Source: Anaerolineae bacterium (GTDB lineage Bacteria; Chloroflexota; Anaerolineae; Aggregatilineales; UBA3940). From it: 40,308 nt of DNA. The first letter of the stretch is position 1, and each line of letters opens with the position of its first letter. The DNA is taken from contig JAFGOY010000036.1 of NCBI GenBank assembly GCA_016926255.1, forward strand, positions 1 through 40,308. Reading direction: 5' to 3'. The notes under the pieces were generated by a model, which was not told the origin of the DNA, did no database searches, and saw nothing but the letters and a program-made list of their open reading frames with translations. A program made the translations under genes and the position numbers. This document shows positions 1 through 40,308 of this stretch, one piece after another.

Positions 1-13
1 AATTGAAGCCACT

Positions 14-85
14 GCGGGTATAGTTCAGCGGTAGAACGTCAGCTTCCCAAGCTGAATGTCAGGGGTTCGAGTCCCCTTACCCGCT
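14..85 (+). tRNA. tRNA-Gly (anticodon CCC)
   Basis: Cloverleaf with acceptor stem GCGGGTA (14-20) paired to TACCCGC (78-84), a D-arm with AGCGGTA loop, and anticodon stem CAGC/GCTG around loop TTCCCAA, giving anticodon CCC (glycine, codon GGG). The T-arm carries the GGTTCGAGTCC core. The 3' CCA is not encoded. Only 13 bases precede the gene in the window, so its promoter cannot be seen. Confidence 0.95.
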
Positions 86-97
86 TATCGTTTATCC

Positions 98-127
98 AAA
101 ACTGATGCAAAACCGGCATCAGTTTTT
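98..127 (+). terminator. Terminator after tRNA-Gly, shared with convergent gene
   Basis: An 11-bp inverted repeat, AAAACTGATGC / GCATCAGTTTT, with a 7-base loop ends in a T run. It sits between the tRNA and the convergent FAD oxidoreductase gene, whose stop codon (126-128) lies at its edge, so it may work in both directions. Confidence 0.65.
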
Positions 128-1472
128 ATTTTTCACTGCCCTCCTCGATCATCATCCGCGCTGCCCGGCGAGCCAGTTCGACCGCATAATTCGTTCCTCG
201 ATCCCAGGGATACACCTGGCTCATCGAAACAAAATAGAGTCCCCCAATCGGTGTGTGGATATCGGGTATGTTCTGCGAGTGATTCACGAAAGGCACCGGC
301 TGGCTGTATGGCGCGCGGAACAACCACTGCTTGCGGATCCAATCCGGCGAGAAATCCGGGTTGACCTGTTTGAGCGAAGCCAGAAAACGTTGGGACAATT
401 CTTCCTCGCTCATCTGGAAATGTTCGTGATCGACCGGCAGGTAATCCCCAAGGTAGACGATATGATCACCGCCATAGTGTTCTTTTGAGAGGTAGTTGGT
501 ATGTTCGACCAAAGCCAGGAATGGGAAGGGATTCTCCTGCTTGACCGGGCTTCTGGCTGGCAGATTTAGCCAGTATGTGCCATCGGCCATCAACTGCCGG
601 TCTAGGGCAAGGATCAACGCCAGCGATCCCAGGCTGCGCAGTGCGCCAACCTTCCGGGCGTAGTCTTCGGGCAGATCGGGCACAAGTTTCAACAGCGCGT
701 TGGGCGCGGTCGTACACATCACCCGGTCGAAGTGTTCCCGCCTGCCGTTTACTTCAATGTCCAGCCCGCCCGCTTGACCCGGCACGATCTGCTCGACCGG
801 GCTGTCGAGGGCGATCACCCCACCCCGGTTGGTCACCGCTTCGGCCAGATCATCCAGCATCGCCTGGAACCCGCCGACATAGGTGCCAAGCTGCGCGGTT
901 CGCTTGTAGGCCCGCGCCCACATCCAGGCCATATTGACCTGGTCGTAGAGCGGCCCAAACTTCCCGATCAGCAGTGGACGCCAGATCATCTCATGGGCGG
1001 ATTTCCCCGTCCAGCGAGGGAGCCACTCGTCGGCGGTGTATTTTTCCAGTGAGAGGCCGTTCGCGTACATCTTCAGCAGCACCCCGACCAGCCCAAACCT
1101 GATCTTATCGATCAGTGACAGGTCGGGCAGCCGCAGTACGTTGACAGTACGTGAGAGGGTCGCATTTTTGACCACCGGGGCATCCAGCGGATAAATTCCA
1201 TTCTCGTGCCACAGGCTTGTCCTGGGGCTGTAAAAACGGACTTTATCGCCCTTCCCGATCTCGTCGATCAGTCCCAGTATGTCCCGGTCGGTATAGAACC
1301 AGTGATGATAGAACTTCTCCAGCGACCATTCCCAGGCGGGATCGGTGAAGCCCGCCGCCAGCCCGCCGACAACTGCCCCGCTTTCGTAGACAACGACTTC
1401 GTGACCCTCAGCCGCCAGATCATAGGCAGCTGCAAGTCCGGCTGCCCCTGCTCCAATGATGGCAATTCGCAT
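126..1472 (-). CDS. FAD-dependent amine oxidase/protoporphyrinogen-oxidase-like oxidoreductase
   Basis: A 448-residue protein with an N-terminal Rossmann dinucleotide fold: GAGAAGLAAA at residues 7-16, an acidic residue (VYESG) about 20 residues later for the ribose, then GGLA. This matches the NAD(P)-binding/flavin amine oxidase superfamily (HemY/COG1232-like). The C-terminal region holds the usual second FAD-contact stretch (GGLYFVSMSQVYPWDRGTNYAVE). No signal peptide is seen. The substrate cannot be read from the sequence; relatives act on porphyrinogens, carotenoid or polyprenyl substrates, or nucleotide sugars. It starts 42 bases after the flippase-like gene at 1515-2540 on the same strand, so the two are probably co-transcribed, which hints at an envelope lipid or glycan role (inference). 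Confidence 0.85.
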   Translation of the reverse strand: MRIAIIGAGAAGLAAAYDLAAEGHEVVVYESGAVVGGLAAGFTDPAWEWSLEKFYHHWFYTDRDILGLIDEIGKGDKVRFYSPRTSLWHENGIYPLDAPVVKNATLSRTVNVLRLPDLSLIDKIRFGLVGVLLKMYANGLSLEKYTADEWLPRWTGKSAHEMIWRPLLIGKFGPLYDQVNMAWMWARAYKRTAQLGTYVGGFQAMLDDLAEAVTNRGGVIALDSPVEQIVPGQAGGLDIEVNGRREHFDRVMCTTAPNALLKLVPDLPEDYARKVGALRSLGSLALILALDRQLMADGTYWLNLPARSPVKQENPFPFLALVEHTNYLSKEHYGGDHIVYLGDYLPVDHEHFQMSEEELSQRFLASLKQVNPDFSPDWIRKQWLFRAPYSQPVPFVNHSQNIPDIHTPIGGLYFVSMSQVYPWDRGTNYAVELARRAARMMIEEGSEK

Positions 1473-1514
1473 TTCGATTGTCCCTTGTTCAAATGATTAA
1501 TCAGGTATTCAGGC

Positions 1515-2540
1515 TTATTCAGACTCGACGGATTTCAGCATCTTCGCGGCATCTGTAGCGCGAGAGAAGTCACGCCACTTGATCCCCTGCTGCGTCATAT
1601 AGTAGAAACCAAGCAAAGTGATCGGGAACCACAGAGCCGCATGCAGCACCAGCGTATAGGCGGCGGCGATATTCTCCCCTACCCCGAACGCCTTTAGAAT
1701 TTCGATCCCCGGCTCGTCGAACGTCCCGACATAGCCCGGCGAACTGGGGATCGTCGTCGCCAGGTTGACCACCGCCGTCATCAACATCAACACAAAGAAG
1801 CTCACCTTGAAATCGAAGGCATGCATCACGAACCAGTATTTCGTCGTTTCGGTCAGCCAGATCAACGTTGATGAAACCAGCGTCATCAGCAGTTCGCGCG
1901 GGCCGCGCAGCGAAGCCAACCCGTCGAGAAAACGGTCAGCCTGAGTCAGCGTGAACTCCTGAGCCTTTCCATCGGGCAGGATCGCCTCGAAAATCCTTGT
2001 GTACAGTCGGCGGGTAAATTCCGGCTTCAGTGCCAGCAGGATAAAGACGATCAACGCGCCGAAGAACAGCACCGTCATCCAGATCACTATTCGATCATAA
2101 GGCGGCGGCACAGGCGCAAAAGGCAGCGCCACGAAAACAAAAATCAACATCACCAGCCCATCGAACAACCGCTCCACGACAATCGTCGCCAGCGAAGCAC
2201 TGATCTTCACGTCGTCGTTACGTTCCAGGACATACGCGCGAATCACTTCACCGGCCCGGAATGGGTAGACATTGTTCCCCATATATCCGATTACCACGAC
2301 CGGGAACAACCTCGACAGCTTGACCGATTTGATCGGCCTCAGCAGGTAGTGCCAGCGCCATGTCCGCGCCCACACCGCGACAAAGTAGACCGCCACTCCC
2401 GGCACGATCCACCAATAGTTGGCTCCTTTAAGATCAACCCATACAGCGTCCAGGCTCAACCCATCCAGCGCTAAATAGAGAAAAAACGCACTGATAATCA
2501 GCCCCAGGATCAATAGAAGCCAGCGTCGCCAGGATCGCAT
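1515..2540 (-). CDS. Lysylphosphatidylglycerol synthase TM-region/flippase-like membrane protein
   Basis: A 341-residue integral membrane protein with about 7-8 hydrophobic helices, starting MRSWRRWLLLILGLIISAFF. It resembles the LPG_synthase_TM (UPF0104, AglD2-like) family; the motif region FPVVVIGYMGNNVYPFRAGEVIRAY (quoted in part: MGNNVYPFRAGE) is typical. The C-terminal catalytic domain of MprF is absent, so it is a stand-alone flippase-like unit, not an aminoacyl transferase. The reading frame extends upstream to a TTG at 2576, but the ATG at 2540 has GGGGTGA (2548-2554) seven bases upstream, so that start was chosen. It is the first gene of a pair with the FAD oxidoreductase. The transported substrate is unknown; relatives are implicated in lipid or polyprenyl-linked sugar handling. 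Confidence 0.8.
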   Translation of the reverse strand: MRSWRRWLLLILGLIISAFFLYLALDGLSLDAVWVDLKGANYWWIVPGVAVYFVAVWARTWRWHYLLRPIKSVKLSRLFPVVVIGYMGNNVYPFRAGEVIRAYVLERNDDVKISASLATIVVERLFDGLVMLIFVFVALPFAPVPPPYDRIVIWMTVLFFGALIVFILLALKPEFTRRLYTRIFEAILPDGKAQEFTLTQADRFLDGLASLRGPRELLMTLVSSTLIWLTETTKYWFVMHAFDFKVSFFVLMLMTAVVNLATTIPSSPGYVGTFDEPGIEILKAFGVGENIAAAYTLVLHAALWFPITLLGFYYMTQQGIKWRDFSRATDAAKMLKSVESE

Positions 2541-2660
2541 TAAGATTTCACCCCATTTCAATATTGTTCGATTCAATCACCGGGCACGATTGTACCATGC
2601 CGGGCAGCCGCCTGCTGCCCACACCGGATGCATCCACCCAGTTCTTTTATACACAGCTGC

Positions 2661-2689
2661 TTGCCCCAACGAGTAACCAATGATAGACT
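2661..2689 (+). promoter_or_regulatory. Promoter of the GAF-protein gene
   Basis: TTGCCC (2661-2666), 17-base spacer, TAGACT (2684-2689) preceded by TGA, giving an extended -10. The predicted start near 2696 leaves a leader of about 50 bases. The same TAGACT -10 is seen for the ROK repressor promoter in this window. Confidence 0.5.
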
Positions 2690-2746
2690 GGCTTCATTGG
2701 AAGCTCATATCAGTCGTTCCAGTTTTATAGATAAGGGTAACAGACA

Positions 2747-3352
2747 ATGGGTGTCAGCAATTATGTCAAACAGGAATTGGCCCGGCTGAAGGACGAAAAT
2801 GCAGACCTCAAAGAGGAAGTCTACAGCCTCCGCCAGTATATTGAGGCGATCCAGACCATTATGGAAACCATTGATGCGTTCAATCCCGGTGAGGATATTA
2901 TCTCACTCCTCGACCGCATCCTCTACAACGGGCTGACGGTCATTCGCGCCCAGGAAGGCTCTCTCCTCGTCCTCGACGAAGATACGGACGAACTGGTATT
3001 TGTTCTGTCGAGAGGGCGCTATGCGATGCAGCTAACTGGTCGGCGGATGCCTGCCGATAAAGGTGTGGCCGGTTGGGTCGTCGCTAACAAGCAGCCGACC
3101 ATTGTAAACAACGCCCGCGCCGATGACCGTTTCTATGCCGGGATCGACCAGTCCATTGATTTCCAGACGCGAGCGATCCTCGCCGCCCCCATCTACGGCG
3201 GCAACCGGGTGCTGGGCGTGCTTGAGGTGATCAACAAGCAAGATGGTATGCCCTTCAACGATTTGGACCGGACGATCTTATCACTGCTGTGTCGTTTTGC
3301 CGGGGAATTTTTGCATTTGATGGTTCAGCAGGAGAACGAACAGGACGATTGA
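2747..3352 (+). CDS. GAF-domain protein with N-terminal coiled coil
   Basis: 201 residues. Residues about 8-45 form a charged heptad-like coiled coil (RLKDENADLKEEVYSLRQYI), followed by one GAF domain (about 55-190). The GAF features are the SLLVLDEDTDELVF strand pair, RMPADKGVAGWVVANKQP, and the closing LAAPIYGGNRVLGVLEVINK strand. No output domain (kinase, GGDEF, HTH) is attached, so it probably acts as a dimeric small-molecule or redox sensor passing a signal to a partner; the ligand is unknown. AAGGGTAA precedes the ATG. It is transcribed alone, with a promoter at 2661-2689 and a terminator at 3409-3434. Confidence 0.85.
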   Translation: MGVSNYVKQELARLKDENADLKEEVYSLRQYIEAIQTIMETIDAFNPGEDIISLLDRILYNGLTVIRAQEGSLLVLDEDTDELVFVLSRGRYAMQLTGRRMPADKGVAGWVVANKQPTIVNNARADDRFYAGIDQSIDFQTRAILAAPIYGGNRVLGVLEVINKQDGMPFNDLDRTILSLLCRFAGEFLHLMVQQENEQDD

Positions 3353-3408
3353 GGCCAGCGTCGTAGTCTGGATTGTCCCCACCAAGAGAAGACTTATCCA
3401 TGCAATGT

Positions 3409-3434
3409 GAGCAGGTAAAATCCTGCTCCTTTTT
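3409..3434 (+). terminator. Intrinsic terminator after GAF gene
   Basis: Stem GAGCAGG (3409-3415) / CCTGCTC (3422-3428), 6-base loop, followed by CTTTTTA. It closes the GAF transcription unit. Confidence 0.8.
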
Positions 3435-3484
3435 ATCTCCCCGGTAATAAATCCTTTTTGCCCCTCCAATCTTTGTCAGGGTAG

Positions 3485-3513
3485 TTGCATAGCCTGTCAA
3501 GCAATGCTATAGT
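3485..3513 (+). promoter_or_regulatory. Promoter of the LysM lipoprotein gene
   Basis: TTGCAT (3485-3490), 17-base spacer, TATAGT (3508-3513) with an extended -10 (TGC just before it). The predicted start near 3520 gives a leader of about 35 bases containing GGAGG (3544-3548). Confidence 0.7.
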
Positions 3514-3554
3514 GCTGTTAGTTCCACCTGGTTTCATGTCATTGGAGGCATTAA

Positions 3555-4268
3555 ATGACCATTCTAGTGCGTCGTATGGCACTCTATATCACCGGGGTAT
3601 TGGTAGTAGCGATCCTGTTGTCTGGCTGCACGTTGGCCGGGGCAAACGAGGCGCCTCTGCTCACACCGGTCGGCCCAACTGCTACCCCAAATCTAGGTGG
3701 TGGTCAGGAAACAACCGCATTGCCTGAACCAACCGAAATGCCTCAGACTGACGTGTTCGGCACCCAGACCGCTATGGCACCCACTCCCGAACCGGAGCCA
3801 ATCGAAGAAGCAACCGAAGAACCGTCCGAAGGTGCAATTGAAGAGCCAACCGAAGAAACAGCAGCAGAGGAAGAGACTACCACTGAACCCGAAGTCACTG
3901 CCGAACCGGCAACCGCCGGTGGAGACTGCACCCACACGGTTGCATCAGGCGAGAACCTCTACCGCATTGCCCTGAAATACGGGCTGACCACCCAGCAGCT
4001 TGCCGACGCGAACGGTATCACTGATCCAAACGCGATCCAGGTCGGGGCCGTGCTTTCGATCCCCGGTTGCAGCATAGAATCAGCCGGGACTGAGGCCCAG
4101 GGTGATACAACTGCCGCTGGTGGCACGACCCACACCGTCCAGGCCGGTGAAAATCTATATCGTATCGCCCTCCAATATGGCCTGACCTGGGAAGAACTCG
4201 CCAGCCACAACGGGATCACCAACCCGGACGCTATCGTTGTCGGGCAGGTGCTCAATATTCCCGAATAG
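3555..4268 (+). CDS. Cell-surface lipoprotein with two LysM domains
   Basis: 237 residues. The N-terminus is a lipoprotein signal: RR, a hydrophobic core, then lipobox LSGC with the lipidated cysteine at residue 25. Residues about 45-120 are an acidic, low-complexity E/T/P/A linker. Two LysM domains follow, at about 126-171 and 192-236; both share GENLYRIAL(K/Q)YGLT and end in a V-G-x-V-L-x-I-P motif. LysM binds peptidoglycan or chitin-like N-acetylglucosamine polymers, so the protein is likely tethered to the membrane lipid and clamped to the wall. Cys125 and Cys172 flank the first LysM and could form a disulfide (inference). No catalytic domain is present. GGAGG lies 6 bases upstream of the ATG. 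The unit is monocistronic, with its own promoter and terminator. Confidence 0.9.
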   Translation: MTILVRRMALYITGVLVVAILLSGCTLAGANEAPLLTPVGPTATPNLGGGQETTALPEPTEMPQTDVFGTQTAMAPTPEPEPIEEATEEPSEGAIEEPTEETAAEEETTTEPEVTAEPATAGGDCTHTVASGENLYRIALKYGLTTQQLADANGITDPNAIQVGAVLSIPGCSIESAGTEAQGDTTAAGGTTHTVQAGENLYRIALQYGLTWEELASHNGITNPDAIVVGQVLNIPE

Positions 4269-4295
4269 GCGGCCTTTATTCAATCCGATCTTCAG

Positions 4296-4332
4296 GGCTA
4301 TTGGTGTCCATCGCCAATAGCCTTTTACTTTT
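4296..4332 (+). terminator. Intrinsic terminator after LysM gene
   Basis: A 9-bp perfect stem GGCTATTGG (4296-4304) / CCAATAGCC (4314-4322), 9-base loop, then TTTTACTTTT. It overlaps the possible upstream start of the NUDIX reading frame at 4301 and so argues for the internal start at 4352. Confidence 0.85.
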
Positions 4333-4351
4333 ACCGAAAGGATTTATCCCG

Positions 4352-4894
4352 ATGACTGAGGAACAGGTCGTCCACGAGGAAACGATATATGAAGGCCGCG
4401 TGGTCAATCTCTACGTCGAGACAATCGATCTGGGCGGGCAGATGTTTGAGCGCGAGATCATCCGGCACAGCGGCGCGGTGGCGATGGTACCCATCGACGA
4501 GCAGGGCCAGGTCTATCTTGTCGAGCAGTACCGTTCTGGGGCGCGCAAGCGGCTCCTCGAACTCCCCGCCGGGGGTCTCGAACCGGGCGAAGAACGCGAA
4601 GTCTGTGCCCGCCGCGAGCTTCAGGAGGAGATCGGCCAGTACCCGGAGACGATCACCGAGTTGGGTAGCTTTTACGTCGCGGCTTCGTACACGACGGAAT
4701 ACATCACCATCTATCTTGCCGAAGGGCTGCGCCCCTCAGTCCGTGAAGGCGACATCGACGAGGAAATCACGGTTCGATCCATGCCCTTCGACGAGGCACT
4801 TCAACTCGCGCTGACCAACCAGATCGCCGATAGCAAAACGCTAATTGGGCTGGTCTGGGCCGCCCGTCACCTCGGCAGGCTGGGCCAATCCTAA
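4352..4894 (+). CDS. NUDIX hydrolase, ADP-ribose pyrophosphatase-like
   Basis: 180 residues with a complete Nudix box at residues 74-96: G74, E80, then R88-E89-L-Q-E92-E93-I-G95, fitting G-x5-E-x7-R-E-U-x-E-E-x-G. The surroundings (YEGRVVNLYVETIDLGG, IIRHSGAVAMVPID, VEQYRSGARKRLLELPAGG) are typical of the ADP-ribose pyrophosphatase branch (NudF/YqkG-like), which hydrolyses ADP-ribose to AMP and ribose-5-phosphate with Mg2+. The ATG at 4352 was chosen because AAAGGA lies about 10 bases upstream and the longer frame would begin inside the preceding terminator. No separate promoter is evident; transcription may come from read-through or a weak promoter in the short gap. Confidence 0.9.
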   Translation: MTEEQVVHEETIYEGRVVNLYVETIDLGGQMFEREIIRHSGAVAMVPIDEQGQVYLVEQYRSGARKRLLELPAGGLEPGEEREVCARRELQEEIGQYPETITELGSFYVAASYTTEYITIYLAEGLRPSVREGDIDEEITVRSMPFDEALQLALTNQIADSKTLIGLVWAARHLGRLGQS

Positions 4895-4909
4895 CCCGTC
4901 ACGCACCTT

Positions 4910-4963
4910 GATCGCCCCCTGTGGGGGAGATGGGCGACCGCAGGTCGCTCAGAGGGGGTGATC
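4910..4963. repeat. Nested imperfect palindrome between convergent genes
   Basis: The outer arms GATCGCCCCCT (4910-4920) and AGGGGGTGATC (4953-4963) pair with one mismatch. Inside lies a second perfect hairpin GCGACC-GCA-GGTCGC (4934-4948), and CCCCC-TGT-GGGGG (roughly 4915-4927) can form a competing hairpin. There is no T run, so it is not a standard terminator. The structure is that of a small dispersed palindromic (REP/MITE-like) unit; copy number cannot be judged from one window. Confidence 0.55.
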
Positions 4964-5026
4964 CTTCACGCACAAAGCCAAGTCCCGTTCGTACGGGCAT
5001 AGCGCGCTGTGCCCGCCGCCCAATCA

Positions 5027-7933
5027 TCAAATTACCAACGCTTCTGCCAGCACCTCAATCGGATGCAGCGCCCGACGACCCGTCGTATGCGCGATCTGCT
5101 CCCGGCACGACGTTCCCGCCGCACAGATGATTGTCTCCGGGGCGGCGGCCCGTATCGCCGGGGCCAACGACATTTCGGCCAGTTGGATCGAGAGATCGTA
5201 GTGCTCCTTCTCGTACCCAAACGATCCGGCCATCCCGCAGCACCCCGATTCGATCACCTCGACCGTGCAGTTGGGGATCATCCGCAGCAACCCAACCGTC
5301 TCCTTGATGCCGAAGATCGATTTCTGCTGGCAGTGCCCGTGAAACAGCACCCGGCGCGGCTTCCCGTCGAAAGTCAGCCCGATCTGCCCCGCGCTCAACT
5401 CCTTGAATAGGAACGCATCGATCATCGACACGCCTTCCGCGACGAGCCTCGACTCCTCGCCAGGGGCGAGATCGCGGTACTCGTCGGCCAGCATCGCCAT
5501 GCAGCTTGGTTCGCAGCCCACAATCGAGACACCTTCCCGCACATAAGGAGCCAGCAGCCCGACGTTGTGCCTTGCCAGCCGCACCGCTTCTTTCAGCAGC
5601 CCTTTCGATACCGCCGGACGTCCGCAGCACTTCTTTTCTTTGAGCAATATCGGGGTGTAACCCGCCGCCTCAAGCACCTTTACCGCCGCCTGCCCGATCT
5701 GCGGATCGTTGTGCTCCATGAAGGTGTCGTGGAACAGCACCACTGGCTTCCTGATGGCCCCACCGGGCTGCTCACCGTGATCCTCCCGGAACTGCCTTGA
5801 GAACGATTTCGGTGCGTAGCGCGGGAATTCCCGCTCCGGGTGGATGCCCAGCGCGGACAGCGCCAGTTTCCCCGGCCCGTCGAATACCCGGTTAGCAAGT
5901 AGCGCAAACGGCTGTGCAATCTGGTCCCACTGCGCGATATTTCCGAACAACCACGACCGGATCGGTACGCCGTGTTCCTGCTGGTAGTTGAACAGGAACT
6001 CCGCCTTGAGCCGAGCCATGTCCACCGCCGACGGGCATTCGCTCTTGCAGGCATGGCACGAGAGGCACAGGTCGAGCACATCGTATAATCCCCGCGAGGT
6101 CATCCCGTCCGGCCCCAGCAGCCCCATCATCGCTGCCCGAAGCATGTTGGCCCGACCGCGCGTGCTGTGCGCCTCGTCGCGTGTCGCCTGGAACGAGGGG
6201 CACATCACGCCATCATCAAGCTGGCGGCAGACCGCTGCTCCATTGCACATCTCGACCGCCCCCGCGAAGCCGCCATCGGCCTCGAAGCTGAACACCGTAT
6301 CGGTGAGTTCGTAGGGCGTCGCGTAGTCGCTGCCATAACGCAGCAGCGATTGATCGTCCATCGGCGGTGCGTCGAACATCTTGCCGGGGTTCATCAGGTT
6401 GCCGGGATCGAAGGCGTGTTTCACTTCACGAAACGCCTTGATCAGTTCCGGCCCGAACAGCAGTTTGCTGAACTCCCCCCTGGCGATCCCTTCGCCGTGC
6501 TCGCCGCTCGTCGTGCCTCCGTACTTCAACACCAGTTCCGCCGATCTCCCGGCGATCTGCCGCATCTGCCTGATCCCCTCATCAGTCTTGATATTCACCA
6601 CCGGTCGGATGTGCATGCATCCGGCGCTGGCATGGGCATAGACCGCCATCCGCCCCACGCCGACCGCCTGCGCATAATCGCCTATCTCCTGAACATAATC
6701 GGCCAGGTGTTCGACCGGCACCGCCGCGTCCTCGATGGTCGGGATCGGCTTGGCGTCGCCCCGATTGCTCATCAGGATGCCCAGCCCGACTTTCCGCGCG
6801 GCCCATACCACGTTCTGATCGGCGGGCTTTTTGACCACCACCACCGATCCGCTGTGCGCATCCCGTGTCAGGATGTTTTTCAGCGCCTCCACCCGATCCG
6901 CCAGCAGCCGCTCGTCGTCCCCGGCATACTCGACCATCAGCACCGCTTCCGGGTCACCCTCGATGAAGGTCAGCAGGTGTTTGTATTCCAGCCTGCCGCG
7001 CGTCAGGTCAAGCAGCATCCTGTCGACCATCTCGACGGCATATGGATCGCTTCCCAGAATGGCAGGGACGGCGGCGAGCGCCGCGCCAATTTCGGCGTAA
7101 TGCACCAGCACCAGCCACTTGACTTTCGGCACCGGGACGAGGTTCAGCGCCGCCTCGCTGATGATCCCCAGCGTTCCCTCCGACCCGGCGATCAGTTCCG
7201 CGAGGTTCGGCGATTGGGCCGCCGCCAGCCGGTTGAGGTTGTAGCCCGCCACATGCCGAAAAACACGCGGGTAGCGCGTGGCGATGAGGTAGGCATATCG
7301 CTTGAGGACATCGGGGACGGCGCGATAAATCTCCCCCTCAAGTCCCGATTGCTGGCCGCGACTTTTCCACCCACCGGTCAGCGCCTCGAAGCGGGTTCGG
7401 CTTCCATCGGAGAGAATGACCTCGACACTCAGCACGTGGTCGGCAGCCATCCCATAGATAATCGAATGGGCACCGGTCGCATTGTTCGCCAGCACCCCGC
7501 CGACTGTCGCCCGGTCACCGCTGGCCGGGTCCGGGCCGAAGGCCAGCCCGTACTCGCGCAGTTCTCGATTCAACCGCCCCAGCGTGATCCCCGGTTGGAC
7601 GGTCGCCGTTCGCGCCTCCGGGTCGATCTCGACGATCCGGTCGAGATGCCGCGACAGATCGAGCACCAGCGCATGGTTGACCGCCTGCCCTGCGAGACTG
7701 CTCCCCCCGCCGCGTGGGAGGATCGGCACCCGGTGCGCCGCCGCGATCTTAACTGCTGCGGATATCTCGTCGGCGTCACGCGGGACGGCCACCCCCACCG
7801 GGATCATCTGGTAGAGACTGGCGTCGGTGCTGTAAAGCAGGCGTGTGGTCCAATCGAAGCGCACATCGGAAAGCGATTCGCGCAGCGCATGGGCAAAATC
7901 TTCGGGAATCGATGGAATGGGGAATTGTTTCAT
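5027..7933 (-). CDS. FAD-linked dehydrogenase fused to Fe-S/CCG domains (GlcD-GlpC type, YdiJ-like)
   Basis: 968 residues in one chain. The N-terminal half is a PCMH-type FAD-binding domain (RGGGSSLAGQAVNHALVLDL, GGVLANNATGAHS) plus the FAD-oxidase C-terminal domain (SGEHGEGIARGEFS). A ferredoxin-like region follows: an MCPSFQATRDEAHSTRGRA stretch and a clear cluster motif CLSCHACKSECP (about residues 621-632). Two cysteine-rich CCG domains follow (KKCCGRPAVSKG about 769; ESGCCGMAGSFGYE about 900). The order matches E. coli YdiJ-type D-2-hydroxyacid (D-2-hydroxyglutarate) dehydrogenases, which oxidise the 2-hydroxyacid and pass electrons through Fe-S clusters. The exact substrate (2-hydroxyglutarate, lactate or glycolate) is not provable here. 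It starts 17 bases after the amidase gene, so they are co-transcribed. Confidence 0.88.
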   Translation of the reverse strand: MKQFPIPSIPEDFAHALRESLSDVRFDWTTRLLYSTDASLYQMIPVGVAVPRDADEISAAVKIAAAHRVPILPRGGGSSLAGQAVNHALVLDLSRHLDRIVEIDPEARTATVQPGITLGRLNRELREYGLAFGPDPASGDRATVGGVLANNATGAHSIIYGMAADHVLSVEVILSDGSRTRFEALTGGWKSRGQQSGLEGEIYRAVPDVLKRYAYLIATRYPRVFRHVAGYNLNRLAAAQSPNLAELIAGSEGTLGIISEAALNLVPVPKVKWLVLVHYAEIGAALAAVPAILGSDPYAVEMVDRMLLDLTRGRLEYKHLLTFIEGDPEAVLMVEYAGDDERLLADRVEALKNILTRDAHSGSVVVVKKPADQNVVWAARKVGLGILMSNRGDAKPIPTIEDAAVPVEHLADYVQEIGDYAQAVGVGRMAVYAHASAGCMHIRPVVNIKTDEGIRQMRQIAGRSAELVLKYGGTTSGEHGEGIARGEFSKLLFGPELIKAFREVKHAFDPGNLMNPGKMFDAPPMDDQSLLRYGSDYATPYELTDTVFSFEADGGFAGAVEMCNGAAVCRQLDDGVMCPSFQATRDEAHSTRGRANMLRAAMMGLLGPDGMTSRGLYDVLDLCLSCHACKSECPSAVDMARLKAEFLFNYQQEHGVPIRSWLFGNIAQWDQIAQPFALLANRVFDGPGKLALSALGIHPEREFPRYAPKSFSRQFREDHGEQPGGAIRKPVVLFHDTFMEHNDPQIGQAAVKVLEAAGYTPILLKEKKCCGRPAVSKGLLKEAVRLARHNVGLLAPYVREGVSIVGCEPSCMAMLADEYRDLAPGEESRLVAEGVSMIDAFLFKELSAGQIGLTFDGKPRRVLFHGHCQQKSIFGIKETVGLLRMIPNCTVEVIESGCCGMAGSFGYEKEHYDLSIQLAEMSLAPAIRAAAPETIICAAGTSCREQIAHTTGRRALHPIEVLAEALVI

Positions 7934-7950
7934 GTTGGATGCCTGATTGA

Positions 7951-8751
7951 CTACCGGTCGTAGATGTCGGGACGGCGATCTTCGAAAACGGTCAGCTTCT
8001 GGCGCACCTGCTCGACTTCGTTCATATCGAGGGCAGCGGTCAGCAGCACCGCTTCTTCGCCCGCGCTGATAACCGCCTCGCCCCAGGGATCGAAAATCGC
8101 CGAGTGCCCCGCGAATTTGACCTTACCTTCCTTGCCCACCCGGTTGCAGGCGATCACGAACACCTGATTCTCGATTGCCCTCGCCTTGAGCAGCGTTTCC
8201 CAGTGAGCCACTCGTGTGATCGGCCACTGGGCAGGGACAACGATCAACTGCACCCCGGCAAGTACATATCGGCGGAATAATTCAGGGAACCGCAGGTCAT
8301 AGCAGATCGCCGTACCGGTTTTCCCCCAGGGCAAATCAAATACCGGCAGTTCGTCACCCGCCTGAACGAAACGATCCTCGTCCATCTGCCGGAACAGATG
8401 AATCTTCCGGTACACCCCGGCGATGGTTCCCTCCGGCGTGAACCATGTCGCCGTGTTGAAACAGTGATTCTCTCCGTTGGTGATTACCCGCTCAAGCATC
8501 GAGCCGACCACATGAATCCGGTGAACCCGTGCCAGTTCCGCGACGCGAGCAAACTGCCCCGCATTTACCGCCGATGCCAGCGCCGGGGCATGATCGGGAT
8601 CGAAGCCGGTGTCCCACAATTCGGGGAAGACGACCAGGTCGGAACCCCGGCGAGAGGCCTCTTCGATCCACGCTTCGGCCATATCGAGATTCCGTTTGGG
8701 CTGCCCCGTCTGCACATCCATCTGACCAACGCTGACGATGATTTTTTCCAT
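7951..8751 (-). CDS. Carbon-nitrogen hydrolase (nitrilase superfamily, omega-amidase-like)
   Basis: 266 residues. The nitrilase catalytic triad is complete: Glu44 (FPELWDTGF), Lys116 (YRKIHLF) and Cys150 (GTAICYDLRFPELFR). Length and the RFPELFR context fit the Nit2/YafV/MtnU-like omega-amidases, which hydrolyse alpha-keto acid amides such as 2-oxoglutaramate. Other C-N hydrolase substrates remain possible. The frame runs further upstream to 8823, but the internal ATG at 8751 gives the family-typical beginning MEKIIVSVGQMD; the ribosome site there is weak. It is the first gene of a pair with the downstream FAD/Fe-S dehydrogenase and is divergent from tsaB. Confidence 0.85.
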   Translation of the reverse strand: MEKIIVSVGQMDVQTGQPKRNLDMAEAWIEEASRRGSDLVVFPELWDTGFDPDHAPALASAVNAGQFARVAELARVHRIHVVGSMLERVITNGENHCFNTATWFTPEGTIAGVYRKIHLFRQMDEDRFVQAGDELPVFDLPWGKTGTAICYDLRFPELFRRYVLAGVQLIVVPAQWPITRVAHWETLLKARAIENQVFVIACNRVGKEGKVKFAGHSAIFDPWGEAVISAGEEAVLLTAALDMNEVEQVRQKLTVFEDRRPDIYDR

Positions 8752-8870
8752 TGTCGGTTCCCATTGATACTGTATGCGCCGATGCCGTTTATTATGATCG
8801 ATGCCAGTCGACTTTGCTATCAACCCTGCGGATAGTTAAAATGCAGAAGCATCAGAGAAAGCGAGCAGGT

Positions 8871-9536
8871 ATGCTACTTGCGATAGATACGGCAACCCGA
8901 ACGATCAGCATCGCCATCCATGATGGGCAGTCGATTCTCGCCGAGGAAACGTGGCGCACTGCCAATCATCACACAGTCGAGTTGACTCCCGCCCTCCAGC
9001 ATTTGTTTGACCGCGCAGGCATAACGCCTGCCGACCTGACGGCGCTGGCAGTAGCCCTGGGGCCGGGTTCCTACACCGGCCTGCGGATCGGCATGAGCCT
9101 CGCCAAAGGGCTGGCGCTGGCAGCCTCCCCGCCCCTGCCCATTGTCGGCATTCCAACCCTCGATATTGTCGCGGCGGCCCAGCCGCACCTCGCCGAACGG
9201 CTTTGCGCGATCACCCAGGCCGGGCGCGGGCGGATCAACGCCGCGTTCTACGATTGGCACCCAGAGTCGGGCTGGCTGTCTGATCGGGCCGGAGACGCCC
9301 CGTTCATTTGCACCTGGGATGAACTGCTGCCACGCTTCGGTCAGCCGACCCAGGTTGCAGGCGAAATCGACGCCCAGGGCCGGGAAAAGCTGTCTGCTGT
9401 TCCGGGCAGAGTGCTGATCGCCAACGGTTCCAACTGCTTACGCAGGGCGGGCTTTCTGGCCGAAAGCGCCCTTAAAAAACTGGAGAGCGGGGCCGAAACG
9501 AACCCGGCGCTGCTGGTTCCCATCTATTTAAGTTAG
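8871..9536 (+). CDS. tsaB: tRNA threonylcarbamoyladenosine biosynthesis protein TsaB
   Basis: 221 residues, ASKHA (actin/Hsp70-like) fold. The N-terminus MLLAIDTATRTISIAI and the family signature LGPGSYTGLRIGMSLAKGLA are diagnostic. TsaB is the scaffold partner of TsaD in forming t6A37 on ANN-decoding tRNAs, with TsaE and TsaC. The ATG at 8871 was chosen because TsaB proteins begin at this position; an in-frame ATG at 8841 would add ten basic residues. rimI follows 14 bases later, a common pairing in bacteria. tsaD and tsaE are not in the window. Confidence 0.92.
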   Translation: MLLAIDTATRTISIAIHDGQSILAEETWRTANHHTVELTPALQHLFDRAGITPADLTALAVALGPGSYTGLRIGMSLAKGLALAASPPLPIVGIPTLDIVAAAQPHLAERLCAITQAGRGRINAAFYDWHPESGWLSDRAGDAPFICTWDELLPRFGQPTQVAGEIDAQGREKLSAVPGRVLIANGSNCLRRAGFLAESALKKLESGAETNPALLVPIYLS

Positions 9537-9550
9537 GGTGTAGAGCGAAG

Positions 9551-10186
9551 ATGTCAAACGAAAGAATCAACGTAACCGTTCGCCCGATGACTTTAGACGA
9601 CATTGAAAACGTCGTGGTACTGGATCGCCTGGCGTTTCCAACACCCTGGTCGGCCCGAACTTATCGCCACGAAATAGAGAACACTGACCGCTCGGTGATG
9701 TTCGTCGCCGAACCGACTGATAAAGTAGCCTCAAATACCTACACAAACTCAGAAGGCTTTCTCCAACGGTTGTTTTCACCGTCGATCCCGGCCCAATCAC
9801 CAATCTCTTTAGTAGCCTACTCCGGATTCTGGCAAATCTGCGAAGAGGCCCATATCAGCACCATTGCCGTCCACCCAGATTGGCGGGGCAAGAAGATCGG
9901 CGAACTGTTGATCTGGATCATGGTTCGCGAAGCCATGCGCCGGAAAGCAGAGATGGTCACGCTCGAAGTCAGGGTTTCCAACACCATCGCTCAGAATCTC
10001 TATCACAAGTACGGTTTTGAGGTCACCGGGCGGCGAAAAGGTTACTATCGAGACAACCACGAAGATGCCTACTATATGACGGTAATGCCTCTTAACGAAG
10101 CCTATCATGCCAGGCTGATCGAATTCGGCAAAGAACTGGCACAGCACATCCACGTATCGGTGATAGGATTTACCAACCAGCGTTAA
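9551..10186 (+). CDS. rimI: RimI-like GNAT N-acetyltransferase (ribosomal protein S18 alanine acetyltransferase)
   Basis: 211 residues, GNAT fold. The start VRPMTLDDIENVVVLDRLAFPTPWSARTY is typical of RimI. The acetyl-CoA loop is VHPDWRGKKIGELLI (about 108-122) and the C-terminal N-x-x-A-x-x-L-Y-x-K-Y-G-F motif is NTIAQNLYHKYGFEVTGRRKGYY. RimI acetylates the N-terminal alanine of S18 and sometimes other proteins. It is longer than E. coli RimI (about 150): a serine/threonine-rich insertion lies at about 56-84, between the second strand and the core, and there is a C-terminal extension past about 180. The position directly after tsaB supports the assignment, although a broader-specificity GNAT cannot be excluded. 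Confidence 0.85.
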   Translation: MSNERINVTVRPMTLDDIENVVVLDRLAFPTPWSARTYRHEIENTDRSVMFVAEPTDKVASNTYTNSEGFLQRLFSPSIPAQSPISLVAYSGFWQICEEAHISTIAVHPDWRGKKIGELLIWIMVREAMRRKAEMVTLEVRVSNTIAQNLYHKYGFEVTGRRKGYYRDNHEDAYYMTVMPLNEAYHARLIEFGKELAQHIHVSVIGFTNQR

Positions 10187-10212
10187 CAGTCGGCTGGCTG
10201 ATATGGTACAAT
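10183..10212 (+). promoter_or_regulatory. Promoter of the phosphoglucose/phosphomannose isomerase gene
   Basis: TTAACA (10183-10188, overlapping the rimI stop codon), 18-base spacer, TACAAT (10207-10212). The expected start near 10219 leaves a leader of about 40 bases with GGGAGG (10244-10249). Confidence 0.6.
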
Positions 10213-10258
10213 CCCGTCCCGGTACAGAGTGAAATACATAAGCGGGAGGTTTTCTTCT

Positions 10259-11323
10259 ATGGATCTCAACAATGTTGAGATATTCGGCCAACTGGATGCT
10301 GGCAATATGCTGGCGCATATCGACGCACTGCCTGAGCAGGTAAACAATGCCTGGGCACACAGCCAGAAGCTCGATCTACCCGCCTATCGAAACATCCGGC
10401 AGATTGTCATATGCGGCATGGGCGGGTCGTCGATCAGCGGGGAACTGTTATCAGCGCTGGTCGAAGACAGCAGTCCGATGCCCATCACGGTCAATCGTGG
10501 CTACGACCTCCCGGCCTATGTCGATGGCCCGGAAACACTGGTAATCGCTCTCAGCCATTCAGGAGACACCGAAGAAACCCTCTCGGCGGCTGGACAGGCC
10601 ATCGAGAGAAAAGCGCATTTACTCGCCATTACAACCGGGGGAAAGCTGGTTGAACTTGCTGAAAGAACAAATGGTGCCGTATGGCTGTTCGACTATAAAT
10701 CGCCGCCCCGCGCTGCTATTGGATGGCTGTATGGCCTGATGCTGGCAGCCTTTTCTCGCCTCGGATTTGCCGATCATCTGGAAGAAGATATCGAACAGAG
10801 TGTGCAGCAGCTGCATCACAATAAAACGCGCCTGGAAGCAGGTCAGCCCTCCGACGAGAATCCGGCAAAAGACATTGCATCATTTCTGATAGATCGCGTA
10901 CCGGTAATCTGGGGATCGGGCTTTCTCGCCCCTGTCGCCTACCGCTGGAAGACACAGATCAACGAAAATGCAAAAACTGCCGCCTATCACGAAGTGCTGC
11001 CGGAACTCGATCATAACTCGGTTGTGGGAACAATTTATCCGGGCGAACCGGCAGATTACATCAAAATTGTGCAGCTTATTTCAGGACGCTGCGATCATCC
11101 CAGGGTCGCCATCCGGCAGCAGGCGACAGCCTCGATCTTCGAACAACACGGCCTCGACGTTCACAGCATCGAAGCGCAGAGCGAAAGCCGCCTTGTGCAG
11201 CAGTTCGAGCTTATCCAGCTTGGCGACTACGTCAGTTTTTATCTGGCAATGCTTAACAGAGTCGACCCAACACCCATTCCATCCATCAACGAATTAAAGG
11301 AACGCCTGGCACAGGCGGGATAG
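10259..11323 (+). CDS. Bifunctional phosphoglucose/phosphomannose isomerase
   Basis: 354 residues with tandem SIS (sugar isomerase) domains. The first holds the phosphosugar-binding GMGGSSISGELLSALVED and VIALSHSGDTEETL; the second holds VPVIWGSGFLAPVAYRWKTQINENAK and the catalytic-region LPELDHNSVVG. This is the Pgi/Pmi family (TIGR02128-like), interconverting glucose-6-P or mannose-6-P with fructose-6-P, linking glycolysis to mannose-derived glycans. The ATG at 10259 was chosen because GGGAGG is 9 bases upstream and the protein then starts at the family-typical position; the longer frame from 10229 adds ten residues over the leader. A methyltransferase gene follows after 6 bases, so at least the next two genes are probably in the same operon. 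Confidence 0.9.
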   Translation: MDLNNVEIFGQLDAGNMLAHIDALPEQVNNAWAHSQKLDLPAYRNIRQIVICGMGGSSISGELLSALVEDSSPMPITVNRGYDLPAYVDGPETLVIALSHSGDTEETLSAAGQAIERKAHLLAITTGGKLVELAERTNGAVWLFDYKSPPRAAIGWLYGLMLAAFSRLGFADHLEEDIEQSVQQLHHNKTRLEAGQPSDENPAKDIASFLIDRVPVIWGSGFLAPVAYRWKTQINENAKTAAYHEVLPELDHNSVVGTIYPGEPADYIKIVQLISGRCDHPRVAIRQQATASIFEQHGLDVHSIEAQSESRLVQQFELIQLGDYVSFYLAMLNRVDPTPIPSINELKERLAQAG

Positions 11324-11329
11324 AATCAG

Positions 11330-12073
11330 ATGACCACTATCCAGGATAAACACGCCGAACGAGGCGCGCCCAGCTATGTCTGGCGGGCCGGGCAGGATCG
11401 CCGCCTGGAGATGATCCGGCAGTGGGCGAAAATACAGGACACGCAAATCCTAAGCGTGGGCTGCGGTCTGGGCGCATACCCGGCCCACCTGGTCGGGGAA
11501 AACCCCAATGTCTACGCCTTCGACATCGAACTCGATCGCGCCATCACTGCCCACGAACGTGTTCCGAATACCCATGTCGCGGCGGCAGAGCACCTGCCGT
11601 ATCCTGACGAAAGTTTCGACGTGGTTTTTTCCAACGAAGTATTGGAACACGTACAGGACGACCAGCAGGCACTCGCTGAACAGGCCCGCGTTCTCAAATC
11701 CGGTGGTCGGACGATCATCTTCTGCCCCAACCGCTGGTATCCCGTCGAAACGCACGGGCATTACTGGCGCGGGGAATATCACTTTGGTAACACACCGCTG
11801 ATCAACTATCTCCCCGACAACCTCCGAAACAGGCTCGCTCCGCACGTCCGGGCCTACCGCCGCCGAGATCTCTTCAAGCTGATCGATGGACTGCCTCTAA
11901 AAGTCGTCCACCACACCCGCATCTTCGGCGGGTACGACAACATCATCGCCCGCTGGCCAAAATTGGGCCGTGCTATCCGCAGTGTACTCTACTTTGCCGA
12001 AAAAACGCCCTTCCGTCTTTTTGGTCTTTCTCACTTACTAGTCCTGGAAAAGATGCCCAATGACCGATCCTGA
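11330..12073 (+). CDS. Class I SAM-dependent methyltransferase (Methyltransf_11 type)
   Basis: 247 residues. SAM-binding motif I is ILSVGCGLGAYPAHL (about residues 40-54), the acidic end of strand 2 is VYAFDIELDRA, motif II is DESFDVVFSNEVLEHV and motif III VLKSGGRTIIFCPN. These give a Rossmann-type methyltransferase of the UbiE/Methyltransf_11 group. The C-terminal third (about 150-247) is basic and likely forms the substrate cap; the substrate cannot be identified. It starts 6 bases after the isomerase stop and overlaps the next gene by 14 bases, so translation is probably coupled. Confidence 0.85.
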   Translation: MTTIQDKHAERGAPSYVWRAGQDRRLEMIRQWAKIQDTQILSVGCGLGAYPAHLVGENPNVYAFDIELDRAITAHERVPNTHVAAAEHLPYPDESFDVVFSNEVLEHVQDDQQALAEQARVLKSGGRTIIFCPNRWYPVETHGHYWRGEYHFGNTPLINYLPDNLRNRLAPHVRAYRRRDLFKLIDGLPLKVVHHTRIFGGYDNIIARWPKLGRAIRSVLYFAEKTPFRLFGLSHLLVLEKMPNDRS

Positions 12074-12878
12074 ATTTCTCGAAGAACTGGTAGAAACTGC
12101 CTCACTTGCCGCATATCGTGCCGGTGAACTGATCCGCGAACAATACACGCAGCCTCGCCAGGTCAAACAGAAAAATGGCCCGCGCGATCTGGTCACCCAG
12201 ACCGACAAGGCCGCTCAGGATGTCATCCTTGACATCATTCAAGAGAAGTATCCCGATCATTTCATCCTGGCCGAAGAGAACCCGGACAGTCATCCGGATG
12301 AAGACGGCAACTGGACGATACCGGACGGGCCGGTCTGGATGGTCGATCCGATTGACGGGACGACGAACTACGTGTTTACCCTGCCAATGTTCTGCGTATC
12401 GATCGGGTTTGCGCTGGACGGCAAACCGGCGGCAGGGGTGATCTACGATCCACTCCGCGATGAATTGTGGGCCGGGGCGGTGGGGCTGGGGGCAAGCTTC
12501 AATGGGAAGGAACTCCCCCCGCTCGAAGCCCGTCCGCTGGAGAATTCTATCCTGTGCGTCGATTGGGGGCACAATCCGGTGCTCCGACAGGAAATGTTCG
12601 ATACGGTCGATTCGCTGATCCACCACTTCCAGACGTTCAGGAGCCTGGGATCGGCGGCGCTGGGCCTGGCCTACGTTGCGAACCAGCGTGTACAGTTCTA
12701 TGGTGCCTATGCACTCGCCCCCTACGACCTGGCGGCAGGTGCAGCGCTGATCCGGGCAGTTGGCGGCAACCTGATGAACCCAGGCGGACAGCCCTGGCAG
12801 TTGGGCCAGTCGAAAATACTGGCCGGGCACCCAGCAACGCTTGATGCCGCCATGGGACTGATCAACGGCGTTTCGTGA
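12060..12878 (+). CDS. Inositol monophosphatase family protein
   Basis: 272 residues. The metal-binding motifs of the IMPase/FBPase/CysQ superfamily are present: AEENPD (first glutamates), WMVDPIDGTTNYV (second motif, D-P-I-D-G-T-T-N) and a C-terminal YDLAAGAALIRAVGG, where Tyr replaces the more usual Trp of W-D-x-A-A-G. The enzyme should remove phosphate from a small phosphosugar or inositol phosphate with Mg2+. Fructose-1,6-bisphosphate or PAP are alternative substrates. It overlaps the end of the methyltransferase gene and is the last gene before a terminator-like hairpin at 12890. Confidence 0.88.
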   Translation: MTDPEFLEELVETASLAAYRAGELIREQYTQPRQVKQKNGPRDLVTQTDKAAQDVILDIIQEKYPDHFILAEENPDSHPDEDGNWTIPDGPVWMVDPIDGTTNYVFTLPMFCVSIGFALDGKPAAGVIYDPLRDELWAGAVGLGASFNGKELPPLEARPLENSILCVDWGHNPVLRQEMFDTVDSLIHHFQTFRSLGSAALGLAYVANQRVQFYGAYALAPYDLAAGAALIRAVGGNLMNPGGQPWQLGQSKILAGHPATLDAAMGLINGVS

Positions 12879-12889
12879 CAAGAAATTCG

Positions 12890-12909
12890 GGCTGCGCGTC
12901 GCGGCTTTT
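12890..12909 (+). terminator. Probable terminator after IMPase-like gene
   Basis: Stem GCTGCG (12891-12896) / CGCGGC (12900-12905) with a 3-base loop, followed by TTTT. It is a compact G+C-rich hairpin with a short T run, 12 bases after the stop codon. Confidence 0.5.
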
Positions 12910-12932
12910 AAGAAGAAAAAGGCCTCTCCCTC

Positions 12933-12960
12933 TTGCCAGCAAAGCAAGCTTCACTACAAT
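12933..12960 (+). promoter_or_regulatory. Promoter placing the transcription start at the LOG gene ATG
   Basis: TTGCCA (12933-12938), 16-base spacer, TACAAT (12955-12960). The ATG follows only 6 bases after the -10, so transcription would start on or next to the A of the start codon. No ribosome binding site is visible. Confidence 0.6.
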
Positions 12961-12966
12961 AACAAC

Positions 12967-13536
12967 ATGAAACAATCAAAATCGATCTGTGTTTACTGTT
13001 CGTCCAGTGACAGCATTGACCCGGCTTTCACCGATCAGGCTGTTTTGTTGGGGGCAGCACTGGCCGGGAAAGGCTTTTCCCTGGTCTACGGTGGGGGAAT
13101 GCATGGCCTGATGGGCAGTCTCGCTGCTTCTGTTCAGGAAAATGGAGGCCGGGTCATCGGCGTGATCCCGGAGGCTCTGGTACCTCACGCATTTTCCCAG
13201 GCTGACGAACTAATCGTCACAAAGGACATGCGAAAGCGCAAAGCCAGCATGGAAAACCGGGCCGATGCCTTTATCGCTCTGGCGGGTGGATTCGGCACCC
13301 TGGAGGAACTGCTGGAAATCATCACACTCAAACAGCTACAATTTCATCAGAAGGCAGTGGTCATTGTCAACACGCTCGGATTCTACGATCACCTGTTAAA
13401 TCAGTTTGAACATTTATACGAGAGTCATTTCGTCAACCCGGCTTACAAACAACTTTATCATGTCGTCGAAAATGCCATTCAAGCGGTGGAGTTCATTGAG
13501 GGCTACGTACCTGCTAAACTACCATCAAAATATTGA
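12967..13536 (+). CDS. LOG-family protein (TIGR00730, lysine decarboxylase-like fold)
   Basis: 189 residues. It has the LOG Rossmann fold: ICVYCSSSDSIDPAF at the N-terminus, LVYGGGMHGLMGSLA, and the R/K-x-x-M region MRKRKASMENRADAFIAL. These enzymes hydrolyse (cytokinin) nucleoside 5'-monophosphates to a free base and ribose-5-phosphate; many bacterial members act on AMP-like substrates. The active-site motif normally written P-G-G-x-G-T-x-x-E reads AGGFGTLEE here, the proline being alanine. The start codon lies 6 bases after a good -10 element with no Shine-Dalgarno, suggesting a leaderless mRNA. A small unknown gene follows after 39 bases. Confidence 0.87.
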   Translation: MKQSKSICVYCSSSDSIDPAFTDQAVLLGAALAGKGFSLVYGGGMHGLMGSLAASVQENGGRVIGVIPEALVPHAFSQADELIVTKDMRKRKASMENRADAFIALAGGFGTLEELLEIITLKQLQFHQKAVVIVNTLGFYDHLLNQFEHLYESHFVNPAYKQLYHVVENAIQAVEFIEGYVPAKLPSKY

Positions 13537-13575
13537 CATTGGGAGAATACTGGTAAAAAAGGGAGCAGTGAAAAA

Positions 13576-13989
13576 ATGGAGAAAAAAGCCAGATATGCCG
13601 CTGAGTTCATTACCGGGGACAGCAGCCTGACTGATGATATGGATGACGCCCTGGCAGCCCGTTTGATAGAATGGGGAGGACAGCACGCCCGCAGGCTGGC
13701 GGCGAAATCCAGCAGCCCTGAAGTCGAAGAAGAATTGGACACCAACCTTCAAAACCTGCGCCGGTTGATGCGGCGGATCAACAAACTGGTAGGAATGCGG
13801 GACCGCGCCGATCAGGAGGAGATGGTCAAACTGCTGTCAAAGATGTTCGAGGCGGCTGCCGAAGTACCGGCTTTACAGGCGATTCCTCCCGATGACCCTC
13901 AAGAGATGGTGATGCAGATGAAGAACGCCCCTCTTGAAGAGGTACTGGAGATGATCATGGCCCGGCTATTGGGGGAAAGCACTGAATGA
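13576..13989 (+). CDS. Conserved-looking hypothetical alpha-helical protein
   Basis: 137 residues, not recognised. It is mostly helical and charged, with no signal peptide or membrane segment and no cysteine motif. Residues about 50-80 (EVEEELDTNLQNLRRLMRRI) look like a helix-turn or short coiled-coil region, and the C-terminus (MKNAPLEEVLEMIMARLLGE) is amphipathic. An N-terminal stretch LTDDMDDALAARLIEWGGQHARRLA is also helical. Its stop overlaps the start of the following phospholipase-D-like gene by 4 bases, and it follows the LOG gene by 39, so it is read as a real, translationally coupled gene. An adaptor role for a neighbour is only a guess. Confidence 0.7.
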   Translation: MEKKARYAAEFITGDSSLTDDMDDALAARLIEWGGQHARRLAAKSSSPEVEEELDTNLQNLRRLMRRINKLVGMRDRADQEEMVKLLSKMFEAAAEVPALQAIPPDDPQEMVMQMKNAPLEEVLEMIMARLLGESTE

Positions 13990-15161
13990 CAACTAGCCGA
14001 CCAACTGGCCACCTCATTATGCTTGGGGCGATAATACTGCTCGGTCTTACCGGTTGCGGATTGGCCGGTGGGGAGACGGGGGGAATCCTCAACGCCGCCG
14101 AAGATGTCGCTGCCGCTCCATCGCCCACCGTCCCGATGCCGGGGGGAATCCTCACCCCGGAAGTCGAAGAGCCCGCCGCGAGCGACAATCTCTGGGCCGT
14201 CTATTTCACCGATCCGGTGATCCCGTTCGACGATGTGACCACCGGGGGCATCGAAGAAAACTTGATCTGGCTGATCGACAACGCGCAGTACAGCATCGAC
14301 GCGGCGATGTTCGAGTTCAACCTGCAAAATGTCGCCGATGCACTGATCGCTGCGCACAATCGCGGTGTGCAGGTGCGGATCGTCTATGACGACGAGCACA
14401 CGGAAGATGATTTTCAAATGGAGGATTTGATCGATGCGGGCATCCCGGCTACCCCTGACGAACGCAGCGCCCTGATGCATAACAAGTTCTTCATCTTTGA
14501 CCGCTCGATTGTGTGGACCGGTTCGCTGAATTTCACTGAGAACGGCGTTTACCGGAACAACAACAACGCCATCGCCATCCTGTCCCCCCAACTGGCGCTC
14601 AACTACACGACCGAGTTCGAAGAGATGTTCGGAGGCGAATTCGGGCCGACCTCAACGGCCAATACGCCTTACCCCGGCGTTGATATCGATGGGATGTGGG
14701 TCGAGACGTATTTTTCGCCGGAAGATGAGGTGATGAACCAGTTGATCAGCCTGGCCTCGGAAGCGACGTATTCGATCCACTTCATGGCCTTCTCTTTTAC
14801 CGATTACGATCTGGCAAAAGTGATGATCGACCAGGCAGCGGCAGGAGTGGAAGTCAGCGGTATCTACGAATCGCGCGGGGCCAACACCGAATCCTCCGAA
14901 TGCAACACACTGCTCGGCGAGGGAATCGACGTGCGATTAGATGGCAACCCCCGGACATTCCATCACAAGGTCATCATTATCGACGGTGCAATCGTAGCGA
15001 CGGGGTCGTTCAACTACAGCACCAATGCCACCGAGTCGAACGACGAGAACCTGCTGATCATTCACAGCCCACAGGTGGCCGCATTGTATGAAGGAGAGTT
15101 CACCCGGCGAATGAGCGAGGCGAATTTTCCAAGCGGTGGTGAGTGTCTCGCTGCCGAATGA
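13986..15161 (+). CDS. Phospholipase D-like lipoprotein with two HKD motifs
   Basis: 391 residues. The N-terminus is a lipoprotein signal with lipobox L-T-G-C (Cys24). Two PLD repeats each carry H-x-K-x4-D: H165-K167-D172 (HNKFFIFD) followed by GSLNFTENG, and H326-K328-D333 (HHKVIIID) followed by GSFNYSTNATESNDEN. The family cleaves phosphodiester bonds (phospholipids, cardiolipin or, in the Nuc/minicell-nuclease branch, nucleic acid). Anchored outside the membrane it could act on lipids or extracellular DNA; the sequence does not decide. It overlaps the upstream unknown by 4 bases, and the HerA-like ATPase starts 40 bases downstream. Confidence 0.88.
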   Translation: MTTSRPTGHLIMLGAIILLGLTGCGLAGGETGGILNAAEDVAAAPSPTVPMPGGILTPEVEEPAASDNLWAVYFTDPVIPFDDVTTGGIEENLIWLIDNAQYSIDAAMFEFNLQNVADALIAAHNRGVQVRIVYDDEHTEDDFQMEDLIDAGIPATPDERSALMHNKFFIFDRSIVWTGSLNFTENGVYRNNNNAIAILSPQLALNYTTEFEEMFGGEFGPTSTANTPYPGVDIDGMWVETYFSPEDEVMNQLISLASEATYSIHFMAFSFTDYDLAKVMIDQAAAGVEVSGIYESRGANTESSECNTLLGEGIDVRLDGNPRTFHHKVIIIDGAIVATGSFNYSTNATESNDENLLIIHSPQVAALYEGEFTRRMSEANFPSGGECLAAE

Positions 15162-15201
15162 GACTTTTACACGGTTTATAGATTATATAAGGAGTGGCAG
15201 A

Positions 15202-17910
15202 ATGCAGCCGATGCATTTTGTAGAAGCACCGAACAATTTTTACTTAGGTGGACATGTCGATCCTGAAACACATGAAGTCATTCCGGGCAATGCCGTATAC
15301 TACGACGCCCGAGATCTCACCACGCACGGCGTGATCCTGGGGATGACCGGCAGCGGGAAAACCGGGCTGGGGATCACCATTCTGGAAGAAGCCGTTGTCG
15401 ACAATATCCCCTGTCTGATCCTCGACCCCAAGGGCGATATCACCAATATGCTGCTGGCTTTCCCGGAGCTTGAACCCCAGTATTTTTTGCCCTGGGTAAA
15501 CGTGGACGATGCTCTGCAGGCGGATCAGACACACGAAGAATATGCCGAGACGGTCGCCGCACGCTGGAAAGAAGGATTGGCCCAGTGGGGGATAGACAAC
15601 AACCGTATTCAGGAATACCGGCGTGCTTCCCGATTCAGCATCTACACGCCCGGCTCTGAAGCCGGTCTGCCGGTGAGCATCCTGCAATCGCTGTCCTCGC
15701 CCTCGGAAGGCTGGGCAGGCAACGAGGAGATGCTCCGCGAACGAATCTCCGGGATCGTCACCGCGCTGCTGGGGCTGATCGGGATCGACGCTAAGCCGGT
15801 CGAGGATAAAGAACATATTCTCCTCTCCAACATCTTTGAATTCAACTGGCGCAACAATACTGATCTCTCTATCGCCCAGTTGATTCACCAGGTGCAGCAG
15901 CCGCCGTTCAGTAAACTGGGCGTGATGGATATCGAAACCATCTTCCCGGAGAAGCAGCGTTTCAAGCTGGCCCAGACTCTGAACAACATCCTCGCCGCGC
16001 CGAAATTCCAGACTTGGATCAAGGGCGAGGCGCTCCACATCCCTTCGATGTTGTTTACGCCGGAAGGCTACCCGCGCGCGACGATCTTCTATACGGCCCA
16101 CCTGAACAGCGCCGAACAGCAGTTTTTCACTACCCTGCTGCTCGAATCGATCCACTCGTGGATGCGCGGACTGTCCGGCTCGACCAGCCTGCGGGCGCTG
16201 GTCTACATCGATGAGGTGTTCGGGATGTTCCCGCCACACCCGCACAACCCGCCGACCAAAGACCCCATCCTGAGAATGCTCAAGCAGGCACGCGCCTTCG
16301 GCATCGGGATGCTGGTTGCAACCCAAAACCCGAAAGATATCGATTATAAGGGTCTGTCGAATGCCGGAACCTGGTTCATCGGCAAGATGCAGACCGATAT
16401 CGATAAGGAACGCGTCCTGGAGGGTCTCGACTATGCCCGTGACGCGACATCCGCGCTTGATTTGAAGACGGTAGAGTCGTTGATCGGCAGATTGGGCCCC
16501 CGTGAATTCATCATGCATAACGTGCATGAACCCAATACACCGTTTTATATGAGCACCCGCTGGGCAATGTCGTACCTGCGCGGGCCGCTGACCCGCCAGC
16601 AGATCAGCAGCCTGATGGACAACCAGCGGGCGGTCGCCGAAAAGGCAGCGCAGCAGCAACACGGGCCAAGTCACCAGGCAGCAGGAGCGGGGGTAATGCC
16701 CCAGACGCCGAGCTATTCGCAGTCAACCGAACAACCGCAGACCGTATCAGAACCGCTGTATTCCGGCACTCCGGCAGGAACTGTTGCGCCGCCCACATCG
16801 GCAGCACCTAAAACAGAAGCGCCTGTCGACGATACACCTCCCGGTTTCTCAAAGACGCCGCCCTCGCTGCCCTCCACGATCTACCAGCACTATCTGCCGG
16901 TCGATTACACCGTCGAGCAGGGGATCAGAAGCTGGGAGCAGTGGACGCGCCAGCCCGCGGTGCAGGTCGAAACCCGGCGCAGGCTGTTATATCGACCGGC
17001 TCTGCTGGCCCAGACGATGGTACGTTTCCAGAACAGTAAAACCAACACCTTCGAAACATATACCTATGCCTTCGTCGTACCGAACCTGCCCCGTGTCCCC
17101 TACCTGGACTGGAACGAGTACGTTTCCGACCCGTTCGATCCCTATGCACTGGAGCCGAACCCATTCGCCGAGGCTTACTACGCCGACGTCCCAGCCACAA
17201 TGAGCAGTTCCCAGGGATTCAAGGACCTGCAAAGCAACCTGGTCGACTGGATTTACTACAATGCGGCCCTGTATGTCTATTACAACCCGGTATTGAAGCT
17301 GTACAGCACGCTGGGAGAAGACAGACAGAGCTTCATCACCCGGTTACAGGCCGTCGCCAGGGAACAGCGTGACGCCGAAATCGACAAAGTAGCGTCCCGG
17401 TATGATGCAAAGCTGGATACGCTCGAAAACCGCGCCCAGCAAAAATCCATACGGCTCGACTCAAAACGCGAACAACACGAAGCCCGCAAACGCGAGGAAC
17501 TGCTCACCGGGGCAGAATCGCTGATGCAGTTGATGAAGGGGCGCGCCTACTACACCCTGTCACGGACGAGCCGGATGCGCCGCTATACGTCATCTAGCGA
17601 GGATCAGGTTGACTTGATGGAGCGCGATCTGCTCGCCATCGCCGATCAGCTTGAAGAAACCGAGCAAGAAATGGCCGCCGCGCTCCAGTCTGTGCAGGAC
17701 AAGTGGGTCAATGCCGTCCAGCAGATCGAAGAAGTACGCATCTCGCCCCTGAAGAAGGACATCGACTTGACGCTGTTTGGATTGGGATGGGTGCCCTACT
17801 GGGACGTTGTAATCAACGGCAACCCGGCCATGCTCTCGGCCTCGTCGTCCAGCCTGGGGCAGGCACAGGACTACCAGACGGGCAGCACCGGTTATGATCA
17901 GGGATGGTAG
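15202..17910 (+). CDS. HerA/DUF87-type ATPase with C-terminal coiled coil
   Basis: 902 residues. Walker A GMTGSGKT lies at residues 47-54 after a short beta domain (MHFVEAPNNFYLGGHVDP). The FtsK-HerA-like RecA core continues with CLILDPKGDITNM, and a Walker B LVYIDEVFGMFPP is at about 333-345. An arginine/sensor region AFGIGMLVATQNPKDIDYKGL follows. After a proline/serine/threonine-rich linker (about 480-570) there is a unique domain and a charged coiled coil (about 735-830). HerA-like ATPases pump DNA or remodel complexes; this cytosolic type is uncharacterised. The ATG at 15202 has AAGGAG about 8 bases upstream and avoids overlapping the PLD gene. The nearby PLD protein is secreted, so it is not an obvious nuclease partner. 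Confidence 0.82.
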   Translation: MQPMHFVEAPNNFYLGGHVDPETHEVIPGNAVYYDARDLTTHGVILGMTGSGKTGLGITILEEAVVDNIPCLILDPKGDITNMLLAFPELEPQYFLPWVNVDDALQADQTHEEYAETVAARWKEGLAQWGIDNNRIQEYRRASRFSIYTPGSEAGLPVSILQSLSSPSEGWAGNEEMLRERISGIVTALLGLIGIDAKPVEDKEHILLSNIFEFNWRNNTDLSIAQLIHQVQQPPFSKLGVMDIETIFPEKQRFKLAQTLNNILAAPKFQTWIKGEALHIPSMLFTPEGYPRATIFYTAHLNSAEQQFFTTLLLESIHSWMRGLSGSTSLRALVYIDEVFGMFPPHPHNPPTKDPILRMLKQARAFGIGMLVATQNPKDIDYKGLSNAGTWFIGKMQTDIDKERVLEGLDYARDATSALDLKTVESLIGRLGPREFIMHNVHEPNTPFYMSTRWAMSYLRGPLTRQQISSLMDNQRAVAEKAAQQQHGPSHQAAGAGVMPQTPSYSQSTEQPQTVSEPLYSGTPAGTVAPPTSAAPKTEAPVDDTPPGFSKTPPSLPSTIYQHYLPVDYTVEQGIRSWEQWTRQPAVQVETRRRLLYRPALLAQTMVRFQNSKTNTFETYTYAFVVPNLPRVPYLDWNEYVSDPFDPYALEPNPFAEAYYADVPATMSSSQGFKDLQSNLVDWIYYNAALYVYYNPVLKLYSTLGEDRQSFITRLQAVAREQRDAEIDKVASRYDAKLDTLENRAQQKSIRLDSKREQHEARKREELLTGAESLMQLMKGRAYYTLSRTSRMRRYTSSSEDQVDLMERDLLAIADQLEETEQEMAAALQSVQDKWVNAVQQIEEVRISPLKKDIDLTLFGLGWVPYWDVVINGNPAMLSASSSSLGQAQDYQTGSTGYDQGW

Positions 17911-17928
17911 TCCCTCACTATTTGGGAC

Positions 17929-17957
17929 TTGGATCGTCGAATTGACATTGTTAAGAT
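17929..17957 (+). promoter_or_regulatory. Possible promoter of the slipin gene
   Basis: TTGGAT (17929-17934), 17-base spacer, TAAGAT (17952-17957), predicted start about 40 bases before the gene. A perfect TTGACA at 17942-17947 lacks a well-placed -10, so the assignment is uncertain. Confidence 0.35.
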
Positions 17958-18004
17958 GATAGCTGACCGGCGCGACCGCCGGAATGGTATAGAAAGGAAC
18001 CTTG

Positions 18005-18808
18005 ATGAACACAGGTGGAGTACTTGGATCGGCGCTGTGTATCGGGATCGGCGTGCTGATCGTGGGAATTGCGCTGCTGGCTTCCTCCGTTCGCGTGGTG
18101 CAGGAATATGAAAGGGGCGTCATTTTCCGGCTGGGGCGGTTGATCGGGGCGAAGGGGCCGGGGTTGTTCTTCCTCATCCCGATCATCGACCGTATGGTTA
18201 AATCCGACCTGCGTATCGTGACGCTCGACATTCCCTCCCAGGAGGCGATCACCAACGATAATGTGACGGTCAAAGTCAACGCCGTCGCATACTTCCGGGT
18301 CATCGATCCACAGCGCTCGGTGGTGCAGGTGGAAGACTTTCGCCGGGCGACCTGGCAGATCGCGCAGACCAGCCTGCGAAGTGTGATCGGCGAGGCGGAA
18401 CTTGACGAGTTGCTGGCCCACCGTGACCGGATCAATGACAAGCTGGCCTATATCATCGACGAGCAAACCGAGCCCTGGGGCATCAAGGTCAGCCTGGTCG
18501 AAGTCAAGGACGTCGAACTGCCGCCGACGATGCAGCGGGCGATGGCTCGCCAGGCCGAGGCAGAACGCGAGAAACGCGCAAAGATCATCCATGCCGAAGG
18601 TGAATTCCAGGCCGCGCAGCAGCTCAAAGAAGCCGCCCACGTAATGGCACTCGAACCGGCGACGCTGCAACTGCGCTACCTCCAGACGCTGACCGAGATC
18701 GCAGCGGAGAAGAACAGCACGCTGATCTTCCCCGTGCCAATTGACGTCATCTCGTCCTTTACCGATCTGGCGAGGTCGGTGAGCAAGCTGGCGGACAAGG
18801 ATCAGTAG
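18005..18808 (+). CDS. SPFH/Band 7 protein (slipin, stomatin-like)
   Basis: 267 residues. An N-terminal hydrophobic helix (about 6-28) anchors the protein. The SPFH domain begins [29 protein letters not shown] and includes [19 protein letters not shown] and the slipin signature [14 protein letters not shown] charged helical tail ([22 protein letters not shown]) is the oligomerisation coiled coil. Slipins form membrane microdomain scaffolds and are often encoded with an NfeD protein, but no nfeD is visible here; the HerA-like ATPase gene is immediately upstream (94 bases). The ATG at 18005 is preferred over an adjoining TTG at 18002; AAAGGA lies 6 bases upstream. Confidence 0.9.
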
Positions 18809-18830
18809 CCGCACCGGGCATAAAAAAACA

Positions 18831-18861
18831 AATGAGCCATCCCGCTTTGGGATGGCTCATT
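18831..18861. terminator. Strong hairpin between slipin and tRNA-Glu
   Basis: A 13-bp perfect stem AATGAGCCATCCC (18831-18843) / GGGATGGCTCATT (18849-18861) with a 5-base loop. A run of seven A (18822-18828) gives the T run for minus-strand transcripts; plus-strand downstream bases are only moderately T-rich, so it may be bidirectional. Confidence 0.7.
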
Positions 18862-18885
18862 GTTGATTACAGCTCTGAGGGTTTT

Positions 18886-18914
18886 TTGACGTCGGTCCTG
18901 GTGAATGTTACAAT
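18886..18914 (+). promoter_or_regulatory. Promoter of tRNA-Glu
   Basis: TTGACG (18886-18891), exactly 17 bases, TACAAT (18909-18914). The tRNA begins 12 bases after the -10. Confidence 0.85.
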
Positions 18915-18926
18915 GCCGCCCTACCA

Positions 18927-18999
18927 GCCCCCATCGTCTAGTGGACCAGGACGTGGCCCTCTCAAGGCCGAAACAGGAGTTCGACTCTCCTTGGGGGCA
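18927..18999 (+). tRNA. tRNA-Glu (anticodon CTC)
   Basis: Acceptor stem GCCCCCA (18927-18933) pairs with TGGGGGC (18992-18998), discriminator A. The anticodon stem GGCC/GGCC encloses CTCTCAA, giving CTC (glutamate, codon GAG). The T-loop contains GAGTTCGACTC. CCA is not encoded. Promoter and terminator are both present, so it is an independent unit. Confidence 0.95.
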
Positions 19000-19015
19000 T
19001 ATTTTTTCCTCAGAC

Positions 19016-19043
19016 AACAGGCTTCTGGCCTGTTTCTCTTTTT
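19016..19043 (+). terminator. Terminator of tRNA-Glu
   Basis: Stem AACAGGC (19016-19022) / GCCTGTT (19028-19034), 5-base loop, then TCTCTTTTT. It overlaps the last bases of the convergent udk gene. Confidence 0.8.
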
Positions 19044-19701
19044 AGCGCTCTTCTTGCAGACTGTTCTGAGCACCGCGCAGCGCCTGGATACGGGCGATGA
19101 TCATCTCCATCGCAACCTGATTGAGACCCCCCTCCGGCACAATGACATGGGCGTAGCGCTTGCTCGGTTCGACAAATTCGAGATGCATCGGACGCACCGT
19201 CTGCATCCACTGGTTGATCACCGAATCGATTGTACGACCACGCTCAGCGATGTCGCGCTGCAAACGGCGGATCAGGCGCACATCGTCATCCGTCTCGACG
19301 AAGATGCGAACGTCGAACAATTCGCGCAGGCTGGCCTCGGCAAAAATCAGAATCCCTTCAACCAGAATGATGCGGTGAGGCTGCACGACGCGGACTTCGC
19401 TGGTACGGGTGTGGGTCGAGAAGTCGTAAACCGGGATGTCGATCGGTTCATAGCGCTGTAACTGCCTGACGTGTTCGATAAAAAGTTCGCTATCCAGCGA
19501 ATCAGGATGGTCGAAGTTGATCAAGGCGCGCTGCTCGCGGGGCAGGCTGCTCAGATCGCGGTAATACGAATCGTGGGGAACATAGGCGATTTTGTCCGCC
19601 CCGATGCGATCCAGGATCACCCTGGCGACGGTCGATTTGCCGGCCCCGCTGCCTCCGGCCACGCCGATAGTGATTGTGCTGGGATGTTCCTGCTCGGCCA
19701 T
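19042..19701 (-). CDS. udk: Uridine kinase
   Basis: 219 residues. P-loop GGSGAGKST is at residues 16-24. Further family marks are YVPHDSYYRDLSSLPREQRALINFDHPDSLDSELF and ILVEGILIFAEASLRELFDVRIFVETDDDVRLIRRLQRDI. The enzyme phosphorylates uridine and cytidine to UMP/CMP in pyrimidine salvage. The ATG at 19701 was chosen because AGAGGAAG (19706-19713, minus sense) precedes it; the longer frame to 19746 would run through the leader repeats. tRNA-Thr lies upstream on the same strand with a terminator between, so limited read-through could add to expression. Confidence 0.92.
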   Translation of the reverse strand: MAEQEHPSTITIGVAGGSGAGKSTVARVILDRIGADKIAYVPHDSYYRDLSSLPREQRALINFDHPDSLDSELFIEHVRQLQRYEPIDIPVYDFSTHTRTSEVRVVQPHRIILVEGILIFAEASLRELFDVRIFVETDDDVRLIRRLQRDIAERGRTIDSVINQWMQTVRPMHLEFVEPSKRYAHVIVPEGGLNQVAMEMIIARIQALRGAQNSLQEER

Positions 19702-19720
19702 ACTGCTTCCTCTGTGCGTT

Positions 19721-19750
19721 AATCGGCAGCACTCCCGATTCCGCAATCGG
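19721..19750 (-). promoter_or_regulatory. Alternating complementary elements in the udk leader
   Basis: In the minus sense the leader carries CCGATT (19750-19745), AATCGG (19740-19735) and CCGATT (19726-19721). The middle element can pair with either neighbour, making two mutually exclusive hairpins about 8 bases before the Shine-Dalgarno. It may be an attenuation or translation-control device; function is inferred only from the pairing. Confidence 0.35.
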
Positions 19751-19763
19751 CACTGCCAGGGCT

Positions 19764-19796
19764 ATAAAAAACGCCCTGGACAAATCTTCCAGGGCG
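19764..19796 (-). terminator. Terminator of tRNA-Thr
   Basis: Read on the minus strand: CGCCCTGG, 9-base loop, CCAGGGCG (plus coordinates 19772-19779 and 19789-19796), followed by TTTTTTAT. It separates tRNA-Thr from udk. Confidence 0.85.
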
Positions 19797-19798
19797 AA

Positions 19799-19871
19799 AG
19801 CCACCCACGGGAATCGAACCCATAACCTGACGCTTACGAAGCGCCTGCTCTGCCGATTGAGCTAGGGTGGC
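19799..19871 (-). tRNA. tRNA-Thr (anticodon CGT)
   Basis: Minus strand: acceptor GCCACCC pairs with GGGTGGC, discriminator T. Anticodon stem GGCGC/GCGTC around TTCGTAA gives CGT (threonine, codon ACG). The T-arm has GGTTCGATTCC. CCA is not encoded. A TATAAT promoter lies just upstream. Confidence 0.93.
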
Positions 19872-19882
19872 ATGTAGCGGCG

Positions 19883-19912
19883 ATTATACCCAATCGGTGC
19901 CGGGGGAGGCAA
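19883..19912 (-). promoter_or_regulatory. Promoter of tRNA-Thr
   Basis: On the minus strand TTGCCT (19912-19907), 18-base spacer, TATAAT (19888-19883). Predicted start is about 5 bases before the tRNA. Confidence 0.8.
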
Positions 19913-20007
19913 GATCGGGGCGGTGGGTGAATATATCCATCCAGGAGAGTAGGTGTAAACTGAAAGCACAGGGCGGTATTCCGATTTCTTCGTGGAGGCT
20001 ACAGCAT

Positions 20008-20472
20008 ATGGGAAAGAAAAGCGTTGTCACTAGAATACTGGCAGTCACGGGAACGGTGCTCGCCTGGTTCCCGATTCTGGCACCTATACTCTTATCCGTG
20101 ATTGTGTCCATCGACAGGCAGGTGTTCCTGTTTGACTATCTCATGCCTGCCGAGCTTTTCCTGGTTGCCCTGATCGGCGGTGGGCTGCTGTTCTGGGCAT
20201 CCGTGCGGGCGCATTCACGCCAGCGGCTCATCGGCTGGGGGATTGTTGTTGCAGTCGGCTTGCTGGTGGGCAGCCAGGCGCTTGCCGTTGTCACGGGGCT
20301 GGCATCCGGCAGGATCGAGCCGACCGGCTGGCAATGGATGCTCGTCCTGACGCTGCTCGCGGGCTATTCGCTGACTCTGGTTGCCATCGGCGTTGGCGGA
20401 ATCCTGTTGCTGCGCGATCTGTTCAAGTCATCCCCGGCTGTCAACACGGAGTTGTTAGATCATTCTGGTTGA
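20008..20472 (+). CDS. Hypothetical four-helix membrane protein
   Basis: 154 residues, not recognised. Four hydrophobic segments are clear: about 9-30 (VTGTVLAWFPILAPILLSVI), 42-63, 73-97 and 108-133. The N-terminus is basic (MGKKSVVTR) and the C-terminus polar (FKSSPAVNTELLDHSG), suggesting both termini are cytoplasmic. GGAGG at 19994-19998 lies 9 bases upstream of this ATG. A longer frame begins at 19867, inside the tRNA-Thr gene, and was rejected. It is followed 273 bases later by the TIR gene; whether they form a functional pair is unknown. Confidence 0.7.
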   Translation: MGKKSVVTRILAVTGTVLAWFPILAPILLSVIVSIDRQVFLFDYLMPAELFLVALIGGGLLFWASVRAHSRQRLIGWGIVVAVGLLVGSQALAVVTGLASGRIEPTGWQWMLVLTLLAGYSLTLVAIGVGGILLLRDLFKSSPAVNTELLDHSG

Positions 20473-20745
20473 TGATCTGTACCGTTCCAGTCGCTTCGAT
20501 TTGGCTGATGTGCTTCATATTTGGTAGGAAACATGGTTTCTCCTTTTCTTTCAGATTGGCGTAAAATGCAAGCATAGGGGCTGAGTTCGTTCGTCTGAAA
20601 GATGATTGAACGACAGTGAAGCATTGCAAAGGATCACCGGTCATACATCCGGCGGATATTAAGCTTGCCTACGCTGAGAGCGGATTATGCCCGCGATACC
20701 TTTCGGGTTGGCGAAAAGGGGATCGTTGACAAAGAGGCGGGTCAA

Positions 20746-21585
20746 GTGAACAAGGACAATTTCACCATTGAATACTCGTTGGATGAAGCGCGTGAACAGT
20801 GCCTGAGCGCTATACGAAAATTGGAATGGCGGCTAAGGCGTGACCTGACAAGTGAAGACCGCATTGCCTGCTACGTACCCATACCTGACTTGCTTCCTCA
20901 AGCGCCAGTGTACTTCGTTTCACTTTATGCTTTGGACAGTAATCATACACAGGTAGTGCTGATAGCGGCTGACGATGATTTGTCTCAGGCGCACGCCGAT
21001 CAGGATATTGCAAGACTAAATGACGCCATCAACAGCCCTTCCCGATCTACCGTTGGCGAATCCACCAGCGCTGCCCAGATTGCAAGACAGTCAGAACAAG
21101 GACATTTGGCATCTGGCCAGGGCAAATGTTTCATATCTTATCGACGTCACGACAGTGCGGATGCTGCGGGGCGAATTTATGATCGCCTGATTGCGAAATA
21201 TGGGTATGATCGGATCTTTAAGGATGTAGACAATATCCCGCTTGGCAGCGATTTTCGCAAAGTGATCGGTGAGGCAGTTAGTGGCTGTGCTGTGCTATTA
21301 GCTATTGTTGGCCGTGAGTGGCTGACAGTAAGCAACGAGCACGGCCAGCGCCGAATTGATGATCCAACTGACTTCGTACGCATCGAGATCGAGACAGCAC
21401 TTCAACGAAATATTCCTGTTATTCCTTTACTGGTGCGTGATGCATCAATGCCCCACGCAAGTGCGTTGCCCGAGTGTCTCAGGGAAATGGTCTATCGTAA
21501 CGGTATCCAGATTCGTTCCGATCCCGATTTTCATCATGACATGGATCGATTGTTACAGGCATTGGACAAGCTGCTAGAAACTTAG
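20746..21585 (+). CDS. TIR-domain protein with unrecognised N-terminal domain
   Basis: 279 residues. The C-terminal half (about 127-270) is a TIR_2-type domain. It starts CFISYRRHDSADAAGRIYDRL, continues IFKDVDNIPLGSDFRKVIGEAV, and has a conserved acidic helix DFVRIEIETAL (Glu214/Glu216) followed by IPVIPLLV. Bacterial TIR domains often cleave NAD+ in antiphage or toxin settings; others are structural. The N-terminal 95 residues (SLDEAREQCLSAIRKLEWRL onward) form a small alpha/beta domain not recognised. GTG at 20746 with GAGGCGGG upstream was chosen; TTG at 20665 is an alternative that adds 27 residues. Codon usage is visibly more A+T-rich than in flanking genes, and the tRNA-Thr gene is 0.9 kb away, both compatible with transfer. 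Confidence 0.8.
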   Translation: MNKDNFTIEYSLDEAREQCLSAIRKLEWRLRRDLTSEDRIACYVPIPDLLPQAPVYFVSLYALDSNHTQVVLIAADDDLSQAHADQDIARLNDAINSPSRSTVGESTSAAQIARQSEQGHLASGQGKCFISYRRHDSADAAGRIYDRLIAKYGYDRIFKDVDNIPLGSDFRKVIGEAVSGCAVLLAIVGREWLTVSNEHGQRRIDDPTDFVRIEIETALQRNIPVIPLLVRDASMPHASALPECLREMVYRNGIQIRSDPDFHHDMDRLLQALDKLLET

Positions 21586-21802
21586 GAGAGTCTCAAAGCT
21601 ACGCTAAGACTTGACGGTTTCCGAGCGTGCATAGTGCAAAGAGAATATGCCAAACACACCTCACCCATACGCCTGGCAGAGGTATCGAAGATCCGCGCCG
21701 TTCCTACTATGTCAGTTTTGCTACTGTTTGCCGCACCACCCCGCCGCTGGTAGAGTCACGGCAGTTTTGCGATGTTCGCCAACATCTACCAGGGGATAGC
21801 TG

Positions 21803-23674
21803 ATGAGCAAACTGTCTTTTCGTGACCGGCTCGCCGAAGGGCCGCTGCTGGCCGACGGCGCAATGGGGACTTACCTTCATTCGAGGGGCGTACCGCCCGA
21901 AGCCTGTTTTGATGTATTGAACCTCAACGATCCCGCGCTGATCTTCGAGGTTCACCATGCTTATCTCGACGCCGGGGCAGAGTTGATCGAAACGAACACC
22001 TTCGGCGCGAACCGCTTCAAGCTGGCCGATCACGGGCTGTTGAGCCAGATAGCCGACATCAACCGGGCCGGGGTGGAAATCGCCCGGAAAGCCATCGAAG
22101 CCGCTTTCAAAGCCAACCGCTACGTTGCCGCCTCGATTGGCCCGTTAGGGGTGCGGCTGGCCCCCTTCGGGCGGGTGACCACCCAGCAGGCACAGGACGC
22201 CTTCCGGGAGCAGATCTCCGCGCTGGTCGATGCCAATCCCGATGTGCTGATCTTCGAGACATTTCACGACCTGCTCGAAATCGAGACGGCGATTCTCGCC
22301 GCGAGGGAAATCACCGATCTGCCCGTGATCGCTCAGGTCACCTTTTCAAGGGACGACCGGACTTTACTGGGCAATACCCCCGGACAGGTAGCCGAAACGC
22401 TGGCCGGACTGGGTGTGAACGTGATCGGCGTGAACTGCTCGAACGGCCCGGCCCAGGCGATGCGCGTCGTCAAGGCGATGCAGGTTGCCCTACCGGGTGA
22501 TTCGCCGGTCGCCTTCTCGTCGATGCCCAACGCGGGCTGGCCGGAGCATGTCGGCGGGCGGGTGATGTATGCCTCCGGCCCTGACTATTTCGCCGATTAT
22601 TCAGCGGCATTCCGCGATCAGGGCGTATCGATCATCGGTGGATGCTGCGGTACGACGCCCGAACACATCGCCGCGATGCGCGCCGCACTGGACAACCCCG
22701 ATTATGTCAGCACAATTCAATCGCAAGGCGGCCCCACCGCCGAGCCGGTCGAAGTCGTAACATCGATCAGTGTACCCAGCGCCCTCGCCCGGAAGCTGGC
22801 CGCGCGCGAATTCGTGGTCGCGGTCGAGGTTTCCCCGCCGCGCAGCGCCGTCCCCGATAAGTTATTGAGGGCCGCGCAGATGCTCCGCGAGTCGGGAGCC
22901 GACGTGATCGACGTGACCGACAGCCCGATGGCCCGCATGCGAATGAGTCCCTGGGCCGCCTGCCACCTGCTGGAACGCGATGCCGGGGTTGAGACGGTGC
23001 TCCACTTCCCAACGCGGGGGCGCAATCTGCTCCGCGTGCAGGGTGATCTGCTCGCCGCGCACGCGCTGGGCATCCGCAACCTATTCGTCGTGATGGGCGA
23101 TCCGACCCGCATCGGCGATTACCCGGAGGCCGCCGACAATTACGACATCGTTCCGTCGGGGCTGGTGCGGCTGGTCAAGCAGAGCCTCAACGAGGGATTG
23201 GACTGCGCCGGGAACCGGATCGGGCCGCCGACCAGTTTCCTGGTAAGCTGCGCGCTGAATCTCAACGCCCCCGACCCGGAGCAGGAAATCCGCGTGCTGC
23301 GCAAAAAACTCGACAGCGGGGCCGATTACCTGCTCACCCAGCCGGTTTTCGATCTGGACAGCCTCGACCGTTTTATGGAACACTATGAATCACTGTACGG
23401 CCCGCTGGAAACGCCAGTGCTGATCGGGGTGATGCCGCTGTACAGTCCGCGCCATGCACGCTTCCTGCACAACGAGGTGCCGGGGATCACCATCCCGGAT
23501 ACGATCATGAAACGGATTGACTCCGCCGGGGAAGAGGCCCCACAGGCAGGCGTGGAGATCGCCAAAGAACTGGTCGGGCAGATCAGGGATAAGGCCGCCG
23601 GGATATATCTCATGCCACAGTTCAGCCGCTACGATCTCGCCGCTGAGATCATCGAGTTTATACGGGGATTGTAA
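21803..23674 (+). CDS. Bifunctional homocysteine S-methyltransferase/methylenetetrahydrofolate reductase
   Basis: 623 residues. Residues about 1-300 are a betaine/cobalamin-independent-type homocysteine methyltransferase: ADGAMGTYLHSRG, ETNTFGANRFKL, and the zinc ligands Cys in GVNCSNGP (about 211) and the Cys-Cys pair in GGCCGTTPEH (about 281). Residues about 315-620 are a MetF-type methylenetetrahydrofolate reductase (VAVEVSPPR, DVIDVTDSP, HFPTRGRN, LFVVMGDP, YLLTQPVFD). The fusion (YitJ-like) couples methyl-group reduction and transfer for methionine synthesis. AGGGGATA precedes the ATG. The 217-base upstream gap has no SAM or cobalamin riboswitch core; a small palindrome GATGTT-CGCC-AACATC (21772-21787) sits just before the ribosome site. 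Confidence 0.92.
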   Translation: MSKLSFRDRLAEGPLLADGAMGTYLHSRGVPPEACFDVLNLNDPALIFEVHHAYLDAGAELIETNTFGANRFKLADHGLLSQIADINRAGVEIARKAIEAAFKANRYVAASIGPLGVRLAPFGRVTTQQAQDAFREQISALVDANPDVLIFETFHDLLEIETAILAAREITDLPVIAQVTFSRDDRTLLGNTPGQVAETLAGLGVNVIGVNCSNGPAQAMRVVKAMQVALPGDSPVAFSSMPNAGWPEHVGGRVMYASGPDYFADYSAAFRDQGVSIIGGCCGTTPEHIAAMRAALDNPDYVSTIQSQGGPTAEPVEVVTSISVPSALARKLAAREFVVAVEVSPPRSAVPDKLLRAAQMLRESGADVIDVTDSPMARMRMSPWAACHLLERDAGVETVLHFPTRGRNLLRVQGDLLAAHALGIRNLFVVMGDPTRIGDYPEAADNYDIVPSGLVRLVKQSLNEGLDCAGNRIGPPTSFLVSCALNLNAPDPEQEIRVLRKKLDSGADYLLTQPVFDLDSLDRFMEHYESLYGPLETPVLIGVMPLYSPRHARFLHNEVPGITIPDTIMKRIDSAGEEAPQAGVEIAKELVGQIRDKAAGIYLMPQFSRYDLAAEIIEFIRGL

Positions 23675-23712
23675 AGAAAAAGGCCGCAATCGGAAATCCG
23701 TATTGCGGCCCT
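23671..23712 (-). terminator. Terminator of gatCA, shared with convergent metabolic gene
   Basis: Stem GGCCGCAAT (23682-23690) / ATTGCGGCC (23702-23710) with an inner CGG/CCG pairing. On the minus strand it is followed by TTTTTCTTTA. It lies exactly between the two convergent stop codons. Confidence 0.85.
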
Positions 23713-23730
23713 AACACCTGATTTGGCTGA

Positions 23731-25188
23731 TTAGAGTTCAGGCACCCTGGTATGCCAGTCGGTCGACTGCTCGTAGGCATACGCCGTATGCAGGATGGTC
23801 TCCTCGCCAAAGGCCGGGCCGAGCAGTTGCAGTCCCACCGGAAGATCGTCAGCATCGAAGCCACAGGGCACCGAAATCCCGCAAATCCCCGCAAGATTGA
23901 CGGCCAGCGACAGCACATCAGACAGGTACATTTGCAGCGGATCGTCGACACGCTCGCCGATCTTGAAGGCGGTGGTCGGCGAAACCGGGCAGGCGATCAC
24001 GTCGACTTCTTCGAAGGCCCGGTCGTAGTCCTGCTTGATCAGCGTGCGGACTTTCTGCGCCTTGAGATAGTAGGCGTCATAATACCCGGTCGATAGGGCA
24101 TATGTACCCAGCATGATACGGCGCTTCACTTCCGGGCCAAAGCCTTCGCCGCGTGTCTGCTTGTAGGTGTCCCACATCGATCCGGCGCTGATGCGCGGTC
24201 CGTAGCGCTGGCCTTCGAAACGGGCCAGGTTGGCCGAGGCTTCCGCAGGGGCGATCAGATAATAAACCGGCAAAGCCATATCAGTATGGGGCAGGCTGAT
24301 TTCCTTCACCTCTGCGCCAAGCGCCACCATCTGGTCGATGGCTGCCCGGACGATCTTCTCGACGGCAGGCTGCATCCCCTCGATAAAATATTCTTTTGGA
24401 ACGCCCACCCGCACGCCCTTCAAATCGGGGGTGAGCGCCGCCGTGTAATCGGGCACCGGCAGATTCATCGAAGTCGAGTCCTGCGGATCGTACCCGGTGA
24501 TGACGTTCAGGATCAGGGCGACATCCTCGACCGTCCGGGCGAAGGGGCCGATCTGGTCGAGCGAGGAGGCGTAGGCGACCAGTCCGTAGCGCGAGACGCG
24601 CCCATAGCTCGGCTTGAGGCCCACGCAGCCGCACAGCGAAGCAGGCTGCCGGATGCTGCCGCCGGTATCGGTGCCCAGCGCGCCGGGGGCCAACCGGCCA
24701 GCTACAGCAGCGGCGCTGCCCCCACTCGATCCGCCCGGCACGCGCTCGATATCCCAGGGGTTGTGGGTGACCTGGTAAGCCGAGTTCTCGGTCGATGACC
24801 CCATCGCAAACTCGTCACAGTTGGTCTTGCCGAGCATCACCGCGCCTGCCGCATCCAGATTCTCGATGGCACGCGCCGAATAGGGCGGACGGTAGCCTTC
24901 GAGTATCTTCGATCCGCAGGTGGTCTGGATGCCTTTCGTGCAGAGCACGTCTTTATAAGCCAGCGGCACACCCAGGAGCGGATTGTGCTCGCCCTTCGCG
25001 AGTCGCTGGTCAGCCTGCTGCGCCTGGGCCAGCGCTTGATCGGCGGTGACCGTCAGAAACGCCTGAAGAGTATCATCGATCCCGGCAATCCGATCCAGGT
25101 AAGCCTGGGTGAGGTCGACGGACGTAATCTCCCCCGCTTGAAGTAGCGACTGTGCATCTTTTATTGTCAGATCGGTGAGATTGATCAT
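23731..25188 (-). CDS. gatA: Asp/Glu-tRNA amidotransferase subunit A
   Basis: 485 residues, amidase-signature family. The Ser-cisSer-Lys triad sits at the canonical GatA positions: Lys79 ([12 protein letters not shown]), Ser154 ([14 protein letters not shown]) and Ser178 ([16 protein letters not shown]). GatA liberates ammonia from glutamine for GatB to amidate Glu-tRNA(Gln) and/or Asp-tRNA(Asn). Further family marks are [18 protein letters not shown] and the [20 protein letters not shown] stretch. It follows gatC by 4 bases. gatB is not adjacent and must lie elsewhere. Confidence 0.95.
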
Positions 25189-25192
25189 CGGG

Positions 25193-25480
25193 TTATTCCA
25201 GTATGGTATCTACACGATACATACCGTCTTCCTGCACGGCGGCATTTTCGAGCAGTTTCTCGCGCGGCGCACCGGGCCGGGAGACATCTTCACGCAGGAC
25301 GGTATGAACGGGCAAGACGGTTGCTGTTGGCGAAATATCATCGGTATCGATCTGCTGGATGCGCTCAGCATAATCGAGGATGGACGAAAGTTGCTCGCGG
25401 TAGAGCGCCTTCTCCTCGTCAGACAAGGCCAGTTTTGCCAGTTCGGCAATATGTTCGACCTGTTCAAGGCTTAGTGTCAT
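25193..25480 (-). CDS. gatC: Asp/Glu-tRNA amidotransferase subunit C
   Basis: 95 residues. The family pattern [20 protein letters not shown] and the [11 protein letters not shown]-like [20 protein letters not shown] are diagnostic, as is the conserved [10 protein letters not shown]. GatC stabilises the GatA-GatB complex. The ATG at 25480 was chosen; the frame extends upstream to 25549 but that part reads as leader containing a TATAAT -10 element. AGGGAACAGG precedes the chosen start in the minus sense. Confidence 0.93.
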
Positions 25481-25519
25481 GATCCTGTTCCCTATGAAAC
25501 TGGTGGCCCACCGCGCGGG

Positions 25520-25548
25520 ATTATAGCACGAGGAGATAAAGATGGTCA
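25520..25548 (-). promoter_or_regulatory. Promoter of gatCA
   Basis: Minus strand TGACCA (25548-25543), 17-base spacer, perfect TATAAT (25525-25520). Predicted start about 33 bases before gatC. The -35 is weak. Confidence 0.5.
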
Positions 25549-25599
25549 CTATAAATCATTGTCAAACGGTGATTTACCGGGGAAAGCTGCTCGCCCGGG

Positions 25600-25670
25600 T
25601 ATCAAAAGACCACAATCTTTGATGACCACCGGCAGTTTCGCAGATTCGTTTTGATATCAAAAGTACACAA
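25600..25670. repeat. Direct repeat with embedded palindrome, possible operator
   Basis: TATCAAAAGACCACAA (25600-25615) and TATCAAAAGTACACAA (25655-25670) match at 14 of 16 bases, 55 bases apart (about five helical turns). The second copy is part of a perfect 14-bp palindrome TTTTGATATCAAAA (25649-25662). It is centred about 90 bases before the predicted transporter transcription start, a plausible regulator site. Confidence 0.45.
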
Positions 25671-25710
25671 CCGGGTCACTTTCCTTGCAGGCTGAACCAT
25701 GTATAAATTC

Positions 25711-25740
25711 TTGACATACTGTACAAACTGGGGTTACTAT
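25711..25740 (+). promoter_or_regulatory. Promoter of the oligopeptide-type ABC operon
   Basis: TTGACA (25711-25716), 18-base spacer, TACTAT (25735-25740). Predicted start near 25747. Confidence 0.65.
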
Positions 25741-26060
25741 GAGCACTAATATACTTTCTATGGAATGTCAGTAAAAAATTTACTAAATACATTTTCGAGC
25801 GGCAACAGTCGACATTCGGATTCCCTTGCTGTCCGCAAACACCAGCAAAAATCATTCCCGGCTATAATAACTCTGGCAACCCCTTTCGATACCTGTTTTT
25901 CGACTATCGAAGGCTTGATCAACTCAAGAAAGTCTATAGGGGTTTGGTTTCAGTCATTATTTTGATGAAAGAAGAAAGGAGTGATGAGCCGAAAGAATTC
26001 GACGTCTTATGAAGGCTCAAGGCCTGAATAACCATTCACATTTTAGAGGAGAAGACATTT

Positions 26061-27617
26061 ATGCGTAAACTATCCTATGCACTGATTGGCCTGTTGATCG
26101 TCGTTCTGGTCGTCGGCTGTGCCCCTTCACAAAAAGCCGAAGATATGAAGACGGTGATCATCGGCACCACCGATGAGATATCAAGCCTGGACTACAGTGA
26201 CGCGTACGCAGTCCATGACTGGGAATTGATGCGTAACTGCAACATCGGCTTGACCAACTACAAGCCCGGTACGGCTGAGATCGTAGAAGGCGTCGCCGAC
26301 AGTTGGGACATCAGCGATGATGGCCTGACTTATACATTCCATCTGGCCGACGGCTGGAAATATCCCGATGGCTCCGCTCTCAAAGCGGAAGACTTCGTGA
26401 CCACCGTCAATCGCGCCCTGGCGCTCGAAGGTGATATCCACGGCGTGGTTGCCACCTACGTAGCAAGCGTCGAAGCCCCTGATGACAAGACGGTCGTCTT
26501 CCACCTGGTCAACCCACGTGGCGACTTCCCACAAATCGTCAGTATGGGCCCCTTCATGCCCACGAAGGCCGGCGCTTATCCGGAAGATGAACTCAACCGC
26601 TTCCCGGACAAGCTGGTCGGTGTTGGCGCGTGGCAGATCACCGAATATGACCCGGCAGAGCAGGTCGTGCTTGAGCACAACCCCAACTACAAGCTGGGTT
26701 TTTCCGATACCGCGCCTGATCGCGTCATCGTCCGCTACTTCGAAGATGCCACCGCAATGGCACTCGCTATCGAAAACGGCGAAATCGACGTTGCCTGGCG
26801 TATTCTCGGCCCGCCTGAAGTTCAGCGCCTCGAAGAAGTTGACGGTCTGACCGTTATCAACACTGGCGGTGGTGGAATCCGTTATCTGGTGCCCAACCAC
26901 GCAATGGCCCCGTTCGATGACGTGAACGTACGTAAGGCCCTGGCCGCCCTCGTCGACCGTGATGAGATCGTCGACCGCGTGATGAAGGGTACCGTTGATC
27001 CGCTCTATTCGATGGTTCCTCCAGGGTTCCTGGCTGCCAACGAAGAATTCCTCACTATGTATAACGCGCCGAACATCGAGCTGGCAGAAGAACTGCTGAC
27101 CGCCTCAGGCTACAGTGCGGACGAACCTCTCACCTTCGATCTGTGGTATCCTCCGGAACACTACGGCACGCACGCTGCCCAGATCTTCCAGGTGCTCGAA
27201 GAGCAGTTCGAAGCCACCCCAATGATCCAGGTTACGCTCCAGACTCAGGAGTGGGGCACTTACATCCATGCACTGACCGACGGCGAATACCCGATCGGCT
27301 ATCTGGGCTGGTTCTTCGACTATCCCGACACCAGCAACTACCTGGACCCGTTCGCCGATTCGGTTGCTTCCCCAAGTATGGGTATCAGCTACGCGAACGA
27401 CACGATGGACCAACTGCTGCGGGATGCCGGTGCGAGCACCGATGTCGCCGAGCGTGAACAGCTCTACACCGATGCTCAGATACTTTACGCCGAAGATGTC
27501 GTGACCATCCCGCTCACCATGGAGCCGGAACATGTCGTCCTCATCGACGCGAAAGTGTCCAGTGTCACCATTGGCCCAGCTCTGGTCTTCAACTACGAGC
27601 TGATCGAACTCAAGTAA
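26061..27617 (+). CDS. ABC transporter substrate-binding lipoprotein, family 5 (peptide/nickel type)
   Basis: 518 residues. Signal peptide with lipobox V-V-G-C (Cys20). The body fits SBP_bac_5: MKTVIIGTTDEISSLDYSDA, GVADSWDISDDGLTYTFHLADGWKYPDGSALKAEDF, ALAALVDRDEIVDRVMKGT and YLGWFFDYPDTSNYLDPF. It captures a peptide or another solute outside the cell and delivers it to the permeases encoded next. The ligand cannot be deduced. GAGGAG lies about 11 bases before the ATG. It begins a five-gene operon with two permeases and two ATPases; a cluster of hairpins separates it from the first permease and would allow it to be made in excess. Confidence 0.92.
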   Translation: MRKLSYALIGLLIVVLVVGCAPSQKAEDMKTVIIGTTDEISSLDYSDAYAVHDWELMRNCNIGLTNYKPGTAEIVEGVADSWDISDDGLTYTFHLADGWKYPDGSALKAEDFVTTVNRALALEGDIHGVVATYVASVEAPDDKTVVFHLVNPRGDFPQIVSMGPFMPTKAGAYPEDELNRFPDKLVGVGAWQITEYDPAEQVVLEHNPNYKLGFSDTAPDRVIVRYFEDATAMALAIENGEIDVAWRILGPPEVQRLEEVDGLTVINTGGGGIRYLVPNHAMAPFDDVNVRKALAALVDRDEIVDRVMKGTVDPLYSMVPPGFLAANEEFLTMYNAPNIELAEELLTASGYSADEPLTFDLWYPPEHYGTHAAQIFQVLEEQFEATPMIQVTLQTQEWGTYIHALTDGEYPIGYLGWFFDYPDTSNYLDPFADSVASPSMGISYANDTMDQLLRDAGASTDVAEREQLYTDAQILYAEDVVTIPLTMEPEHVVLIDAKVSSVTIGPALVFNYELIELK

Positions 27618-27635
27618 TCTCACTGTGCAACACTT

Positions 27636-27724
27636 AACCCTGTCGGGCTGATCGATCGCCCGGCAGGGTTACTTAATTCATGTGACCCACAAAGTGGGTC
27701 CACGATGAAGCCCATATCATGGGC
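27636..27724 (+). other. Three consecutive hairpins between SBP and permease genes
   Basis: AACCCTGTCGGGC (27636-27648) / GCCCGGCAGGGTT (27658-27670), then GACCCAC-AAA-GTGGGTC (27684-27700), then GCCCAT-ATC-ATGGGC (27710-27724). None is followed by a convincing T run, so together they look like an mRNA-stabilising or partial-termination element rather than a full stop. Confidence 0.6.
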
Positions 27725-27784
27725 CAAACATATTGTGGTCCGACTATGTTGTCAGCCACACCATTTGACAGGAAAGCATCCGCT

Positions 27785-28888
27785 ATGCACATCTCCCCAT
27801 TAACCGGTATCTGCGCCAGTTCCCTCGGCGTTGCCCTGTTATTGATCGTCTATGCCTTCGTCCGGGGGAGTAAGGGGCTACGCAGTTATATCGTGACCCG
27901 TGTCCTGCTTACGCTGCCGATGGTCTTGATTCTCGTATCCGTCATCTTCTTTGTGATGAGGGTGATCCCCGGCGACCCGGTGACCAGCGAGCTTGGCCCG
28001 CGCGGAACCCCCCAGGCAAAGGAACGTATGCGGGAACAGTTGGGCCTGAACGACCCAATCATGGTGCAGTATGTCAAATACCTGGGGCGCGTCGTTCGCC
28101 TCGACCTGGGTACTTCCCTGGTTCAGGGCAATCGCCCGATTGTCGACGAATTGAGCGAGCGTCTACCGGCCACGCTTGAGCTGGTTGTCCCGGCGATGGT
28201 GGTAGCGGTCGGTTTTGGTGTGCTTTCGGGAACATTTGCCGCCGACAGGCGAAAACGGCCCTCCGATTACGGGCTGAGGCTTTTCAGTATTACCGTCTAC
28301 TCGATGCCGATCTTCTGGCTGGGCCTCATTTTACAAGTCATTTTCGGAGTGGGATTGGGGATCATGCCTGTGGCGGGGCGAATAGATGCCATCGTCAACA
28401 CGACATTGGATCGATACACCAACCTGCTCGTCGTCGACTCGATCATCACCGGGAACTGGGCGGCGCTTGGCAGTTCACTGCATCACCTTGTCCTGCCCGT
28501 GCTAACATTGGGACTGGCTCTGACGGGCGTCTTTGTCCGCATCAGCCGGATCAACGTAATCGAGTCACTGGTGGAAGACTACATACTGGCTGCCCGCGCA
28601 CGCGGCATCCGCGAACGGGTGGTCGTCTACCGCCACGCGCTGCTCAACGCCCTGATCCCGATCGTCACACTGATCGGCTTGCAGTTTTCCGTGCTGCTGG
28701 CCGGGGCTGTGCTGACCGAGACGACCTTTAGCTGGCCCGGAATGGGTCTCTACCTGGTCGAACGGATCGGTCAGCGCGATTACACCGCCGTGCAGGGGGT
28801 GATCACCGTATTTGCGATGTCGGTAGCGATCATCAGCCTGCTGACCGATATCATCTACGCGTTCCTCGACCCACGCGTGCGCTATTAA
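27785..28888 (+). CDS. ABC transporter permease, DppB/OppB type
   Basis: 367 residues. The DppB core starts at about residue 35: YIVTRVLLTLPMVLILVSVIFFVMRVIPGDPVTSELGPRG. The EAA-type cytoplasmic loop is VEDYILAARARGIRERVVVYRHALLNALIPIVT, and the C-terminus (DIIYAFLDPRVRY) is classical. Unusually, an extra hydrophobic segment (about residues 8-27, GICASSLGVALLLIVYAFVRG) precedes the normal first helix. The ATG at 27785 has AGGAAA 9 bases upstream; ATGs at 27719 and 27746 are less likely because they lie in or near the hairpin region. It pairs with the DppC-type gene 33 bases downstream. Confidence 0.88.
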   Translation: MHISPLTGICASSLGVALLLIVYAFVRGSKGLRSYIVTRVLLTLPMVLILVSVIFFVMRVIPGDPVTSELGPRGTPQAKERMREQLGLNDPIMVQYVKYLGRVVRLDLGTSLVQGNRPIVDELSERLPATLELVVPAMVVAVGFGVLSGTFAADRRKRPSDYGLRLFSITVYSMPIFWLGLILQVIFGVGLGIMPVAGRIDAIVNTTLDRYTNLLVVDSIITGNWAALGSSLHHLVLPVLTLGLALTGVFVRISRINVIESLVEDYILAARARGIRERVVVYRHALLNALIPIVTLIGLQFSVLLAGAVLTETTFSWPGMGLYLVERIGQRDYTAVQGVITVFAMSVAIISLLTDIIYAFLDPRVRY

Positions 28889-28921
28889 TTGAATGCTGCT
28901 TACTCATAGAAACTGATAAAT

Positions 28922-30175
28922 ATGACATCCACCGAACAAATCCCTATCGAAGATATTCCACAATGGCAAAAAGACCTGGATCAGGCCGGTTTCGTCAGAC
29001 GATTCCTGCTTGGCCGCCGCTGGTTTGGAGCTGACTGGTGGTTCGCCGTGATCAGCGGCGTGCTGCTCATATTCGTTTTCAGCATGGCGATCTTCCCCGG
29101 GCTTTATGCTCCCTTCGACCCACGCCAGGAAGTAGGCCCAGGGCAGCTTGCCCCCGGACAGATTCCCCCCACGTTTGTCCTGGTTGGGGAATCGGGCGGC
29201 GCGACCGAACTCGACGACCTGATCGGCGAAGATGTACGGATCGGCATTGTGATCGGGAGCGAGTCGGCCCAGGTTATGCGCGAGGTGGCCGAACAGCGGG
29301 AAGAAGAACTGAAGGCCGAGGGCCAGAATGTCATGCTGCGGCCCCGACCGGAGCGCTATGGGACTATCGAAGAGGCACTGGAAGGGCTGTCGAACGGCGA
29401 AGTTCCCGCCGTGATCGGCCTGAAAGACGAGATCGAACCGCTGCTCGTCAGCTATCCTGACCTGGTCATCGGCGAAGCATTGAGCGGCAACATCCAGAAG
29501 CCGTTTTTACTGGGAACCAACCAGATTGGACAGGACGTGCTCAGCCGGGTGATCTGGGGCACGCGGATCGCGCTGCTGGTCAGTTTTTCGGCAGCGCTGT
29601 TCTCACTCTTTGTCGGCGTCCCCCTGGGACTGATCGCCGGATTCTGGAGCGGCGGGCTTGAACGTGTCCTGACACTGGTCATGGACAGCCTGTATTCGTT
29701 CCCCGGTCTGATCCTGGCGATTGCGATCACCTCGGTGCTTGGGCCAGGGATCATGAACGTCATTGTCGCGATTGCTGTTCTTTACGTCCCAACCTACTAC
29801 CGGATCGTGCGCGGACAGACACTGGCCGTGAAGGAGGAATTATATGTCGAGGCTGCCTGGAGCCTGGGAGCGAGACCGTTCGCAATCCTGACGCGCTATA
29901 TTTTCCCCAACGTCATCCCGTCGATTGTCGTGATTTTCTCGGTCAATGTCGCCGATGCCATCCTTACCGAGGCGGGATTGAGTTTCATCGGCCTGGGTCT
30001 GCCGCCCGACACGCCGGACTGGGGGATTGATCTGGCCTCCGGGCAGAACTATATGCGCCAGGCCTGGTGGCTGATCACCTTCCCTGGCCTGATGGTGATG
30101 TTCGTAACGCTCGGTTTCAGTATGCTGGGCGAGAGCCTGAGCGAAATTCTGAACCCACGATTGACGGAGAACTGA
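28922..30175 (+). CDS. ABC transporter permease, DppC/OppC type, with a large extracytoplasmic insertion
   Basis: 417 residues; usual DppC proteins are about 280-320. The first helix (about 40-60) is followed by the normal LYAPFDPRQ, but the loop to the second helix (LLGTNQIGQDVLSRVIWGTRIALLV, from about 197) contains about 110 extra residues (83-192). That segment reads TELDDLIGEDVRIGIVIGSE, then YGTIEEALEGLSNGEVPAVIGL and YPDLVIGEALS, the pattern of the second lobe of SBP_bac_3 solute-binding proteins. The rest is standard: EAA loop AAWSLGARPFAILTRYIFPNVIPS and ending LSEILNPRL. DppD follows after 5 bases. Confidence 0.88.
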   Translation: MTSTEQIPIEDIPQWQKDLDQAGFVRRFLLGRRWFGADWWFAVISGVLLIFVFSMAIFPGLYAPFDPRQEVGPGQLAPGQIPPTFVLVGESGGATELDDLIGEDVRIGIVIGSESAQVMREVAEQREEELKAEGQNVMLRPRPERYGTIEEALEGLSNGEVPAVIGLKDEIEPLLVSYPDLVIGEALSGNIQKPFLLGTNQIGQDVLSRVIWGTRIALLVSFSAALFSLFVGVPLGLIAGFWSGGLERVLTLVMDSLYSFPGLILAIAITSVLGPGIMNVIVAIAVLYVPTYYRIVRGQTLAVKEELYVEAAWSLGARPFAILTRYIFPNVIPSIVVIFSVNVADAILTEAGLSFIGLGLPPDTPDWGIDLASGQNYMRQAWWLITFPGLMVMFVTLGFSMLGESLSEILNPRLTEN

Positions 30176-30180
30176 CCATC

Positions 30181-31185
30181 ATGGCAAACAACACCTTACT
30201 CAACATCGAAAACCTGTCTGTAGAATACAAGACACGCATGGGATGGGTCAGCGCCGTAGACGACGTCTCGATGGAGATCAGGCAGGGCGAAATCCTGGGA
30301 TTGGTCGGTGAGAGCGGCTGCGGGAAAAGCACCCTGGGTAAAGCCCTCCTGCGAATCAACCCACCCTCAGCCCGGATATCCGGCCATTTGTGGTTTCATG
30401 GCGAAGACCTGATGACCCTCGACGACGAAGCGATGCGTCAAATCCGGGGACAGCGCATCAGCATGATCTTCCAGGACCCGATGACTTCACTCAACCCGAT
30501 CCAGCGAATGGGTGATCACCTGATCGAAACAATCCTGACCCACGAGCCGGAGGTCGGCAAAGAGGAAGCCCGCGAACGGGCGGCGGCACTCGTCGACCGG
30601 CTGGGCATCTCGTCGAACCGGCTGGACGACTACCCACACCAGCTTTCGGGGGGAATGCGCCAGCGGGTAATGATCGGACTGGCGCTGGCGCTCAACGCTG
30701 ACCTGATCGTCGCCGACGAAGCGACCACCTCGCTTGACGTGATCGTCGAGGCGCAGTTCGTCGAACTATTGAAAGAACTGCGGGATGAGTTCAACCTCAC
30801 GATTCTGCTGATCACTCACAATATCGGGCTGGTCGCCGAGATTTCTGACCGGGTGGCGGTGATGTATGCCGGTAGAATGGCCGAACTCTCCGACGCGCGA
30901 AGCGTCTTCAAAGAAACACTGCATCCTTATACTCAGGGATTGTTGAAAGCCGTTCCCAATATCCAGATCGACGACGATGAAGAACTCTACATGATGGGCG
31001 GCTCCCCGCCCGACCTGGTCGAGCCGCCGATGGGCTGCCGCTACCACCCGCGCTGTCCGAAAGTCATGCCGGTCTGCGCAGCAGAACCCTCACATTTTCT
31101 GGAGTCAAAACCCGATCATTTCGTGAACTGCTGGCTGTATGAAGACATCCCGGCGGAGTACGCGGACAAGGAACTTAGCGAATGA
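30181..31185 (+). CDS. ABC transporter ATP-binding protein, DppD/OppD type
   Basis: 334 residues. Walker A GESGCGKST (43-51), Q-loop region FQDPMTSLNP, signature LSGGMRQRV, Walker B LIVADEATTSLDV, H-loop ITHN. The C-terminal oligopeptide/dipeptide domain carries GCRYHPRCPKVMPVC, a cysteine region often associated with an Fe-S site in this family. DEATTSLDV replaces the common DEPTTALDV. The ATG at 30181 was chosen: a longer frame begins inside the upstream permease, but GGAGA precedes this ATG and the protein then starts at the family position. It overlaps the next ATPase by 4 bases. Confidence 0.93.
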   Translation: MANNTLLNIENLSVEYKTRMGWVSAVDDVSMEIRQGEILGLVGESGCGKSTLGKALLRINPPSARISGHLWFHGEDLMTLDDEAMRQIRGQRISMIFQDPMTSLNPIQRMGDHLIETILTHEPEVGKEEARERAAALVDRLGISSNRLDDYPHQLSGGMRQRVMIGLALALNADLIVADEATTSLDVIVEAQFVELLKELRDEFNLTILLITHNIGLVAEISDRVAVMYAGRMAELSDARSVFKETLHPYTQGLLKAVPNIQIDDDEELYMMGGSPPDLVEPPMGCRYHPRCPKVMPVCAAEPSHFLESKPDHFVNCWLYEDIPAEYADKELSE

Positions 31186-32216
31186 GCGATCAGAATCACG
31201 ACGTTTTGGTACAGGTCAAAGGACTGACAAAACACTATCCAATACAACAGGATTTCATCTCACGGTTGCTGTCAGCCGAAGAAGCGAAAAAGGTGCGTGC
31301 GGTCGACGGAGTTGAATTCGACATCCGGCGGGGCGAAGTGTTCGGGCTGGCCGGAGAAAGTGGCAGCGGCAAAACAACCGTCGGACGGCTGGTGCTGCGC
31401 CTGACAGACCCAACAGAGGGCGACATTATTTTCGACGGGGTTAACATCGCTCGGTTATCAAATGAAGATATGCGCCAGATGCGCGCCCGTATGCAGATCA
31501 TCTTCCAGGATCCGTTTGCCTCGCTGAACCCGCGCATGCGGATCGGTGACGGGATCGGGCATGGTGTAAAAATCCACTCCGACGCCACCGCCACCGAACG
31601 AAGGACGGTTGTCGAAACGATGATGGAATATGTCGGGCTGACCCCCGCCAAACTTTACTACGAGAAATACCCACACCAGTTGTCGGGCGGACAGCGCCAG
31701 CGAGCGGTCATCGCCCGCGCGCTCGTCACCCGGCCAGAGCTGGTCGTCGCTGACGAGCCGATTGCGATGGCCGATGTCTCGGTGCGCGCCCTGCTGCTCG
31801 AATTGATGATCAGGCTGAAGGAAGATTTCAATCTGACCTACCTGTTCATCACCCATGACCTGGCAACCGCCAAGTACATCTGTGACCGGATCGGCATCAT
31901 GTACCTGGGCAAGCTCGTCGAAGTGGGCGATCTCCGGGATGTCTATACCCATCCCAGCCACCCTTATACCGACGCGCTGCTGGAAGCCGTCCCGGTGCCC
32001 GACCCCGAATCCAGGCACGAGAAGCCGCTGCCAAAGGGTGAAATCCCTAACCCAATCGATCCCCCTTCGGGCTGCCGGTTCCACCCTCGCTGCCCGTTGG
32101 CAGTGGATGTCTGCTCGGAGATCGAACCCGAATTACGCCCGGTAGAGGGCAGCACAGGTCACCTGGCCGCCTGCCATCTGACCACCGGGGATTACCGGCA
32201 TCTGGCACCTAAATAA
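31182..32216 (+). CDS. ABC transporter ATP-binding protein, DppF/OppF type
   Basis: 344 residues. Walker A GESGSGKTT (58-66), Q-loop FQDPFASLNP, signature LSGGQRQRA, Walker B LVVADEPIAMADVSVRA, H-loop ITHDLATAKYICDR. The C-terminal domain has GCRFHPRCPLAVDVC. The D-loop reads AMADVS rather than SALDVS; related transporters of archaea and Thermotoga-like bacteria show M-x-D forms, so activity is probably kept. It forms a heterodimer with the preceding DppD-type ATPase. It is the last gene of the operon and is closed by the terminator at 32239. Confidence 0.92.
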   Translation: MSDQNHDVLVQVKGLTKHYPIQQDFISRLLSAEEAKKVRAVDGVEFDIRRGEVFGLAGESGSGKTTVGRLVLRLTDPTEGDIIFDGVNIARLSNEDMRQMRARMQIIFQDPFASLNPRMRIGDGIGHGVKIHSDATATERRTVVETMMEYVGLTPAKLYYEKYPHQLSGGQRQRAVIARALVTRPELVVADEPIAMADVSVRALLLELMIRLKEDFNLTYLFITHDLATAKYICDRIGIMYLGKLVEVGDLRDVYTHPSHPYTDALLEAVPVPDPESRHEKPLPKGEIPNPIDPPSGCRFHPRCPLAVDVCSEIEPELRPVEGSTGHLAACHLTTGDYRHLAPK

Positions 32217-32238
32217 ACCCAAACTGTCCCGGCAAACG

Positions 32239-32270
32239 AGAAGCACCCGGTGTTCCGGGTGCTTCTTTTT
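32239..32270 (+). terminator. Terminator of the ABC transporter operon
   Basis: A 12-bp stem AGAAGCACCCGG (32239-32250) / CCGGGTGCTTCT (32255-32266), 4-base loop, followed by TTTTTA. It may also stop the convergent surface-protein transcript. Confidence 0.9.
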
Positions 32271-32296
32271 TATTCACGTGGGAGTTATTCTGTCTT

Positions 32297-35200
32297 CTAT
32301 ATGGTGATCTTGCGCCGACGGCCTTTCATCAGCCGATAGGCGAGGTAGACCAGCAGCCCGACTCCGGCGACCCAATACCATCTGGATAGGAAGTTAAGGG
32401 CCTTGCCGCCTGTGCCGGGTAGTTCTTCGGGGTAGATTTCAACCGAACCTTCAATCTCTGCGCTGCCGAGATCGGTAAGCAGTTCGGCGATGTTCCAGGC
32501 GGTTCCTGGAGGGCCGGAAATCACACGGGTGACAATTGAGATTGTCACCGTTTCGCCAGGGTTCATCAGGCCGATAGTGGCGGTCACCGTTTGGCCGCTG
32601 ATATTCACCGTCCCCTTACTGCTAGAGGCGCTTTCAACCGAAAACTGCGGATCGACCGTATCGCTGATAACTGCATGGGGATAAGGCACACTGGAGGGAT
32701 TCCTTACGGTAATCACCCAGGTGATTGTTTCCCCAATGGCTGCAAACGCCGGGTCGCCCAGTTTGACTATACCGGGGTCAAACACAAAGAGAGAAGGCGG
32801 GATGGCAGACGCAGGGGCACTGGCTCCGATCCTTCCACCACCGCCCTTTTTGAGGATCGTTAACGTATCCGTGTTATAAAGCGTCGAGACGCCCGTTTCA
32901 GTTGACGTCAGGTATGCAGGCGTGTTGTTATAGACACCCTCGACATCACCGGTGACAACAACGTCAAACTCGCAGACATGGCCGCCAGTCGCGGTCGCCG
33001 GCACCGGGGCCGGGTCTAAAGTTCCCCCGGTGAGATGAATTTCATCGGTGCCAGGGACAGCCACCAGTGCGCCGCCGCAGACAGGATCGACCGGGCCGCT
33101 GACAATTGTCAGACCGGCAGGCAGGATATCGATGAACTCAATACCGGTCAGGCCACCCGGATAGGTGGCGGCTGAATTCGGGTTAACCATTGTGAAAGTC
33201 AGAGTCGTCGACTCATATCTGTAGATTTGATCGGGATCAAACTCCTTCACCACCGCCAGGGTGTCTGCCACGATCAACGCGGCATTGGCCGTCAGCCCGG
33301 GGCCAGTTTCGGTCGAATTGACATTGCTGGTCACATTGTCATACACACCGATCACTGCCCCCAGAATGTCAACTGTAAGCTGGCATTCACGAGGAGTGTC
33401 ATCAGGTTCGGCATCATCAATCGACAATCCCGCAACAATGATATCCCTGGTGCCGGGGATCGCCGTTATAACAGCGGTTCCACCGCCGCAGTCCCCGCTG
33501 GCCGTGATGTTAGCCGGGTTGTTGATTTCAAGCCCAACCGGGAGTTGGTCGGTAAAGGTGATGTTGGTCAGGTCGGTTTCCGGGTTTGGATTGGTCAGCG
33601 TGAAGGTCAGTGTAGAGACATCACCCTGCGAGATGACCGTCGGAGCAAAGTCCTTGTCGATGGTCAAATCGATCCCGGTCATCGCAACAGTGTCCCAGTC
33701 ATCGTTGCCGCTGTCGGTGCTGTCATCCCCAAGTTCAGTCCGATCATCGTAGACACGCTCATCAGCAGTCGTACCGGGCTGCGTCGACCAGTCCACGTCG
33801 GCGTAGTTGTCCAGCACCGCACCCAGTGGCATCGACTGGAGAACCTCTCCCCGGAAGACAATCGGCCCGGCGTTGTCGCCAGCCGCTACACTGGCGATGT
33901 TGAAAGTCACCGTTTGCCCACCGGCAGTGACATCCCCGGTCACGGTAGGGGTAATCGAGACTTCACCAACGTCCTGAGTTCCGTTGCCATTATCATCGAT
34001 GAAGGCCGAGCCGGTGACATACTGGATATGCTCCGGCAGCGCATCTTCGATCACAACCTCGTAGGCTTCAGATTCGCCGTTGTTGGTCGAACCGATGCTG
34101 TAGAGAACGAAATCGCCACGTCGCGGTCGCTGAACCGTTCTAAGGGTCACACCATCCGACTCATAGATCGCCGGGATTGCCTTGGTCGTCACGAAATACG
34201 GCTGGTCGATATCCACACTGGCACTGCCCAGATCAAAGGAGGCGTCGGCCCCCGTTTCATCAATGAATTGGAAAGTCGCCGTGTCGTTGCTGGTCATGTC
34301 GGTCTGGGTTGGCGGCAACCAATAGTAGCCACTATCGAAGATATCCTGATTGGTAACCATCACTTCGACGGAGACGGTAAACCCGCAGGCGGCACCACCA
34401 GTGTCGTTATCAATCGGGCCTGGGAACGTCCAGATGATCTCCGTGCCGGTGTCCGGGCTGGGGTTGAACGGATTGATTGTATGCCCCGTCCAGAAAGCTG
34501 AAGTCGAACTGAGATCGGTTCCGCTGCAATTAGTCGAGGAGACCAGTTGATCCGACCCAGGAACAGGGTATACGCCATTTTCATTATTGTAGAAGTCCCT
34601 GACAGACACTGTTCCTGTGGTGGGGTCTTCATAAGCGGTCGTATATGGCGGTATCACCACAGTAAATTCGACCTCGTAGGTGCTGCCAACAGACACCGTG
34701 CCGGGGGTTGCCGACTTTCCACCACTTGAGGCGATGCGGGCAGTGGCCTCATTGCTGAAGCCCTCCAGCGGCTGGTCAGATGGAGAAGTATGATCAGGGC
34801 CGCCCTCTTCGCCTGCATAGTTAAACAGCGTCGACTCGTTAGTGATCAACGTGTTTGGAGCAACCCCGGGCTTGATATGCAGATCATAGGTGATAATGAT
34901 CAGGTTTTTACCGGGGCCAACTGAATGGGCCTGGCAGGCACCCGTCGCATCATCGACGATTTCGATGCCGTTGCCGAAGATATCGTCCGCCGTGTTGTCT
35001 ATACCATCCGGGCCACCGCCCAGACCATACCAGTGCAGCGGCGACAACCCATCCGTCGTGTCGGGGTCGTGCGGGATGTTGGTCGTATCGCCGTAGGATA
35101 CCTGTAGGTTTAACTCATTATCAAAACGGGTTGGATTGCCGGGAGGAGCACTGGCCGGATCGGGGATTTCATACTGGGCAGTTTGCAACTCGTCCCTGAT

Positions 35201-37957
35201 CCGCAGGTCGAATGCGCCGTTAACGCTGGTGCCGGAGTTATGGATCATGATCGCAAAGGTGACCATATCGTCGCCTTCTACCTGGGTAATGTTAGCGTCG
35301 ATATATGGCACACTGTTGGAGTTATTGAATACCCCCCCGCTCCAGGAAGGTGGGGTTCCATCGGTGCCGGAAGGCGAGAAAGTGACCGTGCTGCCATCCT
35401 GGGCTAATGCCGGGGGGTCCGGATTGTAAGTAGGGGCGCTGGTCGCGGATTCGGACTGGAAGGCAACCACACCCTTTGTCGATACAAGCACCGGTTGAGT
35501 CAGGATCACCCAGGCTATGGCCTCGCTGCTCTCCGTCACCGCCAGCGTATTATTGTCCGACTGCTGTACCATGTTCGAGAGGTACAGTTCATCGGCAAAA
35601 GGCTCGTTGGATGCCTGAATGGTGAACAGCAGTTCAATCAGTGCTCCCTGGTTCGGGTCTTCCTCGTGATCGCCAAATTCCCATTGAATCAGGTTTTCGG
35701 GTTCACTGGTGGTAACGGCAGGAGTAGATGCACCGCTCAAAACCGTGTGATATTCGTCATTCGACCCCCAGGCCCACTGGCCTACCGGTGGAATTGTCCC
35801 ATCAGCGGCCTGCGTCCAGGTATGTCCTCCGGTGCCATCGGCGTCCGGGTCTTCAGCAAAGAAGATCGGCAGAGGAAGATACTCGGTGAGCTTGAGGTCT
35901 TCGAAGTCGCCAAACAGCAGTTCGTACCGGATGCGATAGGTGATCGTATCACCCGGCGTGATTCCGAACGCCGCACCGGGGGGAACAGTTGTACCAAGCG
36001 CTGTACCATTGTGGGCATAGATAACCTTGCTTGGTTCGTTGCCGGGTACGGTAGCGGTCTCACCGCTGTCGTCATCCTCACTTTCACCGGTCGTGCCGGT
36101 GCACGGTGCTGGGGTGCAGGTAGCGGTATCGAGCAAATTACCTGCAATCGCTACAGTATTTGATACTTCGTCACCCTGGTTGACGTTCTCATCGCCGGGA
36201 TACAGGCTGGGAACATCAAATTCCTGCTGAATGACGGTTCGGAAAACGACCCGGCCAGTGGTTGCGCCGTCGTTTGCCCCGCCGCCGTCAGCAACCAGGC
36301 CGCCTAACAACTGTGCGGAACGACTGTGAGCACCGCCAGCATCTTCGAGCTGATCCGAGACATTGAAAATCAGTTCGATGCGGCCCTGAGCATCGCGCGT
36401 GCCGTTGTCGTATGAGAAATGGGCAGGCAAGAAATCACCGGAAATGGTCGCCCCATTTTCGGTGACAGAAAGCGTCGGCGTAAAACCGGTATCGACAATG
36501 TGTCCGTCGGAGACGTAATCGGTCAGGACGATATCTTCGAAAGCAAAGTAGTCGGATACCTGGAAGTCGATAGTCCATTCGAGGGTTGCATCCGGAACCG
36601 GATCACCCCCGCCGACTACCGAAACCGATTTCTGGGTAGCGATTGACTTGTCTTCTACCTCACAGGGAGGCACACAGACCCCGTTCTGGGTGAAAGTGTC
36701 CGGATCGTCGTCCGGGTCAGTTGGTGTCCAATCAAACTCGCCTTCGATGTCGTTGGAAGTCAGCGAGTTGGTAGCTGCACTCGCATCATCGCCGGAAGTC
36801 GGGTCGATGATGTCGTCGCCATCGGCGTTTTGATCGGGCACATAGAACACGATCTCAAAAGTGATATCTTCACTGCCCGAACCACCTTCGATATCATCCC
36901 CCCAACTGATCGTGATTTCGTTGTCGGGCGCATTAGCCGGGCCAAAGGGGAAGCCGCCGCCACCTGATACACTTACGGTTGGCGCGCCAGCCGGGGGTGT
37001 GGCTGCATCGGGATAGGCAAAACTCCCGACGGAGGTCACGACAATGTTGTTATCTATTGCATCGACGATTGTCAGGGATTCGGCAACCTGCCCCTCGGCG
37101 ATATCGACCGTCACCGTCCAGATACGTTCGAAGTTGGGGCCGGTGGCGGTTTCAATGCCTTCCAAACCATCATGGTCTTTTTCGATATCGACCACAGCCG
37201 GGGAAACCGGGCTGCCATCCCATGTCGTAGCGTCGAAATCGGGTTCGCTGTAGGTAGTGATATCACCGCAGCACCAGTCATTGAGTGGGGTGTTGCCATA
37301 GCGGAACCCACCACGGGTGCGAATGACCAAGTCTTCGCCAAGATTAGCAAAATCGCTCAGGCTGGCTTTGACCGTCACTTCAAGGTCAGGCTGGGTAGGA
37401 GTGAAACTACCAAAGGGCAGTTCGATCACCACCAGTTTGTCGCCTTCTTCACCTTCTACATCAGCATGGTAACCACTGCTGTCAAATGCGTAGGGATGGC
37501 TGACCACACCCGAAGCGGGAAAAGTCAGAACGGTAACATTCAGCTCCTGGCCCAGGTACGTGGCGATCGGGGCGGAACCGACATCGATCCCATCGCCATC
37601 GCCATCGCCACCGGCAGTAGGCAGATAAACATCAATGAACGGGCCATAACCCGGATCGGAGCCAGCATTAGTGAAAGTTACCGTGAAGGTAAAATCGGCA
37701 CCAAGCATCACCGTATCAGGGACATCCAGCGATACCTCGGCCACGCCATCATACAAAGGCCGAACGATACTTTCTTCGGGGATCAGTGAAGCCGGGACAG
37801 AGTCAGCCGTTAACGCAGCCTCCACCATAGCATCAACATCCCCGGCGGCGGCTGTGACAATTGCCGGACTCCCCATTAGCATGACAAACAAAAACACGAT
37901 AGCTTGAGCCAATCGTGATACCCGAACAGGCACTCTTATCCTTGATTTGCCGATCAT
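32297..37957 (-). CDS. Giant repeat-built surface protein with LPGTG sorting signal
   Basis: 1886 residues. A signal peptide is at about 15-38 (hydrophobic core AIVFLFVMLMG). The body is roughly nine tandem immunoglobulin-like/DUF11-type units beginning near residues 65, 256, 439, 643, 823, 1083, 1256, 1435, 1571 and 1709. Typical phrases are TWVITVRNPSSVPYPHAVIS and TLTFTLTNPNPETDLTNITF. DGDGDGID near the N-terminus and DDNGNGTQDVGE near 1290 look like calcium sites. The C-terminus is a sortase-type signal: LPGTG at 1846-1850, a hydrophobic helix and a basic tail KGRRRK. It is predicted to be an extracellular adhesin or stalk covalently or membrane anchored. AGGAAAAG precedes the ATG. No sortase is in the window. 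Confidence 0.88.
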   Translation of the reverse strand: MIGKSRIRVPVRVSRLAQAIVFLFVMLMGSPAIVTAAAGDVDAMVEAALTADSVPASLIPEESIVRPLYDGVAEVSLDVPDTVMLGADFTFTVTFTNAGSDPGYGPFIDVYLPTAGGDGDGDGIDVGSAPIATYLGQELNVTVLTFPASGVVSHPYAFDSSGYHADVEGEEGDKLVVIELPFGSFTPTQPDLEVTVKASLSDFANLGEDLVIRTRGGFRYGNTPLNDWCCGDITTYSEPDFDATTWDGSPVSPAVVDIEKDHDGLEGIETATGPNFERIWTVTVDIAEGQVAESLTIVDAIDNNIVVTSVGSFAYPDAATPPAGAPTVSVSGGGGFPFGPANAPDNEITISWGDDIEGGSGSEDITFEIVFYVPDQNADGDDIIDPTSGDDASAATNSLTSNDIEGEFDWTPTDPDDDPDTFTQNGVCVPPCEVEDKSIATQKSVSVVGGGDPVPDATLEWTIDFQVSDYFAFEDIVLTDYVSDGHIVDTGFTPTLSVTENGATISGDFLPAHFSYDNGTRDAQGRIELIFNVSDQLEDAGGAHSRSAQLLGGLVADGGGANDGATTGRVVFRTVIQQEFDVPSLYPGDENVNQGDEVSNTVAIAGNLLDTATCTPAPCTGTTGESEDDDSGETATVPGNEPSKVIYAHNGTALGTTVPPGAAFGITPGDTITYRIRYELLFGDFEDLKLTEYLPLPIFFAEDPDADGTGGHTWTQAADGTIPPVGQWAWGSNDEYHTVLSGASTPAVTTSEPENLIQWEFGDHEEDPNQGALIELLFTIQASNEPFADELYLSNMVQQSDNNTLAVTESSEAIAWVILTQPVLVSTKGVVAFQSESATSAPTYNPDPPALAQDGSTVTFSPSGTDGTPPSWSGGVFNNSNSVPYIDANITQVEGDDMVTFAIMIHNSGTSVNGAFDLRIRDELQTAQYEIPDPASAPPGNPTRFDNELNLQVSYGDTTNIPHDPDTTDGLSPLHWYGLGGGPDGIDNTADDIFGNGIEIVDDATGACQAHSVGPGKNLIIITYDLHIKPGVAPNTLITNESTLFNYAGEEGGPDHTSPSDQPLEGFSNEATARIASSGGKSATPGTVSVGSTYEVEFTVVIPPYTTAYEDPTTGTVSVRDFYNNENGVYPVPGSDQLVSSTNCSGTDLSSTSAFWTGHTINPFNPSPDTGTEIIWTFPGPIDNDTGGAACGFTVSVEVMVTNQDIFDSGYYWLPPTQTDMTSNDTATFQFIDETGADASFDLGSASVDIDQPYFVTTKAIPAIYESDGVTLRTVQRPRRGDFVLYSIGSTNNGESEAYEVVIEDALPEHIQYVTGSAFIDDNGNGTQDVGEVSITPTVTGDVTAGGQTVTFNIASVAAGDNAGPIVFRGEVLQSMPLGAVLDNYADVDWSTQPGTTADERVYDDRTELGDDSTDSGNDDWDTVAMTGIDLTIDKDFAPTVISQGDVSTLTFTLTNPNPETDLTNITFTDQLPVGLEINNPANITASGDCGGGTAVITAIPGTRDIIVAGLSIDDAEPDDTPRECQLTVDILGAVIGVYDNVTSNVNSTETGPGLTANAALIVADTLAVVKEFDPDQIYRYESTTLTFTMVNPNSAATYPGGLTGIEFIDILPAGLTIVSGPVDPVCGGALVAVPGTDEIHLTGGTLDPAPVPATATGGHVCEFDVVVTGDVEGVYNNTPAYLTSTETGVSTLYNTDTLTILKKGGGGRIGASAPASAIPPSLFVFDPGIVKLGDPAFAAIGETITWVITVRNPSSVPYPHAVISDTVDPQFSVESASSSKGTVNISGQTVTATIGLMNPGETVTISIVTRVISGPPGTAWNIAELLTDLGSAEIEGSVEIYPEELPGTGGKALNFLSRWYWVAGVGLLVYLAYRLMKGRRRKITI

Positions 37958-38014
37958 ATTAACTTTTCCTAGTCTAGAGAGAGGCGCGCAAACGTATGAA
38001 TTCGAATTAATGTA

Positions 38015-38043
38015 ATTATAGTCAGGTTCTCTAGCTTAAGAAA
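38015..38043 (-). promoter_or_regulatory. Possible promoter of the giant surface-protein gene
   Basis: Minus strand: perfect TATAAT (38020-38015) with TTTCTT (38043-38038) 17 bases upstream; predicted leader about 50 bases. The -35 is poor. In the same gap, ATGACC/GGTCAT (38070-38075/38096-38101) followed on the minus strand by T-rich sequence may weakly terminate the ROK gene. Confidence 0.4.
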
Positions 38044-38146
38044 GGGGAAAATATCAAATATAAATGAAAATGACCTTCCGGATTTCCTGCAACCTGGTCA
38101 TCCGGGGAGAGGGGAAAGAGTCCGCAGAGGCAACGGTACTTCTCTT

Positions 38147-39406
38147 TTATCGAGGTTGATACTGGCCGTTCTCCTGATGCAGCCAACCTGTCGGCTGGCT
38201 GAGCACCTTACGATAAACGGTGGCAATCCCTCCGATAGCGCATGAATCGGTGCCATGCGAGGCAATTGCGATCTCACAGGCCTGACTTGACCAACGAAGC
38301 GCACGCCGGGATACAATCTCTGTCACAACTGGCAAAAAGAACTCATGCCCCAAACTCAGAGTCCCGCCTATCACCGTGCATTCAGGATTAAGGGTATTGA
38401 TTAAACCAGCCAACCCTATCCCCAGCCAGTAGCCGATCTTCTCAAAGCTTTGCAAGGCAACGATATCGCCTTGCTGGGCGGCCTGCACAATCATCGGAAC
38501 GGTCAGCCGATCAAAATTTCCACCGGTGGCGGTCGACAATATGGATGTGCTGCCAGCCAGAATCGCCTCTTTGACATATCGGAACAGCGCACGCTGGCTG
38601 ACGAGCGTTTCCCAGCATCCCCGGTTACCACAATTACATTCGAGTCCATCCGGATCGATTGTCATATGGCCAATTTCCCCGGCGAAGCCCAGCGCGCCCG
38701 GCAGAAGCTGCCCGTTAAGCACAATCCCGCCTCCCAATCCAACCCCCACGTTAATGTAGATCAATGAGTCACTATCTTGGCCCACTCCGAAATAATTCTC
38801 ACCAAGTGCGGCCATGTTTGCTTCATTGTCAATGAAGAATGGAACATTCAATTCATGTTCCAGCAATGTCCGTAGTGGAACTCCGGTCCAGCCCAGGTTT
38901 GGAGCAAAGATCAGAGTTCCGTCCGCGTCATCGACCAGGCCGGGTACTCCCAGCCCGATACCAAAAAATGGCCGCTGGTTTCGAGCAACTTCCTGGTAAC
39001 CTTCTTTAAGAAGTCTGATGAGACGATTCAGGATTTCTTCCTGAGATTTTAACTGAAGAGTGCTCTCATACCGGCGGGCCAGTATCTCGGCGGCAAAATT
39101 TGTCACGATGACTGATATGAAGTCAACGCCTAATTCTGCGCCGATGATATACCCTGCTTCCGGGTTAAGTTCAAGGTTGATCGCCGGGCGCCCAATGTCA
39201 GAGGAGGTGGTATCAATCCCGATCTCGCGAACCAGCCCTTTTTGTAGAAGCTCCCTAACCAGGCTGGACACGGTCGCTTTGTTCAGACCGGTCATATTGG
39301 ACAGGCCAGAGCGGGCAATGGGGGCATGCAAACGTAAAGTAGTCAGCACGAGAGCTAGATTCATTTCACGCATCGTGGTATGATCAACTGACTTTAACTT
39401 TGGCAT
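38147..39406 (-). CDS. ROK-family transcriptional repressor, XylR-like
   Basis: 419 residues. An N-terminal winged helix-turn-helix (about 12-62: MREMNLALVLTTLRLHAPI, then SGLSNMTGLNKATVSSLVRELL) is fused to a ROK sugar-sensing domain. The ROK zinc motif CNCGNRGC is at about 255. The sugar-kinase phosphate motif D-x-G-x-T is degenerate (ELGVDFI), so it is a repressor, not a kinase. GVPGLVDDADGTLIFAPNLGW is the usual ROK segment. XylR of Bacillus belongs to this group and releases its operator on binding xylose. Palindromes over its own predicted start and over that of the divergent xylF-like gene support autoregulation and xylose specificity (inference). AGGA lies about 12 bases upstream of the ATG. 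Confidence 0.87.
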   Translation of the reverse strand: MPKLKSVDHTTMREMNLALVLTTLRLHAPIARSGLSNMTGLNKATVSSLVRELLQKGLVREIGIDTTSSDIGRPAINLELNPEAGYIIGAELGVDFISVIVTNFAAEILARRYESTLQLKSQEEILNRLIRLLKEGYQEVARNQRPFFGIGLGVPGLVDDADGTLIFAPNLGWTGVPLRTLLEHELNVPFFIDNEANMAALGENYFGVGQDSDSLIYINVGVGLGGGIVLNGQLLPGALGFAGEIGHMTIDPDGLECNCGNRGCWETLVSQRALFRYVKEAILAGSTSILSTATGGNFDRLTVPMIVQAAQQGDIVALQSFEKIGYWLGIGLAGLINTLNPECTVIGGTLSLGHEFFLPVVTEIVSRRALRWSSQACEIAIASHGTDSCAIGGIATVYRKVLSQPTGWLHQENGQYQPR

Positions 39407-39546
39407 CCTGGTGTTCCTTGGAATGTAAACATTGGCTGATGCAGCCAGCTACATTCCGTGAATTTTTGATAAGTGGAAATTATACTAACAGGGCCTACTC
39501 AGAGTCAGGAGGCATACCGATTTCCACATAAATTCAGATGCCGTCC

Positions 39547-39579
39547 ATTAGTTTTCAATACCAACTAATTGTTATTAGT
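39547..39579. promoter_or_regulatory. ROK-type operator cluster at the repressor promoter
   Basis: Three half-sites: ATTAGTT (39547-39553), AACTAAT (39563-39569) and ATTAGT (39574-39579). The first pair forms a 23-bp inverted repeat; the second pair forms ACTAAT-TGTT-ATTAGT. They lie at and just downstream of the predicted repressor start near 39573, where a bound protein would block its own transcription. Confidence 0.6.
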
Positions 39580-39608
39580 AGTCTATGTTGGTTAAGAAAA
39601 CAAGTCAA
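39580..39608 (-). promoter_or_regulatory. Promoter of the ROK repressor gene
   Basis: Minus strand TTGACT (39608-39603), exactly 17 bases, TAGACT (39585-39580). Predicted start near 39573, leader about 165 bases. Confidence 0.65.
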
Positions 39609-39640
39609 GCATTTGCAGTCAACCAGTCAATATGGCGCTA

Positions 39641-39670
39641 TTTGTCATATAGCCATAGTGACAAATGTCA
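39641..39670. promoter_or_regulatory. Possible activator site upstream of xylF promoter
   Basis: TTTGTCA (39641-39647) and TGACAAA (39659-39665) form an inverted repeat with an 11-base spacer; TGACA-AA-TGTCA (39659-39670) is a second, overlapping palindrome. Centres are about 73 and 61 bases before the predicted xylF start, positions typical of activators such as CRP-type regulators. The protein is unknown. Confidence 0.4.
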
Positions 39671-39688
39671 TATTAATGGGTTAAAATA

Positions 39689-39718
39689 TTGACATAAACT
39701 GGCATTCCTATGAATACT
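39689..39718 (+). promoter_or_regulatory. Promoter of the xylF-like gene
   Basis: Perfect TTGACA (39689-39694), 18-base spacer, AATACT (39713-39718). The -10 is mediocre, consistent with a regulated promoter; predicted start about 39725. Confidence 0.5.
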
Positions 39719-39723
39719 AAAGG

Positions 39724-39748
39724 TTAGTTTGTGTTATCAACATACTAA
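39724..39748. promoter_or_regulatory. xylO-like operator at the xylF transcription start
   Basis: A 25-bp inverted repeat with outer arms TTAGTTTGT (39724-39732) and ACATACTAA (39740-39748). It has the length and arms of the Bacillus XylR operator as remembered (arms TTAGTTTGT and ACAAACTAA), agreeing at about 20 of 25 positions. ACTAA-AGG-TTAGT (39716-39728) overlaps its left arm. It covers the predicted start, the classic place for repression. Confidence 0.65.
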
Positions 39749-40040
39749 TGCGTTCCGCTTACACAAAACCCTTAGATACGTAAAGCTCGAAACCAAAAAC
39801 TAGAATTAACGCTTTATTTGAGGTGTACCGCTAAATCTGCGGGGTTACACGACACGATGGTCCAACACAGTCAGACCCCTAAGAGAAAAATACCCCCAAC
39901 TTGTCTATTACCTGTGGTGTAAGAAGCAGAAGTAAAGTCTGCAGCTAGTTTGAGAGGAGGTACAAAGGCCGCCAATTCAAAAATAATGTAGACCTGTATT
40001 GAAGTGCTCAAATGTTTTTAAAAACCTTTGGAGGATAAGA

Positions 40041-40308
40041 ATGCAACACAGAGTCTTTCGCTCAATCCTATTCGTCATCTTGCTTTTGATGGCTGTGGGA
40101 ATCATGGTGGGTTGCAAGGGCACCCCAGCAGTCGAAGAGCCGGCTGAAGAAGAAGCCGCCGAAGAAACCGTTGAAGAAGCCGCTGAAGAACCGGCAGAAG
40201 AACCGGCAGAAGCGACAGGGGTGAAAGTCGGTCTGTCATTCTCTGACTTCGCCACCGAGCGTTGGAAGAACGAAGAAGTCCTCATGCGCGGTCTGCTCGA
40301 AGACATGG
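40041..40308 (+). CDS. xylF: D-xylose ABC transporter substrate-binding lipoprotein, XylF-like (partial, 3' end outside window)
   Basis: The first 89 residues are visible. A lipoprotein signal with lipobox M-V-G-C (Cys25) is followed by a low-complexity E/A/P linker (about 31-59). The mature domain then begins VKVGLSFSDFATERWKNEEV, closely resembling the XylF start (V-K-I-G-x-x-x-x-D-x-x-x-E-R-W). XylF-type proteins bind xylose outside the membrane for the XylGH importer, whose genes should follow beyond the window. GGAGGA (40030-40035) lies 5 bases before the ATG. The specificity call rests on this short stretch plus the divergent ROK repressor and xylO-like operator; another sugar-binding family 1 protein (ribose- or glucose-type) is possible. 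Confidence 0.75.
   Translation, partial: MQHRVFRSILFVILLLMAVGIMVGCKGTPAVEEPAEEEAAEETVEEAAEEPAEEPAEATGVKVGLSFSDFATERWKNEEVLMRGLLEDM

Follow-up and report, generated by a model that had tools for sequence, protein, structure and literature searches.

A DppC-type ABC permease of Anaerolineae with a single solute-binding protein lobe in its first external loop

The window analysed here is a 40,308-nucleotide stretch of DNA from an Anaerolineae bacterium (contig JAFGOY010000036.1), and its forward strand carries an operon for an ABC importer of the Dpp type. A family-5 solute-binding lipoprotein (SBP_bac_5; 26061–27617; PF00496, E 1.2e-82), which is the operon's complete, separate receptor, is followed by a DppB-type partner permease (27719–28888, assigned from the ORF list and NCBIfam, with a true start that may be further in), a DppC-type ABC permease (28922–30175), a DppD-type ATPase (30181–31185, with its start placed at the ATG at 30181 and the listed ORF running from 30067) and a DppF-type ATPase (31182–32216). 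In the window, as in loci L011, L015, L041 and L007, DppB carries at its N-terminus a further hydrophobic stretch resembling an additional membrane helix. On the reverse strand, at 32297–37957, is a secreted repeat protein of 1886 residues with a C-terminal LPGTGG-like motif and a membrane anchor; its repeats are probably DUF11-like.

The ORF at 28922–30175 encodes 417 residues, and a first-pass annotation of the window had described it as a permease with an extra domain, which our analyses bear out. The permease core is recognised by the NCBIfam model Opp2C (E 5e-68, residues 191–410, below the equivalog cut-off and hence assigning no substrate class), by PF00528 (BPD_transp_1) in a Pfam scan (E 4e-25), and by alignment to Escherichia coli DppC (8z1v_B; E 3.5e-46), in which residues 194–415 correspond to DppC 78–299. 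The first transmembrane helix (TM1; residues 37–57, 29030–29092) is a helix in the predicted model and lies in the OppC_N region, with an OppC_N match at residues 41–69 (E 0.0028) that is below the Pfam cut-off. Residues 42–78 align to DppC 32–68, albeit in a weak stretch of 4.9 bits, and the conserved core resumes with LLGTNQIGQDVLSR at residues 196–209 (29507–29548), as seen in the translation and in the E. coli DppC alignment. About 107 extra residues therefore lie between DppC residues 68 and 78, in the external (periplasmic) loop that joins TM1 to TM2. An AlphaFold2 model of the permease (mean pLDDT 83) superposes on solved DppC over 280 of 282 DppC residues (Z 30.5, rmsd 2.7), leaving a compact extra domain unaligned. 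The domain and core sequence, the fold of solved DppC, and an operon that includes a family-5 SBP, a second permease and two ATPases all place the protein in the DppC/OppC type.

The first-pass annotation had set the limits of the insertion at residues 83–192, which is off by no more than a few residues; as delimited by profiles, hhalign and the predicted fold, the lobe spans residues 84–190 (29171–29491). It had also stated that the loop of DppC proteins is normally short, and in cousins lacking the insert there are indeed 27–29 residues between the same anchors, compared to 140 in the window. The insertion is genuine: at least 40 related loci share it, and closely related pairs differ much less at non-synonymous than at synonymous positions.

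In the predicted model the insert has a beta-alpha-beta architecture with five strands (E85–90, E106–110, E142–146, E163–167 and E181–186). Direct scans with the insert of the window permease alone gave no Pfam or NCBIfam match, so the bridge to a known family is provided by cousins with a shorter lobe. A profile of the short lobes searched against the PDB finds solved family-3 SBPs, the best being AncQR (4zv1; E 2e-18), and the match is always to lobe 2; the profile of the long lobes, to which the window belongs, likewise finds family-3 SBPs, with a best E of 8e-4. Alignment to lobe 2 by hhalign gives 99.4% for the short form and 97.4% for the long form, whereas alignment to lobe 1, the negative control, gives about 1%; the long and short forms align to each other at 96.8%. 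A Chloroflexota SBP_bac_3 HMM matches the eight short DppC lobes at HMM positions 85–180 only, with up to 60 bits, and the NCBIfam model for lysine/arginine/ornithine (LAO-type) SBPs matches seven of the eight. Weak Pfam matches in single members included Phosphonate-bd and NMT1, which are related type II SBPs, and ABC2_membrane_3 and UriR, which we judged to be chance.

The predicted structure of the long lobe (pLDDT 80.5) has as its best fold matches lobe 2 of family-3-type SBPs (Z 13.8, rmsd 2.0, 93 residues). It also superposes on 6gpm, the crystal structure of the isolated domain 2 of TmArgBP, with Z 11.9 over 89 of 92 residues. In TmArgBP the chain forms lobe II without interruption between the two hinge strands (PMC4022495); the insert matches this stretch, hinge to hinge. 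It is not a whole SBP_bac_3 protein with two lobes and two hinge strands, as lobe 1 is absent in both its halves. The insert has the sequence profile and the five-stranded alpha/beta lobe of SBP_bac_3 (type II, cluster F) lobe 2, the sequence of the window form being recognised via profiles only. That another alpha/beta domain has converged on the lobe 2 pattern would fit the lack of any Pfam or NCBIfam match to the window sequence alone, but the profile, profile–profile, HMM and fold evidence all points to lobe 2, lobe 1 being the negative control, and convergence is very improbable. The first-pass annotation's assignment to SBP_bac_3 lobe 2 is thus upheld, and the evidence strongly supports the conclusion that the window ORF is a DppC-type permease carrying a complete family-3 lobe 2 in its TM1–TM2 loop.

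A search with PF00497, the check that the first-pass annotation had proposed, gave no match to the insert, and a genuine lobe 2 taken alone is also unmatched. PF00497.25 covers lobe 1 only; when a complete SBP is aligned to it, 219 residues span 131 model positions, with lobe 2 falling within an insertion. A PF00497 search therefore cannot decide the identity of a lobe 2, and an isolated family-3 lobe 2 is invisible to it, so that automatic annotation misses the lobe in DppC.

We scanned genomes, using one genome per species, and extracted the TM1–TM2 loop from each of the 80 loci obtained. At least 40 Chloroflexota-type loci have the lobe in this loop of DppC, the operon again being of the SBP-B-C-D-F kind. 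The long insert, as in the window, is present in Anaerolineaceae, in other Anaerolineae and in a few metagenome-assembled genomes (MAGs) titled otherwise, which are possibly mis-binned, and the shorter insert is present in eight Anaerolineae-type loci. Cousins with no insert come from Chloroflexota, spirochaetes, Desulfobacteraceae and others. In surveys that scored a limited number of candidates per genome, and so give lower bounds, at least about 18 of the 396 genomes from the class match the long-lobe profile substantially, and at least one of the 400 genomes from the phylum matches the short form over its full length. None of the viral contigs searched carries the domain. Cultured organisms with the system are Anaerolinea thermolimosa, Ornatilinea apprima and Pelolinea submarina. 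Two archaeal MAGs have a different insert, unrelated to the lobe, in the same loop of DppC (L072:1827-3212 and L073:2868-4304); it is about 150 residues long and apparently beta-rich, and the TM1–TM2 loop thus seems to accept domains repeatedly.

The system resembles E. coli DppBCDF (8z1v; PMC12136057) in its core fold, sequence and operon with a family-5 SBP, although E. coli DppC has a short TM1–TM2 loop. In the E. coli transporter a scoop of DppB enters the cleft of DppA, and the TM1–TM2 regions of DppB and DppC differ (PMC12136057); the scoop that enters the SBP is a feature of DppB, whereas the extra domain of the window is on DppC. GlnPQ and OpuA (PMC8025302, PMC11065425) likewise have SBP-derived domains (SBDs) covalently joined to the permease, and those of GlnPQ are of family-3 type. 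These SBDs are two-lobed and ligand-binding, however, and in GlnP they are joined at the terminus, whereas the window permease has one lobe within a loop, lacks the ligand contacts, and is encoded together with a separate full SBP; there is no complete ligand-binding SBD in its chain. TmArgBP domain 2 (6gpm) has the same fold and extent as the window lobe and demonstrates that a lobe 2 can fold by itself, although 6gpm is an engineered fragment and the window lobe is a natural domain of a permease. We found no description of a single SBP lobe inside a permease loop in the literature searched, which mostly excluded subscription papers. Known permease–SBP fusions are two-lobed receptors, whereas here a single lobe is kept in a loop.

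In close pairs the lobe has a dN/dS of about 0.08–0.16 where dS is usable, and its dN is 1.3 to more than 10 times the core value; on average the lobe is 40% identical and the core 78%. Judged from these substitution patterns, the lobe is under purifying selection and evolves faster than the permease core. Asp183 of TmArgBP binds the amino group of the ligand (PMC4022495). This aspartate is kept in 36 of 37 SBPs and in six of the eight short lobes, but in none of the 38 long lobes, including that of the window. The second Thr of the GTT motif behaves similarly, being kept in 32/37 SBPs, 5/8 short lobes and 1/38 long lobes. The long lobes have instead an invariant R before Y/F (38/38) and a longer helix after strand 2; the predicted model and the lobe alignment place a long-form-specific helix and loop at residues 115–148 (29264–29365), ending in a conserved PRxxRY. 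Since all 38 long lobes have lost the ligand aspartate, the long lobe is probably not a receptor, although its retention in most of the short lobes means that the original function of the lobe may have been different. The stepwise loss of ligand contacts from the short to the long forms provides a natural series in which half of a receptor becomes a structural part.

Core trees were built without the insert. In these the long form is a single clade (support 100/99 and 100/100), while short-lobed and lobe-less cousins interleave. Forcing all of the lobe-bearing cores together costs 16 log units, and the AU test marginally rejects it (p-AU 0.0465). In a tree retaining the lobe-1 columns the short lobes group together, separately from SBPs (91/94). 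A single origin of the short and long lobes is not rejected (p-AU 0.368) in a lobe-2-only tree, whose columns are too few to place the donor. From these patterns we infer one ancient acquisition of the lobe, with a few later losses in cousins. Some cousin operons have a full SBP_bac_3 domain fused before SBP_bac_5, an unusual double receptor of about 780–805 residues (L048:513-2903, L051:483-2897, L058:2-2365 and L063:50-2398). As candidate donors, these fused domains fall outside the DppC lobes in the tree that retains the lobe-1 columns, of which only the grouping of the short lobes is used.

Two general features of the operons bear on the role of the lobe. A complete family-5 SBP is present in lobe-bearing operons wherever the contig extends far enough, so the lobe is no substitute for the receptor. 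Close cousins have an unchanged operon but no lobe, which makes it dispensable for transport of that type. Work cited in PMC3328499 concerns MalF P2, a sizeable folded domain that contacts the SBP from an external loop of its permease. In cluster F proteins, lobe II itself bears a patch for recognition of the transporter, by analogy with ArtJ (PMC4022495). The position of the lobe, its constraint without ligand residues, and the precedents of MalF P2 and of the DppB scoop in E. coli are the basis for our reading, by analogy, that the lobe may be an accessory extracellular domain, akin to MalF P2, for docking or retention of the separate family-5 SBP; we put the probability of this at about 0.5. 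The lobe would be fixed on the outer rim of DppC as a rigid body at the DppC side of the entrance, where it would be positioned to touch a docked SBP. It could then contact the family-5 SBP beside that protein's docking site, and this contact would prolong the lifetime of the SBP–translocator complex or alter gating, much as MalF P2 touches MalE. MalF P2 is not itself an SBP lobe and is located in another loop. The much faster evolution of the lobe relative to the core could also mean that it is a loosely constrained tether. A bolder proposal, which we put forward only tentatively, is that a natural half of an SBP was co-opted by an importer family unrelated to its own and now serves permanently as a pseudo-receptor that binds no ligand. 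It would dock next to the real family-5 SBP, or take its place, and gate it. If true, this would reveal a new way for ABC importers to control the exchange of SBPs.

We favour docking or retention over three other explanations, which we rank in the order lid, neutral insertion and ligand sensor. A lid or plug would rest over the extracellular mouth in the absence of a docked SBP, blocking leak or futile use of ATP until displaced by the SBP. The loop that carries the lobe adjoins the entrance, and with the TMD-docking patch known from lobe 2 of cluster F SBPs (PMC4022495) the lobe could dock on the permease's own face; the recognition residue of ArtJ and TmArgBP is, however, not conserved in the DppC lobes on inspection of the alignment, and we consider a lid unlikely. 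It is less probable again that the insertion was fortuitous and nearly neutral, and has been kept since it folds and is harmless. The low identity of the lobe compared to the core, the several cousins that lack it, and the presence of other domains in the same loops elsewhere are all consistent with this, but dN well below dS argues against it, as do the preservation of fold-forming and RY positions across a deep clade and the presence of the lobe in 44/44 long-form sequences of the clade in the tree, although these loci were partly found via the insert.

The least probable of the three, and one that the first-pass annotation had raised beside docking of the family-5 SBP and gating of transport, is that the lobe is a ligand sensor or auxiliary receptor. 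It would bind an amino acid or the end of a peptide, either by itself or by closing on the family-5 SBP, and thereby adjust transport. The short lobes that keep the ligand aspartate and second Thr point in this direction, and the SBP_bac_3–SBP_bac_5 fusions suggest that amino-acid recognition is part of this transporter's surroundings. Sensing is nevertheless disfavoured for the window, whose clade lacks the Asp throughout and the second Thr in 37/38 lobes; lobe 1 is also absent, and known family-3 binding uses both lobes, as the TmArgBP contacts indicate (PMC4022495). The system offers a direct means of dissecting, in cultured organisms, how a single SBP lobe contributes to docking and gating when it binds no ligand.

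Several of the loci have further unusual features. In L053:13-1512, L060:2061-3431, L066, L063 and L052:1421-3847, the scoop region of DppB (its first external loop) is enlarged by a sizeable insert; that of L053 matches SH3_3 (E 1.8e-6), and the L052 chain is about 808 residues long. A second, divergent DppB/DppC pair directly follows the first operon in L063 (6965-8862). In the window's own genome, an amino-acid permease lies beside an SBP_bac_3 gene (L091; contig C30, about position 54431), and in its 354-residue frame about 70 residues appear to have been added behind the first helix.

Follow-up and report, generated by a model that had tools for sequence, protein, structure and literature searches.

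We propose that a XylR-type repressor of the ROK family, encoded in a genome of the Chloroflexota, binds a 21-bp palindrome at the promoters of xylR, xylF and xylB and is released from it by xylose, a reading in which, judged from sequence and gene context, we have considerable confidence. The window, by which we mean the whole stretch of 40,308 nucleotides that was analysed, is the entire contig C60 of a 4.61-Mb genome in 82 contigs, and in it a gap of 634 bp separates the ROK repressor gene from the divergent xylF start (Table 1). In the switch that we envisage, the repressor would bind TTNGTTT-N7-AAACNAA a short distance past the -10 boxes of xylR, xylF and xylB. When xylose is absent, it would keep transcription of xylFGHA and xylB from initiating or from getting through early elongation and, through the site at the xylR promoter, would restrain its own production; binding of xylose to the ROK domain would make it leave the DNA. 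With its single unit, xylR could be autoregulated more mildly, and the double unit at xylF could hold transport under tighter control. A sequence-only reading of this DNA had claimed that a single ROK repressor of XylR type serves both divergent promoters through operators over each of them, and that the operator code is conserved with the Firmicutes. Comparison with related loci supports the first claim and, for one Firmicute, the sharing of operator letters: L034, a Natronobacillus ROK gene near a xylB-like gene (41%), carries the arms of the 25-bp site without mismatch.

Table 1. Predicted genes, promoters and candidate operators of the divergent repressor/xylF pair, in window positions.
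Feature	Positions	Strand	Description
ROK repressor gene, xylR-like	38147..39406	-	419 aa, N-terminal helix-turn-helix (segment TGLNKATVSSLV) and ROK domain
O_R, operator at repressor promoter	39548..39568	.	single 21-bp unit TTAGTT-N9-AACTAA, 11/12 to TTNGTTT-N7-AAACNAA
Third half-site ATTAGT	39574..39579	+	between -10 box and O_R; judged probably chance
Predicted repressor promoter	39580..39608	-	TTGACT (39608-39603), 17 nt, TAGACT (39585-39580); 11 nt upstream of O_R
Weak unit pair at 39584 and 39588	39584..39608	.	9/12 each, 4 bp apart, over repressor promoter
Predicted xylF promoter	39689..39718	+	TTGACA (39689-39694), 18 nt, AATACT (39713-39718); 5 nt upstream of O_F
O_F, operator at xylF promoter	39724..39748	.	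25 bp, TTAGTTTGT-N7-ACATACTAA; two 21-bp units, 39724-39744 and 39728-39748, 10/12 each
xylF, D-xylose-type substrate-binding lipoprotein	40041..40307	+	first 89 codons; truncated by contig end

The window protein matches the ROK family strongly (PF00480, 235 bits, 1.3e-69) and a MarR-type helix weakly (1.8e-4, below cut-off). PDB entry 1z05, named a ROK transcriptional regulator, aligns with it over residues 7-374, and it reads DNEAN where the kinase 2qm1 has DNDAN, the Asp of which we take to be the kinase catalytic residue. A ROK domain, an N-terminal helix-turn-helix and a missing kinase catalytic Asp together mark it as a predicted member of the ROK-family repressors. Against the XylR reading, it falls far below the NCBIfam equivalog cut-offs among those compared, and the PDB entries score 100 bits for 4ija (named XylR), 165 for Lmo0178 and 184 for a glucokinase. 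It is 34% identical to the Natronobacillus ROK and up to 37% identical to other Bacillus ROKs; in a tree without any characterised XylR, L034 joins the side with the GLNK helix (support 100) on a very long branch (2.07). For the predicted repressor, gene context makes xylose the best assignment. The xylF fragment by itself gave no match in family profile searches; it shares 61% identity with residues 1-92 of the L006 xylF, which scores 281 bits to TIGR02634, below the 390-bit cut-off. A search of Rfam with 39300-40308, at E up to 1, returned nothing, leaving the xylF leader of about 290 nt without a known RNA element at that level.

The half-sites quoted in the sequence-only reading lie where it had placed them (ATTAGTT at 39547-39553, AACTAAT at 39563-39569, ATTAGT at 39574-39579 and TTAGTTTGTGTTATCAACATACTAA at 39724-39748). 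It had put the 25-bp site at the xylF start, but the site begins 317 nt upstream of the ATG, near the predicted transcription start. It had also called two different spacings unusual. We suggest instead that both fit a single 21-bp unit, TTNGTTT-N7-AAACNAA, which combines in this analysis the B. subtilis XylR consensus TTNGTTT-AAACNAA with its GTTT-N7-AAAC core, both as given in the part of PMC9104551 drawn on here. Units of at least 10/12 begin in the window at 25645, 39548 (11/12), 39724 and 39728 (10/12 each); the last two are exactly 4 bp apart, an arrangement that chance would produce in the gap with probability 0.001. The unit would stand alone at the repressor and occur twice, offset by 4 bp, at xylF, and the 25-bp form can be read as two such overlapping units, an arrangement shared by 23 of 35 related loci. 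At those 23 a second unit (at least 9/12) lies no more than 12 bp from the best, 16 times at +4 and 7 times at -4, an excess that is partly built in because the pattern overlaps itself at 4/12 positions when shifted by 4 bp, and the loci are also related; at the 22 other offsets within 12 bp no second unit was found among the 35. (The 35 exclude the window, repeats and loci whose best unit is below 10/12, L006 among them.) Dahl and co-workers are said to have described, in 1994, tandem overlapping xyl operators in B. subtilis, and the shifted double unit here matches such operators as reported for Bacillus.

Alternatively, the spacings could represent two separate dimer geometries read by a flexible repressor, with the third half-site participating. 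We regard this as unlikely, though it has points in its favour: the repressor promoter carries only the 21-bp form, the xylF site is symmetric around the 25-bp centre (8/12 pairs), and exact 25-bp outer arms recur in L109 and L170, the former with a poor 21-bp reading. Against it stands the confinement of further units to the +4 and -4 offsets just described, itself partly an effect of self-overlap, and the poor pairing of the third half-site. The ATTAGT that the sequence-only reading counted as a third half-site is present, but its operator role does not hold up: across spacers of 5-17 its partners reach 8/12 at N9 and at best 9/12, at N13 and N17, and with no partner above 9/12 it is unsupported as an operator and is probably a chance occurrence. 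The weak pair at 39584/39588 might be an auxiliary operator; under the null a pair of this kind would arise in the gap with probability 0.02. A genome scan for TTAGTT-N11..15-AACTAA returned none, since the arms are in fact separated by 9 nt, or by 13 where one arm base is altered.

Both operators follow closely on predicted -10 boxes. Taken alone, the promoter scan of the window is weak (4 promoter-like sites against 1.9 expected), and the predicted repressor promoter matches the consensus at 9/12. At xylF, the promoter arrangement TTGACA-N17/18-nATACT-N5-operator recurs in the window, in L006 and in L007. Promoter scores were averaged over 29 operator sites (31 minus 2 that were repeats or too close to a contig end, the window counted). 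With 4 nt between the end of the -10 and the operator the mean is 6.5 of 12, with 5 nt it is 6.4, and each of these distances has 6 sites scoring at least 9/12; most other distances average about 4.2. The mean is equally high, 6.5, at distance -1, where the -10 overlaps the first base of the operator, presumably because the -10 then includes the operator's first T. O_R, 11 nt from its -10, falls outside the 4-5 nt layout. With operators just downstream of a predicted -10, the repressor would occupy the start site or the DNA just past it, as in Bacillus; the part of PMC9104551 drawn on here places the B. subtilis xyl operator between the -10 and the ribosome-binding site and describes a roadblock mechanism.

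A search of the genome for the motif near other xyl genes, which had been proposed beforehand, gave three further sites (21-mer, at most one mismatch), and one of them precedes xylB. It lies at C17:66602-66622, about 125 nt before xylB and 4 nt after TATGAT, and the gene encodes a xylulokinase (TIGR01312, 576 bits, cut-off 380). Two sites are on C1, and none of five xyl queries matches the sequence retrieved there. Read inward from one end, C49 carries the C-terminus of a xylF-like gene, then xylG, xylH and xylA. The xylF-like tail is 73% identical to residues 277-398 of L006, the best models for xylG and xylH score below their cut-offs, and xylA is a xylose isomerase (TIGR02631, 584 bits, cut-off 447). 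The natural reading, which we infer from this order, is that xylF of C60 and xylGHA of C49 form one xylFGHA operon split by the assembly. A second xylF-type gene, on C45 (L149, G000:C45, 2-2258), adjoins a LacI-type regulator truncated by the contig start, with a lone TTAGTTTTTT half-site in the stretch between them.

Among related proteins, the ROKs of L006 (67% identity), L007 (56%) and L116 (54%) are divergent from xylose genes like that of the window: from xylFGH in L006 and L007, which are the nearest found and whose records are named Anaerolineales and Chloroflexi, and from xylA-xylB in L116. The four fall within one clade of 11 members (SH-aLRT 97) and are those for which xyl-gene neighbours were established. 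The searched flanks of five other members gave no homolog of xylA, xylB or xylF; one of these five, L117, has a generic xylG-like ATPase in its flank (41%). The members L163 and L165 lay outside the flank search, and the L014 and L163 proteins are identical. The 21-mer with at most one mismatch occurs at 1, 2 and 2 places in the genomes of L116, L006 and L007, against 3, 12 and 19 per strand for the controls. The L006 and L007 searches recovered the ROK/xylF region, and the other sites in the three genomes have no xyl gene within about 1.5 kb on each side (less at contig ends). Downstream of xylA in L158 (8178-8936) lies the gene for a protein of 252 aa, whose residues 9-59 and 126-193 give MerR-type matches.

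The presence of the operator follows the type of recognition helix. Within 350 bp upstream of the ROK gene, a site with at most one mismatch (N9 or N13) occurs at 31 of the 46 loci whose helix is GLNK-like, at 4 of the 66 whose helix is TPP-type and at none of 6 others (Fisher p 3e-12 for GLNK-like versus TPP-type, the rows being related and not independent). The count covers 118 of 119 loci, L139 having been dropped for too short an upstream stretch. The remaining 15 GLNK-like loci have no such site in the 350 bp scanned; the best site has 2 mismatches at L116, beside xylAB, and 3 at L142, beside xylFGH-type genes. Upstream of the ROK genes L012-L085 the operator is mostly absent and most have the TPP-type helix; these TPP-helix ROKs are probably not XylR.

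It could also be that the ROK repressor uses these operators and responds to another sugar, such as glucose or a xyloside, which we consider improbable. The same operator is carried by L119, whose ROK is 52% identical and adjoins an ABC transporter of the SBP_bac_1 type, so that the motif alone does not imply xylose; at most of the other operator-bearing loci in the order the sequence retrieved gave no homolog of xylA, xylB or xylF; and XylR of T. maritima responds in vitro to glucose too, at higher concentration, according to the part of PMC3750489 used here. Weighing against another inducer, the closest relatives adjoin xylFGH or xylAB, xylB has a site at its promoter, and the presumed operon closes with the xylose isomerase gene. 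The operator seems, on these sequences, common to ROKs of more than one sugar (Pfam was run on the neighbours of L119, L014, L126 and L116 only). We would go further only tentatively, at somewhat less than even odds, and suggest that Chloroflexota ROKs for different sugars share a GLNKxTVSS-like helix and the 21-bp unit, present once or twice with a 4-bp shift and often 4-5 nt past the -10. If such a family exists, there may be cross-talk within a cell, with paralogs acting on one another's operators.

That the motifs are chance, or belong to another regulator, is hardly credible: one-mismatch versions are indeed no commoner than the control in the genome, but the exact forms turned up in 4 and 0 of 20,000 simulated gaps, and similar sites precede the same repressor gene in relatives. 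The gaps were simulated with a first-order Markov model from the 634-bp gap; the 4 belong to exact TTAGTT-N9-AACTAA, the 0 to the 25-mer (A or T permitted at one arm base), and the two together were likewise found in none. In the 4.61-Mb genome the 25-mer arms with at most 3 mismatches occur at one place, the window site, and the 21-mer with at most one mismatch at 4 distinct places, the window's copy being exact; the controls, in which the pattern was reversed, yielded 2 and 6 per strand, and mismatched copies alone therefore mean little.

The predicted XylR-type switch thus appears ordinary in kind and well supported in detail, an instance of conservation and not a new type of system, and for the specialist it would be expected more than surprising. 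It resembles Bacillus XylR as a ROK repressor of xyl genes with the same operator consensus and core; unlike Bacillus XylR, it lies in a Chloroflexota genome, and its partners are a xylFGH ABC transporter, xylA of the TIGR02631 type and xylB, encoded separately. It would extend the Bacillus-type XylR switch to the Chloroflexota, with a predicted regulon of xylR, xylFGHA and xylB; the operator letters would be conserved along with the recognition helix, and the two half-site spacings receive a simple reading. Lmo0178 of Listeria, Mlc and NagC-like proteins align over the helix-turn-helix and the ROK domain (PDB 5f7p, 1z6r, 3bp8). They serve other sugars, and Mlc and NagC also have other operators. 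XylR of T. maritima, also a ROK protein, regulates genes for xylose transport and catabolism, with sites validated in vitro and xylose as inducer; its regulon, as described in the part of PMC3750489 used here, is larger and includes xylan genes. The comparison with it covers protein family, regulon and inducer. A literature search by title and abstract opening gave no paper on this regulon in Chloroflexota; RegPrecise lay outside that search, and a prior listing is possible.

Between the two promoters the window also holds an inverted repeat with perfect 8-bp arms, ATTTGTCA-N11-TGACAAAT at 39640-39666, and TGTCATAT occurs twice, 23 bp apart. These repeats may be the site of another regulator, or chance. 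A pair like the repeat, as a candidate activator site, is absent in L149 and L158, which have single TTTGTCA/TGACAAA words only, and L159 has none. Beyond the gap, 32297-37957 (minus strand) encodes an 1886-aa surface-type protein with matches to DUF7933, DUF11 and an isopeptide-forming fimbrial domain, and 26061-32216 (plus strand) holds an oligopeptide-type ABC transporter gene row of SBP_bac_5, two permeases and two ATPases.
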